Shown here: one piece after another, positions 1 through 64,000 of the stretch
How positions within the stretch are numbered: the stretch's first letter is position 1
How the letters are laid out: each line of letters begins with the position of its first letter
NCBI RefSeq assembly: GCF_019334305.1
Contig: NZ_JAHWGH010000001.1
Span: 1 to 64,000, forward strand
Origin: Rossellomorea orangium
Lineage (GTDB): Bacteria > Bacillota > Bacilli > Bacillales > Bacillaceae_B
DNA: 64,000 nucleotides
Direction: 5' to 3'
The notes under the pieces: model-generated
What the model saw: only the letters and a program-made list of their open reading frames with translations
What the model was told of the DNA's origin: nothing
Databases searched by the model: none
Position numbers and translations under genes: made by a program

Positions 1-45
1 CCTCTGATTAAAAGTCAGATGCTCTACCAACTGAGCTAATGGCTC
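1..45 (-). tRNA. tRNA-Lys (TTT), partial
   Basis: The 5' part of a tRNA read on the minus strand, cut by the window edge. The D-arm and the anticodon arm are complete, with loop CTTTTAA giving anticodon UUU. The T-arm and 3' end lie outside. It is the last gene of a four-tRNA cluster. Confidence 0.9.
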
Positions 46-63
46 ATCTTATAAAAAACCAAA

Positions 64-139
<76 letters not shown>

Positions 140-207
140 AAGGTGAAAAGGATAGATATTTTGCTGATGCAAAACAATGAAGTTTATTTTACTTTCGTAA
201 AAAAACA

Positions 208-283
208 TGGTGGAGGATGACGGGATCGAACCGCCGACCCTCTGCTTGTAAGGCAGATGCTCTCCCAGCTGAGCTAATCCTCC
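208..283 (-). tRNA. tRNA-Val (TAC)
   Basis: A complete minus-strand tRNA: acceptor GGAGGAT paired with ATCCTCC, anticodon loop CTTACAA (anticodon UAC), T-loop GGTTCGATCC and an encoded CCA end. Confidence 0.96.
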
Positions 284-289
284 GTGTTT

Positions 290-364
290 TGGTGACCCAT
301 ACGGGATTCGAACCCGTGTTACCGCCGTGAAAGGGCGGTGTCTTAACCGCTTGACCAATGGGCC
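290..364 (-). tRNA. tRNA-Glu (TTC)
   Basis: A complete minus-strand tRNA: acceptor GGCCCAT with ATGGGTC, anticodon loop CTTTCAC (anticodon UUC), T-loop GGTTCGAATCC and an encoded CCA. It is the first gene of the cluster, just downstream of the promoter at 398-426. Confidence 0.96.
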
Positions 365-397
365 GTTTATTACATTGTCCTCTCGAGGACATTTATT

Positions 398-426
398 ACT
401 ATATCAGTTAATTTCGCAGAAGTCAA
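398..426 (-). promoter_or_regulatory. Sigma-A promoter of the tRNA cluster
   Basis: On the minus strand, a TTGACT -35 box and a TATAGT -10 box are separated by exactly 17 bases, about 30 bases upstream of tRNA-Glu. This near-consensus arrangement is typical of stable RNA promoters in Bacillus. Confidence 0.8.
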
Positions 427-640
427 CTTCTATTTAACACTTTTTATTATCGCAAACGAAATACCTCAAACAATATTCATCACAGAATTTAAAGATATCA
501 CAGAACCTACTTTCATAGCAATATTTTTTAGATTCTCTAATTCATTAAGTTTTTTTCCTATTAATACAATGAGCACGTGATTAAAACTATCTATGATTGT
601 TCATCATTTTGCCTACCCCTCTTACCTTTTAAGTATATAA

Positions 641-663
641 AAAACCGAGGAATTAATCCCCGG
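641..663 (-). terminator. Rho-independent terminator of the SLH gene at 676
   Basis: Minus-strand hairpin with arms CCGGGGATTAA and TTAATTCCTCGG (one mismatch) followed by a run of T. It lies directly after the stop codon of the SLH gene. Confidence 0.75.
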
Positions 664-675
664 AATTTAAGATTA

Positions 676-1998
676 TTAAAGTGCTTTGTACTTATATAGT
701 AGATGATTAAGCTTGGACGTTGGAGACTGGAATGAAAAATATAGTTCATATCCTGCCTCTAATCTATAGTACATCAGCCAAGAATCGTCGGCTTCACTAT
801 AACCTTGAAAGAGGGGGTTGCCAATTCGATCCTTTATTTCAGCAGGGGTTTTACCGATCTTTCCACCATCCATAATGATTGCTCCAATGGGAGAATCTAT
901 ATTACTATCTCCACCAAAGTAGGTACACCCATTAAAGTCCCTTCCATAACCGCCTTCGTAATATCCCTTCCATTCAGGGTCATACGGATAAAAATTCATG
1001 ACGTCCCTGGATCGCACATCGTCTACTGAGAATTCACATCCATTTAAATAGCCGTTATTTGCGAGATCCATAAAATGTTTATTTAATATGGAAGCTGAAA
1101 TGTCCTCTTTTGCACCTATAAGTACCTTGTAAGTATAAGCTTTTTTTCGATCGTTTTCCCCTGGCATTATGGTGATAGTCCCTATTCCGGTTTTTATAGG
1201 TACTATAGTCTGTTCGTTTTCAAATCTTAATACATCGTTATCTACTATTACCCTACTTTTTTCATTTGTTAATTTTTTTAGAGAGATGAATTGGAAAGGT
1301 TTCAGCACAAAAAGCTTTCCATTATGGTGATTAGATTCTATTTCCCCCTCGATGATATGATAATTTATCTGTACAGGTTTCACGACAGGCATCGTTACTT
1401 TGAATTTGCCATTCAGGGCTCTAGCAAGAAAAGCGGAAAATTGTTCCCTTGAAAGCTCTTCCTGTGGCCGAAACGTTCCATCATCATACCCCTGAGTTAC
1501 TCCTTCAGCCACTATTTTTCCTATCGAAGAAAAGGCATTCATGTTTGGAGAGATATCATAGAAGAGGATATCCTTAGATATTTCTAAGTGAAACGCACGA
1601 GCGATAATGATCGCCATCTGCCCCCGAGTTACGATGGCATCCGGTCTAAACGTTCCATCAGGAAACCCCTTTATGACTCCTTTATTCACAGCTTCAGCAA
1701 TATAACCAGAAGCATAGCTCTCCCTTGAAACATCCGGAAAAGGCACTTCTCTCTCTTCTCCATCGAACTCCAAGGTTCTACCGATCATTGCGGCAGCTGC
1801 TGCTCTGGTCACCTTTTCCTGAGGACGAAAGGTACCGTCTTTATACCCTGTGATGATGTCTTTATCTATAAGATAAGTAATTTCCGGATAAAAACGTTGT
1901 CCTTCATTAATATCATTGAATGTTGCAGCATAAGTAGCAGGTGTCAGAAGTAAAAGAGTAACAAGTAAAGCAGGCAAACAAGTAATAAATTTTTTCAT
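676..1998 (-). CDS. SLH-domain surface protein
   Basis: A secreted protein of 440 residues, anchored non-covalently to the cell-wall polymer by SLH domains. The start is the ATG at 1998, which follows a GGGGGTG ribosome site and opens a classical signal peptide (MKKF, hydrophobic core, cleavage after TYA). A longer reading from 2079 has no such site. Three SLH repeats occupy about residues 25-210, each with the FxD...Y...ITGYxDGTFRP...TRA pattern. The C-terminal 230 residues match no family I recognise. It is transcribed divergently from the SLH gene at 2318. Its SLH block resembles that of the transglycosylase at 19646 more than that of its neighbour. Confidence 0.88.
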   Translation of the reverse strand: MKKFITCLPALLVTLLLLTPATYAATFNDINEGQRFYPEITYLIDKDIITGYKDGTFRPQEKVTRAAAAAMIGRTLEFDGEEREVPFPDVSRESYASGYIAEAVNKGVIKGFPDGTFRPDAIVTRGQMAIIIARAFHLEISKDILFYDISPNMNAFSSIGKIVAEGVTQGYDDGTFRPQEELSREQFSAFLARALNGKFKVTMPVVKPVQINYHIIEGEIESNHHNGKLFVLKPFQFISLKKLTNEKSRVIVDNDVLRFENEQTIVPIKTGIGTITIMPGENDRKKAYTYKVLIGAKEDISASILNKHFMDLANNGYLNGCEFSVDDVRSRDVMNFYPYDPEWKGYYEGGYGRDFNGCTYFGGDSNIDSPIGAIIMDGGKIGKTPAEIKDRIGNPLFQGYSEADDSWLMYYRLEAGYELYFSFQSPTSKLNHLLYKYKAL

Positions 1999-2245
1999 TT
2001 TCGCACCCCCATTATGTAGATATATTGTGAACGGGAAAAGTATATACCTTTTTATTCCATTCTTCATAAAGAACGCCAATACCTCCTTAAACGGAAAACA
2101 TATATATCTATTAGACTTAAGTGAATGTGAATATTCATCATTATTAGTAGACTTACATTATTTAGTCTTGTTTGACTGAGGAAGTTGTAAAGGTAGAGGT
2201 GGGCAGCTTTACCCACTTACATTCCATTTGTGGTTATTAATACCA

Positions 2246-2275
2246 TTGTGACATAACATTAACATTTGTTACAAT
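2246..2275 (+). promoter_or_regulatory. Possible promoter of the SLH gene at 2318
   Basis: TTGTGA and TACAAT boxes with an 18-base spacer, about 40 bases upstream of the start codon. It lies in the 319-base divergent gap between two SLH genes. The fit to consensus is moderate. Confidence 0.4.
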
Positions 2276-2317
2276 TTTGTTGTAATTTATTTCAATAGGG
2301 AATTAGGGGGAATGACG

Positions 2318-3382
2318 GTGCATTACATAAGGACTGGATTGGTTATTTTACTTTCATTTCTGTTAGGGGTTGGAGCTTTTTCCAATAATGCCAGCGCAAA
2401 TGAAAATTCGTTACAAAGCTACTACATTTCTGATATGGATGTCAGCGACTTCGGGTTTGGTGAAGTTAACGACTTTGTTTCAGCAGATATTATTGATGGA
2501 TTTCTAGATTCTAAGACCGGTGATATGCTTTTTCAACCGAATAAGAATATTACCAGAGCTGAGTTTACTAAAATATTAATAAATGCCATGGGAATTGAAA
2601 CGAACTCATCTTCCCAAATTTTTAAAGATGTGTCCCCTAATAAGTGGTATTTCGATTATATTAATACTGCTAGTTCACTTGGGATCGTGAACGGGTTTTC
2701 GCCAGACCAATTCCAACCAGGAAGTTTCATTACACGTGGGCAAATGGCAGCTATGATTGTCAGAGCTTTTGAAGATACCATCCCGTTTCCAGCTTCAGTA
2801 GGGCAAATCTTTCCTGATGTACCCTCTCACGTCAGATTCGCAGATGAAATCAACAAAGCCGCTTCATTAGGTATCATTCAGGGTCATCGTGATAACACGT
2901 TCAAACCAGGGACTCTTGCTGATCGTGTGCAGGCCGTAGTCATTATGTACCGCGCGCTTTCAAATGAGACTGAAAGTTCAGTAGAGGAAAATGACGTAGC
3001 AAGTTTTGTACAGGAATTTCTAACAAATGAATCCGAAGCATTTTCAAAGAACATTTCAATAGAAGTGTACAATAAATACACAACTGGCTTTTACAATGCT
3101 TATGCCACAGATATCGTTAGGCGTAACAACGAATTAATAGATCAGGGGTACGAGGTTACGTTGTCTTCTGATTTAACTAATATGAAAACATCCGTAGAAT
3201 TTCTGACGAATCGTTTTGCTGAAGTAAAAGTTACGGGAACAACCAATTATGGGAAATACGTTTCTCCTGAGGGTAAGATCAAAGAAATCAATTCTACAAT
3301 GAATAATGGTTACTACTTCCTCAAAAAGACTGAAAAAGATGGATGGAAGATTTACGATCAGTATCCTGAAGAAAGTAAATAG
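2318..3382 (+). CDS. SLH-domain surface protein
   Basis: A secreted protein of 354 residues. I chose the GTG at 2318 because the AGGGGG ribosome site at 2305-2310 is 7 bases away. The in-frame ATG at 2312 would be only 1 base from it. A signal peptide (about residues 1-27, ending ASA) is followed by three SLH repeats (about 35-215). The last 130 residues have no recognised domain, but end in a KDGWKIYDQY-like strand typical of NTF2-fold accessory domains (inference). It is a paralogue of the protein at 22137-23201: both have the FGEVNDFV/DEINDFVNADII opening and the same order of parts. A strong terminator follows. Confidence 0.88.
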   Translation: MHYIRTGLVILLSFLLGVGAFSNNASANENSLQSYYISDMDVSDFGFGEVNDFVSADIIDGFLDSKTGDMLFQPNKNITRAEFTKILINAMGIETNSSSQIFKDVSPNKWYFDYINTASSLGIVNGFSPDQFQPGSFITRGQMAAMIVRAFEDTIPFPASVGQIFPDVPSHVRFADEINKAASLGIIQGHRDNTFKPGTLADRVQAVVIMYRALSNETESSVEENDVASFVQEFLTNESEAFSKNISIEVYNKYTTGFYNAYATDIVRRNNELIDQGYEVTLSSDLTNMKTSVEFLTNRFAEVKVTGTTNYGKYVSPEGKIKEINSTMNNGYYFLKKTEKDGWKIYDQYPEESK

Positions 3383-3402
3383 GTATTTGAGAAATTAACA
3401 AC

Positions 3403-3447
3403 AAAAAAACGAGCAAGGAATCTCTTGATTCCTTGCTCGTTTTTTTA
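3403..3447. terminator. Bidirectional terminator
   Basis: A perfect 12-base stem (ACGAGCAAGGAA with TTCCTTGCTCGT) with A-run before and T-run after, so it can act on both strands. It ends the SLH gene at 2318 and may stop read-through from the other side. Confidence 0.9.
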
Positions 3448-3507
3448 ATAACGTTTTCTTAAATGCCAATTATCTGAACTAAGGTCGTCATCTGTATCCG
3501 TTCACTT

Positions 3508-3696
3508 TTACTGAAAGTTTCTTATTGTTGTATTTAGGTTATTCACTTTCGTTTCGTGATAACTTACTTTTTTTTGTAACTTCACTTTAATTTTGGAGTC
3601 GATACAACTATCAAGTAAGATCTGGTGATAATGTAATCTCACAAAATGCCACTTGTGTTTTATTTTCACAATACGCTTTTTATACATTCTTAACAT
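3508..3696 (-). CDS. Possible small basic protein, unknown
   Basis: An open frame of 62 codons read from the ATG at 3696, which lies beside an AGGGAGG site with awkward spacing. A second ATG at 3687 is 11 bases from it. The protein is rich in Lys, His and Arg and has no signal peptide or recognised domain. The frame stays open upstream to 3849, so a longer product of up to 113 residues is possible. It stands alone between the SLH terminator and the methyltransferase gene and could be a remnant rather than a gene. Confidence 0.3.
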   Translation of the reverse strand: MLRMYKKRIVKIKHKWHFVRLHYHQILLDSCIDSKIKVKLQKKVSYHETKVNNLNTTIRNFQ

Positions 3697-3988
3697 ATCC
3701 TCCCTCTGTTTCATAAATCGCAGGAGTCCGTTTTCGGCAGCTGGCAGGCATCGCCCATAAGACATTAGCCCCTTTAGCATTGCGTCACCATTTTTCAATG
3801 GATTTGCCCTTGTCGTACGAGTTATGAAAAGAATAAAACCACACGTCATCTATGAATATTTAACCACAAATAATAACATAAAAATGAATCATATTGCCCA
3901 CTTTTAGAATCTTACCACATAAATCAGAAAGGTGAACGAAATATTCTTAAAAGAATATCTCGGGACGAATGGAACATATCCCTTGATC

Positions 3989-6064
3989 CTATTGCCATCC
4001 CTTCTTCTCAATCACAATAAAACACGTACTATCCGGAAGACATACTGGAATTCCCTCTTCGTCTGTAAGCTCGATTTTGGGTAACAGATGCCCCTCATAC
4101 CCTTCCTGCAGGTAATGTTCAAATATCAGAATATCCACTTGATCTCCAAGAGTCCTGTGGATGAATTCCCGAAAGGCAGATGGAGTGAAGTAGCCGAATT
4201 GCTCCTGCACTTCGTGAGGGTATGCCTCCTCTCCCCATGTATACGTATAGAGGAATTCCATCGCATCGTTTACATTCAATAGGACCGCATCTTCTCCTGC
4301 TGAACTATAGGTGATCGCTCTCCCTTTGAAATCTCCGACGTATCTCTTGAAGAAAGCGAGACCATGTGGATCTTTAAAGCGAATGATACGCTTCTGCTCT
4401 AAAGGCTCTGTCATGATACCGTCCCGGATGATGATTCTGCCTTTTGGCCTCAGGGCTTTAAGGGCGCTCCTTAAGGTTTGGGCGATGACTTCATGATTGA
4501 ACTTTTTGCCCTCGTAAGGGATATAGGAAAACATCTCATGAAGGATGGAAGAGAATACAATTGTGTCGGCCCCTTCCTTCCCGATGTAGTCTTCGAGCTT
4601 GAGAGCATCTCCCTGCATGACGTCCCATGGGGCATTTTCCCGTTGCTTCTTCCGCTTCAGTTCCTCTACCACATTGACGGCAATGTCGATTCCTATGACT
4701 GCGGCCCCCGTATGGTGACGGGTCAACAAATTCAGCATGACTCCACCGCCCGGACCAATATCAATCATGGTCTTCCCAACGGCGTAGTCAGAAATCTTCT
4801 TCTTGAAGTCCTGGGAGCTATTCATATCACTCAGGTAGGTTTGCTCATTGTTCAGTCGGTCGTAGGCATCCTTCCTGAAGTTGAATAGGTCATATAATAG
4901 AACGATTGCCCGGTCATATAGAGGTGATTTCTCAGCTTCCTGACAGAATTCAATTAACTTCTCCCCTGCCCGTGAAAAAGAAAACCCGACTCCCGCCATC
5001 TCTTCATGTCCATGAAGGGGAGCAGCCTTCAGTGAGACATGCTCATTTCCAGGAAGCTTTCCATTGAGGATCTCCCTGATCGTGTACTCGCCAAGATACG
5101 ATTCTATGATTCTTTTTTTGTAGATATTGACGGTCTTTCGGCCTTTATAATCGTAGTAGAGTTCCTTCATCATTGGCTCAAAGGAGAGTTGTTCCAATGA
5201 AGAATACCGCTTCTTTTGTTCAATGAGCAGAAAAATCTTCATACACTCTTCAAACGTAAAATCGGTAAGGGCAGCCTCCACATACCACATATCCATTCGT
5301 TGAAAGAACCGGTCCAGAAGGCTTTCCGCCTCGGGGTTAGCCAGTATCCACTCATTATAGACAGCGTCAAAGTCTTCACCTCGTAAAGCAGCTTGGCTTC
5401 TGAGCCTTCGCAATCTTTCGGGTAAGGTCTGTTCCCGGTCCATATCCCCGTTACAGATCCAGCGGTTCACCTCTTCCATTTCCTCACGTACCGAATCCCA
5501 GACTTCAGGGGATACCCCCGCTACAATACATTGATTCAGTACATATAGGTGTGGAAACATTTCTGGTTTGACGATACGTATCAGGGGCTCCATGGATGAG
5601 TACCGGACTTCCCCCCTGATGTATTGCCCCGAGAGTCCGTGAGTCTGGATCAATACGAACAGAAGCTCCTCCCGTTCACGATTCCGTTCTTCTTCAGATC
5701 GTTTTTCCATTTCTGCGGCATAAATTTGGGCCGACCCTATGTTGTGAATGGCAAGTTGAAAACCCTTGTCAATCCACTCTTTTCTTTGATGAGGAAGTCC
5801 GCACTTAGCCGTTTCACTCCACTTCAGAACTTCTTCCACGCATTCTTTCTGATCATCGGGTAAACTCAATCCATCCAGCACATGAAGGGTTCTTTCCACG
5901 TAATCCAATACCGGATTCTTTGCCATCTGTTCAAGTGATTCGACTTGCTCCAGGTTCACATTTTTCTCTTTTGTTAATGAAAGGTATTTTAACCATGTAT
6001 GTTCCCGCAGGATAAGGGTATTCCCAGATTTCAGCTCTTCTATTGCGCGTAAGGATGAAAGCAT
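3989..6064 (-). CDS. Large SAM-dependent methyltransferase (class I), about 691 aa
   Basis: A cytosolic protein with a Rossmann-type methyltransferase domain near residues 425-600. SAM motif I (DIGPGGGV) lies at about 433, an acidic GIDIA strand follows, and there is a downstream GDALKLED segment. The roughly 420-residue N-terminal part is helical and has no recognised family. The start is the third candidate ATG (6064), which is 8 bases after GAGGGAG. The ATGs at 6070 and 6097 fit less well. The family occurs in Bacillus as a long stand-alone methyltransferase, with substrate unknown. It is divergent from the DUF948 gene at 6190. Confidence 0.85.
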   Translation of the reverse strand: MLSSLRAIEELKSGNTLILREHTWLKYLSLTKEKNVNLEQVESLEQMAKNPVLDYVERTLHVLDGLSLPDDQKECVEEVLKWSETAKCGLPHQRKEWIDKGFQLAIHNIGSAQIYAAEMEKRSEEERNREREELLFVLIQTHGLSGQYIRGEVRYSSMEPLIRIVKPEMFPHLYVLNQCIVAGVSPEVWDSVREEMEEVNRWICNGDMDREQTLPERLRRLRSQAALRGEDFDAVYNEWILANPEAESLLDRFFQRMDMWYVEAALTDFTFEECMKIFLLIEQKKRYSSLEQLSFEPMMKELYYDYKGRKTVNIYKKRIIESYLGEYTIREILNGKLPGNEHVSLKAAPLHGHEEMAGVGFSFSRAGEKLIEFCQEAEKSPLYDRAIVLLYDLFNFRKDAYDRLNNEQTYLSDMNSSQDFKKKISDYAVGKTMIDIGPGGGVMLNLLTRHHTGAAVIGIDIAVNVVEELKRKKQRENAPWDVMQGDALKLEDYIGKEGADTIVFSSILHEMFSYIPYEGKKFNHEVIAQTLRSALKALRPKGRIIIRDGIMTEPLEQKRIIRFKDPHGLAFFKRYVGDFKGRAITYSSAGEDAVLLNVNDAMEFLYTYTWGEEAYPHEVQEQFGYFTPSAFREFIHRTLGDQVDILIFEHYLQEGYEGHLLPKIELTDEEGIPVCLPDSTCFIVIEKKGWQ

Positions 6065-6189
6065 CGTCATCGCTCCCTCTTTTGATTTCATTACCATTCC
6101 ATTTTACCCCACCTCTCTCCCATTCTGGTAAGGAATGTATAAACTCCCCTCGTCATAGACTTAAAGTAGAAAGAAGGGAGCTGGTCTCA

Positions 6190-6552
6190 ATGCTTGAGTG
6201 GAGTGCTGCCATAGCAGCCGTCGCATTTACGATCCTCGTTGTATATCTGATTTTGACATTAAGAAGGGTCATGAACACACTGGACGAAACAAAGAAGACC
6301 CTCGCTGATACGAGGAGCGCCGTAAATGGCATTACAGAGGAAGCAGAAGAACTGATTCATACGGCCAATCAAATTTCCGTTGATGTGAAAGGGAAAATGA
6401 AAGCCGTGGATCCATTGGTGGAATCCGCACATGACGTCGGGGACATGATCCAGAGTGTGACAAGCTCGGTGAAACGGGCAGCTTCGCAAAATCGCACACC
6501 TAAAACGATTCATACTCATGAAAGCAAGCCGGTGCAAATTAAATTGAAATAA
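6190..6552 (+). CDS. DUF948 (YtxG-like) membrane-anchored protein
   Basis: A protein of 120 residues. One N-terminal membrane helix (about 5-25) is followed by an amphipathic coiled region (LDETKKTLADTRSAVNGI...) typical of DUF948 general stress proteins such as YtxG. The ATG at 6190 follows AGAAGGGAG at good spacing, and the frame extending upstream to 6043 has no site. A bidirectional terminator follows at once. In relatives the gene sits with ytxH/ytxJ, but here it stands alone. Confidence 0.85.
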   Translation: MLEWSAAIAAVAFTILVVYLILTLRRVMNTLDETKKTLADTRSAVNGITEEAEELIHTANQISVDVKGKMKAVDPLVESAHDVGDMIQSVTSSVKRAASQNRTPKTIHTHESKPVQIKLK

Positions 6553-6556
6553 ACGA

Positions 6557-6583
6557 CAAAGAGGCCGGAACTGGGCCTCTTTA
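6557..6583. terminator. Bidirectional terminator between convergent genes
   Basis: Hairpin AAAGAGGCC...GGGCCTCTTT with flanking A and T runs. It lies between the DUF948 gene and the convergent DUF5658-like gene. Confidence 0.8.
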
Positions 6584-6591
6584 TTTCTAGT

Positions 6592-6915
6592 CTACGCCAG
6601 TCCCGTCCCGCTGCCGGCGACCTCCCATAACCAATAACCGTGCATCAGGCAAATAACACTATAGGATACTGCTGCGGTGATAGACACAAGAAGTAACGCT
6701 TTTGAAGATCGTTTCAGAGGGTTGAGGTGATAAAGAAGGATGAGAAGAAACACGGACAAACCTCCCTTGAAGAGAAGAAACAGCCATGGATTTGTGTGAT
6801 AAAGGGTATTCATGAGAGGGTTGGATTCGGTTATATGTCCGTAATGCAATCCAACCATGGTCAGGAATGCGTCTAAGAGGTTGAGGAGTAAGATATATAG
6901 AAGCAGGTATCTCAT
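6592..6915 (-). CDS. DUF5658-like small membrane protein
   Basis: A protein of 107 residues with three or four hydrophobic helices. The N-terminal LNLLDAFLT...HYG...ESNPLM signature is characteristic of the DUF5658 family, whose function is unknown. The chosen ATG (6915) has GGATGGGAG about 10 bases upstream. An in-frame ATG at 6936 lacks a site. It is convergent with the DUF948 gene and shares its terminator. Confidence 0.75.
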   Translation of the reverse strand: MRYLLLYILLLNLLDAFLTMVGLHYGHITESNPLMNTLYHTNPWLFLLFKGGLSVFLLILLYHLNPLKRSSKALLLVSITAAVSYSVICLMHGYWLWEVAGSGTGLA

Positions 6916-7024
6916 AAACTGATTTCTCCCATCCATTATAAACTGCAGGAACGTTCATTATAATGAATTACCCTACTTTCAATTAAGAACAAACCTCTTC
7001 TATAAAAAAAATGAGGCTAATCAC

Positions 7025-7104
7025 TTTTAAACAAACGTTTAATGAGTTCTATTATCGTTAGTATGTATAAGAAAGAACAAGCTATTCAAACGTTTGTTTA
7101 AATA
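7025..7104. repeat. Inverted pair of AAACAAACGTTT-type palindromes
   Basis: A TTTAAACAAACGTTT unit at about 7026-7040 and its reverse complement AAACGTTTGTTTAAA at about 7088-7102 face each other across 47 bases. The second also lies in a hairpin with arms AAGCTATT and AATAGCTT. The region 6916-7176 is otherwise non-coding. The sites resemble TetR- or LacI-family operators, and the target gene is not evident. Confidence 0.4.
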
Positions 7105-7111
7105 GCTTCAT

Positions 7112-7145
7112 AAAAAAATCTCAACCTTACGAATAAGGTTGAGAT
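7112..7145 (-). terminator. Terminator of the amylopullulanase gene
   Basis: Stem TCTCAACCTTA/TAAGGTTGAGA with a four-base loop and seven T on the minus strand, 32 bases past the stop codon. Confidence 0.85.
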
Positions 7146-7176
7146 CATATTCGACGGGAGCATCCCGACAAACCGA

Positions 7177-10100
7177 TTAATGCTTCTTTTTATTCTTCTC
7201 TTTCTTCCCCTTCTCATCCACTTTAATCACCACAGTGGTCAACGGATCCAGCGTCAATGTACCTTTCGTAAATGAGAAACCGGACTTCTTCGAGACAGGT
7301 TTTGTACCCGCTTCATCGTTATCCACGACTACTTTTCCTTTCGAGAAGTCATATTCTCCGATTGACAGAGTACGAGCTTTGTTATCTGCGTTCACAAATA
7401 CATAGTACTCACCTGTTCCATCGGTGGAAACATTCTTATACGCAAGGAGCAAATCGGTATCACCCATTTCAGGAATATCCATCAGTGATACATTCTGATC
7501 CACCAGCTCTTTGTCCCCTAATCGGAACGCATTGGTCGATCTTCTCAGCTTGATCAATCCTTCAGTGTATTCCCTTGTGGTTGTGTTTATCTCGTATTTC
7601 TTTTTGTTCGTTGCTTTTTCCCAGTCAAACATGTTGATGGCGTCGGATGAATCGTAGGAATCGTGGATGAAGTAGCCGAATGGGTCTCCATTTTCGTCCT
7701 CTAATTCATGGTATTTCTGTTCAGGTACTCCTTCACCGAGCCACTGCTTGGTTCTTCCGTATTCCTGGCCGGCGTGGAGAAAGGCCGTTCCCTGGGATGT
7801 CAGGATCATGGAGTTGCCGACTCTGATCCGCTTATGGATTTCCAGGTTGTTCTCCGGAATAGCTGGATCTTTCTTAATCGATTGGGCAATCACATCGTAC
7901 AGCGGCAGATTATCATGGGCTGCGATGTATTGGACCATGTCGCCCGGGTCGTCGTCAGCCGTGTTGCCCGGCTGGCCTTTGATGTTGTTGAAAATCGTGT
8001 TAATGTCGCGCGCCCCTCCTGTCAGGAATCGCGGCTCACCTTCTGAACCAAATCCGGATTTCAGTTCGTTACGGATTTCGTCTGAGAACACGCCCACGTC
8101 GTCCGTTTTATCCATCCAATCCTGATCGGCTCCCATCCCTTTTAAGGAAGGATCTGAAAGGTGACCGGCGAATGTTCTCCAGCCTTCCCCTATGAAGAGG
8201 GCGTCCGGGTTGATTTCAGCCGCTGCGTCATATGCTTTCTGGACTGCTGGATAGCTAGCGTCCCCCATCATATCAAAGCGCATACCATCGATCTTGTATT
8301 CGTCGAACCAGTATTTCACCGAGTCCACCATCAGCTTCTCAGCCATTACATGGTTGGTAGCGAGGTTATTCCCGAAGCCTCCAAGGAAATTCCCCTGCTC
8401 ATCCTGGAACGCATAATAGTTTGGAACAATGTCATTCAGTGTACTTGTTTTCGCCATATGGGTGTAAACGACGTCGAGGACGACTCCCATACCCTTGTCA
8501 TGGATGGCATCAATCAAACGCTTTGTTTCTTCAATTCGTAATTGCGGATCAGTAGCATCCTCTGAATACGCACCGTCCGGGGAGAAGTAGCTGTGAGGAT
8601 CATAGCCCCAGTTGTACTCATTGCCCCCTGCGGAATATTCAAGCTCCCGTTCACCCATCTTCGTTTCATCGCCGTAATACCAGGCCATGATCGGAAGCAG
8701 CTGGACGTGGGTCACACCCATTGATTTGATGTAATCAAGCTTCTTGATGAAGGCATCATACGTGCCCCATCGTTCTTTTTTCAAATCCTTCTCAATGGAC
8801 GGATCAGACGTGAAGTCACGGACATGGATTTCATAGATGACCGCATCCTCCCGTTTTTCATAACCGTCGATGGAGGCATGACTGAATTTCTTAGGGTCCG
8901 TCCCTTTCAAATCAACGATCGCCGCTTTTCCAACGTTGTCGCCGTCAGGGCCTGCTTCACCTTCTGTGTTCACGGTGAAGGCGGCCATGGATTTGGCGTA
9001 CGGATCCAGTACTTTTTTCGTTACGCCGTCATTCGTGACTTCGTATTGATAGTAGTAGCCTTTCAGGTCTTTCACTTTTAAGTCTTTCGCTTTGACCTCT
9101 GTCGACCAGACGCCTTTTTCACCAAGCGTCAATTCGATGCTGCCGATTTTCGTCGCCGCATCTTTTTTATCATAGAAGTTTGCGACCACTTTGCTTGCTT
9201 TCGGAGCCCATAGTTTTAAGGTTGCATCGCCCTTCTTGTATGTCGCCCCTAGGTCGTCTCCATCATAGGCATACTTATTATCAAGGAGCCTCCATCCAGC
9301 TGCTGCTGAAACGGTCCTGCCTGAGTAAGTGATGGAAAGTGGCAGTTTCTTCAGGTCAAAGTCAGCCTTCACTTCCACTGTTTTATCTCCCGTGATCTTG
9401 ACGCTGTTGACCGTTATGTCCGCTCCGTCCTTGTCCTTGAGTGTTAATCCGGACATGAGCGCTTCCTCTGTCAAACCATCTGTCATCGTAAAATTCAAAC
9501 GGATTGTGTCATCGGAAATGACTTCAGATGATACAAGTCCCGTTGCCACGTCACCATGTGGGGAAATGAAGACGTTATCTTCGCCGTGCTTCACCCATAG
9601 CTGATCATACTTATCGAGAAGGTTGAAGGTTTTGTCTCCTCCGTCTTTCTCACCGGTTTCCTCATTCAATACAAGGAAGCCGATTTGTTTGGCGTCTTCA
9701 TTCAACTCAACGTCCACATAAGCACCGTATCGATCCTTTTTAGAAAAATCCAGTGCGCCTGTCGGCCAGTTCTCTGTCGGGGATTTCACATCGCCCCACG
9801 TCCATAGACCGAAGTTTTCATAATTCCCGTCTTCACGGTCATAGTGGATGCGGACCGTATTCGCAGGCAAATCAACCGGCTCATACGTGTACACTTTGTC
9901 CGATCCCTGCTCGATCCAGATTTCATTGACGTCAGGTGATGTGATGGAGAAGGCTTTGTCTCCTCCGTCTTTTCCTGCATCACCTTTTGTCACATCCATG
10001 ACAAGGAATCCGATGTTTTTCGCTCCTTCTGCAAGTGGAACGTCAATGTATGCACCGTAGCTGTCCGTTTTCTCGAACATCGTGGCGCCTGTCGGCCAGT

Positions 10101-12759
10101 TGGCAGATGGAGATGCCACATCATTCCATAGCCACGCACCAAAGTTTTCGTAGTTGCCGTCAGTGCGGTTGTAGTGGATACGGATGTTGTTTTCCGGTAC
10201 GGGTTCCGCTTCTGGATCTTCTCCGCCACCGGAACCTGCCACTGCACCTGTGATGTTTCCACCTTCAACGGTGAGTAGTGCCGTACCGCCGTCTGCTTTC
10301 TTCGGCAGGGTCAACGTTACTTCACCCGCACCAGTCGTCGTGTAGGTTTCCCCAGAATAAGCGTTCGTCACGACCGCATCGGGAGAATCCACTGTCAACG
10401 TGATCTCTTTCGCTTCGTCAGCCACGTTCAATCCGACGTATACCGAGTCGTCTTTATAATCGCGGGAGAATAAGAGAAACTTATCGCTGTTCGATCCTCC
10501 AACAGTATGTCTCTCACCCTTCGCGAACACATCCGAGTGCGCACCCCGGAAGTTCAGGATCTCCGTGTAGTGATCCAGCACATCGTTGTTCTCTACATCT
10601 TCCCAATTAAGGTCATAGCGGTTATCATACTGAGGATAATTATTCGCTCCGCTCTGCCCAAGCTCTTCACCGTAGTAGATGACTGGCTGCCCTTTAGAGG
10701 TTGCCTGAAGGGATGCCGCAAGCTTCAATTTACCCTCGTCCCCGCCAAGTGAATACAGGAATCCGTCTTCATCATGGCTTCCAAGGAACTGACCGAGTGT
10801 GGCCGTGTTATCGATCTTTCCGTTCCGGGCCGTCAATTTATCATTGGCCGCTTTCAGGTTGCCGTTCACAAATTCACGGGCGATGTCCTTGAATCCGAAG
10901 TCGAGGAGGGAATCCATCATGCCTGTATCCAGGTAGCCGTAATCATTGTCGGCACTTGCACCCCATGCTTCCCCGATCATTTTGTGCTTTGGCATTTTTT
11001 CCGTGATGGCGTTTTTGAAAGCCATCCATGTCGCGTCTTCCACATGCTTCACCGTATCGACACGGAAATAGTCGATGGTATTGCCTTTATCTGTCTTCGC
11101 TTTCTCGATCCAGTCGGTCTGCCAGTCGATGATCTGCTGGCGCACTTCAGGATTTTCGGTCATCACGTCAGGAAGTCCGGCTAGTTCACCGACCACTTCG
11201 TCTGTTCCGACATTGCCCTGACGAAGGATATCGCTGTACTTATCACGCTCGGCGTCCGTAGGATATCCGGCTGGACGCTGATCCGCAGGCAGCTCGCCGT
11301 CGATTTCTTTCAAGCCGTAACCAGTGTGGTTCAACACGACATCCACCATGATCTTGATGCCGCGGTCGTGGGCCTCATCAATCAGATTATGGAAATCGTC
11401 CATGCTTCCGAAGTGCGGGTTGAGTTCGCCGAAATTGCTCGCCCAGTAGCCGTGGTAGCCGAAATATGGCTCTCCTGCTTCCCCTTTTCGCACATCATAC
11501 TTGATATTTTCCACAACCGGACTGATCCAGATTGTGTTTACGCCGAGCTTATCAAGGTAATCAAGCTTTTCCGTGATTCCTTTGAAATCACCGCCTTGAT
11601 ACGTTCCGCGTTTCGACTGGTCGTAATTCAGGTTGTAAGGATCATCGTTCGACGTATCCCCGTTGAAGAATCGGTCTGTCAGCATGAAATAGATGATGGA
11701 TTCATCCCAGTCAAGGTCGGAATCCCCGACAGACTGCCTTGCTTTCACTTCGATTTCAGTGCTTCCTTTGTAGACGTTCCCGTAAGAGTCCGTAACGGTT
11801 AACGGAATCGTTTTCGTCCCTGCCGTAATGTCGTCATCAACGGAAAGGGTCACTTCATTCAGCGAAGGATCGATTTCAAGCTTGTCGGATCCTCCTAATG
11901 AAGAAACGTCCGCCGTGATTTTTTGAATGTTCAGGCCGTCTGTCAGACCGTCAATTCCGACACTTAAGACAGCGTTTTTATTATAGTCCACAGCTGCAGG
12001 AGCCACGGACCCTGTCACACTTAGGTCGGCTTTTTGAAAATCAAGAACTGATTTTCCATCGACGGTATTGTACGGATCACTCACTTCCGTCGTCACGCCA
12101 TCTTTTGTGACTAAAAAGCTGTACTCATTTTCCCCGTTAGGAATGTTTTCGTATGGGAGGATGAAGCGCTCATTCTCCGGCTCATACGTCATTTCCTTTG
12201 TTTCACCGTTGTATTTCAATTCGACTTTATCAATACTGTCCATTGCATCGTTTTTGAAAAGGTCTTTGTCACGATAGTAGAATGTCGCGTTACCTTGATC
12301 GATGACCGGAGCCGAACCATCGGGAACAATGCGGATCTTCTCAACACCGCTTGTTATGTATGCCTTGGTGAGGGTGTCGTTCTTGTTCACCTTGATGAAA
12401 CGGTCTCCGAATTCCTTCTCCGCCGTATTCCAGTCCTCTGTACTGCGAAGGACGAATCCGAATTGCTCGGTTTCAGGTGCCACGGCGATGTTCGCGGTCG
12501 CCACTCCGTTTTCATAGGAGTCGAAGTTGATTTGATCATCCTTCACACCTGTGTTCCATGCCCATATGTTCCAACCATCATACGTTTCGTCTTCACGGTA
12601 ATACGTGAAGCGAACCGTGCGGTCACCGGAATCCGCTGCTGTCGCCGTTTCATTTCCATCGGCAACGGCAGAAGCCGCCGGAGTAAATGGTGACCACAGA
12701 CTGATCAGCATCATCAGTGTCATAATCATTGAGATGTGTCGCTTTTTTCCATTTCTCAT
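7177..12759 (-). CDS. Secreted bifunctional alpha-amylase/type I pullulanase (amylopullulanase)
   Basis: An extracellular starch- and pullulan-degrading enzyme of 1860 residues with two separate GH13 catalytic units. A signal peptide (1-33, ending ASA) precedes a CBM41-like domain (about 45-130) and Ig-like linkers. GH13 unit 1 (about 350-790) has its nucleophile in FRVDTVKH (about 570), its acid in IGEAWG (595) and its third acid in SHDEDG (663). Two tandem CBM41 domains (about 858 and 968) follow. A CBM48 domain (about 1170-1255) leads into a pullulanase unit with YNWGYDP (1383), GMRFDMMGD (1495), IGEGW (1525) and AAHDN (1615). All catalytic residues are present. The layout matches the two-headed alkaline amylopullulanases known from Bacillus. 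The C-terminus is lysine-rich, with no SLH domain. LacI-type operator sites lie upstream. Confidence 0.95.
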   Translation of the reverse strand: MRNGKKRHISMIMTLMMLISLWSPFTPAASAVADGNETATAADSGDRTVRFTYYREDETYDGWNIWAWNTGVKDDQINFDSYENGVATANIAVAPETEQFGFVLRSTEDWNTAEKEFGDRFIKVNKNDTLTKAYITSGVEKIRIVPDGSAPVIDQGNATFYYRDKDLFKNDAMDSIDKVELKYNGETKEMTYEPENERFILPYENIPNGENEYSFLVTKDGVTTEVSDPYNTVDGKSVLDFQKADLSVTGSVAPAAVDYNKNAVLSVGIDGLTDGLNIQKITADVSSLGGSDKLEIDPSLNEVTLSVDDDITAGTKTIPLTVTDSYGNVYKGSTEIEVKARQSVGDSDLDWDESIIYFMLTDRFFNGDTSNDDPYNLNYDQSKRGTYQGGDFKGITEKLDYLDKLGVNTIWISPVVENIKYDVRKGEAGEPYFGYHGYWASNFGELNPHFGSMDDFHNLIDEAHDRGIKIMVDVVLNHTGYGLKEIDGELPADQRPAGYPTDAERDKYSDILRQGNVGTDEVVGELAGLPDVMTENPEVRQQIIDWQTDWIEKAKTDKGNTIDYFRVDTVKHVEDATWMAFKNAITEKMPKHKMIGEAWGASADNDYGYLDTGMMDSLLDFGFKDIAREFVNGNLKAANDKLTARNGKIDNTATLGQFLGSHDEDGFLYSLGGDEGKLKLAASLQATSKGQPVIYYGEELGQSGANNYPQYDNRYDLNWEDVENNDVLDHYTEILNFRGAHSDVFAKGERHTVGGSNSDKFLLFSRDYKDDSVYVGLNVADEAKEITLTVDSPDAVVTNAYSGETYTTTGAGEVTLTLPKKADGGTALLTVEGGNITGAVAGSGGGEDPEAEPVPENNIRIHYNRTDGNYENFGAWLWNDVASPSANWPTGATMFEKTDSYGAYIDVPLAEGAKNIGFLVMDVTKGDAGKDGGDKAFSITSPDVNEIWIEQGSDKVYTYEPVDLPANTVRIHYDREDGNYENFGLWTWGDVKSPTENWPTGALDFSKKDRYGAYVDVELNEDAKQIGFLVLNEETGEKDGGDKTFNLLDKYDQLWVKHGEDNVFISPHGDVATGLVSSEVISDDTIRLNFTMTDGLTEEALMSGLTLKDKDGADITVNSVKITGDKTVEVKADFDLKKLPLSITYSGRTVSAAAGWRLLDNKYAYDGDDLGATYKKGDATLKLWAPKASKVVANFYDKKDAATKIGSIELTLGEKGVWSTEVKAKDLKVKDLKGYYYQYEVTNDGVTKKVLDPYAKSMAAFTVNTEGEAGPDGDNVGKAAIVDLKGTDPKKFSHASIDGYEKREDAVIYEIHVRDFTSDPSIEKDLKKERWGTYDAFIKKLDYIKSMGVTHVQLLPIMAWYYGDETKMGERELEYSAGGNEYNWGYDPHSYFSPDGAYSEDATDPQLRIEETKRLIDAIHDKGMGVVLDVVYTHMAKTSTLNDIVPNYYAFQDEQGNFLGGFGNNLATNHVMAEKLMVDSVKYWFDEYKIDGMRFDMMGDASYPAVQKAYDAAAEINPDALFIGEGWRTFAGHLSDPSLKGMGADQDWMDKTDDVGVFSDEIRNELKSGFGSEGEPRFLTGGARDINTIFNNIKGQPGNTADDDPGDMVQYIAAHDNLPLYDVIAQSIKKDPAIPENNLEIHKRIRVGNSMILTSQGTAFLHAGQEYGRTKQWLGEGVPEQKYHELEDENGDPFGYFIHDSYDSSDAINMFDWEKATNKKKYEINTTTREYTEGLIKLRRSTNAFRLGDKELVDQNVSLMDIPEMGDTDLLLAYKNVSTDGTGEYYVFVNADNKARTLSIGEYDFSKGKVVVDNDEAGTKPVSKKSGFSFTKGTLTLDPLTTVVIKVDEKGKKEKNKKKH

Positions 12760-12818
12760 TCATGTTTTCCCCCTTAATTGGATAAGTAATATAATAGAAG
12801 TGCTCGTGGTGATGCTTG

Positions 12819-12898
12819 TGGAAACGTTTGCACAATTGATTAAAAAAATGTGAGGTTAAATCCGGAGTAGTTATTTCGCACTAATGCAAACGATTGCA
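12819..12898 (-). promoter_or_regulatory. cre-like and MalR-like operators upstream of the amylopullulanase
   Basis: Two LacI-family type palindromes lie 60-140 bases upstream of the start. TGGAAACGTTTGCA (12819-12832) is close to the CcpA cre consensus. TGCAAACGATTGCA (12885-12898) is a near-perfect palindrome of the type bound by maltose regulators. Together they suggest glucose repression and maltose induction of the starch-degrading enzyme (inference). Confidence 0.6.
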
Positions 12899-13119
12899 AT
12901 TATCTGTCTTTTCCATTTTACAATAGATGAGATGGGGGTGGCTATATGACTATTGGGGGATTTTTTTCATATTGTACTTGTTCAGTAGAAGCTGGTTTTC
13001 TCGTTTCTATCGTTTAGAAATGAAGAATTTGAATACCTCTTACCCATCCATATATAAACCTATATTCACTCGCCCCAACATATAATAAAAGGAGGGATTT
13101 CAAGACAGGGGTGAGTTTT

Positions 13120-15222
13120 ATGAAGAAAATGGTTTCACTTACTTACTTATTCGGAGTTGTCTTCATTTTAACCAGTGCACTTTATTTTTTCGCTTCAAAC
13201 TGGCAAATGTTTTCGAGGCTTGAGAAAGTGGCTTTAGCGGGGATTTTGATTGTATTGTTCTATGGAGCCAGTTTTCTGTTGGACCGTGTTTTGAAGGGAG
13301 CCCATTTCCTTTCAAATTGGCTGCTGGTCAGCGGGGTGATCTCCTTCGGACTTTCCGTAGCGTTGCTCGGACAGCTGTACAATTCCCACGCGGACAGCTA
13401 TTTATTGTTTCTAGTCTGGTCTATTCCCGCCTTGCTGTTCAGTGTTTACACAAGGTATGGCGGATTTTACGCATTGACCCACATCCTCATCCATTTGACG
13501 ATCTATTTTTATCTGTTCCCTTCCACTCCATTCGGGCACTGGACCTTCGCCCATACGTGGATTGCATTCGGAGTCGGCATAGCGAATATGCTCTTATTTT
13601 TGATTATCAGAAAAGGATACATCCATTCAAAACCATTGCTTTACTTGAGTCTTGTCTCTGCCAACCTCCTCCTTATCGTTACGGCTTTCGATAACCCGTA
13701 TTCCGCTTTGTTTACCCTGTTTTATGTAGGTATCCTTGGATTTGGGGTGTACTGGTATTTTCATAAGGAAACATCCATCTTTATCATTCTATCGATGTTC
13801 GGAACAGGCTTTATCATCATCAAAATGTTTGAGCTGATGGCAAGATATGTGTCCAGTTTGTTCTTCTTCGGTCTTTTACTGGCCGCCATTCTGTTATTAG
13901 TGGGAAGTGTTTTCATTGTGAACTACTTACGAAAACATTCCGCTTCCCGTCACTGGACAAAGACGATCTTCGTAGCAAGTGTCACGACCATCGCTTCTGT
14001 TTTCATCGTGGCGTCTGTATTCGGTCTGCTTTCACTGTTCATGGTGGATGTCTCCATGATCACTCTATTTGTATTGGCGACGGTATTCCTCGTGATTCCC
14101 AGTACAGTAACGAACTGGCCGTCTCCGGTAAAATATTCGCTTATGATGACCGGCATCGTGATCGGGATGATAGCAAGTGTGTTTGATGAATTTTCATTTG
14201 TGATGTTCTTCGTTTTCGCCTTTGTGTTCTACTTTGAAAAACGGACTTCTGCAAGATTTATCTTTTACCTGCTGTTTCAATTGAATACAGCTATTTTCTT
14301 GGGGCAAACGATGGAACTGGGCGCACATGCCCTTCTTGTGGTAATGGTGTGTTTAAACATGATCGCCTACCTTGGGCTGAAGAATAAACAGATCCTTCAA
14401 TATGGAGCGTTTCTCAGTGGGTTCATAGCCCTTTTCTCGTTAACGACAATCGATTTATCGTTTATTCTTCATATTATCTACTGCACCCTGTTTTTCTTTA
14501 TAGCAACCTTATGCGTGTATTTTTTCAGAAAGCAGGGGCTTCATCTTTATTGGGTTTCATCCCTTGTATTCTGGTTCATGCTTATCGTCCAGTTGTATTA
14601 CGATCTTGCCTGGAAGCTCGTTCATAAATCCGTGCTCTTTGCTATGTTGGGCATCGTCTTCCTACTGGTGGCCGGCCACCTGGATAGGAAAAGTGGGCCA
14701 GGACGGAAATCGCACTCGATCCTGGCAGAGAAAAAGCTCGGTATCCTCTTCATCATATGCCTTCAAGTCGGGTGGATCGGGTATCAGGTGTATTCAAACG
14801 AGACCCTTTTACAAAACGGGGAAACGGTCATTTTAGAACTTGAACCAGTCGATCCAAGATCTCTCCTGCAGGGGGATTATGTGGAATTGAATTATAGTAT
14901 TTCACAACTGAAGGATATCTCTATAGATGACACCCGCTCCGTCACCATTGTGTTACGTAAAAACACTGAGGGCATCCATGAATATTCAGGGATTTACCGC
15001 TTTCACGGAAAATGGAATACACCTTATAAAAAGAAATCCGGTGACGTCCTCCTAAACGGAAAGGTTACAAGCTCGTGGGACAACAATGCCCAGATCTCAT
15101 ATGGAATCGAGCATTTCTTCATCCCAGAAGGAACCGGCCTCAATGTGCAGGAGAAGATGAAGACTGCGGTGGTGAACGTGAGTAATAAAGGGGATGGGAT
15201 ATTGGTGCGTTTAGGTAGATAG
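13120..15222 (+). CDS. Polytopic membrane protein: DUF2157 N-terminus plus GDYXXLXY C-terminus
   Basis: A membrane protein of 700 residues. The N-terminal DUF2157 module (LFGVVFILTSALYFFASNW...) is followed by some 16-18 predicted membrane helices. An outward-facing C-terminal domain carries the GDYVELNYS signature of the GDYXXLXY family (about residue 590). The start is the ATG at 13120, which follows GGGGTGAG. An in-frame GTG at 13111 is less well placed, and the truncated paralogue at 56264 supports this choice because it aligns from MKK. Function is unknown. It stands alone and is followed by a terminator-like repeat. Confidence 0.85.
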   Translation: MKKMVSLTYLFGVVFILTSALYFFASNWQMFSRLEKVALAGILIVLFYGASFLLDRVLKGAHFLSNWLLVSGVISFGLSVALLGQLYNSHADSYLLFLVWSIPALLFSVYTRYGGFYALTHILIHLTIYFYLFPSTPFGHWTFAHTWIAFGVGIANMLLFLIIRKGYIHSKPLLYLSLVSANLLLIVTAFDNPYSALFTLFYVGILGFGVYWYFHKETSIFIILSMFGTGFIIIKMFELMARYVSSLFFFGLLLAAILLLVGSVFIVNYLRKHSASRHWTKTIFVASVTTIASVFIVASVFGLLSLFMVDVSMITLFVLATVFLVIPSTVTNWPSPVKYSLMMTGIVIGMIASVFDEFSFVMFFVFAFVFYFEKRTSARFIFYLLFQLNTAIFLGQTMELGAHALLVVMVCLNMIAYLGLKNKQILQYGAFLSGFIALFSLTTIDLSFILHIIYCTLFFFIATLCVYFFRKQGLHLYWVSSLVFWFMLIVQLYYDLAWKLVHKSVLFAMLGIVFLLVAGHLDRKSGPGRKSHSILAEKKLGILFIICLQVGWIGYQVYSNETLLQNGETVILELEPVDPRSLLQGDYVELNYSISQLKDISIDDTRSVTIVLRKNTEGIHEYSGIYRFHGKWNTPYKKKSGDVLLNGKVTSSWDNNAQISYGIEHFFIPEGTGLNVQEKMKTAVVNVSNKGDGILVRLGR

Positions 15223-15378
15223 AATGTGATAGGAATACTATTAATTTATAGGAGGATGCTGCAGTGGGGATTGTTAAAGCCTCCTATTGAAACTTTTTCA
15301 ATTGCCACCTATTTTTCATTCATCATTAGAATGTATCTTAGAAATGAAAGTAAATTGAACAGTTTTGAAAGTTGATTA

Positions 15379-15424
15379 AGAGGCTGGGACAAATGTACTT
15401 TAATTATATCCCAGCCTCTTTGCC
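15379..15424 (+). terminator. Terminator-like AGAGGCTGGGAC hairpin
   Basis: Arms AAGAGGCTGGGA and ATCCCAGCCTCTT separated by 16 bases, followed by TTGCCTTTT. It is 160 bases past the DUF2157 gene. The AGGCTGGGAC sequence is also known as a dispersed motif in Firmicutes, so it may be both a repeat and a terminator. The rest of 15223-15575 is non-coding. Confidence 0.6.
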
Positions 15425-15575
15425 TTTTCACGATCAGCTTTTCTAGTTTTTCTATCCCAATACTTCATATCTTATGGATCCCGTTTTCTAGTAATGATTT
15501 GATATCTTGCTTTTTAAAAAATTGTCATAATTTAGCAAATAATGAAGTGAGTTATCTCTGCTCCTATTCCCTGTT

Positions 15576-15905
15576 TCATTCAAATTTTACGGCTTCAAGA
15601 TGGTATTCATTATCTACATTAGGCGGACCAGCATAATGTATTTGGACTTTTTGGCCTGGTTTCAGCTTTTTAACTTGAGGTCGCAAATCTAAACTCACTT
15701 GAAATCTCATAATGACGCCCTCTACTTGGAACTCCCAACTATGGAGATTCTCATTTTCCCCTATATACTCTGCTTCTTTAGAGAACCTCTCTATCACAGC
15801 AGGTTCTTCGGTCCCTTCATTCCCAAATAGGGATGATGTACACCCGGTCAAACAGATGCACCAACTGACGGCTAAAAATATGGTACTGACTTTTGATACC
15901 TTCAT
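15576..15905 (-). CDS. Small lipoprotein, unknown function
   Basis: A protein of 109 residues. The signal peptide ends in the lipobox LTGC (Cys about residue 22), so the mature protein is lipid-anchored on the outside of the membrane. The rest has a DUF-like beta-rich pattern ending in YHLEAVKFE, with no family I can name. The ATG at 15905 is preceded by AAGGAGGAATC. It may belong to the downstream side of the permease cluster, but the 138-base gap to it makes this uncertain. Confidence 0.8.
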   Translation of the reverse strand: MKVSKVSTIFLAVSWCICLTGCTSSLFGNEGTEEPAVIERFSKEAEYIGENENLHSWEFQVEGVIMRFQVSLDLRPQVKKLKPGQKVQIHYAGPPNVDNEYHLEAVKFE

Positions 15906-16043
15906 GATTCCTCCTTGACAGTGGATTTTTCATGGCTTCCCCTGTCCCACTGGTGATACATTAGACGATGGGGATTGAAATGCGTTACACACAGAGCAAA
16001 AGGATCTCAAGAAATCGATCTTTTGAAATGATTTGATGTGTTT

Positions 16044-17078
16044 TTAGTACGTCTTCCTTGGAACAGACTCTCTGCCCACCCTGATAAAATCCCGTTCATG
16101 GAGATCGTGTTCATGAGTCTCAGGAAGAGTCTCGTCTGACATCCCTTCATCAGCTGCTTCTCCATAACCGGCCTCATACACACTCTCCACCCCATTCAGA
16201 ATCAGATTGATGGATACAATCGTCAATGCAAAGAACGTAATCGGGACCAGTACAATAAAAGGATGAATATATAGCATCTCGAAATAATCCCCGATCAATC
16301 CTGACCACTCAAAGGACAACGTCTTAGGTGGATCTTGCATCGGCGAGAAATCAATGACGGTCCCTCCGAAGAACATTTTTAACAGGCCGAGATGGGCAAG
16401 TATAATTAATACCTGATTAAGCTGTTGGATAAAGAGGATGACCAGCTTTTGAATCAAGTGTTTTGTTACATGGAAGACAAGTATTCTGAATGTGCTTGCG
16501 CCTAGCGTTCTAGAAGCGATGACATATTCCGTTTGAAAAATCTTTTGAGTTTCTTTGCTCACATATAACACCACACTTGGTAATGGGAGCAATATCAATA
16601 TGACCGCTTCAAAAAGAGCGCGCTTATAAAAAGGTTCTGCAAAGCCATCAATGGGCATGGATAACACATTGATTAAAATAAAATAAGAAATCAATGTGAT
16701 AGGTATGACAGAAAATGTGCCGAGAAAGTTCTCTAATACGTTAAATGTTCTTTTGAAGTATCCGCTTAAAATGGTTCCAATGAGTGCCCCTAATATGATT
16801 TGGACAAACGCTATGCAAATGGAGATACCAATTGTATATTTTGCCCCCTCTACTATGACATGTAGCAAATCGTTTCCATTTGCATCCGTTCCCAGTGGAA
16901 ATTTGAATGATGGTTTAAATGGAGCTGTTTCAACGATTTGCCCATTTTCATACAAAGCATCCATATCCCTAATATTACCTTGATTGAGAATCGTGTTGGA
17001 AATGCTCGCCGACAGTAGCAACGTGATAAAAAGGAATCCAACCAGAAAGCGTTTATTAGTGAACAATGATTTAACCAC
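16044..17078 (-). CDS. ABC transporter permease, OppC/DppC-like
   Basis: A protein of 344 residues: an N-terminal membrane helix, a periplasm-facing segment with FPLGTDANGNDLL (the classical OppC/DppC signature), then five more helices of the BPD-type permease fold. The usual EAA loop region is recognisable but divergent (VIASRTLGAS). It starts immediately after the OppB-like gene. No ATPase or binding-protein gene is next to it, so it must borrow these or use the pathway in an unusual way. The likely substrate is an oligopeptide (inference). Confidence 0.85.
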   Translation of the reverse strand: MVKSLFTNKRFLVGFLFITLLLSASISNTILNQGNIRDMDALYENGQIVETAPFKPSFKFPLGTDANGNDLLHVIVEGAKYTIGISICIAFVQIILGALIGTILSGYFKRTFNVLENFLGTFSVIPITLISYFILINVLSMPIDGFAEPFYKRALFEAVILILLPLPSVVLYVSKETQKIFQTEYVIASRTLGASTFRILVFHVTKHLIQKLVILFIQQLNQVLIILAHLGLLKMFFGGTVIDFSPMQDPPKTLSFEWSGLIGDYFEMLYIHPFIVLVPITFFALTIVSINLILNGVESVYEAGYGEAADEGMSDETLPETHEHDLHERDFIRVGRESVPRKTY

Positions 17079-17948
17079 TCAGACTCCTCCCTTCTTGATG
17101 ACAGCAGGAACGAATAGTTCGTAACATTGAAAAAGGATGGAAATCGGGTAATAGATAAACAATAGACCGATAAAGAACACTTCTGGATATGGATATTGTA
17201 AGATGAAGGACATAATTCCGGGTACATTGAATAGATACTCCACGATTAATAAATTGGTTAAGAAGAATAGAATGATGGTTTTAGAGTAATGAAAGCAGGA
17301 ATAAATCGTATTCCTCAGGACATGCACGAAGATGACCCTTCTGAAAGTTAGACCTTTAGCAATGGCCAGATTTGCATAGCTTTTAGAGAGTTCATCGAGC
17401 ATTTGAGAGATGAGTAATTTCGTGATAATCATGGTTGGAGTTATGCTCAACGAAAGGATTGGAAGAATAATAGCCTTCTCTTCCCCATAAGAAGCAAAGT
17501 TCAAGAACTGCAGATTTGTTCTCTGATAAAACCAAACGACCAACACTTGAAGTACGATTATGTAAAAAATATCCGGAACTGCTTGTACATAGGTGAAAAC
17601 TTCTTGAAATACGTCAATGACTTTTTTCTTGAAATTCACGATGATAAAAGCAACGATAAGGGAAATCACTATTGAAAGCATCAATGATCCCCCCATCAGT
17701 ACCAATGAATCCTTTAATGGAGAAATGATCGTTGGAAAAATTGGTCGGAATACATTTCTTCCTGTACTGAATTCTAAATCCTTTATGGACGTTAAACTCA
17801 TAAGGACCTTCCCTATGCTTTGAAAATACACGTGGATAGTTGGTTTGAATCCTTCGAACAAATATGGAATACAACTAATGAGGAGTATGGCTGTAAAGGA
17901 AGATACCATCTTCCAAATGAAAGACAATAGTGCGTTAACGATAGTCAA
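17079..17948 (-). CDS. ABC transporter permease, OppB/DppB-like
   Basis: A protein of 289 residues with about six membrane helices and the permease loop (YANLAIAKGLTFRRVIFVHVLRN), matching OppB-type peptide permeases. The start is a TTG at 17948, with GGAGAGGATG upstream. It lies 31 bases after the XRE-TPR regulator gene and directly precedes the OppC-like gene, which suggests one transcript. Confidence 0.83.
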   Translation of the reverse strand: MTIVNALLSFIWKMVSSFTAILLISCIPYLFEGFKPTIHVYFQSIGKVLMSLTSIKDLEFSTGRNVFRPIFPTIISPLKDSLVLMGGSLMLSIVISLIVAFIIVNFKKKVIDVFQEVFTYVQAVPDIFYIIVLQVLVVWFYQRTNLQFLNFASYGEEKAIILPILSLSITPTMIITKLLISQMLDELSKSYANLAIAKGLTFRRVIFVHVLRNTIYSCFHYSKTIILFFLTNLLIVEYLFNVPGIMSFILQYPYPEVFFIGLLFIYYPISILFQCYELFVPAVIKKGGV

Positions 17949-17979
17949 ATGTCATCCTCTCCCTATAATTTGGCGCTGG

Positions 17980-19332
17980 TTATATGTTCAAATGCTTAAT
18001 TTTGCTTTGAAGATGATTGTTAGCGAGGCGTTCACTGTCACTAGCATGTTCTTCATACTCATTTGTCACTCTATTTCCCTGTAATAACTTCATCAGCAAC
18101 TCTTTGGATAACTCATAATAACCGGCAGCCTTCTTATATTTTAATTGGTGCTTATAATATTCACCCAAGTCATCACAGAATCCTGAAAGAATTAAATACT
18201 TATTTTGGCTCAAGAGTTCTGGGATAATGCTTTTCTCCATAGCCCGGTCCAGCTCCTCCATTTCTTCTCTCATCTTTAGATGAAAGTATATGTACTCAGC
18301 TTTCAGGGAAGATAATGATGGATTTTCCATTACCTTAGAATAAACATTCCCAAGACATTGCAAGGCTTCGCGTTTCATGTCCACCATTGCATATTCTCTA
18401 ATGAGGGAGAGGGTAATTCGTGCGCTATGGAAAGAACTAAAGTCAGATAGCTCTTTATATATTTCCTCTAACAATTTTAGCGAATCGTCATGCTGTCCTA
18501 ATAGGTTATACAGACTGCTAAGGTTGTGTTTAATTGGTGCTATTATTTCCTCATAATCTATTTCCTTCGCAAGGTTCAAGGCAGAATCATAGTGTTTAAG
18601 GGAAAGCGTGTACTGAAAGTTCCGTTTCTGGCATATCCCTAAAAGAGTGTGACAATCGACACACCTTTTTAACATATACATCGTTTGAAAGTATGCCAAA
18701 GCCTTTTCGGCGTGATGAACAGCGATGTTTGAAAGATGATTATTGGCCGTTATTAAAGAGAATACATAATGAAACTCCGCAAGCTCCAACGTGGTCAGCT
18801 CCAGAAATGAAAGAAACGTTTGAGCCTCTTGAATATTCTGTAATGCGCCGTGGAATTGACCGATGGAGTAATAGTAATTTGCACTAAATGTATAGTAATA
18901 GAACTTTGTTTTTAACGGCATATCAATCACTTTATCTTTCAATTCCTGTATTTCCGAGGGGATAGATGTCATATTATTATTCCACTGAAGATGATATTGT
19001 ATCAAAAGGACTCGATACTCAAGATGTATGATCTCATTCGTAAATTCCCTATCTTGAAAGTAGCGATACAATTCATGAGATTCTTCTCTTTTTAATAATA
19101 ATGTTCTCCACTGCGATAAACGTTCTTGTATTTGAGACAGAGTATTGTCATCTGTTACATATGCCAGCCGACTTAATAGCATATGGAGAGTTTGATCGCT
19201 TGGCTGAATCATTTCATTTTCAATCTTAGATAAATAAGAAACAGAGCAAATTCCTTTGGACAAATCCAATTGGTTCATTTGTTTCTTCTTACGCAAGTGA
19301 CGTATTTTATGGCCAATCGACATGTTCGTCAT
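17980..19332 (-). CDS. XRE-TPR transcriptional regulator (RRNPP-like), 450 aa
   Basis: A helix-turn-helix at residues 5-60 (IGHKIRHLRKKKQMNQLDLS...SYLSKIENE) is followed by about 370 residues of helical hairpins of tetratricopeptide type. This architecture is that of peptide-sensing regulators such as PlcR and NprR, but is shared by non-sensing relatives. The ATG at 19332 follows AAGGGGTG. Upstream M-codons do not. It leads the two peptide-type permease genes, which makes peptide signalling a reasonable idea. I find no small propeptide gene beside it. Confidence 0.82.
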   Translation of the reverse strand: MTNMSIGHKIRHLRKKKQMNQLDLSKGICSVSYLSKIENEMIQPSDQTLHMLLSRLAYVTDDNTLSQIQERLSQWRTLLLKREESHELYRYFQDREFTNEIIHLEYRVLLIQYHLQWNNNMTSIPSEIQELKDKVIDMPLKTKFYYYTFSANYYYSIGQFHGALQNIQEAQTFLSFLELTTLELAEFHYVFSLITANNHLSNIAVHHAEKALAYFQTMYMLKRCVDCHTLLGICQKRNFQYTLSLKHYDSALNLAKEIDYEEIIAPIKHNLSSLYNLLGQHDDSLKLLEEIYKELSDFSSFHSARITLSLIREYAMVDMKREALQCLGNVYSKVMENPSLSSLKAEYIYFHLKMREEMEELDRAMEKSIIPELLSQNKYLILSGFCDDLGEYYKHQLKYKKAAGYYELSKELLMKLLQGNRVTNEYEEHASDSERLANNHLQSKIKHLNI

Positions 19333-19645
19333 TTCAATCACCCCTTTGAACAGCTTCAATTCCAATTTTAACTTAAAATTCCAACATTTTCTCTTTTACA
19401 TCTACTCACTTTCCTCTTATTTCTGACCTTTCACCTTCCTTTTCAGTTCAAGAATTTGAACTGTCTACACAAGTTTGGGTTATTAAGATGTCTTGATGAT
19501 AAAATAATATAGGATTAATTGAAAATTCCTACGTGATTGATACAAAAATCATAACCTTGAGGCAAAAGGTAAGTCGCTCTGTCACAGCAACCCCTTCCAA
19601 TTTTCTTCCAACTCTATTAGACTAGTACTGAGGAGGGGAATAATT

Positions 19646-21109
19646 TTGAGAAAATTATTTTGTATTTTGCTAATGGGTACATTATTCTCTGGATTAGGTT
19701 TTTCATCTGTCAGTGCCGAAGGGTTCACAGATATACATAAGGGAAGCTCATTCTATGAAGAAATGATGTACCTATATAACGAGGAAATCATTAAAGGCTT
19801 TGAAGACGGGGAATTTAAGCCGGATAGAGCAGTTAGTCGCGCCCAGGCTGCCATCATGATTGGCAGGATTCTTGATTACAGCGATGAGCCCCGAGAATCA
19901 ACTTTTTCAGATGTGGGAAAAACCACTACAGGATCGGGGTTTATCCAAACAGCCTATGAAAATGGGATCATTTCAGGTTTTGGAGATAATACGTTCCGTC
20001 CAGATGAACCTGTCACACGAGGTCAAATGGCGATTATGATTGCCCGTGCTTTCGAGATTAAAGATGAAGCGATTGTTCCATTTAATGATGTATCGATCCA
20101 CATGAAAGCGTACCGTTCCATCCGCCAAATTATTTCATTTGGCGTAACGGAAGGATATCCGGATGGGAGTTTCAAGCCTGACGCCGAACTGAGTCGCTCG
20201 CAATTCTCCGCTTTCTTAGCTCGTGCTGTCAGCGATGATTTCAGGTTGAAGGTCGATGCTTGCGGATATGACCCGGAGTCACGAGTGAATCCCGATCGTC
20301 AAACCGTCAATTGCTTAATTACGAAAGCTGCACTTGAATTTGACGACGTGGTACCGCCTGAAGTGGTAAAAAGTATCGCTTCGGTCGAAAGCAGTGGATG
20401 GAAGCAATTTGATTCTAACGGAGAACCTATTATTAGCGATGATGGCGGCATTGGGATCATGCAGCTCACTTCCCCCTATGAAGTCGACGTTAACGAAGAA
20501 AGGTTAAAGTATGACCTTACGTATAACATTGAAGCAGGAATCAGAACGCTTGCTTCCAAATATAAGAGTTCTTCTCTGCCTACGATAGGAAATCAAAACC
20601 CTATGAACCTGGAAAACTGGTATTTCGCTATCATGGGTTACAATGGCGCTGTGGCAGTGAATAGTCCTTTCTATAAAGAGACGGGTAATCACAACTTTAA
20701 TTCTTATCAGATGAAGGTGTACCGGGACATGGAGGACAATGGAGTGGTCACTCCCCAGATCTTCCAGATTCCCATGACTGTGGATGATTTCCACTACGGC
20801 GATGATACGGATTGGGATATTGTATTTAAGAAAGATCATTACAATTTCTATGCCGACTATACACCGTCAAGGCACTACTTTAAACCAGATGATCTGGTTG
20901 TTCACGTCGGAGACACTCTACGCAATGACGCGACAACCAAGTCGACGGGAACGAAACTTCAATCAGCAGAAAAGCTGAAGATTATAGCAGCGCCTGAATA
21001 TGACTTAACTCCAAACTCAACAAATGAATTTGTTTGGTATCCTGTTGAAGTTGTAAGAACTGGACAAAAAGGTTATGTAGCTTCTTATAATGTGCGTGAG
21101 CTTCCATAA
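19646..21109 (+). CDS. SLH-anchored lytic transglycosylase with SH3-like C-terminus
   Basis: A secreted cell-wall hydrolase of 487 residues. A TTG start at 19646 follows GAGGAGGGG. The signal peptide ends VSA (about 24). Three SLH repeats (about 25-210) are followed by an SLT-type domain (about 240-345) with the catalytic glutamate in ASVESSGW and the GGIGIMQLTSP motif. A C-terminal region (about 420-487) has a GYVASYNVREL ending typical of SH3-type wall-binding domains. The 19380-19645 upstream region is non-coding. Confidence 0.9.
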   Translation: MRKLFCILLMGTLFSGLGFSSVSAEGFTDIHKGSSFYEEMMYLYNEEIIKGFEDGEFKPDRAVSRAQAAIMIGRILDYSDEPRESTFSDVGKTTTGSGFIQTAYENGIISGFGDNTFRPDEPVTRGQMAIMIARAFEIKDEAIVPFNDVSIHMKAYRSIRQIISFGVTEGYPDGSFKPDAELSRSQFSAFLARAVSDDFRLKVDACGYDPESRVNPDRQTVNCLITKAALEFDDVVPPEVVKSIASVESSGWKQFDSNGEPIISDDGGIGIMQLTSPYEVDVNEERLKYDLTYNIEAGIRTLASKYKSSSLPTIGNQNPMNLENWYFAIMGYNGAVAVNSPFYKETGNHNFNSYQMKVYRDMEDNGVVTPQIFQIPMTVDDFHYGDDTDWDIVFKKDHYNFYADYTPSRHYFKPDDLVVHVGDTLRNDATTKSTGTKLQSAEKLKIIAAPEYDLTPNSTNEFVWYPVEVVRTGQKGYVASYNVRELP

Positions 21110-21123
21110 TAAAAGGTCAAGTA

Positions 21124-21153
21124 AAAGACGAGGGGGATATCCCCTCGTCTTTA
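21124..21153. terminator. Bidirectional terminator
   Basis: Stem AAAGACGAGGGG/CCCCTCGTCTTT between the SLH transglycosylase and the convergent gene at 21151. Confidence 0.85.
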
Positions 21154-21864
21154 TGATATTTGGGACATGGCACCTGTTCCCTTATCATTATTCGGTTTCC
21201 ATTTCTTTATCCATAATCCTACTAGAATAAGAGCAATGCCTATTATGGTAAGAAAAATCAGTGACATAGTACTTCCTTTTTGATGCGGTAGGTTGGTGTA
21301 ATATCCATGCGATTCCCCAGATAACCCTCTTATCCACTGCGTTTCCATTTTCGACTTGGTCTTAAGTGTGAAATCACTTTTCTTTATGACTCCATTTTCA
21401 TTAATGCTATACGTCCGATACTTTGCAGGAGCTGAGCCTGGTGAATTCATCTGCATGGCAACGATAAATGACTCTTTACCTGTCTGATTATCTACCATTG
21501 TTTTATACTGAATCATGTCAGCAAAGACGCTCATTCCTTCTTCCTTGGAGTGGAGTTCTCTTCCTTTAAGAGCAACCACTTGTTCATCCTTCACCTCAAA
21601 AATCAGATCAGGCTTTTTCTGGCTGTTTTCCTTCAGATCTTCCATGAAAGTATTCAATTTCACCCCATGAAACACTTGAACCGGATCGATTATGCCGTCT
21701 TCTTCTAATGAAATGAACTCATACCGTTTATCAAAATGACTCTGATAAAATGATTCTCTAATCGTCTGGATGAGAAAATAAGCTACCAGAGTGATAGACA
21801 GTACCCCTGCGATAATGAATATAATACTCATATATTGAAACCGTTTCTTATTACTATGTGTCAT
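21151..21864 (-). CDS. Two-helix membrane protein with a repeat-encoded C-terminus
   Basis: A protein of 237 residues with a membrane helix near each end (about 12-35 and 203-222) and an extracytoplasmic domain between them. No family is recognised. The start is the ATG at 21864, after GAGGAG with a short 3-base gap. The TTG at 21879 has no site. The last nine residues (KGTGAMSQI-S) are encoded by a GGGACA...TGTTCCC repeat at 21162-21181, so the original C-terminus was replaced or extended. Confidence 0.75.
   Translation of the reverse strand: MTHSNKKRFQYMSIIFIIAGVLSITLVAYFLIQTIRESFYQSHFDKRYEFISLEEDGIIDPVQVFHGVKLNTFMEDLKENSQKKPDLIFEVKDEQVVALKGRELHSKEEGMSVFADMIQYKTMVDNQTGKESFIVAMQMNSPGSAPAKYRTYSINENGVIKKSDFTLKTKSKMETQWIRGLSGESHGYYTNLPHQKGSTMSLIFLTIIGIALILVGLWIKKWKPNNDKGTGAMSQIS
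21162..21181. repeat. Palindromic repeat, family A (single)
   Basis: GGGACATGGCACCTGTTCCC, a copy of the dispersed GGGACAGGTxCCTGTCCC family. It lies inside the 3' end of the gene at 21151. A decayed relative (GGGACA...CATGGGCCC...TCATCCC) occurs at 22005-22034 in the 21865-22136 gap. Confidence 0.75.
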
Positions 21865-22136
21865 TTTCTCCTCACTCAAATCATTTAATTTAATGGGGGG
21901 TAATTGAGTAGTCTATGTATCTCCCATTTAAATCATCTTAATAAAAGTAGAACAAAAAGTTTGTATTTATTTGTTGATGAACGCTGAAAACTTTTCGACA
22001 GTTTGGGACAATGACATGGGCCCTAGTCATCCCCCTTCAAGATTCCATTATTTCCATTTTTTTCTGATAGCTAATTTAACATAAATGAAATATTATCAAT
22101 CTGTTAGTAATATTAATTTGAGAGGGGAAACACCAC

Positions 22137-23201
22137 TTGAAAGCATTAAAAATGTTAATTTGTTTGGGGTTGGCACTTATTGCAATGCCTCTGCAGTCAG
22201 CTCTTGCCGCTGGCGGAAAGACGATTGATCACTACATCCCGATGGACATCGATGGGGATCACTGGGCATGGGATGAAATCAATGACTTTGTCAATGCCGA
22301 TATCATCGAGGGATACATGGATGAAGACATGAATATGTATGTAAAGCCAGGAGATAACGTAACACGTGCACAATTCACAAAAATCCTTGTAAAAGCACTA
22401 TCTCTGGAAAACAGCGGCACCCCTAAAACGTTTAAGGACGTTAAACCATCTGCCTGGTATTATGATTATGTAAATACCGCAAGCAGTTTAGGCATTATCA
22501 ACGGAAAACAGAACGGAACTTTTGCACCTGATGCATACATAACGCGTGATCAGATGACAAAGATGATTGTACTGGCATTCGAAAAAACCGTAAAATTCCC
22601 TTCCGTGACGACTCAAAAATTCCCAGATGTCAATAAAGATTACTGGGCATATGATTATATTAATAAAGCCGCAGCTAAAGAAATTGTACAAGGCTACGGA
22701 ACAAGCTTCAAGCCGCTCAATCTTGCTACAAGAGCACAGGCAATCGTCATGGTTCGCCGCGGGCTTGCTCAAGAGCAAGCCAATTTACCTGATGCTGAAG
22801 GAGTAAAGTCCTTCCTTAAAGGTCATATTCTAAAAGAGAATAGCCTGGTGGAAGCCAATGCTTATGACAAATTGATGGCATTGTACGAAGAGAACGGCAC
22901 CGGGTATTACTTAACGGAAGCAAGGGAATTGGGAGGAATCTATTTCCCTGCCGAAGACGGGTACACTGTAGAGATTAACGATACCAATCTTTCATTAAAC
23001 ATTCTATCAATCTCTGACAGATTCCTTACAATTGAAGCAACGGGGATGATTGGCAGATTCATATATAAGAGTGATGACTTCAACATGGACTTCACTTCTA
23101 AAATGGATGGTGCTTATAACCTGAAGCTTGATTCTGAAAGTGGAAAGTGGAAGATTTATAATTATCTTCCTTATTTCGATGAAGAGGCATTTGAAGAATA
23201 G
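22137..23201 (+). CDS. SLH-domain surface protein, paralogue of 2318-3382
   Basis: A secreted protein of 354 residues. A TTG start at 22137 follows GAGAGGGG by 10 bases. The signal peptide ends ALA (about 24), three SLH repeats cover about 35-215, and the C-terminal 135 residues match the paralogue at 2318 in layout, including the GKWKIYNYLP ending. The two proteins are clear duplicates that have diverged. A terminator follows. Confidence 0.88.
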   Translation: MKALKMLICLGLALIAMPLQSALAAGGKTIDHYIPMDIDGDHWAWDEINDFVNADIIEGYMDEDMNMYVKPGDNVTRAQFTKILVKALSLENSGTPKTFKDVKPSAWYYDYVNTASSLGIINGKQNGTFAPDAYITRDQMTKMIVLAFEKTVKFPSVTTQKFPDVNKDYWAYDYINKAAAKEIVQGYGTSFKPLNLATRAQAIVMVRRGLAQEQANLPDAEGVKSFLKGHILKENSLVEANAYDKLMALYEENGTGYYLTEARELGGIYFPAEDGYTVEINDTNLSLNILSISDRFLTIEATGMIGRFIYKSDDFNMDFTSKMDGAYNLKLDSESGKWKIYNYLPYFDEEAFEE

Positions 23202-23223
23202 GACTTCCAGTTGCTTTCATTCA

Positions 23224-23253
23224 AACAACCCGCCATTCCATGGCGGGTTGTTT
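23224..23253 (+). terminator. Rho-independent terminator
   Basis: Perfect stem AACAACCCGCCAT/ATGGCGGGTTGTT followed by TCCG, 23 bases after the SLH gene. The non-coding stretch 23254-23626 after it holds a decayed family A repeat (GGGTCTGATCCCTTGTTCC, near 23379-23397) and the regulator promoter region. Confidence 0.75.
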
Positions 23254-23626
23254 CCGTCACTAATGCCTAATTTTCTCTCCACTATTTCCTCCATCATGTA
23301 CCCCTCTACTTCTTTATTTCATAGCTTAGACGTTTAACAGGGGTAAGTTGTCTCAATGTTTTTGAATAAAATGGAAAAGGGTCTGATCCCTTGTTCCATC
23401 AGTTCTTTAATAATGGATATACCCTTATTCATACTTTCAAAAAATATTATTAAGGATTTAATAATTCACATGAAATTCGAATGGCCATAAGAAGATCTAA
23501 TTGGAACCTTGCTACTCTGCTTTGTATTAAGATAATTACTTGAAGGGCTATTGGCAAACCACTTCACTTCCATAATAGAAAAATCTGTTAAACTATACCT
23601 ACGAGGAATTTCCAGGAGGTACAACA

Positions 23627-24538
23627 ATGGACTACTCTGTAATCGGAACAAAGATTAAAGAAATGAGGAAGGTTGTCGGACTCACTCAAGGTGATTTGGC
23701 AGAGGGTATCTGTACTCAGGCACTCATCAGCCGGATTGAAAAAGGAGACATATATCCAAATGCCACTGCTCTGTACCAAATTTCCGTGAAACTAGGGGTC
23801 GACATCAATTACTTCTTTGAAATAGGGACCACTCCCAGGCTCGATTATATTCGGGAAGTGGAAAGGCAATTGAAATCGTTAAGAGACACATGGGATTATA
23901 AAGGGATGATCGAACTGGTTAAAGCAGAGGAGAAGAATCCACTATTTTATAAAGATAATGAAAAGCTACAGTTGCTCTATTGGCATAAAGCGATTTACCT
24001 GCATGAAGACAGGAAAGAATCCGAAGCCGCTTTAACTCTCTTACATAAAGCCTATCAGATGACCGCCCATCACAAAAAGGCCATGTCTGAACGAGAAATG
24101 CAAATCCTTTCCGCCATAGGAACCATTCATGCCGCACTAAATAACCATGAGGATGCACTTGACTATTATGATCAAGTCGAAACAGCCATGAAAACGACAG
24201 ACCATTTACATGAGAAGGCGATCAAAACCAAGTTATTCTATAATACAGCCAGGGCCCTGACACGCAGTGGAAGGCTTAATGAATCCACGGATTATTGCCT
24301 TAGGGCAATCAAGTGGTGTTTCGAGGAAGAACTATTATGGGGATTGGGTGAACTTTATTATCAAATCGGATACAACTATGAGCTCACCGGCGATTTAGAG
24401 AAGGCCCTCTCTTATATGCAACCCGCCTTTCATATGTTTGAACTGAAGAATGACAGAGTACATATAGAGTTTCTTGAGAAGAAGATGAATGAGATGAGGA
24501 AGCGAAGTAAAGGGACAGGTGCCTTTCCCCACAACTGA
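23627..24538 (+). CDS. XRE-TPR regulator, PlcR-like (paralogue of 55008)
   Basis: A protein of 303 residues. The HTH domain (residues 5-60; IGTKIKEMRKVVGLTQGDLA, SRIEKGDIYP) is followed by five or six TPR-like helical hairpins. Size and layout match PlcR-type regulators. It follows a CAGGAGG ribosome site. It is strongly similar along its length to the protein at 55008-55901. The last eight residues (GTGAFPHN) come from a family A repeat, and the paralogue ends about there without them. No propeptide gene is next to it, so control by peptide is not shown. Confidence 0.85.
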   Translation: MDYSVIGTKIKEMRKVVGLTQGDLAEGICTQALISRIEKGDIYPNATALYQISVKLGVDINYFFEIGTTPRLDYIREVERQLKSLRDTWDYKGMIELVKAEEKNPLFYKDNEKLQLLYWHKAIYLHEDRKESEAALTLLHKAYQMTAHHKKAMSEREMQILSAIGTIHAALNNHEDALDYYDQVETAMKTTDHLHEKAIKTKLFYNTARALTRSGRLNESTDYCLRAIKWCFEEELLWGLGELYYQIGYNYELTGDLEKALSYMQPAFHMFELKNDRVHIEFLEKKMNEMRKRSKGTGAFPHN

Positions 24539-24589
24539 ACCACGGATAAAGTACCTAATGAATCGGGACAGAGGACCTGTCCCTATGTC
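24512..24589. repeat. Inverted pair of family A repeats
   Basis: GGGACAGGTGCCTTTCCCC at 24512-24530 and GGGACAGAGGACCTGTCCC at 24565-24583 flank 34 bases. The first encodes the end of the regulator gene. The second ends 4 bases before the stop codon of the convergent glycosyltransferase. Confidence 0.8.
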
Positions 24590-24593
24590 TCAT

Positions 24594-25538
24594 TTACCTT
24601 CCCCTACTTACATAAGCTTTCACTCCATCAAAAGACCTCAAAATAAAATATCTACTTACAAACATACTCCGCATCAGTTTGTTCATACCCCTACCATACC
24701 TGCGATTCTGAATAAGTCCGACGGCTTCATGGAAAGTATCCCTGGCCTGTACGTACTTTACCCTTTCAGCATCATGGGCATTGCTGTCAGTCCATTTGGT
24801 AATCGTAGAAGCCATTTTAGAAAAGTCTTCTAATTTGTTTTCCTTGTACAAAGAAACCAATTGCCGTGAAATCATGAATTGTTCCAGCATATAGCGCTTG
24901 GAAATACTATTGTCCCTTAGACGGTATTTTAATACGTTCTCTTTCATTTTCCCTATTTTTACGTTCCTGCTGACCGCCCTCAGAATGAAATCATAATCTT
25001 CACAATAGGGAACTTCCCTGTAGCCATTGAGCATTTCATAGACTTCCCTTTTTAAGAACCAAGTAGGGTGGGTTGATACATTTGTATACTTCAGCCTTCT
25101 TTTGATTTCATCTCCAGCAAGCTCCAGACCTTCCTCGTCAACTAGAATATTTCCCTTTTCATCCATGAGGATCATCTCAGAGAAAACAAAATCAAAATGG
25201 TTGTTTTCTAAATATTTCTTCTGTAATTCTAATCGATTGGGCAGCGAACGATCATCTGCATCCATTCTGGCAATATAGTGACCACGACAGTGTTCCAGAG
25301 CCCGGTTAAGACTGCTAACCAATCCTAGATTTTTTTCGTTTATCAGAACCTTCACACGGCTGTCGGTTTGCTCATGATTTGAAAGCAGTTCCCTAAGCTC
25401 ATCATGATCCGGATTGTCTAAGACGACGATCAATTCAATATTTTCATAGGTTTGATTTAATATGGATTGCATGCTTTCTTCCACCCAGTTTAGCTCTTCA
25501 TTGTATGAACTCATGATGACTGTAATTAACTCGTTCAT
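24594..25538 (-). CDS. Family 2 glycosyltransferase
   Basis: A cytosolic or membrane-associated sugar transferase of 314 residues. The GT-A fold begins TVIMSSYNEE, the nucleotide-sugar and metal-binding DxD is ARMDADDRSLPNR (about residue 92), and an ED acid pair occurs at YCEDYDFILRA (about 174). These are the hallmarks of GT2 enzymes making surface glycans. The start follows GGGGAGAAACG. It stands alone, with its stop abutting a repeat. The 373 bases upstream (25539-25911) show no gene. Confidence 0.9.
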   Translation of the reverse strand: MNELITVIMSSYNEELNWVEESMQSILNQTYENIELIVVLDNPDHDELRELLSNHEQTDSRVKVLINEKNLGLVSSLNRALEHCRGHYIARMDADDRSLPNRLELQKKYLENNHFDFVFSEMILMDEKGNILVDEEGLELAGDEIKRRLKYTNVSTHPTWFLKREVYEMLNGYREVPYCEDYDFILRAVSRNVKIGKMKENVLKYRLRDNSISKRYMLEQFMISRQLVSLYKENKLEDFSKMASTITKWTDSNAHDAERVKYVQARDTFHEAVGLIQNRRYGRGMNKLMRSMFVSRYFILRSFDGVKAYVSRGR

Positions 25539-25911
25539 CGATCGTTTCTCCCCTATCCCTCATTAAATACATAATCAGTCATTTGCCTTGATATTGCTAT
25601 CACAGGAAGCTTCTTACCAAGTTTCATGTCATCTTTATGAGCGATTGGATAGCAGTAGTAGATGTAACGATAACCTACATTATTGTTAAATAGTCTCTGT
25701 TCCCAGGAATGTTCTTAATAAAGAACAAAAAGACCCTCTACTTCCTGCTAATCTAAGAATATACCCATACGTATTATTTTACTACAGAAAATTAAATATT
25801 CTAAATTTTTTAGAGGCAATACCGCATGGCATTTTAATATTTCCGTTCCCACTTAGTTACATAAAAAGGCTTATAATGGATATAAACCTTGCCTGCAGGA
25901 GGGCGATTTAT

Positions 25912-26390
25912 TTGAAAAAGATGCTAATCAGCTTTCCAATCTTCCTTACTTTATTAGGAGGCTGGTACTGGCTTGAGAAAAACGAGCCTTATGATGAAGT
26001 TTTTATGATCCCAAGGGATTATAAGGGGTGTGTGAATGTAGTATATGAAATACACGGAGTTCCACCACTGGAAGTGAAGGATCATTCTATTCAATACAAA
26101 ATGGATCATGACGGAATACTGCTTACCTCCTCTCCTCCTGATTTTGGATGGGAAGGAAAAGAGAGCTCCGGGCTACACGATATCGATTCCTTCTATATTG
26201 ATGAGGAGGGAATGAAAATAAACGAAATCCCCAAGACGAGATCGGGCCCATCGTCTTGGGAGAACATAGTGAAAACGGGAAAATCCTTTCCAAACGATTA
26301 ACCTTTTCGGTCAACAATGAAGGAGTATCCTGCGATCAAAACTTTGAAGAATTAGAAAAGAAGGTAAATGAAAAGTTGAAAGTTGAGTGA
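25912..26390 (+). pseudogene. DUF6843-like exported protein gene, frameshifted
   Basis: A TTG at 25912 after AGGAGGG starts an N-terminal membrane helix (MKKMLISFPIF) and a domain with FMIPRDYKG...YEIHGVPPLEV...LLTSSPPDFG, the DUF6843 pattern. The frame ends at 26301. At the C-run 26229-26232 the reading shifts one base. The other frame then continues as PQDEIGPIVLGEHSENGK and runs coherently to a TGA at 26388-26390. Restoring one C would give a product of about 160 residues. It may be a true mutation or an error in a homopolymer. Confidence 0.65.
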
Positions 26391-26651
26391 TGGTATCAGA
26401 GGTTTTCTCCTGATCGGGGTACACTTTATCTTATAACGAACATGTACATTGTTTAAACACCTGTATAATGGTTTCATACCTTATGCAATCAGCAGTAAAT
26501 TTCCCTCATTAAACGTTTGATTAAAAAGGATAGCTTCCGGTTGCTGTTAAACGCGAACCACTCTCCTCTCGTAAAAACAACTAGTCTAATAAACTACATT
26601 TATATGTTATAATAAACAGGTAATTTTTACTATAAAAAGGAGGTAATTCCG

Positions 26652-26960
26652 ATATCAACTTCAAGAATTTTAAAATGGACAACAGGTGCTTTTGAAGCGA
26701 TTTTAGGTGTTCCAATACTGGGGGCAGCCATCATCATCGGTTTTTTATGGTTTCCACTGGTCATTATGCTTGTCTTACATATTACAACTCTAATTCTTAC
26801 AATCAAAGATAAAGGCGCCACTACCGGAAGTATACTGGGAATCGTCACGTCCTGCATCGGCTGGATTCCATTTGTGGGCATGGTTATGCACGTCGTTTCC
26901 GCCATCTTCCTCATGATTGATGCCGCTAAAACAGATAAGACTTCCAGGGAATATCTTTAA
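26652..26960 (+). CDS. Small membrane protein with an apparent ATA start
   Basis: A protein of 102 residues with three hydrophobic helices and the motif IVTSCIGWIPFVGM, as in small Bacillus membrane proteins of unknown function. The frame is open from about 26646, and coding-like sequence (STSRILKWTTGAFEAILG) begins right after an ATA at 26652. That ATA lies 7 bases behind a perfect AAGGAGGT (26637-26644). No ATG, GTG or TTG is available before position 26766, which would cut off the first helix. I infer an AUA start or a damaged ATG. Confidence 0.65.
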   Translation: MSTSRILKWTTGAFEAILGVPILGAAIIIGFLWFPLVIMLVLHITTLILTIKDKGATTGSILGIVTSCIGWIPFVGMVMHVVSAIFLMIDAAKTDKTSREYL

Positions 26961-26962
26961 AT

Positions 26963-26990
26963 GGGACGGAGGGACAGGTCCCTTGTCCCA
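26963..26990. repeat. Palindromic repeat, family A
   Basis: GGGACGGAGGGACAGGTCCCTTGTCCC. It fills the space between the stop of the gene at 26652 and the stop of the convergent gene at 26993, 2 bases from each end. Confidence 0.8.
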
Positions 26991-26992
26991 CT

Positions 26993-27319
26993 TCATTCAT
27001 ATGATGGGCGATTCATTATCTCATTTAAAGCATCCGATTGAATATAGAGTATCAACACGATAGAAACCAATAAGAGCAAGAGGCCATAAAGTGTACGATT
27101 TCTTCTTTTCAACGTAGCATTAAATTTATACAGAGCGGATGATAAAGGTATCGCAATTAAGCAGCAGACACCTATCATCAAGACAAGTGATGGATCCATA
27201 TATATGTTCACGTATAATCCTGGAGAAAGATCTTGAACGGACTGAGCCAAGAATGGCAGGGATAAAAACGTCAAAGCCAGCAGATTTAAGACTGTCATGA
27301 TATAAATCAATATTTTCAT
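26993..27319 (-). CDS. Small membrane protein, unknown
   Basis: A protein of 108 residues with three hydrophobic helices (about 5-25, 45-65, 80-97) and a basic loop (KRRNR). No family is recognised. The ATG at 27319 has AAAGGAAAG about 8 bases upstream. It is convergent with the small membrane gene at 26652, separated only by a family A repeat. Confidence 0.65.
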   Translation of the reverse strand: MKILIYIMTVLNLLALTFLSLPFLAQSVQDLSPGLYVNIYMDPSLVLMIGVCCLIAIPLSSALYKFNATLKRRNRTLYGLLLLLVSIVLILYIQSDALNEIMNRPSYE

Positions 27320-27371
27320 AGGACATCTTTCCTTTCTTTTAACAGCTACAGGAAGACACAGTCCCCCATGT

Positions 27372-27542
27372 TTAAGAGTAATGATACCGTAAGCAAACCC
27401 TTCCTTCCCGGGTATAGGAGTCGATATTCTTTATATAAGGACCATATCTACTTTTCAAATGATCGTAAAACACCTTCTGAATCTCCTTCCCTTTTTGCAT
27501 TACCCATTCTCCATAATACCACTTTTTAACATAAATGAGGTG
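27372..27542 (-). pseudogene. Possible remnant of a small gene
   Basis: A minus-strand open frame of about 57 codons with a protein-like composition (KKWYYGEWVMQKGKEIQKVF...HYS) but no credible start codon or ribosome site. The first ATG in frame (27500) is internal. It could be a short protein with lost initiation or simple chance. Confidence 0.25.
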
Positions 27543-27647
27543 GTGGGATGGAGGCACCTACCCATTGCCCCAAAGAACTTTCTGTAAAAAATAGGCCGGA
27601 AGATCATTGGAATGTATGTAAGATTGCTTACCATAGGAGGGATTTTA

Positions 27648-28040
27648 CTGAGAAACTTACTTGGTCTTATTATTTTAATCCTGTTTGTTTTGGCTGGATG
27701 TGGTTTGAAGACACAAACCTTTTCAGAGTTTTACCCAAGAGACCTTGATGATGTAACAAAAATCACTTTAGTTGACGGGAGTACAGGAAATAAAAAAATC
27801 ATGACAAATCAAGAAGTTATCAAAAAGTTTTTAAATCAAATAAAGGACATTACGTTCACCCCTGATGACAATCAAGAGGAAAGAACCGGCTGGCGGTATT
27901 CCATTACGCTGTACCAGGAGGGTGAACGTACTTTTCAATTTACTCTAACAGAGATAGAAGAGCATTATTATCACTCCAAGCCGGATATTTTTCCAATTGT
28001 AGATGATTTTTATGAGAAGATTGAAATGACAGAAGAGTAG
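27648..28040 (+). CDS. Lipoprotein of unknown function with apparent CTG start
   Basis: A protein of 130 residues. The signal peptide (LRNLLGLIILILFVLAGC) ends in a lipobox with LAGC. The mature part has a two-layer pattern (ITLVDGSTGNKK...SITLYQEGERTFQFTL) similar to small Bacillus lipoproteins. The AGGAGGG site at 27636-27642 lies 5-6 bases before a CTG at 27648 and 36 bases after the only in-frame ATG (27612), which has no good site. I therefore favour the CTG. Confidence 0.75.
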   Translation: MRNLLGLIILILFVLAGCGLKTQTFSEFYPRDLDDVTKITLVDGSTGNKKIMTNQEVIKKFLNQIKDITFTPDDNQEERTGWRYSITLYQEGERTFQFTLTEIEEHYYHSKPDIFPIVDDFYEKIEMTEE

Positions 28041-28056
28041 ATGTTTTTTGATATAC

Positions 28057-28092
28057 AAAAGGAGACAAGGGGGTGTGGCCCTTCGTCTCCCT
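28057..28092. terminator. Bidirectional terminator
   Basis: Hairpin AAAGGAGACAAGGG...CCCTTCGTCTCC between the lipoprotein gene and the convergent SLH gene. On the minus strand it ends in CTCCTTTTG. Confidence 0.65.
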
Positions 28093-28123
28093 TCGGGACA
28101 GTGTGACTGCCCTCATGATCCGC

Positions 28124-30253
28124 TTATTTAATCGTTGACTTAAATTCATAGGTACCTTGTCCTGATTGGACCGTATAGACTACATAGACTCCGTTGGACG
28201 CTAACAGCCCTCCAAAGTTATAAGTGATCCCTAATGAAAACTTCTCGTAAGAGCCAATTTCTGTATTTATGCCTGCATTATTCAGCTCAGTTTCAGTATA
28301 CTGGGATTTCCATGTGTCTCCTTCATAAACTTCAACTTTTTTAACGGTTACGTTGTTCGAGCTATAATTATAAAAGGACATGCTCAAGCCTTTAATGACA
28401 TTGTTAATTTGACTAGTTCCGTGGCTAAACATAAGTTGTGGTCGGTCTGTGACTTCAATCACACTCTCAGCTGATTGACCATTTCCCAGTAGAACGGTAA
28501 TAACGGCAGTACCCTCTGCGTGGGAAGTGACAAGTCCATTTTCATCCACAGCGGCAACGGTCGGATTATCAGAAGTCCAGGTCATATCTACCTTGTCGGA
28601 GACTTCCTCAGGTGTAACCGATGCAGTCAGCTGATATGTTTTATTCGTATTCATCGTCTTTTGGCTCGTGTTTAGGTTTACTTTTGCCGATTCGATTAAC
28701 AAATCTTGAATCCGGGCCTCTGCCGCTTCAAGTTTGTTTAATCCTTCGATGGTCATGTTCTGATCAAGTTGTAATGCAGCGTTCACCTGTTCACGTGCTG
28801 CTTGTACCTCAGAGCGATCTTCTAATGTAATCGTATCCGGGAGAGCCGCTATACGTTCCTCTGCCTTGCGATCTGCTTTTAGTATTTCCACATCAGATTC
28901 CGCTTGTTTCAGGATATCGATTCCTTTAATATCTGCGTTTGCATCCACTTTTAATACTTCATTTACTTTAGCCCGGGCTGTTTCAATAGTATTTGCAGCA
29001 TCCAACGTAACCGGACTCGGAATCAATTCGATTGCGCCCTCTGCTTCGTTTGTAAGTGCAATCAACTGAATGGTATGCTCGGCATTCTCCAACTTTTTAA
29101 TGGATGGAATCACAGCTTCAGCTTCCATCCCATAAATCGAATCTACTTTTTCTCGCGCAGCTTCCACTTCTTGTTGATCATCCAGGGTGATGGTTTCAGG
29201 CAATGATCCAATGAGTTCTTCAGCATCCTTGATTGCGTAAAGAAGTTCGATGGTGTCTTCTGCTTTTTCAAGGGTTGCAAGGCCTTTGATCATATCTTCG
29301 CTGCCTCTTTGAAGCACTTCATCGACGAGCATCCGGGCTTCTTTGATCTTCTCTTCATCTTCCAGAGTAATCGTTTCTGGTAATGAGGCAATGATTTCAT
29401 CTGCTTTTTGAGCATTCACGTCTTCAGGAGTCGCTTCAATGATGATTTTTAGAGATGTTTTTAATTCGGTTCCAAGAATTTCACCTTGAATAACATGCTC
29501 TCCAGGGGAACTGAAATCAACCATTTCCCAGCTCACCATTTTTTCTTCCAGGTTATTTCCCCGCATAAGAAGGTTGACTGTAGTCGGAAGGGTAACGTCC
29601 ATATAGGTATGGGCATGGATATCTTCAGGCTGAATGACCTTCAACAATACTGGATCATACGGCGACTCTGATCGATAAACGAATAGAGCAAACTCACCAC
29701 GTGTAATCTGCTGACTTGTTCCAAATAAGGTGTCTGTTTTCCCTTGAGTGATACTATTCGCAATAAGAGCTTTTACATATTCCATGTAACGGCTGTTAAC
29801 ATCCGTAAACGGCACATCCGCATCGCCATTAAGCTGATAAGCTCTGGCCATGATGATCGCCATTTCCCCACGGGTTAATGGATCCTCCGAACCGAAACTG
29901 GTTGCGGTTTTACCATTGATAATCCCATGTTTCTTAAGGATGTTTACCGCATGTTGTGCCCGTTTAGGGACATCTTTGAATCCGGCATCCGGTGCTTCCT
30001 CCCCGACCAAATCCAGTGCTCGGGCAATCATGACTGCTGCATCTGCACGCTTGATTTGTTGAGTTATGCCAAAGCTTGATTCAGAAAGACCATTTGTAAT
30101 GTTCTCCTTGACTAAATAATCGACAGCGAGTTCATACCTCACTGATACATCTTTAAATGTAAAGGCCGAGGCAGTCGTTGCTGTTGCAGAGATCACTGCG
30201 GTTGCTGCAGCTGCTGCAAGGACCTTACGAATTCTTGTTGAATAATGACCCAA
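28124..30253 (-). CDS. Large SLH surface protein with four 60-residue repeats and a BIG2-type domain
   Basis: A secreted protein of 709 residues. The signal peptide ends ASA (about 30). Three SLH repeats cover about 32-205. Four helical repeats of about 60 residues follow (pattern AEExIxxLPETITLxD...ARxxV...AExxI), at about 280-520. A bacterial Ig-like BIG2 domain (TVAAVDENGLVTSHAEGTAVITV) comes next, and a C-terminal beta domain ends the protein. I prefer the TTG at 30253, 8 bases after AAGGAG. The TTG at 30259 is only 2 bases from it. The layout suits an S-layer or surface-array protein. Confidence 0.88.
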   Translation of the reverse strand: MGHYSTRIRKVLAAAAATAVISATATTASAFTFKDVSVRYELAVDYLVKENITNGLSESSFGITQQIKRADAAVMIARALDLVGEEAPDAGFKDVPKRAQHAVNILKKHGIINGKTATSFGSEDPLTRGEMAIIMARAYQLNGDADVPFTDVNSRYMEYVKALIANSITQGKTDTLFGTSQQITRGEFALFVYRSESPYDPVLLKVIQPEDIHAHTYMDVTLPTTVNLLMRGNNLEEKMVSWEMVDFSSPGEHVIQGEILGTELKTSLKIIIEATPEDVNAQKADEIIASLPETITLEDEEKIKEARMLVDEVLQRGSEDMIKGLATLEKAEDTIELLYAIKDAEELIGSLPETITLDDQQEVEAAREKVDSIYGMEAEAVIPSIKKLENAEHTIQLIALTNEAEGAIELIPSPVTLDAANTIETARAKVNEVLKVDANADIKGIDILKQAESDVEILKADRKAEERIAALPDTITLEDRSEVQAAREQVNAALQLDQNMTIEGLNKLEAAEARIQDLLIESAKVNLNTSQKTMNTNKTYQLTASVTPEEVSDKVDMTWTSDNPTVAAVDENGLVTSHAEGTAVITVLLGNGQSAESVIEVTDRPQLMFSHGTSQINNVIKGLSMSFYNYSSNNVTVKKVEVYEGDTWKSQYTETELNNAGINTEIGSYEKFSLGITYNFGGLLASNGVYVVYTVQSGQGTYEFKSTIK

Positions 30254-30372
30254 TTTCAAAACTCCTTTTATGTAATGTTCTAGATGTGAGATTAGTAGTT
30301 TCTATATAATTTTCTTGAACAATAATAATTTTACTAATCTGGTACGAAACACCATGGGTAATTTTATCATAA

Positions 30373-30419
30373 AAACAGGAGGAAATTACCGCATTGTTAT
30401 TGGTAATTTCCTCCTGTTT
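30373..30419. repeat. Perfect 18-base inverted repeat
   Basis: AAACAGGAGGAAATTACC and its exact complement are separated by 11 bases in the 30254-30634 gap. There is no T-run of note on either side. It lies upstream of both divergent genes, so it is not an obvious terminator for either. Confidence 0.7.
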
Positions 30420-30435
30420 GACTGGGATGGGAGGG

Positions 30436-30515
30436 GAAGCATGGGGACGGTTCTTCTGCTTCAAAAATACAACGTTGTTTATTAAAATGAAGCAAGAGAA
30501 CCGTCCCCTCGCTTC
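30436..30515. repeat. Inverted pair of family B repeats
   Basis: GAAGCATGGGGACGGTTCTT... (30436-30462) faces ...AGAACCGTCCCCTCGCTTC (30489-30515) across 26 bases. Each arm is 27 bases long with three mismatches. Other copies lie at 33238, 35052 and 35394. Confidence 0.8.
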
Positions 30516-30537
30516 TACAAAAATATATTTTGACAAA

Positions 30538-30566
30538 TTGTAGAAAAACCTCACTCTATGTAATAT
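30538..30566 (+). promoter_or_regulatory. Probable promoter of the TagO/WecA-like gene
   Basis: TTGTAG and TAATAT boxes spaced by 17 bases, 68 bases upstream of the start codon, starting just after the family B pair. Confidence 0.45.
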
Positions 30567-30634
30567 ACTGAATAAAAATGACTCATTGAGGAGTTTACTA
30601 GGATTCCTATTCTTACAAAGGAGCACCCATTTAA

Positions 30635-31600
30635 ATGATCACATTATCCTTGATAATCGTCGTCTTAACATCTCTCATTACGTACATAGGGGTCAAGTTC
30701 ATTATCCCCTTCGCCATCAAGATCAATTTCGTCGATAACCCCAACAATCGAAAAGTACATAAGAAACCTCTTCCGATGCTTGCAGGGGCCGTGTTTACTG
30801 TCGTTACCCTCATCGGCATTCTGGTATTAAAGTGGTTCGATTATTTACCAACGAATCTGACCATCGCCTTACTACTGGCGGTCGTGATGCTAAGCACCAT
30901 CGGATTCATCGACGACTACTATAAAACAAAATCTAAAGAATTCTCTCCGTTCCCAAGGCTGCTGGTCCAGATCATCGCTGCGTTCCTGATCGTCCAATTC
31001 GGGGACTACGTATCGCAGATCGATATTCCTGTAGTAGGCTATATGGAGCTTTCACCTGTACTTGGTAAGCTGTTCACCATGGTATGGATTATCTTCATCA
31101 TCAATGTCATCAATTTCATGGATGGGCTGGACGGATTGGCAGGAGGAATGGCCGGGATCTTCGCATTCACGTTCCTGATCACGTCTTTCTTAATGAACCA
31201 ACCGGTTTCCGCACTCCTATCCGCACTCATGTTAGGGGTGGCGATAGGCTACCTGCCTCATAACTTTTTCCCTGCGAAAATCATTATGGGAGATACGGGG
31301 TCTACATTATTTGGATTCATGATTGGAGCCATTTCCATTATCGGGGCCATGAAGACTATCACGGTCATCACCATCAACATTCCTTTGTTAATATTGGCGA
31401 TACCGATCTTTGATACGCTATTTGTTTTCTTGAAAAGAATCCAACAGGGCCGGTCGATCTTTCATGCGGACAAGCTCCATTTGCATCACCGACTGCTGAG
31501 CTACGGATTGTCGCAAGTTCAGGCCGTGATGATTATCTATTTGTTGTGTATTACAACCAGTGCTTCTGCTATTTTCATTTTAATGTCTATTCATTTTTAA
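30635..31600 (+). CDS. TagO/WecA-like undecaprenyl-phosphate GlcNAc-1-phosphate transferase (MraY family)
   Basis: A membrane enzyme of 321 residues that joins a sugar-1-phosphate to undecaprenyl phosphate, the first step of teichoic acid or other wall-polymer synthesis. There are ten or eleven helices. The family motifs are present: VDNPNNRKVHKKPLPMLAG near the start, FIDDYYKTK, NFMDGLDGLAGG, MGDTGSTLFG and the HADKLHLHHRL motif (about residue 281). It is shorter than B. subtilis TagO and stands apart from other wall genes. Because SLH domains bind a secondary wall polymer, a role in making that polymer is possible but not shown. Confidence 0.9.
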   Translation: MITLSLIIVVLTSLITYIGVKFIIPFAIKINFVDNPNNRKVHKKPLPMLAGAVFTVVTLIGILVLKWFDYLPTNLTIALLLAVVMLSTIGFIDDYYKTKSKEFSPFPRLLVQIIAAFLIVQFGDYVSQIDIPVVGYMELSPVLGKLFTMVWIIFIINVINFMDGLDGLAGGMAGIFAFTFLITSFLMNQPVSALLSALMLGVAIGYLPHNFFPAKIIMGDTGSTLFGFMIGAISIIGAMKTITVITINIPLLILAIPIFDTLFVFLKRIQQGRSIFHADKLHLHHRLLSYGLSQVQAVMIIYLLCITTSASAIFILMSIHF

Positions 31601-31616
31601 AAGCCGGAGATATACG

Positions 31617-31648
31617 AAAGACGAGGGAAATCATCCCTCGTCTTTTTC
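31617..31648 (+). terminator. Rho-independent terminator
   Basis: Stem AAAGACGAGGGA/TCCCTCGTCTTT followed by TTCG. It ends the TagO-like gene and is similar in sequence to the terminators at 21124 and 38427. Confidence 0.85.
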
Positions 31649-31654
31649 GTTTTT

Positions 31655-31680
31655 GGGACAGTGTACCTGTCACTCTTTCC
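31655..31680. repeat. Palindromic repeat, family A
   Basis: GGGACAGTGTACCTGTCACTC, ending 2 bases before the stop codon of the convergent gene at 31683. Confidence 0.7.
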
Positions 31681-31682
31681 CG

Positions 31683-32771
31683 CTACAGCATCTTCAACCG
31701 CCAATTAATCTCTTTGATATTAAATTCCTCGTACCCCTGCATTTCTCCCCATTCTTTCATTTCCAAATGGTCAGGATGTGAGGAATCCTTAATGATGGAT
31801 AGGAATTGATCATAGCCCGGTTCCGCGCCGACATCTTCAGGAGGAGCACTCCCTTCCCCGTCTACACAGATGGGGTAATTGACAGTGGCGTCGTCGAGGA
31901 CTTGCTCCAGTTCGATGATATGCACCCAGTTATCTCCAAAGTCATAGGTATATTCGATTTTCCCCGATAGGAACGGTTTAACCTGATAGTCCGTTTCCAT
32001 TTTCACCGGAACACCACCTTCATGAGTCAGGGCTTCTTCCTCACAGACCAATTCCAGGCTCCGCTTAAGAGATCCGTCTTCCCCTTTTTCATAGATGGTG
32101 AATTCATGGAGATGGCTGTCATGCCACGCGAAAGCGGTTTGCAGGACTTCATGCAACTCAGGAAACGTGAGGTTTGCCGGAATCCTGATCCTCCTCCAAA
32201 CAGAATGACCGTCAAGGTCCAATGTCACCTTTAAAACAAACGCTTCCCTGTCGAAAACAGTCTGCCCGGACATTTTCTCCAAGTCCTTATACATTGCCTC
32301 ATTCGGTTGAAAATAATCATTCTTCCCATCGCCGACCAGTGTCGAACTGATCCACTTACTCATCTTCACCTGAACAATCGCGTCGGGCTCCCAATAATCT
32401 TCAGCAAAATGAACGGCTTCACAGGCTTTATTTAACCTGGAAACGAGTTTTCGGTCCTTGGTTTTTGCAAACGTAAATCCAGAAGACGACTCCAGGTAGT
32501 CTTCAATGATCTCTTCTTTGATAGATTCAGCTCGAAACACTTCACGAATCGCTTTCACAATCAGCCCATCAATCTTTTTCTTATCCTTCGCTTTCAACCC
32601 ATAAAGAACAATGGCGTAACGATTCTGATCATTCACAAGCACCGTGAACTTGTGCCTGCCAATCTTTAGAACATTGGCGTGCCATGCCAGTAATGGATTC
32701 CGTTCTTCCACCTCATTGACCGGTGCAACCTTCAGTTCTTCAAAAAGCTTCTTGGTACATTGGATCAGCAT
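31683..32771 (-). CDS. Plasmid pRiA4b ORF-3 family protein with DUF6933-like N-terminus
   Basis: A cytosolic protein of 362 residues. The C-terminal part (about 190-345) has the pRiA4b ORF-3 pattern: VWRRIRIPANLTFPELHEVLQTAFAW, HLHEFTI, YTYDFGDNW, and the GEGSAPPEDVGA ending. The N-terminal 165 residues (KLFEEL...ERNPLLAWHAN) look like the DUF6933 module found fused to it. The family occurs on plasmids, transposons and chromosomes, and its function is unknown. The ATG follows AAGGAGGG. Two operator-like palindromes lie just upstream. Confidence 0.85.
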   Translation of the reverse strand: MLIQCTKKLFEELKVAPVNEVEERNPLLAWHANVLKIGRHKFTVLVNDQNRYAIVLYGLKAKDKKKIDGLIVKAIREVFRAESIKEEIIEDYLESSSGFTFAKTKDRKLVSRLNKACEAVHFAEDYWEPDAIVQVKMSKWISSTLVGDGKNDYFQPNEAMYKDLEKMSGQTVFDREAFVLKVTLDLDGHSVWRRIRIPANLTFPELHEVLQTAFAWHDSHLHEFTIYEKGEDGSLKRSLELVCEEEALTHEGGVPVKMETDYQVKPFLSGKIEYTYDFGDNWVHIIELEQVLDDATVNYPICVDGEGSAPPEDVGAEPGYDQFLSIIKDSSHPDHLEMKEWGEMQGYEEFNIKEINWRLKML

Positions 32772-32829
32772 TGGAACCCTCCTTTTTTATTGATTTGAAG
32801 TACCTGTCGCCTCTGATGTCCTATCTACT

Positions 32830-32901
32830 AATTAAACACTTGTTTATCTATCTTATAAGCATAGTAGCAACAATTCACAGGGTTAATCAAACGCTTGTAT
32901 A
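32830..32901 (-). promoter_or_regulatory. Two operator-like palindromes upstream of the ORF-3 family gene
   Basis: ATTAAACACTTGTTTAT (about 32831-32847) and AATCAAACGCTTGTATAA (about 32885-32902) lie 60-130 bases before the gene. They share the TxAAACxxTTGT core seen at 7025-7104 and at 26508-26526, which suggests a common TetR- or LacI-type regulator (inference). Confidence 0.35.
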
Positions 32902-33557
32902 ATTTATTGGTGAAAGCACTTGGATTTCCCAGTCATATAGAGTGACTGCAAACACGTATAATTTTAAATATTATGATAATAGAATTTCTGCATTTTTAAA
33001 AAGAAAACCTCTTAGTGAAGATAAAGAAAAAGGATTCTGTTTTCGATAAAGAAATGGTGGAATACCACAAGAAATAAAGGAGTTGAAGAATTGAGTTTTT
33101 TAAAGATAAGGAGTAAATGAGAGCATGTTCTGAATCTCATCCTATCATATTTAAAAAGGAAGCTTCGGATCTGACCCTTCGCTTACTAAAAGTCCTTTCT
33201 TCTATAAACTGTATTTGATGTCAGAGCTGACTCCAGGGAAGCAGGAGAACCGTCCCCCTGCCCTTTTCTAAGATATGATATCTTCCTATTGTTTACAATA
33301 TTCATTATATCAGTAACAGCTACTTCAGCTACACAATTCATCATAAGAACCAAGGGACTCTGTTCCCTGACAAACCCTCAGTGTTATAAAAGTCAAGTCA
33401 TGAGACGAATAGGTCCCCCCCTCATCTCTATCACTACCGGGATAGTGTACCTGTCCCCCTGTCCCATTTAGAGAAAACGTCTTCTACTCCGCCAAGATAT
33501 CTGTTTAAATAAATAATAGGCATATCGTAATGCTATTTTGGTAGAAGAGGTGGTTTT
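32902..33557. other. Non-coding stretch with repeats and gene debris
   Basis: No supported gene in 32772-33557. A family B copy lies at 33238-33263 (GAAGCAGGAGAACCGTCCCC) and a family A copy at 33439-33468 (GGGATAGTGTACCTGTCCC). A short frame after AAAGGAG near 33090 stops after nine codons and looks like the start of a deleted gene. Confidence 0.5.
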
Positions 33558-34460
33558 TTGTATTGTGATAAATGTGGGAGTCCTTTAGGAGAAGATGCTT
33601 CCATTTGTTCAAAATGTGGAAAAGAATTAAACAAAGATCATTCAGCGAATAAGGAAATGGATGATATAGATACAGCGAGGGCTATCGATCTTGAAGAAGA
33701 ATTAAGAATATCATTTGTACATAAGAATGTGGATTACTATCAGCAAAAATGGGATAAGATGAAACAGCTTAATAAGACTATCAGTTGGAATTGGGTGACC
33801 TTTTTCTTTGCACCTTTTTGGTTTGGCTATAGAAAAATGTACGTTCATGTAGCAGGAATTGCCCTTGTCTATTTCCTTATGGATTTAGTTTTATTTTTAA
33901 TGGATGATATGATTTCCCTTAATTCCGGGGTGAATTTCTTCACAATCCCTTTTGCAACTGTTTTGGGTTTATATGGAAATGATCTTTATTTAAAACATAC
34001 AAATAGATTTATCGATAAAGCTAATATTCATCTAACGAATCATGAACAAAAGATGACCTGGTTAAAAAGGAAAGGTGGCACTAGTTGGTTAGGTGTTTTT
34101 ATCGCTGCAGCCATTTTAATCATCTATACCATCATCTCAATGATTGTTTTCCCAACGAATACTGATCAAATTTCGTATGTGAAGGATGGAGCATTTTATG
34201 ACTATCCATCACAAACCATTGGTGAAGGTTTTGAACATTACTTTGATGAACGAGAGTGGGAATATATCTCTAATGACAACCCAAATGATGTTGTTCGTTT
34301 TTCAGGATTAGTCACTTTAGACTCAGAAGACATTCCCGTAACGATGGATTTCCTTTTAACGGATGACTCCTTTGAGATCAATACTGTAACGATTGATGAA
34401 GAATTGATTTCTGATGAAGAGATTAATAAGTTCATTGATACCATTTTTACTGAAGAGTAA
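33558..34460 (+). CDS. Zinc-ribbon DUF2628-like membrane protein
   Basis: A protein of 300 residues. An N-terminal zinc ribbon (YCDKCGS...CSKCGKE) is followed by a WNWVTFFFAPFWFGYRKMY motif of DUF2628 proteins, three or four membrane helices (about 88-140 and 178-200) and a soluble C-terminal domain. The start is a TTG at 33558 after AAGAGGTGG. Function is unknown, and it stands alone. Confidence 0.8.
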   Translation: MYCDKCGSPLGEDASICSKCGKELNKDHSANKEMDDIDTARAIDLEEELRISFVHKNVDYYQQKWDKMKQLNKTISWNWVTFFFAPFWFGYRKMYVHVAGIALVYFLMDLVLFLMDDMISLNSGVNFFTIPFATVLGLYGNDLYLKHTNRFIDKANIHLTNHEQKMTWLKRKGGTSWLGVFIAAAILIIYTIISMIVFPTNTDQISYVKDGAFYDYPSQTIGEGFEHYFDEREWEYISNDNPNDVVRFSGLVTLDSEDIPVTMDFLLTDDSFEINTVTIDEELISDEEINKFIDTIFTEE

Positions 34461-34477
34461 ATCATATTTATTTTGTT

Positions 34478-34508
34478 AAAAACATCTATTTTAGATGGAT
34501 GTTTTTTA
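34478..34508 (+). terminator. Probable terminator
   Basis: Stem AAAACATC/GATGTTTT with flanking T-run, about 20 bases after the zinc-ribbon gene. Confidence 0.6.
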
Positions 34509-34554
34509 ATTAGGCGAGGTAAAGACGGTGATGGATGTAATTGTCTATTACTTC

Positions 34555-34599
34555 TTTCCATCAATTATTATATACCCTCATGAACAACCTACCGTTGAA
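34555..34599 (+). repeat. 45-base direct repeat, copy 1
   Basis: TTTCCATCAATTATTATATA... continues through CGTTGAA. It matches 35423-35467 in about 40 of 45 positions, same orientation. The two copies bracket the DUF3139 gene and its small neighbour. Copy 1 contains the stop codon of the DUF3139 gene. Confidence 0.75.
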
Positions 34600-34972
34600 C
34601 AACATCTTTTACTTTATCTCTATAAAAGTAAACATCATACAAAGGGTATTTCGCTTGTTTATGGGCTAAATCCAGGGACATATTGTGATACATAGCCCAA
34701 ACCCTGACTTTATTTTCCGATCTGGTATATTCATAGTCGTAGGTGATTTCAGGATCATCACTAAATACAACTCTTTGATACCAGCACCCTCTTTTATAAT
34801 CATACACATCTACAAGTACGTTTCTACCTTCAGACGCTTCTTGCAACTCCATTACTTGTTTTATTCTTTCATTAGCCCTGTTTTTATAATCAGCTGAATT
34901 AAACTTAAGTCCACCCCAGAAAAGTAAAATGATTAAACCTATAGTGCCTAACGTCCTCAAAATCCTTTTCAT
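34589..34972 (-). CDS. DUF3139-like membrane-anchored protein
   Basis: A protein of 127 residues with one N-terminal membrane helix (about 5-24) and an extracytoplasmic domain (VLVDVYDYKRGCWYQRVVFSDDPEITYDYEY) of the DUF3139 kind. The ATG at 34972 follows GGCGGGTGG. Upstream methionines lie in non-coding repeat DNA. A double palindrome just before the ribosome site suggests repression by a GntR/YtrA-type regulator. Confidence 0.75.
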   Translation of the reverse strand: MKRILRTLGTIGLIILLFWGGLKFNSADYKNRANERIKQVMELQEASEGRNVLVDVYDYKRGCWYQRVVFSDDPEITYDYEYTRSENKVRVWAMYHNMSLDLAHKQAKYPLYDVYFYRDKVKDVVQR

Positions 34973-34985
34973 TTTCCACCCGCCT

Positions 34986-35016
34986 TTATAGTGTAATTTT
35001 ACACTATAAGTGTAAA
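34986..35016 (-). promoter_or_regulatory. Overlapping perfect palindromes (operator)
   Basis: TATAGTGTAA-TT-TTACACTATA (34987-35008) overlaps TTTACACT-ATA-AGTGTAAA (34998-35016). Three copies of the AGTGTAA half-site are thus stacked 14-44 bases before the DUF3139 start. The AGTGTAxxTACACT shape resembles operators of the YtrA subfamily of GntR regulators. Confidence 0.6.
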
Positions 35017-35051
35017 GCATATGTTGTATAAATACAACTGATATTTTCCGA

Positions 35052-35079
35052 GAAGCAAGGGGACGGTTCTTCTGCTTCC
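35052..35079. repeat. Family B repeat, left copy
   Basis: GAAGCAAGGGGACGGTTCTT, then CTGCTTC. The inverse copy at 35394-35420 forms a widely spaced inverted pair around a 314-base segment. Confidence 0.8.
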
Positions 35080-35131
35080 TCCAATATACCTTTGGAAGCA
35101 AACAAAACCGAACCTCTTCACCGTTGAAAAG

Positions 35132-35176
35132 AAGATGCCCTTTGAACGATATTTGTTCAAAGGGCATCTTTTTATA
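35132..35176. terminator. Strong orphan hairpin terminator
   Basis: Perfect 16-base stem AAGATGCCCTTTGAAC/GTTCAAAGGGCATCTT. A T-run follows on the plus strand and a weaker one on the minus strand. No intact plus-strand gene ends here. It could serve the small minus-strand peptide gene at 35196 or a lost gene. Confidence 0.75.
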
Positions 35177-35195
35177 TTTCTATTAATGGTAGAAA

Positions 35196-35294
35196 TTAGT
35201 CTCTCATATAAAGGATGTTTTTATGCTTCGACAACCACAATACCAGCAGAACCAGGACCAAAGTAAATGAGACGGCGAATTCAGCTTTCAACAT
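35196..35294 (-). CDS. Possible 32-residue hydrophobic membrane peptide
   Basis: A short frame starting ATG at 35294, preceded by AGAAGTGAT. The product has a charged start (MLKAEF), one helix (VSFTLVLVLLVLWL) and a basic/charged tail (SKHKN...RD). It is followed by a strong hairpin. Size and layout recall small membrane peptides, including type I toxins, but there is no proof of expression. Confidence 0.35.
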   Translation of the reverse strand: MLKAEFAVSFTLVLVLLVLWLSKHKNILYMRD

Positions 35295-35393
35295 CAGTAT
35301 CACTTCTAGTTTTTTCTTTATTAAAAGAGCCAATCAAAGACTTCCGGATATCAAATTCAAATCCTCTTGCACTGTTCCTACTTCCCTCTTATG

Positions 35394-35420
35394 GAAGCAA
35401 GAGAACCGTCCCCCTGCTCC
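35394..35420. repeat. Family B repeat, right copy
   Basis: GGAAGCAAGAGAACCGTCCC, then CCTGCTC, in inverted orientation to the copy at 35052. Confidence 0.8.
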
Positions 35421-35422
35421 CC

Positions 35423-35467
35423 TTTCCATCAATTATTATATCCCCTCGTGAACAACCAACCGTTGGG
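35423..35467 (+). repeat. 45-base direct repeat, copy 2
   Basis: The second copy of the repeat at 34555. It ends exactly where the dehydrogenase remnant begins. Confidence 0.75.
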
Positions 35468-35587
35468 AATAAACTGACCCAGCCTGAGCAGCTGGCTAAT
35501 GCGGTTTATCTTCTTTCATTGGAGGAAGCGGATGCGATTAATGGTAGTGTCGTGATGGCGGATGAGGGGTATGCTTCGTTTAAATAA
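35468..35587 (+). pseudogene. C-terminal fragment of a short-chain dehydrogenase
   Basis: The last 39 codons of an SDR gene: LTQPEQLANAVYLL, then EADAINGSVVMADEGYASF and a stop. This is the normal cofactor-fold C-terminal pattern of SDR enzymes, but the first 200 residues (including the TGxxxGxG and YxxxK parts) are absent. The break coincides with the 45-base direct repeat. It is not the same enzyme as the full SDR at 37626. Confidence 0.75.
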
Positions 35588-35591
35588 TGAG

Positions 35592-35627
35592 TGGGACATA
35601 GGGACATGCACCTTGTCCCTCTTCCCA
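35592..35627. repeat. Palindromic repeat, family A
   Basis: GGGACATAGGGACATGCACC, then TTGTCCC, directly after the SDR remnant stop codon. Confidence 0.75.
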
Positions 35628-35710
35628 ATCAAAGATATTAGATATAATCACCCAATCAGTTCTCACCCAATATAAAAGAAAAAGAAATGGATTTCAACAA
35701 AGAAATGGAC

Positions 35711-36040
35711 TCATGGTCCCGTGCCACAACTAACTTCATAATGATTCTCACCAGTTTCTTTGGCATAGCATGTAGAAGGACTCATACCCGTTTCACTCTT
35801 CCATGCGTTCCAGATAACACTGAATCTTTCACCATACTGCTGATCTTTGTAATCATCATCCGAAATAAATGAGAAGAAACTTTGATAAGTATATCCCTCA
35901 TTGTAAATATAATTTCTTATGGCACTTCGTGGTGAATCATCATTCCGGACTACTGGAGCAAGTAGTGGAAGAGATATAGCTAAGGTTAATATTGCAATAA
36001 CTATGATAAGTACGCCTTTTTTCGAAAAGAACTTTTTCAT
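35711..36040 (-). CDS. Small exported or membrane-anchored protein, unknown
   Basis: A protein of 109 residues with one N-terminal hydrophobic helix (about 9-29) and a soluble, Cys-containing domain (two cysteines near the C-terminus could form a disulphide). No family is recognised. The ATG at 36040 has AAAGGTTGG upstream. It shares a terminator region with the amidase gene behind it, but 85 bases separate the two. Confidence 0.65.
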   Translation of the reverse strand: MKKFFSKKGVLIIVIAILTLAISLPLLAPVVRNDDSPRSAIRNYIYNEGYTYQSFFSFISDDDYKDQQYGERFSVIWNAWKSETGMSPSTCYAKETGENHYEVSCGTGP

Positions 36041-36087
36041 ATAACACCAACCTTTTATGGTTAATTATTCCACTTATAATATAACTG

Positions 36088-36115
36088 AAAGGCCAATGAA
36101 ACACATTGGCCTTTC
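36088..36115. terminator. Terminator after the amidase gene
   Basis: Stem GAAAGGCCAATG/CATTGGCCTTTC just after the stop of the gene at 36126. The flanking T-run is short. Confidence 0.65.
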
Positions 36116-36125
36116 GTACTACTTA

Positions 36126-37280
36126 TTACTTAATATCAGAAAGGTATCGAACTCCGCCTTCTACTGAAGTGAAGAATTCCCTTGTTACATTTAATCTGTT
36201 TGTCGAATGATAGCTTACCAAAATTTTAGGATTCGCAAATGCTGTAACGATGGCAGTATGATCCATCCAACCGTCTGGACTATTCAGAAAATATTTATTT
36301 CTATAGTCATAGTGATACACATCCCCTAGGAAAGCATGAGCATAATCGTCTGTCACTGTGCTCATTAAAATTCCACCTGATTGACGAATATAATCTCTAA
36401 ATGCTCCTGCGTTGACCCACGCATCTGTATAAGCCTTCCATTCTGTGAAGTTAGGCATTCCACCAGCCTTTATGGATTGAGAAACAAAGTTTGTACAATC
36501 TTCACCACTATAATATTTATAGCTGGCTGTATTTGGACTCAAAGCATATTTTCTAGCATATGCGGCTGCATCAGTACCATAATAACTGTATGAAGCTGCA
36601 GCTAACGCAGGACTACTTTGAAGTTCCATCTTTAGATCTTCCTTATTGTTGACCATTGAAATGGGTTCTTTATCTACTTCTTGTTGGTATCTTTCTAAAA
36701 ATGTGTCTAAAGTTAATGTATTATCTTTATTTTTTGCTTCTGCAGTACTGGAAGTTAATTGTATAGCCTCTGGAGATTCCGCAATATTCTGAATACTCTT
36801 TTCACTCATTTTACTCGTTTTATTTAATTGTGATGGAGTAACCTTAATTTCTAACTTAATATCATCTCCAAGTTGCGTTAATACATCCTGTCCTTCAAAT
36901 TTGAAGCTTCTAATAACATATGCTTCAACATAAGATTTTCCCTGTTCATCTGTATATACATCAAAATTTTGAATGTCATAAGTGAACTCTTGTAGTTTGC
37001 GCTTATCCACTTCAGTAGTACCATAATATATTAATACAGCTTCATCAGTTTCTGTCAGCTTTGATACCTCTGAATTTTGAAGAGGAGAACTTCCTTCAAA
37101 ATCCTTCTTTTGCTGTTTAAGCATTTTGTTTAAAGCTTTCTCACCAATTTTTTGTAAGTTTTCTAGATTGTCTGCTTTCTCTACTGGCTGACTGATTGAT
37201 GTGGACGCCATAGAAATAGACGGAATCCCTGTAACGATTAGTGGAACTGATAGAACTAACCCCGCTATAAACTTTTTCAT
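36126..37280 (-). CDS. Secreted amidase-domain (Amidase_6) protein
   Basis: A secreted protein of 384 residues. The signal peptide ends SMA (about 26). The N-terminal region is helical and unknown. The C-terminal Amidase_6 domain (about 235-380) begins YYGTDAAAYARKYAL, contains the catalytic-type cysteine in GEDCTNFVSQ, and later has histidines in WMDHTAIV and SYHSTNR. The family is related to papain-like NlpC enzymes and is thought to act on cell-wall or peptide amides. The ATG follows AAAAAGGAG. A palindromic site lies 25 bases upstream. Confidence 0.88.
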   Translation of the reverse strand: MKKFIAGLVLSVPLIVTGIPSISMASTSISQPVEKADNLENLQKIGEKALNKMLKQQKKDFEGSSPLQNSEVSKLTETDEAVLIYYGTTEVDKRKLQEFTYDIQNFDVYTDEQGKSYVEAYVIRSFKFEGQDVLTQLGDDIKLEIKVTPSQLNKTSKMSEKSIQNIAESPEAIQLTSSTAEAKNKDNTLTLDTFLERYQQEVDKEPISMVNNKEDLKMELQSSPALAAASYSYYGTDAAAYARKYALSPNTASYKYYSGEDCTNFVSQSIKAGGMPNFTEWKAYTDAWVNAGAFRDYIRQSGGILMSTVTDDYAHAFLGDVYHYDYRNKYFLNSPDGWMDHTAIVTAFANPKILVSYHSTNRLNVTREFFTSVEGGVRYLSDIK

Positions 37281-37304
37281 TTAAAAACTCCTTTTTGTCA
37301 TTTT

Positions 37305-37320
37305 TTGTTAACGTTAACAA
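37305..37320 (-). promoter_or_regulatory. Perfect 16-base palindrome upstream of the amidase gene
   Basis: TTGTTAACGTTAACAA, centred 32 bases before the start codon. The core TGTTAACGTTAACA differs from the cre consensus at one position, so CcpA or another LacI-family protein may bind. The rest of 37281-37625 has no gene. Confidence 0.5.
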
Positions 37321-37625
37321 CATTTACATCTTATCACAAAATATTACAAATAAAATATTCTTCTAGTTATATTTTACTAAGTAAAAAGTTTCATATATGT
37401 AGATACTATTGTTACTTAAAAATATCTTCTAAATCCCCTATAGGTTTAGCTCAATCCAAGTAAGATTGGCACTTTCTTTCGCAATTGTTAGCTATTTCTT
37501 GTTACAATACCAAAAAGGTGCTCTTAATAGAGATGTATTTCATGAAAGTTCTGCTATTTTCACTCACACCGATCACATTCATTTCCGATTTAACAGAATA
37601 AAAAATGTAAAAAGGAGAGATACAC

Positions 37626-38387
37626 ATGGCCAAGAACTTATTTGATTTAACTGGAAAAGTTGCAGCCATCACGGGAGCAACGCGTGGGATTGGACGTTCA
37701 ATGGTATTGGCACTGGCAGAAGCCGGAGCAGATATTGCCCTACTTCAAAGGAATCCGGAGCATACTGAAGTGAAGGAAGAAATCGAACAGCTTGGAAGAA
37801 AATGCTCCATTGTTTCTTGTGACCTTGAAAAGGTAGAAGAAGTCAAAGCAGCCATTCCCAATGTGATTTCAACATTTGGAAAGATTGATATTTTAGTAAA
37901 CAATGCAGGTATTCAACGCCGGTCGCCTTCTGTTGATTTTCCTGAATCCGACTGGGATGATGTTATGAATATTAACCTTAAAGTGGTTTGGTTATTATGT
38001 CAGGAGGCAGGGCGTCACATGGTTGCACAAGGAAAAGGCAAGATCATCAACACCGCTTCCCTCCTTTCCTACCAAGGTGGACTAACCGTTCCAGCGTATG
38101 CAGCAGCAAAAGGCGGTGTGGCACAACTCACGAAAGCACTTTCGAATGAATGGGCAAAAGATGGCGTCAACGTAAACGCCATCGTCCCTGGCTATATTGC
38201 TACAGACATGAATACCGCCTTACTAGACGACCCCGTCAGAAATAAACAAATTCTTGATCGCATTCCAGCCGATCGATGGGGAGAACCGGACGATTTCAAA
38301 GGAACCGTCATCTATTTAGCTTCAGACGCCTCCAACTATGTACATGGTCATTTAGTAGCCGTTGATGGGGGATGGCTTGGGAGATAA
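37626..38387 (+). CDS. kduD: 2-dehydro-3-deoxy-D-gluconate 5-dehydrogenase, KduD-like SDR
   Basis: A cytosolic NAD(P)-dependent dehydrogenase of 253 residues. The Rossmann glycine motif is TGATRGIGRS, NNAGIQRR follows at about 90, and the catalytic set is Ser (NTASLLS) and YAAAK (about 159). The C-terminal ending HGHLVAVDGGWLGR and the whole core match KduD, which acts in pectin or uronate breakdown. The other kdu genes are not here, so the true substrate is open. The start follows AAAGGAGAG. Confidence 0.8.
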   Translation: MAKNLFDLTGKVAAITGATRGIGRSMVLALAEAGADIALLQRNPEHTEVKEEIEQLGRKCSIVSCDLEKVEEVKAAIPNVISTFGKIDILVNNAGIQRRSPSVDFPESDWDDVMNINLKVVWLLCQEAGRHMVAQGKGKIINTASLLSYQGGLTVPAYAAAKGGVAQLTKALSNEWAKDGVNVNAIVPGYIATDMNTALLDDPVRNKQILDRIPADRWGEPDDFKGTVIYLASDASNYVHGHLVAVDGGWLGR

Positions 38388-38389
38388 CT

Positions 38390-38498
38390 GGGACAGAGGG
38401 ACAGGTTCCTTGTCCCAGAAACACAAAAGAGACGAGGAGGTAAATTCCCCCTCGTCTCTTTTCATTTTTGGGACAGGGTACCTGTCCCCTCGTCCCAC
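38390..38498. repeat. Inverted pair of family A repeats around a terminator
   Basis: GGGACAGAGGGACAGGTTCC, then TTGTCCC (38390-38416), and GGGACAGGGTACCTGTCCCC (38470-38489) flank a strong terminator. The left copy starts 2 bases after the kduD stop, and the right region ends 2 bases before the mdh stop. Confidence 0.85.
38427..38462. terminator. Bidirectional terminator between kduD and mdh
   Basis: Stem AAAGAGACGAGGAGG...CCCCCTCGTCTCTTTT. It terminates both kduD and the eut operon. Confidence 0.88.
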
Positions 38499-38500
38499 CA

Positions 38501-39442
38501 CTAAACCTTCAGCATCCCCAACACCTTCTCAACCGACTGAACTGACTTATCCAAGTAGGATTTCTCCTCGCTTGTCAGCGAAATCTCGATGACGCTTTCA
38601 ATTCCATTTCCGCCTAATACGGTAGGGACTCCTAAGTAGACGTTCGTATAGCCGTACTCTCCTTCCAGGTAGGCGATGGAAGGTAGGATTCTCTTTTTAT
38701 CCATTAAGATGGCTTCGGCCATTTGAACCATTGAGGCTGCGGGGGCGTAATAGGCACTTCCCTGGCCAAGGAGGTTGACGATCTCCCCCCCTCCTTTTCG
38801 TGTTCTTTCAACGATGGCATCGATTCTTTCTTGTGGAAGGATTTTTTCGAGTGGAATGCCTCCTGCATAGGAATAGCGCACAAGTGGGACCATATCATCT
38901 CCGTGTCCACCGAGGACAAATCCTGTGACATCCTCGACGGAGACATTTAACTCCTGTGCGACAAAGGTATTGAATCGTGCTGTATCAAGGACGCCTGATT
39001 GTCCGATGACCCGGTTTTTGGGGAATCCGGTGGTTTTATAGCAGACATATGTCATGGCATCGACCGGATTGCTCAAGACGATGATATAGCTGTTCGGGGC
39101 GTATTTCTTTACGTTTTCAGAGACATCCGTCATGATTTTTTCATTGGTGGCAACCAGGTCGTCCCGGCTCATGCCCGGTTTTCTGGGCAATCCCGCTGTA
39201 ATGAGGACGAGGTCGGCATCTTGAATGTCTTCATAGCTGGATGTACCTGAAATCTTGGCATTAAAGCGCTGTACAGGACCCGCTTCGAGCATATCCAGGG
39301 CTTTGCCTTTGGTCGGATTGGTTTGCGAAGGAATATCAACGATGACGATATCTCCAAGGTCTTTTTGAGCGAGCATCAGCGCTGCGGTGGTACCTGTGAA
39401 TCCAGCTCCGATGACGACAATCTTTCTCCTTTTAAATGACAT
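38501..39442 (-). CDS. mdh: Malate dehydrogenase, last gene of the eut operon
   Basis: An NAD-dependent enzyme of 313 residues that interconverts malate and oxaloacetate. It has the nucleotide motif GAGFTG at the N-terminus, the substrate arginines of the [10 protein letters not shown] and VLDTARF segments, and the catalytic His in [10 protein letters not shown]. It is clearly of the Bacillus lactate-like Mdh type. The normal mdh partner genes citZ and icd are not present. It follows the last BMC gene by 46 bases with no terminator between. A role in recycling NADH made by EutE is a reasonable guess. It has no obvious shell-targeting extension. Confidence 0.92.
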
Positions 39443-39488
39443 GCTTCTTTCCTCCGTTCTCTATCATCCTTGATTTTCTTCACCGTTA

Positions 39489-39905
39489 CTACTTCGGTGA
39501 TGGATTTTCACTATTGCTTTCTGCTTTTTTCGGATCGGCTTTTGAAGGTTGCCGAACTTCCTCCTTTTTCTTAGAAGGTCTTTTCCCTTTAGGCTGCGGA
39601 CCCTTCTTATCAGGCTTTACCTCAGGTAATGTCTTATCTTTCAAAAGAACATTCCCAATCTCTTCATCCGGATGAGGAATAACCAATGCGGATACGAGTT
39701 CTCCAACCCGTTTGGCAGCTTCTTTCCCCGCATCGACGGCTGCCTGCACGGCACTGACATCTCCCTGGACCAAAACGGTCACGAGGGCGGCATCCACTTT
39801 TTCCTGTTTGACCAGCGTGACATCGGCTGATTTCAACATGGCGTCCGCCGCTTCAATGGAACCGATCAGTCCTCTTGTTTCAATTAATCCCAATGATCTG
39901 CTCAT
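39489..39905 (-). CDS. BMC-domain shell protein with lysine/proline-rich tail
   Basis: A protein of 138 residues. Residues 1-90 are a hexamer-forming BMC domain of EutM/EutK type (LGLIETRGLIGSIEAADAML...VIPHPDEEI). Residues 95-138 are a disordered, very basic tail rich in Lys, Pro, Ser and Glu. E. coli EutK also has a C-terminal extension, but that one is a folded helix-turn-helix domain. Here the tail is different. It overlaps eutN by 4 bases (ATGA). Confidence 0.88.
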   Translation of the reverse strand: MSRSLGLIETRGLIGSIEAADAMLKSADVTLVKQEKVDAALVTVLVQGDVSAVQAAVDAGKEAAKRVGELVSALVIPHPDEEIGNVLLKDKTLPEVKPDKKGPQPKGKRPSKKKEEVRQPSKADPKKAESNSENPSPK

Positions 39906-40189
39906 CGTTCTTCACCTCTTTCCTTTTCCACATCAATCGAGTCAATGATTCCTATAATGAGGGCATCGATGGGCAAATTAGGGTCCATGGACATATTGGC
40001 CGCTGCACTTCCCCGGGTTACCAGTACTTGATCCCCGACGCCTGCCCCGATCCGGTCCACAGCAACGAAGGGCACTTCCTTCGACTGGCCATCCGGGAGT
40101 TCAGGCTGAACGACGAGGAATTTCAAACCTTTCAGATCATCCTCTTTCCTTGTCGCCCATACGTTGCCAATTACCATCCCTAATTGCAT
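39902..40189 (-). CDS. eutN: EutN/CcmL pentameric vertex protein
   Basis: A protein of 95 residues of the EutN/CcmL family, which forms pentamers that cap the shell vertices. It starts MQLGMVIGNVWATRKEDDL, contains KFLVVQPEL and ends with the GIIDSIDVE strand. The start follows GGGGAGAG. Overlap with the next BMC gene suggests translational coupling. Confidence 0.92.
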   Translation of the reverse strand: MQLGMVIGNVWATRKEDDLKGLKFLVVQPELPDGQSKEVPFVAVDRIGAGVGDQVLVTRGSAAANMSMDPNLPIDALIIGIIDSIDVEKERGEER

Positions 40190-40207
40190 GATCTTCTCTC
40201 CCCTTCT

Positions 40208-40861
40208 TTAGTCCATCACCTTGATCCTCTTCCCTAAATCCCTTGCTGTATCACGTGCCAGCGGGGTGATGATCGTCTGTTGATCGACTTTGATTTCATC
40301 TTCCTGATGATCTTGAACATCTCTTTGTGTGAGTAGTGGTTTCTTAGGCACAGACGCCGTCAATTCCTGTTTTCCATCTTCCCTCTTGTGATCGATGAAG
40401 GTACTCCATTCTTCTACCTTAACTCCAAATTTCAGCAACAGCTTTTTGTAGGAGAGTAACTGCTGAATATAGTCCGAGTCCTGTCTGCTGTGATCAAACA
40501 GAAACTGGCTAATATATTTCTTCGGAATGAGCGTGACGGGGACATACTCCAGGATACATCGTGACAGGAGTTCACTTTCGGGCGTATCCCCTATACCGAG
40601 TGCCCCTTTCACGAACAAATCCTGTGTTGCCTCTAAAAATACAACTCTCTCAGCTGTATGGAGTTCTGCGTGTTCAAGAGAGTCGCAGAATAATAGGTTC
40701 CACGATGATTCCATTTTCACTAATTGCTCTGGCTCTAAGCTTGCCGTATCCCCTATCACAAGGAGGTTGGGCTTTGATATATAAGTCGGCTGGATCTCTT
40801 GAGTATGGAGCTTCTTCAACACCTCTATGACGATTTGTTCAACTAATTCACGATCAATCAT
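40208..40861 (-). CDS. Ethanolamine-utilization hypothetical protein (TIGR02536-like)
   Basis: A protein of 217 residues found in Firmicute eut operons. It begins with an amphipathic helix (RELVEQIVIEVLKKL) of the encapsulation-peptide type. The middle part looks like a Rossmann-like flavoprotein or nucleotide fold (PNLLVIGDTASLEPE), and the C-terminus is a helix ending TARDLGKRIKVM. No enzymatic role is established. It overlaps pduL by 8 bases. Confidence 0.75.
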   Translation of the reverse strand: MIDRELVEQIVIEVLKKLHTQEIQPTYISKPNLLVIGDTASLEPEQLVKMESSWNLLFCDSLEHAELHTAERVVFLEATQDLFVKGALGIGDTPESELLSRCILEYVPVTLIPKKYISQFLFDHSRQDSDYIQQLLSYKKLLLKFGVKVEEWSTFIDHKREDGKQELTASVPKKPLLTQRDVQDHQEDEIKVDQQTIITPLARDTARDLGKRIKVMD

Positions 40862-41510
40862 AGAATCTCCCCGTTTTCACCAGTGTCCCTTTCGTTTGCC
40901 CTGTGATTAAACCGGCATTTGCTTCGTCCGTATCGACATGCATTTCAAGCCTGTACCTGGAAGAGACACGAATCAGCACCTTGGCCAATGTAATAGGACG
41001 TTCGCCATCCACCTTTACTTCCACATATTCTCCGTTTTCCACTCCAAATCTCTGAGCGTCTTCCGGTGTCATGTGAATATGCGTCTGGGCAATGATCAGT
41101 CCCTCTTTCTTATAGAGACTTCCTTTTGGACCTACGAGCGTGATAGGAGCCGAGCCTTTTATGTCACCGGATTCCCGAAGAGGGGACTTAACCCCCAGTT
41201 TAATCGAATCGGTCCGGCTCACTTCTACTTGGGTCATGGTACGTGCAGGACCAAGAATACGCACTTTTTCAAGGCTTCCTCTTGGTCCGGCAATGGTGAT
41301 TGATTCGTTTGCAGCGAATTGACCGGGTTGGGACAGATCGGCCTTCTTCGTCAGCTTATAGCCTTCTCCAAAGAGAGCTTCCAGGTCTGACTGACTTACA
41401 TGGCAATGCCGAGCAGAAACCGCCATTGGAACAGAGTCCTTCTTTTCTGTTTCCTGAGATAATCGGGACATGACTTCTTCCACTATCGTTTGAATGGCTT
41501 GATTATTCAT
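40854..41510 (-). CDS. pduL: PduL/EutD-type phosphotransacylase
   Basis: A protein of 218 residues that converts acetyl-CoA to acetyl-phosphate in the microcompartment. An N-terminal targeting helix (AIQTIVEEVMSRL) precedes the two PduL domains. Conserved metal-binding histidines are visible in SARHCHVS and QTHIHMTP, and one more in RLEMHVDTDEAN. The start follows GAGGAG. It sits between eutM and the hypothetical gene, as in other BMC loci. Confidence 0.92.
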   Translation of the reverse strand: MNNQAIQTIVEEVMSRLSQETEKKDSVPMAVSARHCHVSQSDLEALFGEGYKLTKKADLSQPGQFAANESITIAGPRGSLEKVRILGPARTMTQVEVSRTDSIKLGVKSPLRESGDIKGSAPITLVGPKGSLYKKEGLIIAQTHIHMTPEDAQRFGVENGEYVEVKVDGERPITLAKVLIRVSSRYRLEMHVDTDEANAGLITGQTKGTLVKTGRFYD

Positions 41511-41538
41511 GTTTCATACTCCTCACTGTTTGACCGAT

Positions 41539-41832
41539 TTAAACTTCAACCGCTTGCTTCGGCAGGATGCTTTCTAATTCGTTATGTGGGCGTGGGATTA
41601 CGTGAACACTCATGATTTCGCCTACACGCTGTGCGGCTGCAGATCCTGCATCAGTTGCCGCTTTGACTGCACCAACATCCCCTCTTACTAATACTGTTAC
41701 GATTCCGCCACCAACATGGACTTTTCCGACTAAATGTACATTTGCAGCCTTTACCATGGCGTCTGCTGCCTCAACGGATGCTACCAATCCTTTTGTCTCG
41801 ATCATTCCTAGTGCCGTAAGTTCTCTACTCAT
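41539..41832 (-). CDS. eutM: EutM major hexameric shell protein
   Basis: A BMC-domain protein of 97 residues: [26 protein letters not shown], then the pore region with [16 protein letters not shown], then [11 protein letters not shown]. Its length is standard for EutM/PduA. The start follows TTGGAGG. Confidence 0.93.
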
Positions 41833-41848
41833 TTTTCATTCCTCCAAT

Positions 41849-43375
41849 TTAATGTAATTGATATTGTTTAATGACTTGATTCACCATTTCAGTAATCTTC
41901 TCAGGGTTCATCTCATTTTGAGGTACCTGCTTTAACACCTGTTCTACAATCTCTTCTACCTCTTGATTCTCTTTCGCATCTTTTGCCTTAGCCGGAACAG
42001 ATGGAGATGCTTTCGGGATGGAAGGCTCCTTGATCCCATAAGCCATTCTTTTAATATTGATAAGATGACGGGCAGATACATTATCGGAGGTGATATTGCC
42101 ACCGAAAGATCCGCATCCGAGCGTCAGGGAAGGCTTCAAGCCTGTTGTAGCCCCTACTGCACCTATGGATGACAAAGTATTGACCATCATCCGGGATACA
42201 GGCATCTCAATGGCCATTTCCTTCGCCACATCATCATTGCTCGTATGGAGGGATAAACTGTGACCCCTTCCACCTAAATTAAGTAGCTTTAAGCAATACT
42301 CCTTCGCTTCCTGGTAACTGTCTGCAGTATATAAGGCAAAAATCGGTGACAGTTTTTCAATGGAAAAAGGAATATGCTTTCCAATTCGGGTTTCTTCTGC
42401 GATTAATACTCTCGTGTCTTCCGGCACCGTGATCCCGGCCATCCCTGCGATTTTCACCGCATGCTGACCGACAATATGAGGATTTAATTTACCGGGTGCA
42501 GGGGAGATGATCTTCTCCATTACAGCCTTCTCCTCTTCATTGAGAATGTATCCCCCGTTATTCCGGAGCTCCCGCATCACCATTTGTTGAATATTTCGGT
42601 CGACCACGATGGCCTGCTCCGTCGCACAGATCGTTCCATTGTCGAAGGATTTGCTGTCTACAATCATGGACACAGCCTGACTTACTTTCGCTGACTTTTC
42701 GATATACACCGGAACATTTCCCGGTCCGACTCCATAGGCAGGCTTGCCGGAACTATAAGCTGCCCTGACCAAGCCGCCGCCACCCGTTGCCAGGATGACA
42801 TCGATATCACGGTGCTTGATCAGCTCATTGGTCGCTGCCATGGACGGCTTTGAAATCCAGCCGACCAAGCCCTCAGGAGCCCCCGCTTGTATAGCGGCCT
42901 CATGGCATATTTTTAATGCTTCCACGGTACAGTTCACCGCCCGGGGATGGGGACTGACAACAATGGCGTTTCTCGTTTTTAACGAAATCAAGGTTTTGAA
43001 GATGGCTGTTGAAGTAGGATTGGTAGTCGGGATGATGCCTGCCACCACTCCGAATGGATAGGCAATTTCCGTTACTTTCTTTACCCGATCCTCACCTATG
43101 ATCCCGACGGTCTTTTCATCCTTGATCGATTCATAGACGTCCCTGGATCCGACTTCATTTTTGATTTTCTTGTGTTCCACTAATCCCATGCCAGTCTCTT
43201 CTACAGCCATTCGAGCGAGCTCAAGTGATTTTGCGTAAGCGGCTTCTGCCACCTGCTTCACAATGTCATCTACTTGTTCCTGACTAAAGGACAAGTATTT
43301 CTGTTGCGCCTCTTTTGCCCGACTGACAGCATCCCTCATTTCCTGGATGGACTGGAGATCTTTATCAAGTTGCAC
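41849..43375 (-). CDS. eutE: Acetaldehyde dehydrogenase (acylating), EutE
   Basis: An enzyme of 508 residues that makes acetyl-CoA from acetaldehyde and CoA. A GTG start at 43375 follows AGGAGAG. The N-terminal amphipathic segment is typical of targeting. The ALDH fold has the nucleotide segment ATGGGGLVRAAY and the catalytic Cys in FDNGTICATEQ (about 269). The C-terminal 60 residues are unusual: two predicted amphipathic helices (VEEIVEQVLKQV and KITEMVNQVIKQY) joined by a linker, both resembling encapsulation peptides. Confidence 0.94.
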   Translation of the reverse strand: MQLDKDLQSIQEMRDAVSRAKEAQQKYLSFSQEQVDDIVKQVAEAAYAKSLELARMAVEETGMGLVEHKKIKNEVGSRDVYESIKDEKTVGIIGEDRVKKVTEIAYPFGVVAGIIPTTNPTSTAIFKTLISLKTRNAIVVSPHPRAVNCTVEALKICHEAAIQAGAPEGLVGWISKPSMAATNELIKHRDIDVILATGGGGLVRAAYSSGKPAYGVGPGNVPVYIEKSAKVSQAVSMIVDSKSFDNGTICATEQAIVVDRNIQQMVMRELRNNGGYILNEEEKAVMEKIISPAPGKLNPHIVGQHAVKIAGMAGITVPEDTRVLIAEETRIGKHIPFSIEKLSPIFALYTADSYQEAKEYCLKLLNLGGRGHSLSLHTSNDDVAKEMAIEMPVSRMMVNTLSSIGAVGATTGLKPSLTLGCGSFGGNITSDNVSARHLINIKRMAYGIKEPSIPKASPSVPAKAKDAKENQEVEEIVEQVLKQVPQNEMNPEKITEMVNQVIKQYQLH

Positions 43376-43408
43376 GTTACCACTCTCCTTTCCTGTTCTT
43401 AGTGGTGA

Positions 43409-44062
43409 TTAATATCTGGTTGGATTGTGTCTGATGTCTGTGATAGCTTCACGAAAGGCATCTGCCGCAGCCTGACAAGCCGACTGTGATCCTGTCAGGA
43501 GACCTCCTCCAAAGTTTGTCTCGGATGGAGGACCGAAGAATTTCACCAGTTCCACATCTGCAGCCTTTAACGCAGCATCCAGGCCATATACCGCTTCCAG
43601 CGGCGGGGCGATCAGATAAGCCAGAGGCTCTCCCTGTTGAATTCCCGCTTCTTTGGAAAGATACGTCCCGGTCCGCGAGACGACATGGGCATAGATAGCA
43701 TGACACTTCTCATCATCCAAGGCTTCAAAGAAAGCTCCTGACTCTGAAGTTTGGATCACTGCTTCCATACCGCTTTTCACTTCATCAGGTGATGGACCTG
43801 CCATGATCCCGATCATCTCTCCGGATAGCGGACCTGATGCGTGGGCCGCGCCTCCGTAGAAGGAACGGGCATACACCACTTCCACTTCAGCCCGCTTTGT
43901 CGCTTCATCTAAAGCCGTATATCCAATGTCATCGACGGTTGAGGTGAAGATGGCCAGGCTCCTGTGATGAGGCTCAAGTTTAAACTGTTTGGCTAATTCG
44001 TTATCTACATTCGGAATTATCCGAATGGCCAGGATATCCGCATGGATCCGTTCTAATGCCAT
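43409..44062 (-). CDS. eutL: EutL trimeric shell protein (double BMC)
   Basis: A protein of 217 residues with two permuted BMC domains and the family start RIHADILAIRIIPNVD. The GGAAHASGPLSGEM and FGGGLLTGSQSA segments lie around the pore. EutL trimers form large gated pores in the shell. The start follows AGGAGGGG. Confidence 0.93.
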   Translation of the reverse strand: MALERIHADILAIRIIPNVDNELAKQFKLEPHHRSLAIFTSTVDDIGYTALDEATKRAEVEVVYARSFYGGAAHASGPLSGEMIGIMAGPSPDEVKSGMEAVIQTSESGAFFEALDDEKCHAIYAHVVSRTGTYLSKEAGIQQGEPLAYLIAPPLEAVYGLDAALKAADVELVKFFGPPSETNFGGGLLTGSQSACQAAADAFREAITDIRHNPTRY

Positions 44063-44074
44063 AGTCGTCCCCTC

Positions 44075-45043
44075 CTATTCTTCCTTCTTCACAAGTGACA
44101 CACCGCTTGCTTCATACTTTAATATCTTCTGAATGACGGTTCCGAGATAAGCGCCTGCTTCGACAGGCGGGATACCACCTCTATGAATGTTGGAGATCAC
44201 CATGCGATCCGCTTCGATGGTTCCCTTTCTCGGTTCGTAGCATAAATAGGCACTTAACGATTCTGCGCTGACAAGACCCGGCCTTTCGCCAATCAATAAA
44301 ACGACGACCTTAGGCTTCAGCATCTCCCCGACATCATCCATGACAGCCACCCGACCCTTTTCGATGTAAAAAGGGGTCCCCATATCAAGATCGAGACTGG
44401 TAAGAGACTGTTTTAATGAGAAATAGACATCCTCCACATTTTCTTCGATCGCACTTGAACTCAGGCCGTCTGAGACAACGATTTGAACGGTAGGGGATGG
44501 TTTGCACCGCTCTGAAATGGTTTGTTTCGCTTCTTCCGAAAGCTTTCTCCCGTAATCGGGTCTACGGATATAGATCTCTTTATCCTCAACCATGGTGTTC
44601 ACTTTAAATAATTCCAGGCGGGATAAAAGCGAAGAAGTGACATCTCCATATACGGCATCCACAGCCGCTGCATGATCATAGCGAAATTTCAACCAGTTGT
44701 CCGTTTTGGGCCGTACACCTGCCCGCCCCACTCCGATACGTGCCGGCGTCTTATCCCTCAGTTCTTGTAATTCATCAGAGACGGTTTTTTCTTCCTTGTC
44801 AGTCTCCTTTTTCTCCACACTCATTCGAGGGGGATCCGTGTAGGGAGTGAATGTAATGAACTCTCCCTGATCTCCGAAAGGCGACTCCTCTGGTCTGCGC
44901 TGATACGTCTCTTTATTTCCAGTGCCCTCGGAAGTATGATCCCAAAACGTAACCGGGGACGCCGTTGTTTCTGCTGTCTGCTGCTGGCTTTGCATTTTCT
45001 CCATGACCAGTTTTGTTACTTTTTCGATAAGTTCTGGATTCAC
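44075..45043 (-). CDS. eutC: Ethanolamine ammonia-lyase small subunit, copy 1
   Basis: A protein of 322 residues that binds adenosylcobalamin together with EutB. I chose the GTG at 45043, 8 bases after AGGAG, because the TTG at 45052 directly abuts the site. Residues 1-20 are an amphipathic targeting helix (LIEKVTKLVMEKMQ). A long, variable linker of about 80 residues follows. The cobalamin-binding core starts at TPARIGVGRAGVRPKT and includes IVVSDGLSS and LIGERPGL and the C-terminal GGIPPVEAGAY. It lies directly after eutB with 12 bases between. Confidence 0.92.
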   Translation of the reverse strand: MNPELIEKVTKLVMEKMQSQQQTAETTASPVTFWDHTSEGTGNKETYQRRPEESPFGDQGEFITFTPYTDPPRMSVEKKETDKEEKTVSDELQELRDKTPARIGVGRAGVRPKTDNWLKFRYDHAAAVDAVYGDVTSSLLSRLELFKVNTMVEDKEIYIRRPDYGRKLSEEAKQTISERCKPSPTVQIVVSDGLSSSAIEENVEDVYFSLKQSLTSLDLDMGTPFYIEKGRVAVMDDVGEMLKPKVVVLLIGERPGLVSAESLSAYLCYEPRKGTIEADRMVISNIHRGGIPPVEAGAYLGTVIQKILKYEASGVSLVKKEE

Positions 45044-45055
45044 TTCCTTCAACTC

Positions 45056-46420
45056 CTATCGTGAAAAAATGGTCGGGTCTCCGGCAATTTTACTAAGCTT
45101 ACCGTTTTCGAAGATTCCCATTTCCTCAAGCCATTCTTCAAATACGGGGGATGGACGCTTCTGCATCGTTTGTCTGATGGCGGCCACGTCATGATAACTG
45201 AGGGATTGATAGTTCAGCATGCAATCATCCCCCATCGGAGTAGCAATGACAAAGTTGACACCCGAAGCGGTCAAGAGGACACCCAGATCCTCAATATCAT
45301 TTTGATCCGCTTTAATATGATTCGTGTAGCACACATCCACTCCCATTGGAATGCCGTGCATTTTCCCCATGAAATGATCCTCGAGTCCCGCCCTGATAAC
45401 CTGCTTATTGTTGTAGAGGTACTCAGGGCCGATGAAGCCCACTACCGTGTTCACAATGAACGGGTCATAACATGCCGCAAACCCGTAGTTTCGTGATTCA
45501 AGGGTCATTTGATCAATGTCGAAGTGGGCTTCAGCCGATAGCTCGGAACCTTGACCCGTTTCAAAATATAATCGCTGCGGTCCGGTTCCTGTACCGAGTG
45601 CTCTTGCCATTTCATTCGCTTCTTCTAATAAGGAAGCGGTGATTCCAAAGGAACGGTTTGCCGCTTCTGTTCCTGCAATGCTTTGAAAGATCATGTCTGC
45701 CGGTGCCCCCTGTTCGATCGCCTTCATTTGCGCCGTCACATGGGCAAGGACGCAGTTTTGAGTAGGGATCCCCCAATCGTCCATGAAACTCTTGGTAGCA
45801 TGAAGGAGACGTTTGACACTTTCAACTGAGTCATCCACAGGGTTGATGCCTATGACGGCATCCCCCATTCCGTAAGAGAGCCCTTCTTTAAGGGAGGCGA
45901 TCATCCCGTCCACATTATCGGTCGGATGGTTTGGCTGCAGCCGGGAAGCGAGGGTTCCTTTATAACCGATCGTAATGTTACAGGTTGATAGGACTTCCAT
46001 TTTATTCGCTGCATGGACAAGATCCAGATTCGACATGATCTTTGCCGCCGCCGCGATCATTTCACTGTTCAGTCCTCTACTGATTCTCTTTAAATCTCTT
46101 CCGGAAGTGGTGTCAGCGAGAATATACTCTCTCAACTCTGCCACGGACCAATTCTTAATCGATTCATAGACAGGCTTATTCACCTGATCCTCAATCATTC
46201 TGGATACTTCGTCTTGTTCCGGCGAAAGCAGGGGGTTCTCCCTGATATCTGAAAGAGTCAACTGACTCAATACTTCCTTCGCCGCGATGCGCTCCTGAAC
46301 TGTTTCGGCAGCAATACCTGCCAGCCGGTCACCTGATTTTTCTTCGTTTGCTTTAGCAAATAATTCTTTCAAGGTTGAAAATGAATACACTGTTCCTGCG
46401 TATGTGGTTTTAAGCTTCAC
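45056..46420 (-). CDS. eutB: Ethanolamine ammonia-lyase large subunit, copy 1
   Basis: A TIM-barrel subunit of 454 residues that carries out the radical deamination of ethanolamine to acetaldehyde and ammonia. The GTG at 46420 is 7 bases from AGGAGG and gives MKLKTT, as in E. coli. The ATG at 46426 is too close to the site. Substrate and cofactor residues are visible in LQPNHPTDN, FETGQGSELSA, YTNHIKADQND and MGDDCMLNYQSLSYHD. It follows eutA by 16 bases. Confidence 0.94.
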   Translation of the reverse strand: MKLKTTYAGTVYSFSTLKELFAKANEEKSGDRLAGIAAETVQERIAAKEVLSQLTLSDIRENPLLSPEQDEVSRMIEDQVNKPVYESIKNWSVAELREYILADTTSGRDLKRISRGLNSEMIAAAAKIMSNLDLVHAANKMEVLSTCNITIGYKGTLASRLQPNHPTDNVDGMIASLKEGLSYGMGDAVIGINPVDDSVESVKRLLHATKSFMDDWGIPTQNCVLAHVTAQMKAIEQGAPADMIFQSIAGTEAANRSFGITASLLEEANEMARALGTGTGPQRLYFETGQGSELSAEAHFDIDQMTLESRNYGFAACYDPFIVNTVVGFIGPEYLYNNKQVIRAGLEDHFMGKMHGIPMGVDVCYTNHIKADQNDIEDLGVLLTASGVNFVIATPMGDDCMLNYQSLSYHDVAAIRQTMQKRPSPVFEEWLEEMGIFENGKLSKIAGDPTIFSR

Positions 46421-46436
46421 ACCCATGCCTCCTTTC

Positions 46437-47882
46437 TCAATGATGGAAGGTTAATGTTTTGATGACGACCGGAACGACGCTTGTCTGCAAGAGGTGACCA
46501 ATATCGATATAATCCCCGTGCTCTACATTGATTTGATCGATACAAAGGATCGTCTGTCCTGGATTCATGACCTTGAGTGTCTGTCCAAGAACTTTCGCAT
46601 GGTCACTTTCAAGGACAATGACAAGCGGCTGATCAGGCTTGGGCTTGGTTTCAACAGCCGAGAGTAATGCTTTCGCCATCCTCTGGACATCCCGAAATCC
46701 CAGATACGGAATCTGAGTCAGATATAAGGTGAAATTGATCCCCTCTCTCTGCGAATCATACACCTCCACAGCTTTCTCAATCGCTTGGGGTATACGGCTT
46801 AGACCCTCTTCCAGATCGTATCCGAATGGGATTTGATAGACCGGTAGATTCCTCAAAGGAAGATCCCTGCTTTCGACATGGATGGTAGCTCCGCTGATTT
46901 CAGTCGTTTGCGTCCCGGCTCCAAGGACCGTTGCCCGGACCGTTTCTTCAGGATTCACCCACTTCCAACGGGACAGCTCTTTGTTTTCTCTAAGAGAGGC
47001 TGCGAGCATTTCTCCCAAGTCTTCATAGTGTGCTACTGAGGCTGATGAACTTTCATATCGATAGATACACTCGCTGATTCCACCGGAAAACATGATTTCA
47101 TCTATACTTTCCGTCCAGTTCGGCTGATGTCCCAGTAAAAGGGGGAGATCGGAATCCAGCAACTCCCGATTGAGCATTCTCGCAATGACATCTGCCATAA
47201 GGGCTGTGATACCCTTTAATTCTGACGAAGGGGGTGTATCCCCTTCTCGGAAGGAGTACCCTAAGTGTTCCATGATTCTCCCAACCGGAGGGGAGATCCG
47301 TTGAATGCGATCTCCCTTAAATTCAATCAACCTTCCCCCTATATGAAGCGTGCAGGTTCCACATAGCCTTCCGGATTGATAAACAGCCACGTTCGCCGTG
47401 CCACCACCGATATCAATATTGGCAACGACCTTCCCCGTCTTCTTTGAATATTCGTATGCGCCGGATCCCTTGGCTGCAATGATTCCCTCTAAATCAGGGC
47501 CTGCAGTCGCCACAAGAAATTCGCCGGCATGATCGGATAAATGGTGGACCATTTCCTGTGCATTTTTCTTTGTTGCTGTCTCACCCGTGATGATCACGGC
47601 ACCCGTCTTAATATCCCTTGGGCTGATACCCGCTTTTTGATATTCCTCATTCACTAATCGTTCTACTGCTCCTATATCGATGGTCGTGCTGGACTGAAGT
47701 GGAGTCCTGAAAATGGGGCTTCTGTAAACAATCTCTTTGTCTATGATTTCAATGCGGGGCATATGGGTCCCACCCGCCATATTCATAAGAGAAAATCGAC
47801 TGATCACCATCTTGGTCGTACTGGTCCCGATATCGATCCCGGCACTCAGGATCACCTCTTTTTGAGGTTCGTAACGTTTCAA
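46437..47882 (-). CDS. eutA: EutA, ammonia-lyase reactivating factor
   Basis: A cytosolic or lumen ATPase of 481 residues with the actin/Hsp70-type fold, which removes damaged cobalamin from EutBC. The phosphate motifs are SAGIDIGTSTTK and NIDIGGGTANVAVY. The start is a TTG at 47882 after GGGAGGTGG, which leaves the leader terminator (47912-47973) outside the gene. Reading from an ATG at 47930 would overlap that hairpin. Confidence 0.93.
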   Translation of the reverse strand: MKRYEPQKEVILSAGIDIGTSTTKMVISRFSLMNMAGGTHMPRIEIIDKEIVYRSPIFRTPLQSSTTIDIGAVERLVNEEYQKAGISPRDIKTGAVIITGETATKKNAQEMVHHLSDHAGEFLVATAGPDLEGIIAAKGSGAYEYSKKTGKVVANIDIGGGTANVAVYQSGRLCGTCTLHIGGRLIEFKGDRIQRISPPVGRIMEHLGYSFREGDTPPSSELKGITALMADVIARMLNRELLDSDLPLLLGHQPNWTESIDEIMFSGGISECIYRYESSSASVAHYEDLGEMLAASLRENKELSRWKWVNPEETVRATVLGAGTQTTEISGATIHVESRDLPLRNLPVYQIPFGYDLEEGLSRIPQAIEKAVEVYDSQREGINFTLYLTQIPYLGFRDVQRMAKALLSAVETKPKPDQPLVIVLESDHAKVLGQTLKVMNPGQTILCIDQINVEHGDYIDIGHLLQTSVVPVVIKTLTFHH

Positions 47883-47911
47883 AGCATCCACCTCCCAGCT
47901 GACATATCCAT

Positions 47912-47973
47912 AAAAAAAGACGCCCAACACAAACCGTCATGAAACATGACGATTGTATTGAGCGCCTTTGCCC
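47912..47973 (-). terminator. Leader terminator of eutA with ANTAR-like hexaloop
   Basis: Minus-strand hairpin GGCGCTCAATACAA...TTTGTGTTGGGCGTC with an inner stem CGTCATG/CATGACG and then seven T, just before the eutA ribosome site. Its 5' side overlaps a small hairpin GGGC-AAAGGC-GCTC. The six-base loop has A at position 1 and G at position 4, as described for EutV/ANTAR targets. Attenuation relieved by EutV is therefore likely. Confidence 0.65.
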
Positions 47974-47993
47974 GAATATCTTATTATAATTAG

Positions 47994-48022
47994 AATATAG
48001 TCTATTTTTAGAATTTTGTAAA
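47994..48022 (-). promoter_or_regulatory. Promoter of the eutA operon leader
   Basis: TTTACA and TATATT boxes with a 17-base spacer, partly inside the eutP end region and about 25 bases ahead of the leader hairpin. Confidence 0.5.
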
Positions 48023-48027
48023 GGTTT

Positions 48028-48528
48028 TCATATAAAGAATACGCTCTCTTTATCCAACGTCGACACATACTCTCTCATCTCATCCAGAGAATGACAGTTT
48101 ACCAGATTACGAATTTCCTTCATGCCCTTTCCATCAAAAGATGACGTAAGCACGATCGGACCAGATGGAATCACCCGTTTCAATTGCCTCACAGCTTCTT
48201 CCACATCGGCCTCCCGATGATCACATTTCGTCACCACACCGATGGGAAGCTTATTGATACCGGTACTGAAATTAGGGGGGAAAATCGTCTTCTTCCTGGT
48301 CGCATCCTGTAAGTATAAAACATGAGTCACTTCCAATGAAGTTGCCATGATGTTTTTATAATAAAAAGGGTTTTCGGTATATTCTCCTGGAGTGTCGACG
48401 ATCCAGTCGGAATAGCTCAGAGACTGTGTCTTTACGGCTGTTTGCTTTCTTCCCAGAAGAGCATTCGTCAAAGTCGATTTCCCAGCACCGATCGATCCGA
48501 TCAGCATAGCCCGGTTTTTTCTCGTCAT
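48028..48528 (-). CDS. eutP: EutP GTPase-like protein
   Basis: A P-loop protein of 166 residues of the EutP/PduV family: Walker A GSIGAGKSTL, Walker B region VDTPGEYTENPF and a TKCD nucleotide-recognition motif. The start follows GGGGGATGAAGG. In relatives EutP acts as an acetate kinase or an accessory GTPase, and this copy carries all nucleotide motifs. Confidence 0.9.
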   Translation of the reverse strand: MTRKNRAMLIGSIGAGKSTLTNALLGRKQTAVKTQSLSYSDWIVDTPGEYTENPFYYKNIMATSLEVTHVLYLQDATRKKTIFPPNFSTGINKLPIGVVTKCDHREADVEEAVRQLKRVIPSGPIVLTSSFDGKGMKEIRNLVNCHSLDEMREYVSTLDKESVFFI

Positions 48529-48542
48529 CCTTCATCCCCCCT

Positions 48543-48881
48543 TTATGATTTCGTGATTCGTGAAGGGGTGTACTGCAAGGTTTCTGATAAAAATCGATTG
48601 ATTTCTTCCATAGCCATTTCAACGGAAGAAACACTTCCGACAATCACCAGACTCCCGGTAAAACGATCAAGAAACCCTATCTTCACGTCGGCTGCCTTCG
48701 TTGCCAAGTCTCCTGCGATGATGACCGTCTCACTTGGCGTCAGGGTCAGTATCCCCAACGCCCCCGCCTGCTGTATCCCTAAGTTCTCAAACATGCCTTC
48801 GTCAGGGTTGGCGATGACATGGCTTAATGTAACCTGCTTCCCCGGTACAAACTCCTGAATAAACCGCTTTTTCTCATCCAT
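48543..48881 (-). CDS. eutS: EutS bent shell hexamer
   Basis: A BMC protein of 112 residues: [23 protein letters not shown] at the start, [22 protein letters not shown], and [14 protein letters not shown]. This is the EutS/PduU circular permutation with the N-terminal beta barrel segment. It lies 36 bases after eutH. Confidence 0.93.
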
Positions 48882-48917
48882 GATGATACCTACTCCCTCC
48901 GCTGTTGCAGCATGCTT

Positions 48918-50180
48918 TTACACTGCTTTCGCTTTATCCTCTTCATGCTCTTCTAGATATTCATCCTTCCCAATAATTCCGGCAGCACGATCTTTCTTCT
49001 CGAGCTCAAGGGCTTTCGGTACGGATAGCCAATAGGCAAGGCCAATTCCGATGATCCCTGCTGAGAATTTCCCGACAATGATCGGGAGGATGAGGGTTGG
49101 CTGAAAGTTGGCTGTAAAGGATAAGTGATCCCCGAGTAGAAAGGCCGAACAAACGGCAAAGGAAATATTGATGACTTTATCCTTTGGAGGCATCGTTTTG
49201 ACCAGCTTGAACATAGCCAGAATGTTAGCAATGGTCGCGACGATTCCGGCACTCCCTTCTTTACTCAATCCCACTTTTCTTCCCATGGCTTCAAGTGGTC
49301 CACCAGCATATTTCTGCAGTAAATACACCATCGGGAAAGCACCTGCAAGCATAATCCCGATGTAACCTGCCGTCTCCAACGCACGGAATTGATCTTCTTG
49401 ATCTGCCATAATCGGATGAAATCCCCAGCCCCCCAAAACGGTGGAAAAGACACCTGTGAAAATTTCAACGATTGAAAAGACAAGAACGAGTTTAATGGCG
49501 GCATCCATAATCCGTCCAAACCACATGAATCCATTGATCATTAAATCTGGAAGGAAGTAAAGTCCTACGGCAATCAAGATCACAAACAGAAGGAGCGGAC
49601 TTAAATTCAGTAAAATCTGCCCGTACCCCAGCGCAAACTGGTATTTGGCTTCTCCTGAAGTTGAAATGAAATCCCGGACATATGAATTGGATAATAGAAT
49701 GATTGTACTTGAAATAAGAGCACCAATCGGAATGGTCAATACGCCCGACATGACTCCAAGGGCCATATATTTATGATCGCGCTTATCGAGCATCGCAAGT
49801 CCCATTGGGATCGAGAACACAATAGTTGCCCCCGCCATGAAACCGACGATCATCGCCATGATCCACCCTTCCTGTGTCTCTTTTAACACTTCGGCTAATT
49901 GATAGCCCCCCATATCCGTCGCCAGGATGGCTGTCGCAGCAACGGCAGGATCAGCCCCGATGGATGCGAAGAATGGACCACATACCTTGTTAATGAACCA
50001 TGAAAGATACGGAATCGAAGCCATGATTCCGGCAGCAGGTACGAAAATATGCCCAATCGCGTGCAGCCCTTCCATAAACTGTGCCCCGAGACCTTCATCA
50101 CTATTACGAATCGCGGCGAATGCCCCCAATACAGCACATGTCATAATGATATAAATCACAATATTCCCGATCATTTCCAT
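48918..50180 (-). CDS. eutH: Ethanolamine permease EutH
   Basis: A membrane transporter of 420 residues with about ten or eleven helices, of the EutH family. The start is the ATG at 50180 after AAGGGGGT. Frames further upstream (to 50282) run through the leader terminator. The IRNSDEGLGAQFMEGLHAIGHIFVPAAG and LATDMGGYQLAE stretches are typical. It imports ethanolamine, mainly when protonated ethanolamine is the main form. Confidence 0.93.
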   Translation of the reverse strand: MEMIGNIVIYIIMTCAVLGAFAAIRNSDEGLGAQFMEGLHAIGHIFVPAAGIMASIPYLSWFINKVCGPFFASIGADPAVAATAILATDMGGYQLAEVLKETQEGWIMAMIVGFMAGATIVFSIPMGLAMLDKRDHKYMALGVMSGVLTIPIGALISSTIILLSNSYVRDFISTSGEAKYQFALGYGQILLNLSPLLLFVILIAVGLYFLPDLMINGFMWFGRIMDAAIKLVLVFSIVEIFTGVFSTVLGGWGFHPIMADQEDQFRALETAGYIGIMLAGAFPMVYLLQKYAGGPLEAMGRKVGLSKEGSAGIVATIANILAMFKLVKTMPPKDKVINISFAVCSAFLLGDHLSFTANFQPTLILPIIVGKFSAGIIGIGLAYWLSVPKALELEKKDRAAGIIGKDEYLEEHEEDKAKAV

Positions 50181-50230
50181 ACAATTACCCCCTTGTTTGA
50201 TCTCAACACTAGAGTCGAATTTTTTCTTAA

Positions 50231-50290
50231 AAAAGGCATAAAGGTGCCTAACGGTCATGAAAAGCACTAACCGCTTAAGCACCTTTGCCT
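50231..50290 (-). terminator. Leader terminator of eutH with ANTAR-like hexaloop
   Basis: Minus-strand hairpin AGGCAAAGGTGC...GCACCTTTATGCCT then TTTTTT, between eutV and eutH. The 5' arm can instead fold as AGGC-AAAGGT-GCTT with a six-base loop having A1 and G4. This matches the EutV target shape and the eutA leader. An upstream ACTTCAATACAAGT hairpin could be the first of the two stem-loops. Confidence 0.65.
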
Positions 50291-50316
50291 GGTTTTATTC
50301 ACTTGTATTGAAGTTA

Positions 50317-50889
50317 CTAGTCTTTATATTTTAGGAGTACCTTTTTGGCTACGATTTCAAGAGATAGTTGCTTGTCCATGCTGATTTTTCTCATTTTATT
50401 GTAGGCCGTGTTTTCCGGCACATGAAATTTTTCCATGATAAGTCCTTTTGCCTTTTCTATCATTTTCCGACCTGTCAGTTCACCCTTCATATCTTCTACT
50501 TCTTGTCTGAATGCTTTCGCATTTTCCGCTTGCTGAAGGGCAATTTCAACGGCAGGAATCAGGCTTGATTCCTTCACCGGCTTCACCAGATACCCCATGA
50601 TATTCGCCTGTTTCGCTTTATCGATGTATTCCCGCTGGCTGTAAGCCGTCAGGAGGAGGATGGGGATATTCGTGCGTTTTGAAATGATTTCACTTGCCTT
50701 CAGGCCGTTTAATTTCGGCATCTTGATGTCCATGACAATTAAATCCGGGTTGGTTGAGAATGCTTTTTCCACAGCGCTTTCTCCATCTCCGACCTGAGCA
50801 ATGACCTCATAACCCGCATCCTCGAGCATCATGGACACATCCAGCCGTACAAGTGATTCATCTTCCACCACCATGATCCGTTTACTCAT
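50317..50889 (-). CDS. eutV: EutV response regulator with ANTAR RNA-binding output
   Basis: A protein of 190 residues. The receiver domain (1-120) has the acidic pair ED, the phospho-acceptor Asp in IVMDIKMPK (about 54) and the conserved Lys in YLVKPVKE. The C-terminal ANTAR domain (about 130-190) has the three-helix pattern MIEKAKGLIMEKFHVPENTAYNKMR. When phosphorylated it binds leader RNA and prevents termination. The start overlaps eutW (ATGA). Confidence 0.94.
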   Translation of the reverse strand: MSKRIMVVEDESLVRLDVSMMLEDAGYEVIAQVGDGESAVEKAFSTNPDLIVMDIKMPKLNGLKASEIISKRTNIPILLLTAYSQREYIDKAKQANIMGYLVKPVKESSLIPAVEIALQQAENAKAFRQEVEDMKGELTGRKMIEKAKGLIMEKFHVPENTAYNKMRKISMDKQLSLEIVAKKVLLKYKD

Positions 50890-52316
50890 ACAAGAGCCGC
50901 CTCCTCTTCTAACGGAAATCTCACCAGAGCCACAGTACCAGCGCTTTGAGCAGGTTCAATTAGGAATTCACCCGACAGATCATGCTCAATCATCATCTTG
51001 ACAATATCCAATCCAAGTGAAGGCTTATACTCTGATGAAAGACCTTCGCCATTATCCATGACCCTGACCTCTAACTGGTCTTCAACGCGCATAAACACGA
51101 CTTGAATCTCACCTTCCAGCATCCGTTTAAAGGCATGCTTCATGCAGTTTTGAATCAATTCATTCAGAACCAAAGCCACGGATACAGCCTTATTCGATTT
51201 AATCAGCAACTGAGGGCCGGTGTATGAGATGGTGATCCTCTTATGCCCCTCTGCTTCAGATACGAGCATATTCCCGATTTTCTCCATCAATTGATACAGA
51301 TCGACCTCATCCACACTTGAAGTGGCCAAGATGATTTCATAAACCGACGCAATGCTCGAAATGCGATTAAGACTTTCAACAAAATATACCTTGCTTTCTT
51401 CCGGTAACCCTCTTCTCATTTGTAATCGCAATAAGCTCGCGACCGTCTGAAGATTATTTTTCACACGATGATGAATCTCCCGGATTGCGACCGACTTTAC
51501 GATCAGCTCCCGTTCTTTTTCCCTAAGTTCCGTGATGTTTTTAAAAATAATGAAGGTTCCATTGGGCTTAATCGAACTGCCAAGCTGGATTTTCTTTACT
51601 TTAAAAACGTGTTGATAAAATTTGATTTCCTTTACAAGCAGCTCTTCAGGAGTATCAAGGATTTCTTTGATCTCCGGAAAGTAGTGAGTCAGGTAATCCC
51701 CCGGGAGACACTCTCCCATGCCCAAATTCTGAATCATACTCGCTGCTGCCGAATTGCTATACAAAATCTTGCTGTCACCTTCGATAAAGAATAATGACTC
51801 TTCGATCACTTCCGGTATAATAGGGTGACTCTCACTCGCACCAATCAAAATTTCGCTCAGTGCTTCTGTTGCTTCTGACAGAGCATCCAGCTTTTGTTGG
51901 CGCTGCAGCTGTTCGCTGATGTCCTTCTCCATAATCAACGTTCCGATAACGCTTTCATTTTCACCTTTTATCGGAACAACACTTTGCTCTACGGTCTTCC
52001 CTTCTTGTGTAATCGCCCGATTATGAAACACGTGCTGACCTGTTCTCAACGTATATAAAACAGAAGGCTCAAATGGTTCATAAACAAATTTCCCTGCAAC
52101 AACATTCTTGTAAATCGCTTTGGATGTCGTCGGTGCAGCTTCTGCTACCACAATCGCCTGCGTTCCTTCCTTGGTCAGACAATCCACAAACACATGCGCT
52201 TTATTCAAGTCGGCCATTAAGGGAAGATTCATGGCTACTTCTTTAATTTTTCCTATCTCTTCTACGGATAGATCGGTATGAATACCGCATAAATATTCTA
52301 CTGTGTTATGTTCCAT
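50886..52316 (-). CDS. eutW: EutW sensor histidine kinase
   Basis: A soluble sensor kinase of 476 residues. An N-terminal H_kinase_N-type domain (about 1-150) is followed by a PAS domain (about 170-260), a HisKA_2 helix with the phospho-accepting His in REIHHRVKNNLQT (about 285) and an HATPase with LNELIQNCMKHAF and MDNGEGL. Ethanolamine sensing is the known role of EutW in other Firmicutes. It has its own promoter at 52362-52391. Confidence 0.93.
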   Translation of the reverse strand: MEHNTVEYLCGIHTDLSVEEIGKIKEVAMNLPLMADLNKAHVFVDCLTKEGTQAIVVAEAAPTTSKAIYKNVVAGKFVYEPFEPSVLYTLRTGQHVFHNRAITQEGKTVEQSVVPIKGENESVIGTLIMEKDISEQLQRQQKLDALSEATEALSEILIGASESHPIIPEVIEESLFFIEGDSKILYSNSAAASMIQNLGMGECLPGDYLTHYFPEIKEILDTPEELLVKEIKFYQHVFKVKKIQLGSSIKPNGTFIIFKNITELREKERELIVKSVAIREIHHRVKNNLQTVASLLRLQMRRGLPEESKVYFVESLNRISSIASVYEIILATSSVDEVDLYQLMEKIGNMLVSEAEGHKRITISYTGPQLLIKSNKAVSVALVLNELIQNCMKHAFKRMLEGEIQVVFMRVEDQLEVRVMDNGEGLSSEYKPSLGLDIVKMMIEHDLSGEFLIEPAQSAGTVALVRFPLEEEAALV

Positions 52317-52361
52317 TGACGAAAAACCCCTGTTCAGTACAGAAAATTCTGAATATAGAAC

Positions 52362-52391
52362 ATTATATTTCTCCTTTTAAAAGGTTGTCAA
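52362..52391 (-). promoter_or_regulatory. Promoter of eutWV
   Basis: TTGACA and TATAAT, both perfect consensus, spaced by 18 bases, 46 bases upstream of eutW. The spacer contains the palindrome CCTTTTAAAAGG, which may bind a regulator or be chance. Confidence 0.75.
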
Positions 52392-52427
52392 TGGTAATAT
52401 CTATAAACCCTGCAAATAGGGAACAAT

Positions 52428-53282
52428 CTATTTCAGCTTAGCATACTTCACTCCACTGGCTTTATTCTTCAGAACGTCCTCCAGTAAATCTGCGAGATAT
52501 GCACCTGCTTCAACAGGAGGGATCCCCCCATCATGAATATTGGAAATGACGGTCCGATCCGCTTCAACCGTCTCCTTTCCAGGCTGATAAATCAAGTAGG
52601 CACTGATACTCTTTGAAGTAGCAAGCCCCGGCCTCTCTCCTATCAATGATATCACCACATCACACTTTGTGATCTCAGCGATTTCATCCTGTATCCATAC
52701 ACGGCTTCTTTTAATAAAGACCGTTTCTCCCAGAGATATTTTTTTCCCCTCCAAGCCCTGAATCAAAGCCGGAAGCAGATCAGAGATATTCTCTTCAACC
52801 CCCGTGGAGCTCAGTCCATCCGACACAATGATTTGGACCTGTTTGTTTTTTGAAAGATTGTCTTGCGCCCATTTTCTAGATTCTTCATTCAGTTTACGTC
52901 CGCTATCCAGATTCATTAAATATTCGTCCATTGATTCGGACTTTGACTGAAGGAAAGGGAGATTCATCTTTTCCAGGAATTCTTCTGAAACCCCTTTGAA
53001 TACAGCATCCTGTGCAGCTGCATGGTCAATGCGAAAATCCAGGTATTCCTTGGTTTTCATCCTTGTTCCTGTTCGACCGATGCCGATTCTTGCCGGTGTG
53101 ATGCTACGTGCTTTTTCAATGACTTCCCGGTCAACCGGTTGATCGACTCGCACAACCTTTTGCTTTTCGTAAGTGTAGTTGGTAATCCCTTGTTTTTCTT
53201 CAGATGGTTGAGTATCCGGACTCTTTGTTTCTCCTTTTTTCAACTCATCCAGTACCTGTTGAACGATTGTTTGAATATCCAT
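52428..53282 (-). CDS. eutC: Ethanolamine ammonia-lyase small subunit, copy 2
   Basis: A protein of 284 residues, shorter than copy 1. The targeting-type helix (IQTIVQQVLDELKK) comes first. The linker is about 40 residues instead of about 80. The same conserved core then runs from TPARIGIGRTGTRMKT to GGIPPVEAGAYLADLL, with IIVSDGLSSTG and LIGERPGL intact. It lies 17 bases after its EutB partner and belongs to a separate transcript from copy 1. Confidence 0.92.
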   Translation of the reverse strand: MDIQTIVQQVLDELKKGETKSPDTQPSEEKQGITNYTYEKQKVVRVDQPVDREVIEKARSITPARIGIGRTGTRMKTKEYLDFRIDHAAAQDAVFKGVSEEFLEKMNLPFLQSKSESMDEYLMNLDSGRKLNEESRKWAQDNLSKNKQVQIIVSDGLSSTGVEENISDLLPALIQGLEGKKISLGETVFIKRSRVWIQDEIAEITKCDVVISLIGERPGLATSKSISAYLIYQPGKETVEADRTVISNIHDGGIPPVEAGAYLADLLEDVLKNKASGVKYAKLK

Positions 53283-53299
53283 TTCCGTTTCCTCCCTTC

Positions 53300-54658
53300 T
53301 TATTTAAATATGGAAAGATCTCCTGCCCTTTCTGTCAGTCGGCCATTTTCCATAATGCCCATTTTTTCAAGCCATCCTTCGAACTCCGCCAGTGGACGCA
53401 GCCCCAGCATCTCCCTTAAGCTGGCATCATCATGATAGCTTGTATCCTGGTAGCTTAGCATGACGTCATCCCCCCCTGGCACCCCCATATAGAAGTTGGC
53501 GCCTGCGAGAGCCGTTAACATCCCACCGATTTCCTGATCATTTTGATCCATTTGCATATGGTTCGTATACGTTGGAGCTATTCCCATCGGCAATCCATGA
53601 AGTTTTCCCATAAACAGATCCTCAAGATCGGCACGAATCACTTGTCGGCCATCATAGAGGGTCTCTGGACCGATGAATCCAGAAACATTGTTCACCATGA
53701 ACGGCTTCCAGTGACGGGCATATCCATACGTTCGTGCCTCCAATGTCTGCATATCAACACCCATATGAGCATCAAGAGACACTTCTGACCCTTGTCCGGT
53801 TTCAAAATAAAGCTGATTCGGTCCGGTAGAAGAACCTAATGTCGCCATCATCTCAAAGGCCTCATCCAATAGTTCTTTCGAGACCCCGAAATCATCATTC
53901 GCTTCCTGGGTACCTGCTAAACTTTGAAACATCAATGCCAGGGGAGCTCCCCTTTCCAATGACTTCATTTGAGTCGTAATATGTGCCAGTACGCAGTTTT
54001 GAGTGGGAACCTCCCACTTTTGCATAAAGTCATGAGTCATGTGTAGAATTTTCGAGACTGACTCCACAGAATCGTTATTGGGGTTGACGCCGATCACGGC
54101 ATCCCCGGATCCATAGGACAGCCCTTCCTTCATCGACGCAAGGATTCCCTCCAAGTTATCTGTTGGGTGGTTCGGCTGACAGCGGAAGGCCAGGCGTCCT
54201 GCTTCCCCAATCGTCGTATTGCAATGAGCCGTCGGCCTGATTTTCTGCGACGCCATCACCAGATCAATACTCGACATCAGCTTGGCGACACCTGAAATCA
54301 TCTCACTCGTTAATCCTTTACTGATCCTGAATAAATCCGAGGTATTCGTTTGGTGAGATAACACATAATCCCGAAGATCCCCCACTGTCCAACCTGAAAT
54401 TTCTTTATAAATAAATTGATTGATGTCATCATAAATGATTCTCGTAATCTCATCTTTTTCGTACGGGATGACCGGATTTTCAAAGATATCCTTCAAGCTC
54501 ATCTCACTTAGCACAATCTTTGCGGCCATCCTCTCTAGATAAGATTCAGCCGCAACCTTCGCCATGATGTCACCAGACTTCTCTTCACTCGCCTTCGCCA
54601 GCACATCCCTCACGGAACGAAACTGAAACCTGACATTCTTCACTGTACATGTGTACAT
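53300..54658 (-). CDS. eutB: Ethanolamine ammonia-lyase large subunit, copy 2
   Basis: A protein of 452 residues. The ATG at 54658 follows GGGAGGAACAT. The key segments are LAFRCQPNHPTDN, FETGQGSEVSLDAHM, YTNHMQMDQNDQEIG and GGDDVMLSYQDTSYHD. They are complete, so the enzyme should be active. It differs from copy 1 around several otherwise invariant positions, such as NNVSGFIGPETLY in place of NTVVGFIGPEYLY. It heads its own unit behind a leader terminator. Confidence 0.93.
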   Translation of the reverse strand: MYTCTVKNVRFQFRSVRDVLAKASEEKSGDIMAKVAAESYLERMAAKIVLSEMSLKDIFENPVIPYEKDEITRIIYDDINQFIYKEISGWTVGDLRDYVLSHQTNTSDLFRISKGLTSEMISGVAKLMSSIDLVMASQKIRPTAHCNTTIGEAGRLAFRCQPNHPTDNLEGILASMKEGLSYGSGDAVIGVNPNNDSVESVSKILHMTHDFMQKWEVPTQNCVLAHITTQMKSLERGAPLALMFQSLAGTQEANDDFGVSKELLDEAFEMMATLGSSTGPNQLYFETGQGSEVSLDAHMGVDMQTLEARTYGYARHWKPFMVNNVSGFIGPETLYDGRQVIRADLEDLFMGKLHGLPMGIAPTYTNHMQMDQNDQEIGGMLTALAGANFYMGVPGGDDVMLSYQDTSYHDDASLREMLGLRPLAEFEGWLEKMGIMENGRLTERAGDLSIFK

Positions 54659-54719
54659 ATGTTCCTCCCACCTTTCATTCTTAACCCTCTGATAAAACGC
54701 TTACAAAGAGGATGAAATC

Positions 54720-54773
54720 AAAAAGACGCCATAATAGATCAACCAAGAAATGGCTCATCTATTATGGCGTCTT
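54720..54773 (-). terminator. Leader terminator of eutB2-eutC2
   Basis: A very strong minus-strand hairpin with 17-base perfect arms (AAGACGCCATAATAGAT and its complement) followed by TTTGA. It lies upstream of eutB2, so transcripts must read through it. Immediately 5' is TGGT-GAAGAC-GCCA, a possible six-loop stem with G at position 4 but G instead of A at position 1. The eutH leader has the same ATACAAGTGAA segment upstream. Confidence 0.7.
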
Positions 54774-54799
54774 CACCAACTATTTTCACTTGTATGTCC

Positions 54800-54805
54800 A
54801 TTATA
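54800..54805 (-). promoter_or_regulatory. Possible -10 box of eutB2-eutC2
   Basis: A perfect TATAAT on the minus strand about 27 bases ahead of the leader hairpin. No good -35 box is found at 16-19 bases (only a T-run), so activation or an extended element may be needed. Confidence 0.4.
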
Positions 54806-54846
54806 GCAAGTTGTTTTCTGAAAAAAAAGATATTTCGAGAAGAAAG

Positions 54847-54952
54847 GGGGACATGGGGACAGGTTCCTTGTCCCATTTTTTAAATAAAGACACGAAGACA
54901 TTACCCCTCGTCAATTTAATATTTTGGGACAGAGTACCTGTCCCCATGTCCC
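54847..54952. repeat. Inverted pair of family A repeats
   Basis: GGGGACATGGGGACAGGTTC, then CTTGTCCC (54847-54874), and GGGACAGAGTACCTGTCCCC (54925-54944) flank about 50 bases, in the gap 54659-55007 between eutB2 and the divergent regulator gene. Confidence 0.85.
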
Positions 54953-55007
54953 CGACCCCTACCTATACATATCTGTTAAAATATAAAAATACCCAGGAGG
55001 TGACCCC

Positions 55008-55901
55008 ATGGACTATTCAGTAATCGGAACTAAAATCAGAGAATTAAGGAAGGCTGTCGGAATCACGCAAGGAGACCTTGCAGAAGGAATCTGTACCCAG
55101 GCGCTGATCAGCCGAATAGAAAAGGGGGACATCTATCCAAGTGCCACCGCTTTATACCAGATCTCGGTCAAACTGGGAGTGGACGTCAACTATTTCTTTG
55201 AAATCGGGACCACGCCCCGTCTTGATTACATCATGGAAGTGGAGAAACAACTGAGGTATTTGAGAGTGTATCGAAAATATGAAGAGATGATGGATTTAGT
55301 CAGGATAGAAGAGAAGAACCCGCTCTTTTATAAAGACAATGACCATTTACAACTTCTTTATTGGCACAAAGGAATCTATCAGTTTGAGGTCAAGCGGGAT
55401 GCCGAAGCCGCCTTTGCCCTCTTCGATCAGGCATACCGACTGACCGCCAATCAGAAAAAAGCCATGTCCGAAAGAGAAATGGAAATCCTTTCAAGCAATG
55501 GAGCTATTCTTTACAATATGCAACAATATGAAGAGGCCCTTCATTACTATAAAAAAGTCATACAAGCCATGAATACAACCGGCCAACTGCAGGATAAATC
55601 AATCAAAACCAAGATATTTTACAGTACAGCCAGAGTTCTGACACGTTTAGGAGAACTTGAAGAGTCAACAGACTACTGTCTCAAAGCCATTAAATGGTGC
55701 TTTGAAGAAGAACTTCTTTGGGGACTCGGTGAGCTTCATTATCAAATCGGCTACAACTTCGAGTTGAAAAAGGAATATGCCCAGGCCCTTCCTTACTTTC
55801 GACATGCCTTGCATATGTTTGAAATACGGAAAGATGAGCCTTATGTTTCCTTTCTCGTGCCAAAGATTGAGGAAATAGCCAGGCTAATAGACCCTGCCTG
55901 A
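55008..55901 (+). CDS. XRE-TPR regulator, PlcR-like (paralogue of 23627)
   Basis: A protein of 297 residues with HTH (residues 5-60; IGTKIRELRKAVGITQGDLA) and five or six TPR-like hairpins. It shares nearly all of the HTH and most of the sensor region with the protein at 23627. It begins after AGGAGGTGA. It is divergent from eutB2, so it could regulate that unit, but nothing in the sequence proves it. Confidence 0.87.
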   Translation: MDYSVIGTKIRELRKAVGITQGDLAEGICTQALISRIEKGDIYPSATALYQISVKLGVDVNYFFEIGTTPRLDYIMEVEKQLRYLRVYRKYEEMMDLVRIEEKNPLFYKDNDHLQLLYWHKGIYQFEVKRDAEAAFALFDQAYRLTANQKKAMSEREMEILSSNGAILYNMQQYEEALHYYKKVIQAMNTTGQLQDKSIKTKIFYSTARVLTRLGELEESTDYCLKAIKWCFEEELLWGLGELHYQIGYNFELKKEYAQALPYFRHALHMFEIRKDEPYVSFLVPKIEEIARLIDPA

Positions 55902-55915
55902 CCCCATAGCATTAC

Positions 55916-56074
55916 CTATTCATCATCAACAAAAAAGCTGATGGTGAGGGCAGCCTGAGTGAAGAAACAGACCCCTAAAGCTATACCAGCTATAGCAGAA
56001 TCTTCAAACAGAAAAAAAATGCCTACACATAAAAGGATGATTAAACTACACGTATATGTAAATATCTTTTTCAT
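55916..56074 (-). CDS. Small two-helix membrane protein, unknown
   Basis: A protein of 52 residues with two hydrophobic helices (about 3-22 and 25-46) and an acidic C-terminus. The ATG at 56074 has a weak AGAGTGGAAG site. The longer frame upstream runs into repeat DNA and is not likely. It is convergent with the regulator gene at 55008. Confidence 0.5.
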   Translation of the reverse strand: MKKIFTYTCSLIILLCVGIFFLFEDSAIAGIALGVCFFTQAALTISFFVDDE

Positions 56075-56124
56075 TACTTCCACTCTTTCAGGATAAATTT
56101 TAACTGGGTGGTCAGGCTGCTGAA

Positions 56125-56196
56125 TGGGACACGGGGACAGGTACCCTGTCCCAGACAACCAAGAATGTGGGACAAGAGACCTGTCCCCGTGTCCCA
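56125..56196. repeat. Inverted pair of family A repeats
   Basis: GGGACACGGGGACAGGTACC, then CTGTCCC (56125-56151), and GGGACAAGAGACCTGTCCCC (56170-56189) lie 18 bases apart, upstream of the truncated gene at 56264. Confidence 0.85.
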
Positions 56197-56263
56197 CCTC
56201 ACATACCTATATCCCTCTCCACTCTCATATAATAAAATATAAACTAAAAAAGGGGTGAAATGT

Positions 56264-56506
56264 ATGAAAAAGGTGATTTCACTGACGTATTTATTCGGGG
56301 TTGTGTTTCTGCTGGCAAGTGCACTTTATTTTTTTGCTTCTAACTGGCAGGTGTTTTCGCGGCTAGAGAAGGTAGCGTTGGCGGGATTGTTGATTGTGTT
56401 GTTTTATGGTGCCGCTTTTGTAGTGGACCGTGTGGTAAAGGGTGCTCATTTCATTTCGAACTGGCTGTTGGTCAGTGGGGTGATTTTAGGGAGGAGCAGT
56501 GAATAG
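56264..56506 (+). pseudogene. Truncated copy of the DUF2157 membrane protein gene
   Basis: The first 75 codons match the gene at 13120 closely in both protein and DNA (LTYLFGVVF...FASNWQ...RLEKVALAG). Similarity ends abruptly at the VSGVI segment. The frame then adds five residues (LGRSSE-like) and stops. The ribosome site and start are kept. The remaining 620 codons are missing, so this is a partial duplication or a deletion product. Confidence 0.85.
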
Positions 56507-56544
56507 GACACCCTGGTGAGGAAATTATTTTTAAAAATGAAAAC

Positions 56545-56572
56545 AAAAAAAGCCAGGGTGCTCTACCCTCGC
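56545..56572 (-). terminator. Terminator of the DUF2442 gene
   Basis: Minus-strand stem GCGAGGGT/ACCCTGGC (one mismatch) followed by seven T, just after the stop of the gene at 56580. Confidence 0.7.
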
Positions 56573-56579
56573 TTTGTCA

Positions 56580-56879
56580 TCAAGCTCGTTCCAATAAATT
56601 TGTATTCTTCGCTACTTCAATAATTTTCTTAATTTCGTTTAGGTCGATCCCTTCTCTGTGTAACTGATCGGGATCCAAATCGAGCTCTCCTGGCCAAGTG
56701 ATGGTTTTCAACTCATCATCCACATACACCTTACTGAAAAATTCAGGGTCTCTCAGTTTTTCAAGAATACCCTTCATATGAGGTTTGATGTCTACGAACC
56801 TTTTCGACCCATCTGTGAAATCAATCAGTAACCACCCGTCCATTTCAGGAATTGTAGATACGTTATCTATAAGAATCAT
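56580..56879 (-). CDS. DUF2442 protein
   Basis: A protein of 99 residues with the DUF2442 layout: LLIDFTDGSKRFVDIKPHM near the start and VDDELKTITWPGELDLDPDQLHREG at the C-terminal side. The ATG at 56879 follows AGGAGGTG. DUF2442 genes usually lie next to DUF4160 genes on the same strand. Here the partner lies upstream on the other strand and is shortened. Confidence 0.82.
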   Translation of the reverse strand: MILIDNVSTIPEMDGWLLIDFTDGSKRFVDIKPHMKGILEKLRDPEFFSKVYVDDELKTITWPGELDLDPDQLHREGIDLNEIKKIIEVAKNTNLLERA

Positions 56880-56894
56880 TGAAACACCTCCTAA

Positions 56895-57185
56895 TTTAGG
56901 GGTGGTATCCTGCAAGTTGCTTCATTACGCCTGCAGTCATTCCACGCCTTCATCATATGTTTGTATTACAACGATCATGATCCTCCTCACTTTCATGTAA
57001 TTTATGCTGGATTTATGACAAGAATAGAAATAATGACAGGTGAATATGTAAGGGGAGACGACGCTTTACCCTCAAGCAAAGAGAAGATTGTTATGAAATG
57101 GCTTCAGCTTAATAAAGGTCCCCCCAAATTTGCTGATCATTGGCATACGATTGTTCCACCTTCTTTCTTTATGTCATTAAGTTAA
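56895..57185 (+). pseudogene. DUF4160 protein, N-terminus damaged
   Basis: The MYYNDHDPPHFHV motif, the IEIMTGEYV segment and the ending of DUF4160 are all recognisable. The usual 15-residue start of the family (MPxI...I) is not in frame. The open frame begins after a stop at 56892 and gives an unrelated leader, and the first start-like codon is a TTG at 56961. A similar leader (IPRLHHMF) exists in another frame, which suggests a frameshift. The product may still be made from TTG. Confidence 0.5.
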
Positions 57186-57860
57186 AGATTCACCAATCAC
57201 TCCCGCACCATGATGTTTCTCACTTTGCGGTCTCCTATGCAGCTTGACCGCTTCCCACATATGCTGTTCCGTTACCTTTACTGAAACATCCATATCAGCG
57301 ATCGTTCTCGCAAGGCGCAAAACCTTCACCTGCATCCGGTTGCTCCAGTGCTGTTTGGATGACAGCTTATGTAGGAAAGGAAGGTGATCTTCAAGGTCCG
57401 GACTGCTCTTCAGTAACCTTTGATAATCCACTCTTCCATTACATACCTCTTCACTGTAACGGTCGTATTGCCTTTCTCTAGCCTCTTTCACGCGTCGTTG
57501 AACAGATAGAGAACCTTCTTTTTCATTTACACGATCTTTCAAATGGACGGGAGTAAGACTTAGAAAAATATCAAACCGGTCACGAATGGGCCCGGATAAT
57601 CTATTTTGATAAGCGATGATTTGCTTAGTGGTACAGGTGCAATAATGAGTGAGGGAACCAAAGTATCCGCAGGGACAAGGGTTCATGGCCCCTATCAGGA
57701 TGAAGGAGGCCGGGTAAGTAAGGGTAGAATGAGCTCTTGAGATGGTGATATCTCCTCTTTCGAGAGGTTGTCGCAACATATCCAGCGTCTTCTTTGTAAA
57801 TTCGGCGATTTCATCTAAAAAGAGGACCCCTCGGTGCGCCAAAGACGCCGTGAGGCTGAA
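57177..57860 (-). pseudogene. C-terminal half of a YifB/ComM magnesium-chelatase-like ATPase
   Basis: From about 57860 on, the frame matches the second half of YifB/ComM: SLAHRGVLFLDEIAEF (Walker B), the MNPCPCGYFG cysteine motif, LSGPIRDRFDIFL (sensor 1 and arginine region) and the C-terminal helical bundle. The first 270 residues, with the Lon-like domain and Walker A, are absent. The sequence at 57860-57890 (IFAYFYPFSLTA) is unrelated. The gene has been cut, and the junction adjoins the accessory gene group. Confidence 0.85.
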
Positions 57861-57898
57861 TGGATAAAAATACGCGAAAATATATCCCACCTATAACA

Positions 57899-57931
57899 AT
57901 AAAAAAATGCCCACCACGTATAGTGATGAGC
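57899..57931 (-). terminator. Terminator of the metallopeptidase gene
   Basis: Minus-strand stem GCTCATCAC/GTGGTGGGC (with G-T pairs) followed by ATTTTTTT. It lies 35 bases after the metallopeptidase stop and 40 bases before the YifB break. Confidence 0.75.
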
Positions 57932-57965
57932 AAGGTAAACGAGTTTCTTCTATATAATTACCTTT

Positions 57966-58682
57966 TTACTCTTTGCTTTTCTTTCCTTCATAGTGAGTTT
58001 TAAAATACTTTAAAACACGATTTTTAAACTCATCTTTTTCTACACTAATTTCAGATTTAAACAGCATATAAAATTTCTCTAATAATTCATCTTTTACCTT
58101 ATCGCTAAAATCATTATATCTATAAGCAAAATCAGCAATCATCTTTCTAGGAGGATAACCCTTACTAAACTCAAATTTTATATTGTGGTCATTATACTCT
58201 TCATAAGCATACTCATAAGATCCAATAAACTTTAACTTTCTAGACAATTTAATTAACAGGTTATCCCTGTGTCTTTTTTCATTTTCGATATGTAGTTTTT
58301 TTTGGACTCTATTCATTTCTTCATCAGATAGGCCCAATACAGAAGCCCCTATCATATTTGCTCTCATTTCACTTAATAAAATGACAGCATTTTTCATTAG
58401 TTTAGATATTGACCTATCCTTAATAACGGCAATGTTATTATCTCCATATTTTGCGTGGACTAACTCATGTGCCAACATGAATTTTACAATGTTTTTGTCT
58501 TCATCCCACATTTTCAATAATACCTTACTAAGTCTGACACCTTTCCCATTAGCAAAAGCTGAACCGTTAAGTAAGTTTTCACCACTAGCTTTTAACTTGT
58601 AATCCTGTCCATTAACACCTAAATTTTTACAAATTTTATTTTTTTCTTCATTTACTTCATTTAATATTCTGTTGATCCCCAC
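57966..58682 (-). CDS. Zinc metallopeptidase-like protein (HExxH)
   Basis: A soluble protein of 238 residues. The zinc-binding motif AHELVHAKYGDN is at about residue 90, with a further acidic helix (LLSEMRANMIGASVL) at about 120 that could supply the third ligand. This resembles ImmA/IrrE or M48-type peptidases. The C-terminal half is highly charged. A GTG start at 58682 follows GAGGTG. It may be a mobile-element or defence-linked protease, by analogy. Confidence 0.7.
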   Translation of the reverse strand: MGINRILNEVNEEKNKICKNLGVNGQDYKLKASGENLLNGSAFANGKGVRLSKVLLKMWDEDKNIVKFMLAHELVHAKYGDNNIAVIKDRSISKLMKNAVILLSEMRANMIGASVLGLSDEEMNRVQKKLHIENEKRHRDNLLIKLSRKLKFIGSYEYAYEEYNDHNIKFEFSKGYPPRKMIADFAYRYNDFSDKVKDELLEKFYMLFKSEISVEKDEFKNRVLKYFKTHYEGKKSKE

Positions 58683-58728
58683 AACAAATCACCTCATAAA
58701 AAATATCACTCTATTATATACATGCAAA

Positions 58729-58757
58729 TAAAGGAGTGCCTATAGACACCCCTTTTT
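58729..58757 (-). terminator. Terminator of the 79-residue gene
   Basis: Hairpin AAGGGGTG...CACTCCTTT on the minus strand, just after the stop at 58768. Confidence 0.6.
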
Positions 58758-58767
58758 TAGTTTTATT

Positions 58768-59007
58768 TTATTCTATGAAATTGTTAATAGCTACATTTAC
58801 TTTTGTACGAATCAGACTTATGCAGCTTGCTGATACTGGTTTTTTTCTAGGATTAAGACAATCTCCTCTTAAAAACCCCTCACTGTCTCTCTTAATCACT
58901 TCATAGAAATCCCTTTGTTGCTCTGCATCATAGCCTTCAATAGTAATGAAGTATCCATTCTCACCATCTGGTGAAATTTCCTTTATTGATATAAGATGTC
59001 TTGACAT
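58768..59007 (-). CDS. Small unknown protein
   Basis: A soluble protein of 79 residues. The ATG at 59007 has AAAGGAAG upstream. There are no recognised motifs apart from a DFYEVIKRDSEGF stretch and two cysteines. It lies between the metallopeptidase and the DUF5677 gene. Confidence 0.6.
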   Translation of the reverse strand: MSRHLISIKEISPDGENGYFITIEGYDAEQQRDFYEVIKRDSEGFLRGDCLNPRKKPVSASCISLIRTKVNVAINNFIE

Positions 59008-59191
59008 AAACAACTTCCTTTCTAGTATGTTAATTTCATCTAAACCTTTTGATTTTACATTTGTCAACAAAAAATTTAAACTTATAAATTTTCTTACAAC
59101 CGCCATGTATTACCAGGGCAAATATTGCTAGATATAGTATTCATTACACTTCACGTACACATTAAGCGGGATATACTTATAGAACAAACAT

Positions 59192-60052
59192 CTATTGTTT
59201 TTTTAGAAAGTCTTTATTTACACTTCCTAACTCTTCCTTCAGGGATTTCCTCATAGCCTTTAGCATTTCTCTCATTCTTTTGTTGTAGTGTTTAAATTGA
59301 GTATCTTCTGATTTTGATTGAAAGGAAGAAATTAAAACAGGGATTAACCCATCTTGAAACTTGATAGATTCTTCAACCAACTTATAACATTCTTTTTCTG
59401 TTCTCTTGTTGAGAAAGTCCTCCCCTTCAACGGTTACAATATGTTCGAAAATCTTAGTGAATACAAAAAGTGTAAAGAAGCGAACAAGTATCGGATAATT
59501 TACCTTCTCAACTGTAAAACGAAAATGTTCGTCTAAATAATAATTTACCACTCCAAAGTTGCTATGAGCGAAAGGAGATAGGAATCCATAAAACGTGTAA
59601 TAATACTGTTTGTCTTTCCCCGTTTTAAATCCACTTGGATTTATTAGCTCTCCAACTTTTTCACCTTCCCGATTATATATTTCTCCATCTTCTCGGATAT
59701 TGTAATTGGCAAAGAACAAATTTAAAGGAAAGGTTATCAACTGGTCTATGAATTCTTCATTTTCGTTAAGGTACCTGCTGCTCAGATAACTTTCAAACAT
59801 AGTTCTTATTAATATTAGTCCATCTTCATTATGTCCCATTTTCAATAACTCTTTAATACTAATTAAGGTTTTAGTGCTCTTTGTAAAATTAAAGTACTCA
59901 TGATCATATGTAAACTTTGAGTTTGTTTCTCCTGTCATCAACATCTCATTGTATCCGTAAAGGTGTGCTGCATAATCCACGAAATCACGTGATCTAAAAA
60001 TAAATTTGTTTATTAACTTATCAAGCTTTTTCTTATATAAGTCCTTACTCAT
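59192..60052 (-). CDS. DUF5677-like protein
   Basis: An all-helical protein of 286 residues. The segment LILIRTMFESYLSSRYL is typical of DUF5677, found in many accessory regions with unknown function. The ATG at 60052 is about 7 bases after GGGGTG. A C-terminal basic coiled region follows. Confidence 0.75.
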   Translation of the reverse strand: MSKDLYKKKLDKLINKFIFRSRDFVDYAAHLYGYNEMLMTGETNSKFTYDHEYFNFTKSTKTLISIKELLKMGHNEDGLILIRTMFESYLSSRYLNENEEFIDQLITFPLNLFFANYNIREDGEIYNREGEKVGELINPSGFKTGKDKQYYYTFYGFLSPFAHSNFGVVNYYLDEHFRFTVEKVNYPILVRFFTLFVFTKIFEHIVTVEGEDFLNKRTEKECYKLVEESIKFQDGLIPVLISSFQSKSEDTQFKHYNKRMREMLKAMRKSLKEELGSVNKDFLKKQ

Positions 60053-60069
60053 CAAAGCTCACCCCTTAG

Positions 60070-60336
60070 CTACTGCCGGATGATTTTAACACCTAACTTT
60101 TTACGATCCCGGCATTGTTTCTTAAATTCTTTAGTCGCTTCTTTATTCCCCATAATAGTTAGAGTCGTAGCAAACTCATCTTTATTGATAGAACGATATA
60201 AAGCATTGATCTTTCGCTTAATATAATTTGCAAAGTAAAAGGTAAGAATGGCTCTATCACACTCAAATTCTTTATTCTTTATAAACCAGTCAACTAGCCT
60301 ATCAACGTGAATTTCATCCGGCAAGAAACGCATCAT
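60070..60336 (-). CDS. Small basic protein, unknown
   Basis: A protein of 88 residues rich in Lys and Arg at the C-terminal side (KKQCRDRKKLGVKIIRQ). It overlaps the gene at 60314 by 23 bases, and its start (ATG at 60336 or the next one) has only a weak site, so it may be translated by coupling. No family is recognised. Confidence 0.5.
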   Translation of the reverse strand: MMRFLPDEIHVDRLVDWFIKNKEFECDRAILTFYFANYIKRKINALYRSINKDEFATTLTIMGNKEATKEFKKQCRDRKKLGVKIIRQ

Positions 60337-60601
60337 CTAAATATTGAGCTGAACCAATGACTGTATCGACTGTGAGCGGGGGTCTGACCCCAATATCAAG
60401 AATTAAATTTACATGGTCTTGAATTAATTTTGAATAACCTTCCATTTTAGATACTTCGGGGATTTCTTTATTTTTTGCCCCTATTATTTTTATTAGCTGT
60501 TCTAAGGATATAAATACATCTCTTCCAGCTCCATGAACTCTTAACGTTCTTCTTAGTTCATTGTAAACTTTTCTGTTTATTCTATATGTATATTGAGTCA
60601 T
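60314..60601 (-). CDS. Small protein, unknown
   Basis: A protein of 95 residues. The ATG follows GGAGGAGAG. The N-terminus (TYRINRKVYNELRRTLRVHG) is basic and could bind nucleic acid, and the rest is helical. With the overlapping gene at 60070 it forms a two-gene unit, whose layout resembles toxin-antitoxin pairs in size only. Confidence 0.55.
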   Translation of the reverse strand: MTQYTYRINRKVYNELRRTLRVHGAGRDVFISLEQLIKIIGAKNKEIPEVSKMEGYSKLIQDHVNLILDIGVRPPLTVDTVIGSAQYLDDAFLAG

Positions 60602-60661
60602 ATTTTATTACTCTCCTCCATCTCAGTGGTCTAGTTGATTCGCCTTAAATTTTTTAAACCA

Positions 60662-60696
60662 AAATAAAAATGCCCATCAAGCTTAAATGATGGGCT
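60662..60696 (-). terminator. Terminator of the repeat-protein operon
   Basis: Perfect 8-base stem GCCCATCA/TGATGGGC and TTTTTATTTT on the minus strand, 85 bases after the stop at 60781. Confidence 0.8.
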
Positions 60697-60780
60697 GTAA
60701 AAACAAACCAAATTTTTCATTATAATAAATAATAAATTTTAAATTACTATTTTCATGTACCCTTCTCAATTACGAACCTA

Positions 60781-61101
60781 CTAGAATACCCCACCATCGC
60801 CAATTCCATTATGATCTAAATCTACAAGTTGATCATGCTGATCTGGTATTTGATCATGATCCATGTCAAAGAAAGAATCTTGTGCATCTGGTATATGATT
60901 GTGGTCCATATCCAAGAAAGGGTCCTGAGCATCAGGGATTCGATTATGGTCATAATCAGCAAACGAATCCATATGATCAGGGATATTGTTTTTATCGTAA
61001 TCAAAGAAATGGTCCTGGTTATCTGGGATCTGATTATGATCTAAGTCTAGAAACGGATCTGTCTGTTGAAATCCATTTGGTCTAAGTGGATCTTTAAACA
61101 T
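60781..61101 (-). CDS. Cytosolic protein of six calcium-binding-type 15-residue repeats
   Basis: A protein of 106 residues. After 13 residues there are six tandem units of 15 residues with pattern DxFxDxDxNxIPDxx. Aspartates at positions 1, 5, 7 and 13 and an Asn/Asp at 9 recall thrombospondin type 3 or dockerin calcium loops. There is no signal peptide. It starts 12 bases after the stop of the 810-residue gene, with AAAGGAAG as site, so the two are co-transcribed. The composition is about one third Asp. Confidence 0.75.
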   Translation of the reverse strand: MFKDPLRPNGFQQTDPFLDLDHNQIPDNQDHFFDYDKNNIPDHMDSFADYDHNRIPDAQDPFLDMDHNHIPDAQDSFFDMDHDQIPDQHDQLVDLDHNGIGDGGVF

Positions 61102-61113
61102 TTACATCTTCCT

Positions 61114-63546
61114 TTACTTTGAATTTTCAAGTGTAGGGAGTTCATTTGATATTTTTAAAATTTGTTCAAAAGCATTGATGGAAAGTTGAGATTCCTCTAT
61201 CGTTGTAAAAAGACCATTAAGTATCTCTTGCTTTGCTACTTCAGTTGTTGAATCAACCGGCAATTTTTTATAAGTGAAGATCTCAGCAATACGTTGAAGT
61301 AGCTTCTCTTTCAACAGCGGTTCTTCAAGTATTGGCTCGTATGCAAAAGCAAGTTTTTTATAGCAATCAACAATGGCATCGTTCACCTTAGAAACGTAAT
61401 AAGGCATCATAGTTTGAATATAGTGATCAAATAAGTCTAAAGCCTTTCTAAAGTAAAAATCTGTCCTGTTTTGTTCATTTTCTTCTTTTATCTCTTCTTG
61501 AAGCTTCATCATATTAGCAGAATTATTAGTGTTCAGTGCCATAAAGGTTGGTGCCAAAAGTAGGGGTGCCGCAGCTCCTCCCGTTAAAACTGTGATACCA
61601 ACACCCATCAAAGCTTGCAAACCAGCTGATTTATACCCACTCTTTCTTCTTTCATTTACCATCTCTTTTGTAGACCTCTTTGAAATTAACACTCCACATT
61701 GCATAAGATTATTTTCAATTTCTAAGAGAGATCCTTTCATCTGGTTGGTTATTCCGATTAAGTGCTTTTGAAGATCTTTAAAATATTTTTCTCCTAGATG
61801 CTTACCGTATGCCATGAACAACTCCTGTTCAACTTTATTCAGCACACCTGGCATATATACGGATATAGAATCCATCCGCTTTCTCTGAGCCTGGATGCCA
61901 TAATATAAATAGCTGACTAAACGAGACGTTCGGTCCTTCTCGCTCATATTCACCTCATAAAATTCTTCAATCCCGTCGTCCAGTACCATTAGCTGACCAA
62001 AGTACTCATATAATAATAAGTCACTTACTTCGCGAACCATTGTTCCGTAAAGAGACTTAGGATTCGTATCTACTAATACAGGAACTTTGATAAAAGTAAA
62101 CGCCTTATAAACAATCTCTTTAAATGAATTAACCGGAAGATACAGTCCCCATGAGTTCTCCACTTCATTAGAAGATAATAGACCAAAAGAGTTGCCTATC
62201 CTTTCAAGTTTCAGCTTAAGATTCATCATGTCCCTATTTCTTAAAGTATGGATAGGTTCCTCCCTATTATCTCTGTATAAAACTAAACCCTCATCATTTT
62301 GCTCATAGTAAAAAGGTTCCTTAAAGATATCAAAAAGAATTTTCTCATTCTCAAATTCTTTAACATTTATAAAGGAAATGACATGTAGTTTTGATGAATC
62401 CAATTCCAAACAGGCAAGGTTTTCATGATTCGTGACCAATAATAGATTACCGTCATTTATGAACGTAACGGTATCGACCATAATTGTTGTAATGGATAAT
62501 TTTGTGATGTGATTGATAAGATGAATGGAATTTTCTGAAATAGCCGTATCCACTTGTTCTTTCATTTCAATCCCTTCCAACAATCCCTTTATGTACCCAG
62601 TATTTTCAAAGTAATAAAATTCATTATCTTCGTGTACCTTTAGCGTAAACTGCTCCTTTACATTCTGCTTGGGCTGAATATAAAAATAATTTTCTCCTAT
62701 TTTCAAAACAGTTTCCTTAGAGTCCTTATTAAAGTATTCTTCAACATCCTTTTTTTCTTTTGTTAAAAGGACCTTCAAATGATTGCGAAGGACAATCCTG
62801 AATGAGGTATCGTCATCTAAAATATATACATCATAAGCAATATTTCTTGAGTCATTCAATTGACATTTTATAAAAGCTGCTGTGATACGTTCCTCATCAT
62901 AAGCAATATTATAAATAGTCTCTCGATCGTTCATAATCGACAAGAATTCGAGCCTTTGCCGTTCATCCGGGACAAATAAATAGATACTATCTTGATAAAC
63001 ACCCATAAATTCAAGGTTGATATTAACCCGAATAATATGATTCTCTTCTTCAGAAATGTGCGCGATCTCCGCAATATCCAAAGTCATAAACTCCAAAGGC
63101 CTGTCGCTATTAATAATTTTAAAACATATTTCATGGTCCTTTATAAGAAACTCGGCAGAATATATGTTGCTTTCGTTTAAATCAGCAAAAAGAAAACAAT
63201 GCTGATTTTGATTGGGATCTAATTCAAAATGACTTGTACCAAATTGTTCAACTACTTCAAAATAGGTTTGTAAGTCCAAAGAAAAATCAAATTTGAAGTT
63301 CATTGTTTTCCCAACTAGATGTACCTTCTCATCTTCCAATTTCACACATATTTTTTTTGTTCTAGGAAAATAGTAAACTTTTTCCTCACTAAAGAATCCA
63401 CCTGTGTCATGCGCAATAATTCTACCCTGATTGGTCATGACAAGCGAATATACCCCAAAAGAAGATCCATTTTCAATCATAACCTCTGGAGCTTTCCCTT
63501 CAAATATCACGTATTCTCCATAATACAAATATTCTTCTATTCCCAT
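61114..63546 (-). CDS. Large unknown protein with PH-like start and hydrophobic hairpin
   Basis: A protein of 810 residues with no signal peptide. The N-terminal 100 residues have a beta-rich bacterial PH-like pattern (YGEYVIFEGKAPEVMI...LVMTNQGRIIAHDTGG), and further similar strand-rich blocks continue to about 480. From about 520 it becomes helical. A glycine/alanine-rich hydrophobic stretch (LMGVGITVLTGGAAAPLLLAP, about 645-670) could enter a membrane, and it is flanked by coiled segments rich in Glu and Lys. No family is recognised. It is first in the operon with the repeat protein. The ATG follows AAGGGTGAT. Confidence 0.75.
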   Translation of the reverse strand: MGIEEYLYYGEYVIFEGKAPEVMIENGSSFGVYSLVMTNQGRIIAHDTGGFFSEEKVYYFPRTKKICVKLEDEKVHLVGKTMNFKFDFSLDLQTYFEVVEQFGTSHFELDPNQNQHCFLFADLNESNIYSAEFLIKDHEICFKIINSDRPLEFMTLDIAEIAHISEEENHIIRVNINLEFMGVYQDSIYLFVPDERQRLEFLSIMNDRETIYNIAYDEERITAAFIKCQLNDSRNIAYDVYILDDDTSFRIVLRNHLKVLLTKEKKDVEEYFNKDSKETVLKIGENYFYIQPKQNVKEQFTLKVHEDNEFYYFENTGYIKGLLEGIEMKEQVDTAISENSIHLINHITKLSITTIMVDTVTFINDGNLLLVTNHENLACLELDSSKLHVISFINVKEFENEKILFDIFKEPFYYEQNDEGLVLYRDNREEPIHTLRNRDMMNLKLKLERIGNSFGLLSSNEVENSWGLYLPVNSFKEIVYKAFTFIKVPVLVDTNPKSLYGTMVREVSDLLLYEYFGQLMVLDDGIEEFYEVNMSEKDRTSRLVSYLYYGIQAQRKRMDSISVYMPGVLNKVEQELFMAYGKHLGEKYFKDLQKHLIGITNQMKGSLLEIENNLMQCGVLISKRSTKEMVNERRKSGYKSAGLQALMGVGITVLTGGAAAPLLLAPTFMALNTNNSANMMKLQEEIKEENEQNRTDFYFRKALDLFDHYIQTMMPYYVSKVNDAIVDCYKKLAFAYEPILEEPLLKEKLLQRIAEIFTYKKLPVDSTTEVAKQEILNGLFTTIEESQLSINAFEQILKISNELPTLENSK

Positions 63547-63599
63547 CTGGCTATCACCCTTATGTGAAATTATTCATCGACAATATAATACCATATTAT

Positions 63600-64000
63600 T
63601 CCACACTACGGTTCTTTTGATGTAGAAAAAATTCAATGTATACCAGGGATATTTTCAACCAAATCCCTTAATCTCATTTTATAAGTACATGGATAGAATA
63701 ATTTTGATCAACGAGAACTGCGTAGCAAGCTATGTTATCAATCAGTTGCCGGTAACACATTTTTCCATCAATAATCTAAATTCTATTGTTCCAATCAATA
63801 TAAGACAACTATCTCATGTTACACATTAAGTAACTCTATTTCTCTCAATTACCGTCTCAACTGTCCACAACAAATGGCTCTTAAGAGAGGTACTACTCAT
63901 GCGGACTTTTCTTTGGTGTAGGTTGGCCATTTTAAATATTTAAGTTTGCCGAAATCATTTTTCTCTAGTTAGAGAGTACATTGAAAAAAGATAAATGCAA
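63600..64000. other. Non-coding end of window
   Basis: No open frame of credible size and no repeat recognised above. It may include the promoter of the 810-residue gene (an AT-rich TATTATATTG near 63580-63590 on the minus strand) and the distal edge of the accessory region. Confidence 0.5.

What the first reader, a model, noticed from the sequence alone, without database searches (positions are those of the whole stretch)
60781..63546. Two-gene unit: PH-like/hydrophobic 810-aa protein plus cytosolic calcium-repeat protein
The two genes are 12 bases apart and share one terminator. The small protein is almost only DxDxNxIPD repeats, a pattern normally seen in secreted proteins, yet it lacks a signal peptide. 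The large protein has PH-like strands and a membrane-insertable Gly/Ala hairpin. This combination suggests a calcium-responsive membrane-acting system, possibly defence or stress related. I know of no described system of this shape.
Basis: partly seen in the sequence, partly recalled or inferred. Interest (0 to 1): 0.75.

Follow-up and report, generated by a model that had tools for sequence, protein, structure and literature searches.

The report
Paired membrane-acting and acidic-adaptor genes
Two adjacent bacterial genes, one for a large protein with PH-like domains and a greasy helical hairpin and one for a small acidic partner, form a rare pair that recurs in distantly related bacteria and shares partner types with some bacterial dynamin gene clusters, so it may be an undescribed membrane-acting system.

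Summary
In detail: both genes are at the stated coordinates, 12 bases apart, with a terminator-like hairpin after the second. Only weak, sub-cut-off matches to known families or solved sequences. The pair is rare but conserved. I found ten clear relatives of the 810-aa protein (nine measured: 18-24% identical). Eight have a small partner gene directly downstream; two, in another class, have a C39-like protein directly upstream. Predicted structure supports PH-like domains followed by a helical bundle with a hydrophobic hairpin, at modest confidence. The calcium-type repeats are NOT the conserved part of the small protein: four of nine lack them. All nine share an N-terminal double motif, [ND]P[FL]...DPF. 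In five plasmid loci opened, relatives of the C39 partner lie near dynamin-family or GTPase genes and DxDxDG-type repeats. Best reading: a GTPase-free, cytosolic, membrane-acting protein held or recruited by a small adaptor, analogous to dynamin modules but not a member. Defence role and calcium response are untested. The pair lies in a low-GC stretch absent from the comM locus of a close relative.

The parts
61114..63546 (-). Large protein P0002, 810 aa: about 490 residues of mostly beta structure with PH-like domains, then a helical bundle with a hydrophobic hairpin
62089..62349 (-). Best-supported PH-like domain (P0002 residues 400-486)
61117..62163 (-). Helical C-terminal region (residues 462-810); holds most of the invariant columns of the family alignment
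61555..61611 (-). Hydrophobic Gly/Ala segment (residues 646-664), the putative membrane-inserting tip; Gly648 is near-invariant
60781..61101 (-). Small partner P0001, 106 aa
61051..61092 (-). Conserved N-terminal double motif DPL...DPF (residues 4-17) of P0001
60784..61050 (-). Variable tail of P0001 with six DxDxNxIPD-type repeats
60672..60695 (-). Terminator-like hairpin after the two-gene unit
58000..64000 (.). Part of a low-GC stretch (0.30-0.37 per kb) that runs on to about contig position 68000, before a transposase gene and an intact comM

Best explanation
A rare, patchily distributed two-gene cassette. SHOWN: the genes are adjacent and the pairing is conserved over wide divergence; the small partner carries an N-terminal [ND]P[FL]...DPF double motif in 9 of 9; its tail varies. 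SUPPORTED BY MODELS: the large protein, which has no signal peptide, has PH-like domains and ends in a helical bundle with a hydrophobic hairpin. INFERRED: the PH-like domains bind the inner face of the membrane or the small partner; the small protein docks on the large one through its [ND]P[FL] motifs and acts as an adaptor or inhibitor that keeps the large protein soluble or places it; when membrane state or cation level changes, the large protein is released, assembles, and inserts its hairpin to bend, seal or breach the membrane. It would then do the job of a dynamin-like module without a GTPase. Which outcome (repair, remodelling, or self-killing on phage attack) cannot be told from sequence.
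For: Pair conservation: of 10 clear relatives of P0002, 8 have the small partner directly downstream and 2 have a C39-like protein directly upstream, 13 and 12 bases away. [ND]P[FL] motifs: 24 in eight distinct small proteins against 1.74 expected, maximum 8 in 5000 shuffles (the eight are related, so they are not independent); 0 or 1 in each of ten large proteins. Over 28 residues that cover the motif, P0001 is 18 and 17 of 28 identical to the partners from G175 and G263, whose large proteins are 20% and 18% identical to P0002. PH-like fold. Hydrophobic hairpin: the most hydrophobic 19-mer of the whole protein lies there in 8 of 10 members tested. Shared partner types: the C39-like partner P0003 is 46% identical over 182 residues to an Anabaena C39 protein that itself carries DTDGDGQPD and DLDGDGIPD repeats and is followed, after one gene, by two dynamin-family genes; in 4 of 4 Rhodococcus plasmid loci opened there are C39, a neighbouring protein with 11-13 DxDx[DN] matches, and a gene annotated dynamin family (3) or GTPase (1) within about 7 kb. 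An acidic tail that blocks a PH domain in cis is known for Phafin2 (PMC9324892, abstract in the search listing).
Against: No sequence relation between the P0002 family and the dynamins of those loci (hhalign probability 0.2, E 0.32, 41 columns). The full model has mean pLDDT 53.4 and the helical model 67.5; the hairpin itself is under 50. In 2 of 10 relatives (G263, G1092) the hairpin is not the most hydrophobic stretch. Tails without calcium-type repeats in 4 of 9 small partners speak against calcium as the general signal. I saw no constant third gene near the pair (by eye). The C39-P0002 link rests on two genomes of one genus, the C39-dynamin link on 5 of 27 plasmid records, picked by me.
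Confidence: 0.4

Rival explanations
1. Pore-forming effector with its inhibitor: the helical C-terminus works like alpha-pore-forming toxins (ClyA/Hbl type), the PH-like part senses or targets, and the small protein is the antidote; the pair causes abortive infection or kills rivals.
Confidence: 0.25
2. BAR-PH-like membrane-shaping or tethering protein that serves under envelope stress or sporulation, the small protein being a calcium- or partner-binding adaptor.
Against: Very patchy: 1 of 36 genomes of its own genus, 1 of 26 of the genus of G763, 1 of 15 of the order of G545, unlike a housekeeping gene. BAR domains lack a hydrophobic hairpin (recalled).
Confidence: 0.2
3. The pair is cargo of a mobile element or a secreted protein with its chaperone (type VII-like), with no role at the producer's own membrane.
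For: Low-GC stretch near a transposase gene; rarity; small gene directly downstream; no signal peptide on either.
Against: I recognised no integrase or secretion gene beside the relatives' pairs in the ORF lists (read by eye, no family search was run on those neighbours), and P0002 has no match in 50,697 phage or 72,556 plasmid records; a motif-based scan of viral contigs gave none.
Confidence: 0.1

Closest known systems
Bacterial dynamin-like protein modules (DynA, BDLP, IniA/IniC)
   Same: Large protein without signal peptide, long helices and a Gly/Ala hydrophobic hairpin; partner proteins of the same types (C39-like, DxDxDG-type repeats) occur near dynamin-family or GTPase genes on one Anabaena and four Rhodococcus plasmids; DynA gives phage resistance in B. 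subtilis (PMC8844932, abstract in the listing)
   Different: No GTPase domain; PH-like domains instead; no detectable sequence homology
Alpha-pore-forming toxins of the ClyA/Hbl/Xax type
   Same: Helical bundle with a hydrophobic hairpin; weak fold similarity
   Different: No signal peptide, much larger, PH-like N-terminal part, small acidic partner; the similarity is not significant
PH-domain proteins (FACT subunits Pob3/SSRP1, BBS5, FARP1; bacterial CheF)
   Same: Predicted beta domains superpose on their domains; that Pob3, SSRP1, BBS5 and CheF domains are PH-like is recalled
   Different: No sequence match; the helical C-terminus and small partner are not part of those proteins (recalled)
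Thrombospondin type-3 / EF-hand-like DxDxDG repeat proteins
   Same: Aspartate spacing of the repeats in P0001
   Different: Loop glycine in only 1 of 6 repeats; no signal peptide; no such Pfam match, though Pfam also misses the plain DxDxDG repeats of two Rhodococcus proteins

Membership tests
Dynamin superfamily | Dynamin-type GTPase domain | tested here: not met
   No Dynamin_N match in P0002 at E <= 1; the same library finds it in 4 of 4 GTPase proteins tested from the Anabaena and Rhodococcus loci
Dynamin superfamily | Helical stalk with membrane-inserting paddle | tested here: inconclusive
PH-like domain proteins | PH-type barrel closed by a C-terminal helix | tested here: met
PH-like domain proteins | Lipid or peptide binding | not testable with these tools
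   -
ClyA-type alpha-pore-forming toxins | ClyA-type fold | tested here: inconclusive
ClyA-type alpha-pore-forming toxins | Pore formation | not testable with these tools
   -
EF-hand / thrombospondin type-3 repeat proteins | Match to a curated repeat family | tested here: inconclusive
   No such Pfam match for P0001 at E <= 1, but two proteins with 11-13 plain DxDxDG-type repeats also get no Pfam match, so the test cannot tell
EF-hand / thrombospondin type-3 repeat proteins | Calcium binding | not testable with these tools
   Loop position 6 is Q, N, R, H, Q, G in the six repeats, so binding is doubtful
Known anti-phage defence systems | Match to a PADLOC model | tested here: not met
   0 families for P0001 and P0002 at E <= 1

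The most novel reading that the evidence does not exclude
A GTPase-free counterpart of bacterial dynamin modules: PH-like domains plus a helical stalk with a membrane-inserting tip, driven not by GTP but by release of an acidic [ND]P[FL]-motif adaptor, and drawing on the same pool of partner proteins (signal-less calcium-type repeats, C39-like proteases) as dynamin loci of Cyanobacteria and Actinomycetota. It would be a bacterial membrane-surveillance or abortive-infection device whose cytosolic calcium-type repeats sense cation influx through a damaged membrane.
Probability: 0.2. Interest if true: 0.85.

Novelty: categorically new. Interest (0 to 1): 0.62.

Why it matters
Proteins that combine PH domains, a membrane-bending helical part and adaptors with repeated Asn/Asp-Pro-Phe motifs are, as far as I recall, described from eukaryotic membrane traffic, not from bacteria. 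A bacterial pair of this shape that shares partner types with dynamin loci would show a second way to build a regulated membrane-acting machine, and it makes a concrete question testable: do cytosolic DxDxDG-type repeat proteins sense calcium entering a damaged bacterial cell? Even if the function is humbler, it names an unannotated protein family and its partner in at least two classes of Bacillota.

Tried and rejected
Calcium sensing as the defining function: weakened, since 4 of 9 small partners have another tail (GY.RADG..VDGYWRDGDG.T.HDL..GGGY.QTNPDG type). P0002 as a diverged dynamin: no GTPase match and no profile similarity to dynamins of the C39 loci. Phage or plasmid origin: no match of P0002 in phage or plasmid records, none of two relatives in plasmids, none in a motif-based scan of viral contigs. 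Widespread housekeeping gene: rejected by 1 of 36 and 1 of 26 genomes, 1 of 15, and 8 of 397 in the order, namely itself, 4 clear and 3 weak. Low-GC stretch made by duplication of comM: the partial comM at 57177-57890 is 56% identical to the intact copy, so it is a foreign or old remnant. Low GC alone is not decisive: parts of 71-75 kb of the same contig are as low or lower. Full-model Foldseek rows (COPI, FACT, WD40; E down to 3e-7 but TM about 0.1) were taken as artefacts of a low-confidence beta-rich model, and the PH reading rests. A first scan of named genomes with P0002 alone found no relative (20 stretches); the second, with A2, confirmed 3 of 75 stretches; such scans need short conserved words and cannot show absence. 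A search for P0003 in 299 Bacillota genomes found nothing, but the genome that holds it was not shown to be in the draw, so this is no evidence of absence. A tree of the 11 large proteins leaves the window protein on a long branch (2.25) with no supported neighbour, so I cannot say which partner type is older. Literature: the searches listed no paper whose title or abstract start describes this pair or the C39-dynamin link; only an open-access library was searched and one paper was looked into (PMC7016017, passages; it treats EF-hands and dynamin-family EHD GTPases, not this pair). BAR, sorting-nexin, receptor and designed-bundle rows do not discriminate.

Rows dropped before counts: weak matches L009, L010, L011 (E 2e-4 to 9e-4), L004 (own genome, E 0.05) and L041 (G1090, E 2.7e-4, two stops); their neighbourhoods were not read. 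L016 was left out of the summed motif count because it nearly repeats L015. G1225 is not in the alignments and hydropathy counts. Of 27 plasmid records with a C39 relative, 5 were opened; they were chosen by me, the 12 Prescottella records were not opened, and the four Rhodococcus plasmids may be related, so these are few independent cases. In one of the five the neighbour is annotated GTPase, not dynamin. No control for chance nearness to a dynamin gene was run. Names given to neighbours of the relatives' pairs are my reading of the ORF lists.

Full report
CHECK. The two genes are as described: 61114-63546 (-), 810 aa, and 60781-61101 (-), 106 aa, 12 bases apart, with a ribosome-binding-site-like AGGAAG in the gap and a terminator-like hairpin after the second. 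The small protein has 26 Asp in 106 residues and 6 matches to D.[DN].[ND].[ILV].D; shuffled copies have 0.07 on average and never more than 2. Neither protein has a hydrophobic N-terminus. At E <= 1 only weak, sub-cut-off and mutually unrelated matches appear in Pfam, NCBIfam and PHROGs, none in PADLOC, and only weak ones among solved sequences (best E 0.018, for P0001).

DISTRIBUTION. P0002 has a match in 1 of 36 genomes of its genus (the only genus of its family in the set), namely itself. In all: 10 clear relatives, aligning with P0002 over most of the length or over the C-terminal half. The genus of G763 has 1 of 26 and the order of G545 1 of 15, in each case the known one. The draws overlap, so the numbers of genomes must not be added. 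There was no match in phage or plasmid records and none in a motif-based scan of viral contigs.

THE PAIR IS CONSERVED. In 8 of 10 relatives a 95-115 aa gene lies directly downstream on the same strand: gaps of 2, 2 and 11 bases, or overlaps of 4, 41, 44, 44 and 44 bases. In the other two (G1092, G1225) no such gene of 60 aa or more follows; instead a C39-like protein (ORFs of 333 and 380 codons) lies directly upstream, 13 or 12 bases away. P0003, the one from G1092, is below Pfam's cut-off for C39_2 by itself (19.7 against 24 bits, E 0.0014), but its Anabaena relative is above it. I saw nothing else constant: by eye the neighbours range from flagellar to sugar-metabolism and transport genes.

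WHAT IS CONSERVED IN THE SMALL PROTEIN. Not the calcium-type repeats. They are clear in the window protein and in two relatives (G175, G263), reduced to two copies in G150 and G040, and absent in four (Brevibacillus, Ammoniphilus, G637, Bacillus B1-b2), whose tails share a different motif. All nine share an N-terminal [ND]P[FL] followed 7-11 residues later by DPF; the spacing is exactly 11 in six of nine. Counting all [ND]P[FL] motifs gives 24 in eight distinct small proteins against 1.74 expected, and 0 or 1 in each of ten large proteins; the eight are related, so the excess shows conservation rather than independent origin. Over 28 residues covering this region the window protein is 18 and 17 of 28 identical to the partners in G175 and G263, while the large proteins are 20% and 18% identical to P0002. 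That is what a docking motif would look like; docking itself is inferred.

A LINK TO DYNAMIN LOCI. The C39-like partner of G1092 has relatives on 27 plasmid records. I opened five loci. In the Anabaena plasmid the C39 protein (46% identical over 182 residues) itself carries DTDGDGQPDN and DLDGDGIPDE repeats, and two dynamin-family genes follow after one intervening gene. In the four Rhodococcus plasmids the C39 gene follows a gene for a protein with 11-13 DxDx[DN] matches and, by eye, no signal peptide, and a gene annotated dynamin family (three) or GTPase (one) lies within about 7 kb, in two with an Hsp70. Pfam confirms Dynamin_N in the four GTPase proteins tested (two of L043, one each of L044 and L048), and C39-like peptidase in the two C39 proteins tested; a profile of three of the dynamins matches IniA best among solved structures (E 3e-32). 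So the two partner types of the P0002 family, calcium-type repeat proteins and C39-like proteins, also occur together near dynamins. P0002 itself is not a dynamin: no GTPase, no profile similarity (hhalign probability 0.2). The link is by company, not by descent; it rests on few, partly related loci and has no chance control.

SETTING. The unit lies in a stretch of GC 0.30-0.37 per kb from about 58 kb to 68 kb, against 0.42 for the window, between a partial comM (57177-57890) and, on the same contig, a Y1-type transposase gene (68484-69284) and an intact comM (69299-70891). In G009, the same-genus genome with the best comM match, comM and the transposase are kept but blastn finds nothing of the stretch between; there an AbiLi-like gene lies next to them (PADLOC E 7e-28). 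So this is a variable spot that holds a defence gene in one relative. This is mild support for a defence role, no more.

EXPLANATION. Shown: pair, conservation, motif, variable spot. Modelled: PH-like domains, helical bundle, hairpin. Inferred: docking of the small protein through its motifs, control of membrane binding by its acidic or calcium-type tail (a cis example is the poly-Asp tail of Phafin2, PMC9324892, abstract seen in the listing), hairpin insertion on release, and a result at the membrane akin to that of dynamin-like proteins, one of which, DynA, gives phage resistance in B. subtilis (PMC8844932, start of abstract seen in the listing). Rivals are a pore-forming effector with inhibitor, a BAR-PH-like shaping protein, and mobile cargo.

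NOVELTY. No library or paper search that I ran names this pair. I rate it categorically new in kind but uncertain in function. It is a rare accessory gene pair, and it could turn out to be a modest variant of a known membrane-acting scheme.

Noticed in passing
window 57177-57890 and contig G000:C12 69299-70891: A partial comM (C-terminal 237 aa) and an intact comM, 56% identical, lie on either side of the low-GC stretch; two other genomes of the genus (G019, G021) also have two comM-like matches, one with stops.
   Followed up: partly
L037 14622-16746: In a close relative (G009) the place next to comM holds an AbiLi/AriA-like ATPase gene followed by a second gene without a PADLOC match, so the spot may take defence genes.
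   Followed up: partly
L044, L048, L049, L050, L043: Plasmid loci of Rhodococcus and Anabaena combine dynamin-like GTPases, a C39-like peptidase and DxDxDG-type repeats (in Rhodococcus a separate protein, twice with an Hsp70); my searches listed no paper on this set.
   Followed up: partly
L019 9005-9352, L020 9073-9399, L021 7306-7644, L025 8405-8737: The alternative tail of the small partner (GY.RADG..VDGYWRDGDG.T.HDL..GGGY.QTNPDG..NN.G) is alike in four relatives; three of the four were scanned and have no Pfam match over cut-off.
   Followed up: no
window 57966-60601: Downstream on the same strand: an M48-type peptidase gene (57966-58682), a DUF5677 protein (59192-60055) and three small proteins without a family match over cut-off.
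   Followed up: partly
window 54712-55901: An RNPP-type HTH-TPR regulator (55008-55901) whose start overlaps the end of a 103-aa ORF; possibly a quorum-sensing type regulator.
   Followed up: no
contig G000:C12 64430-67023: Divergently oriented beside the pair: a protein with SH3 repeats and an M23 peptidase domain (64430-66103); further on a uracil-DNA-glycosylase-like gene (66259-67023).
   Followed up: no
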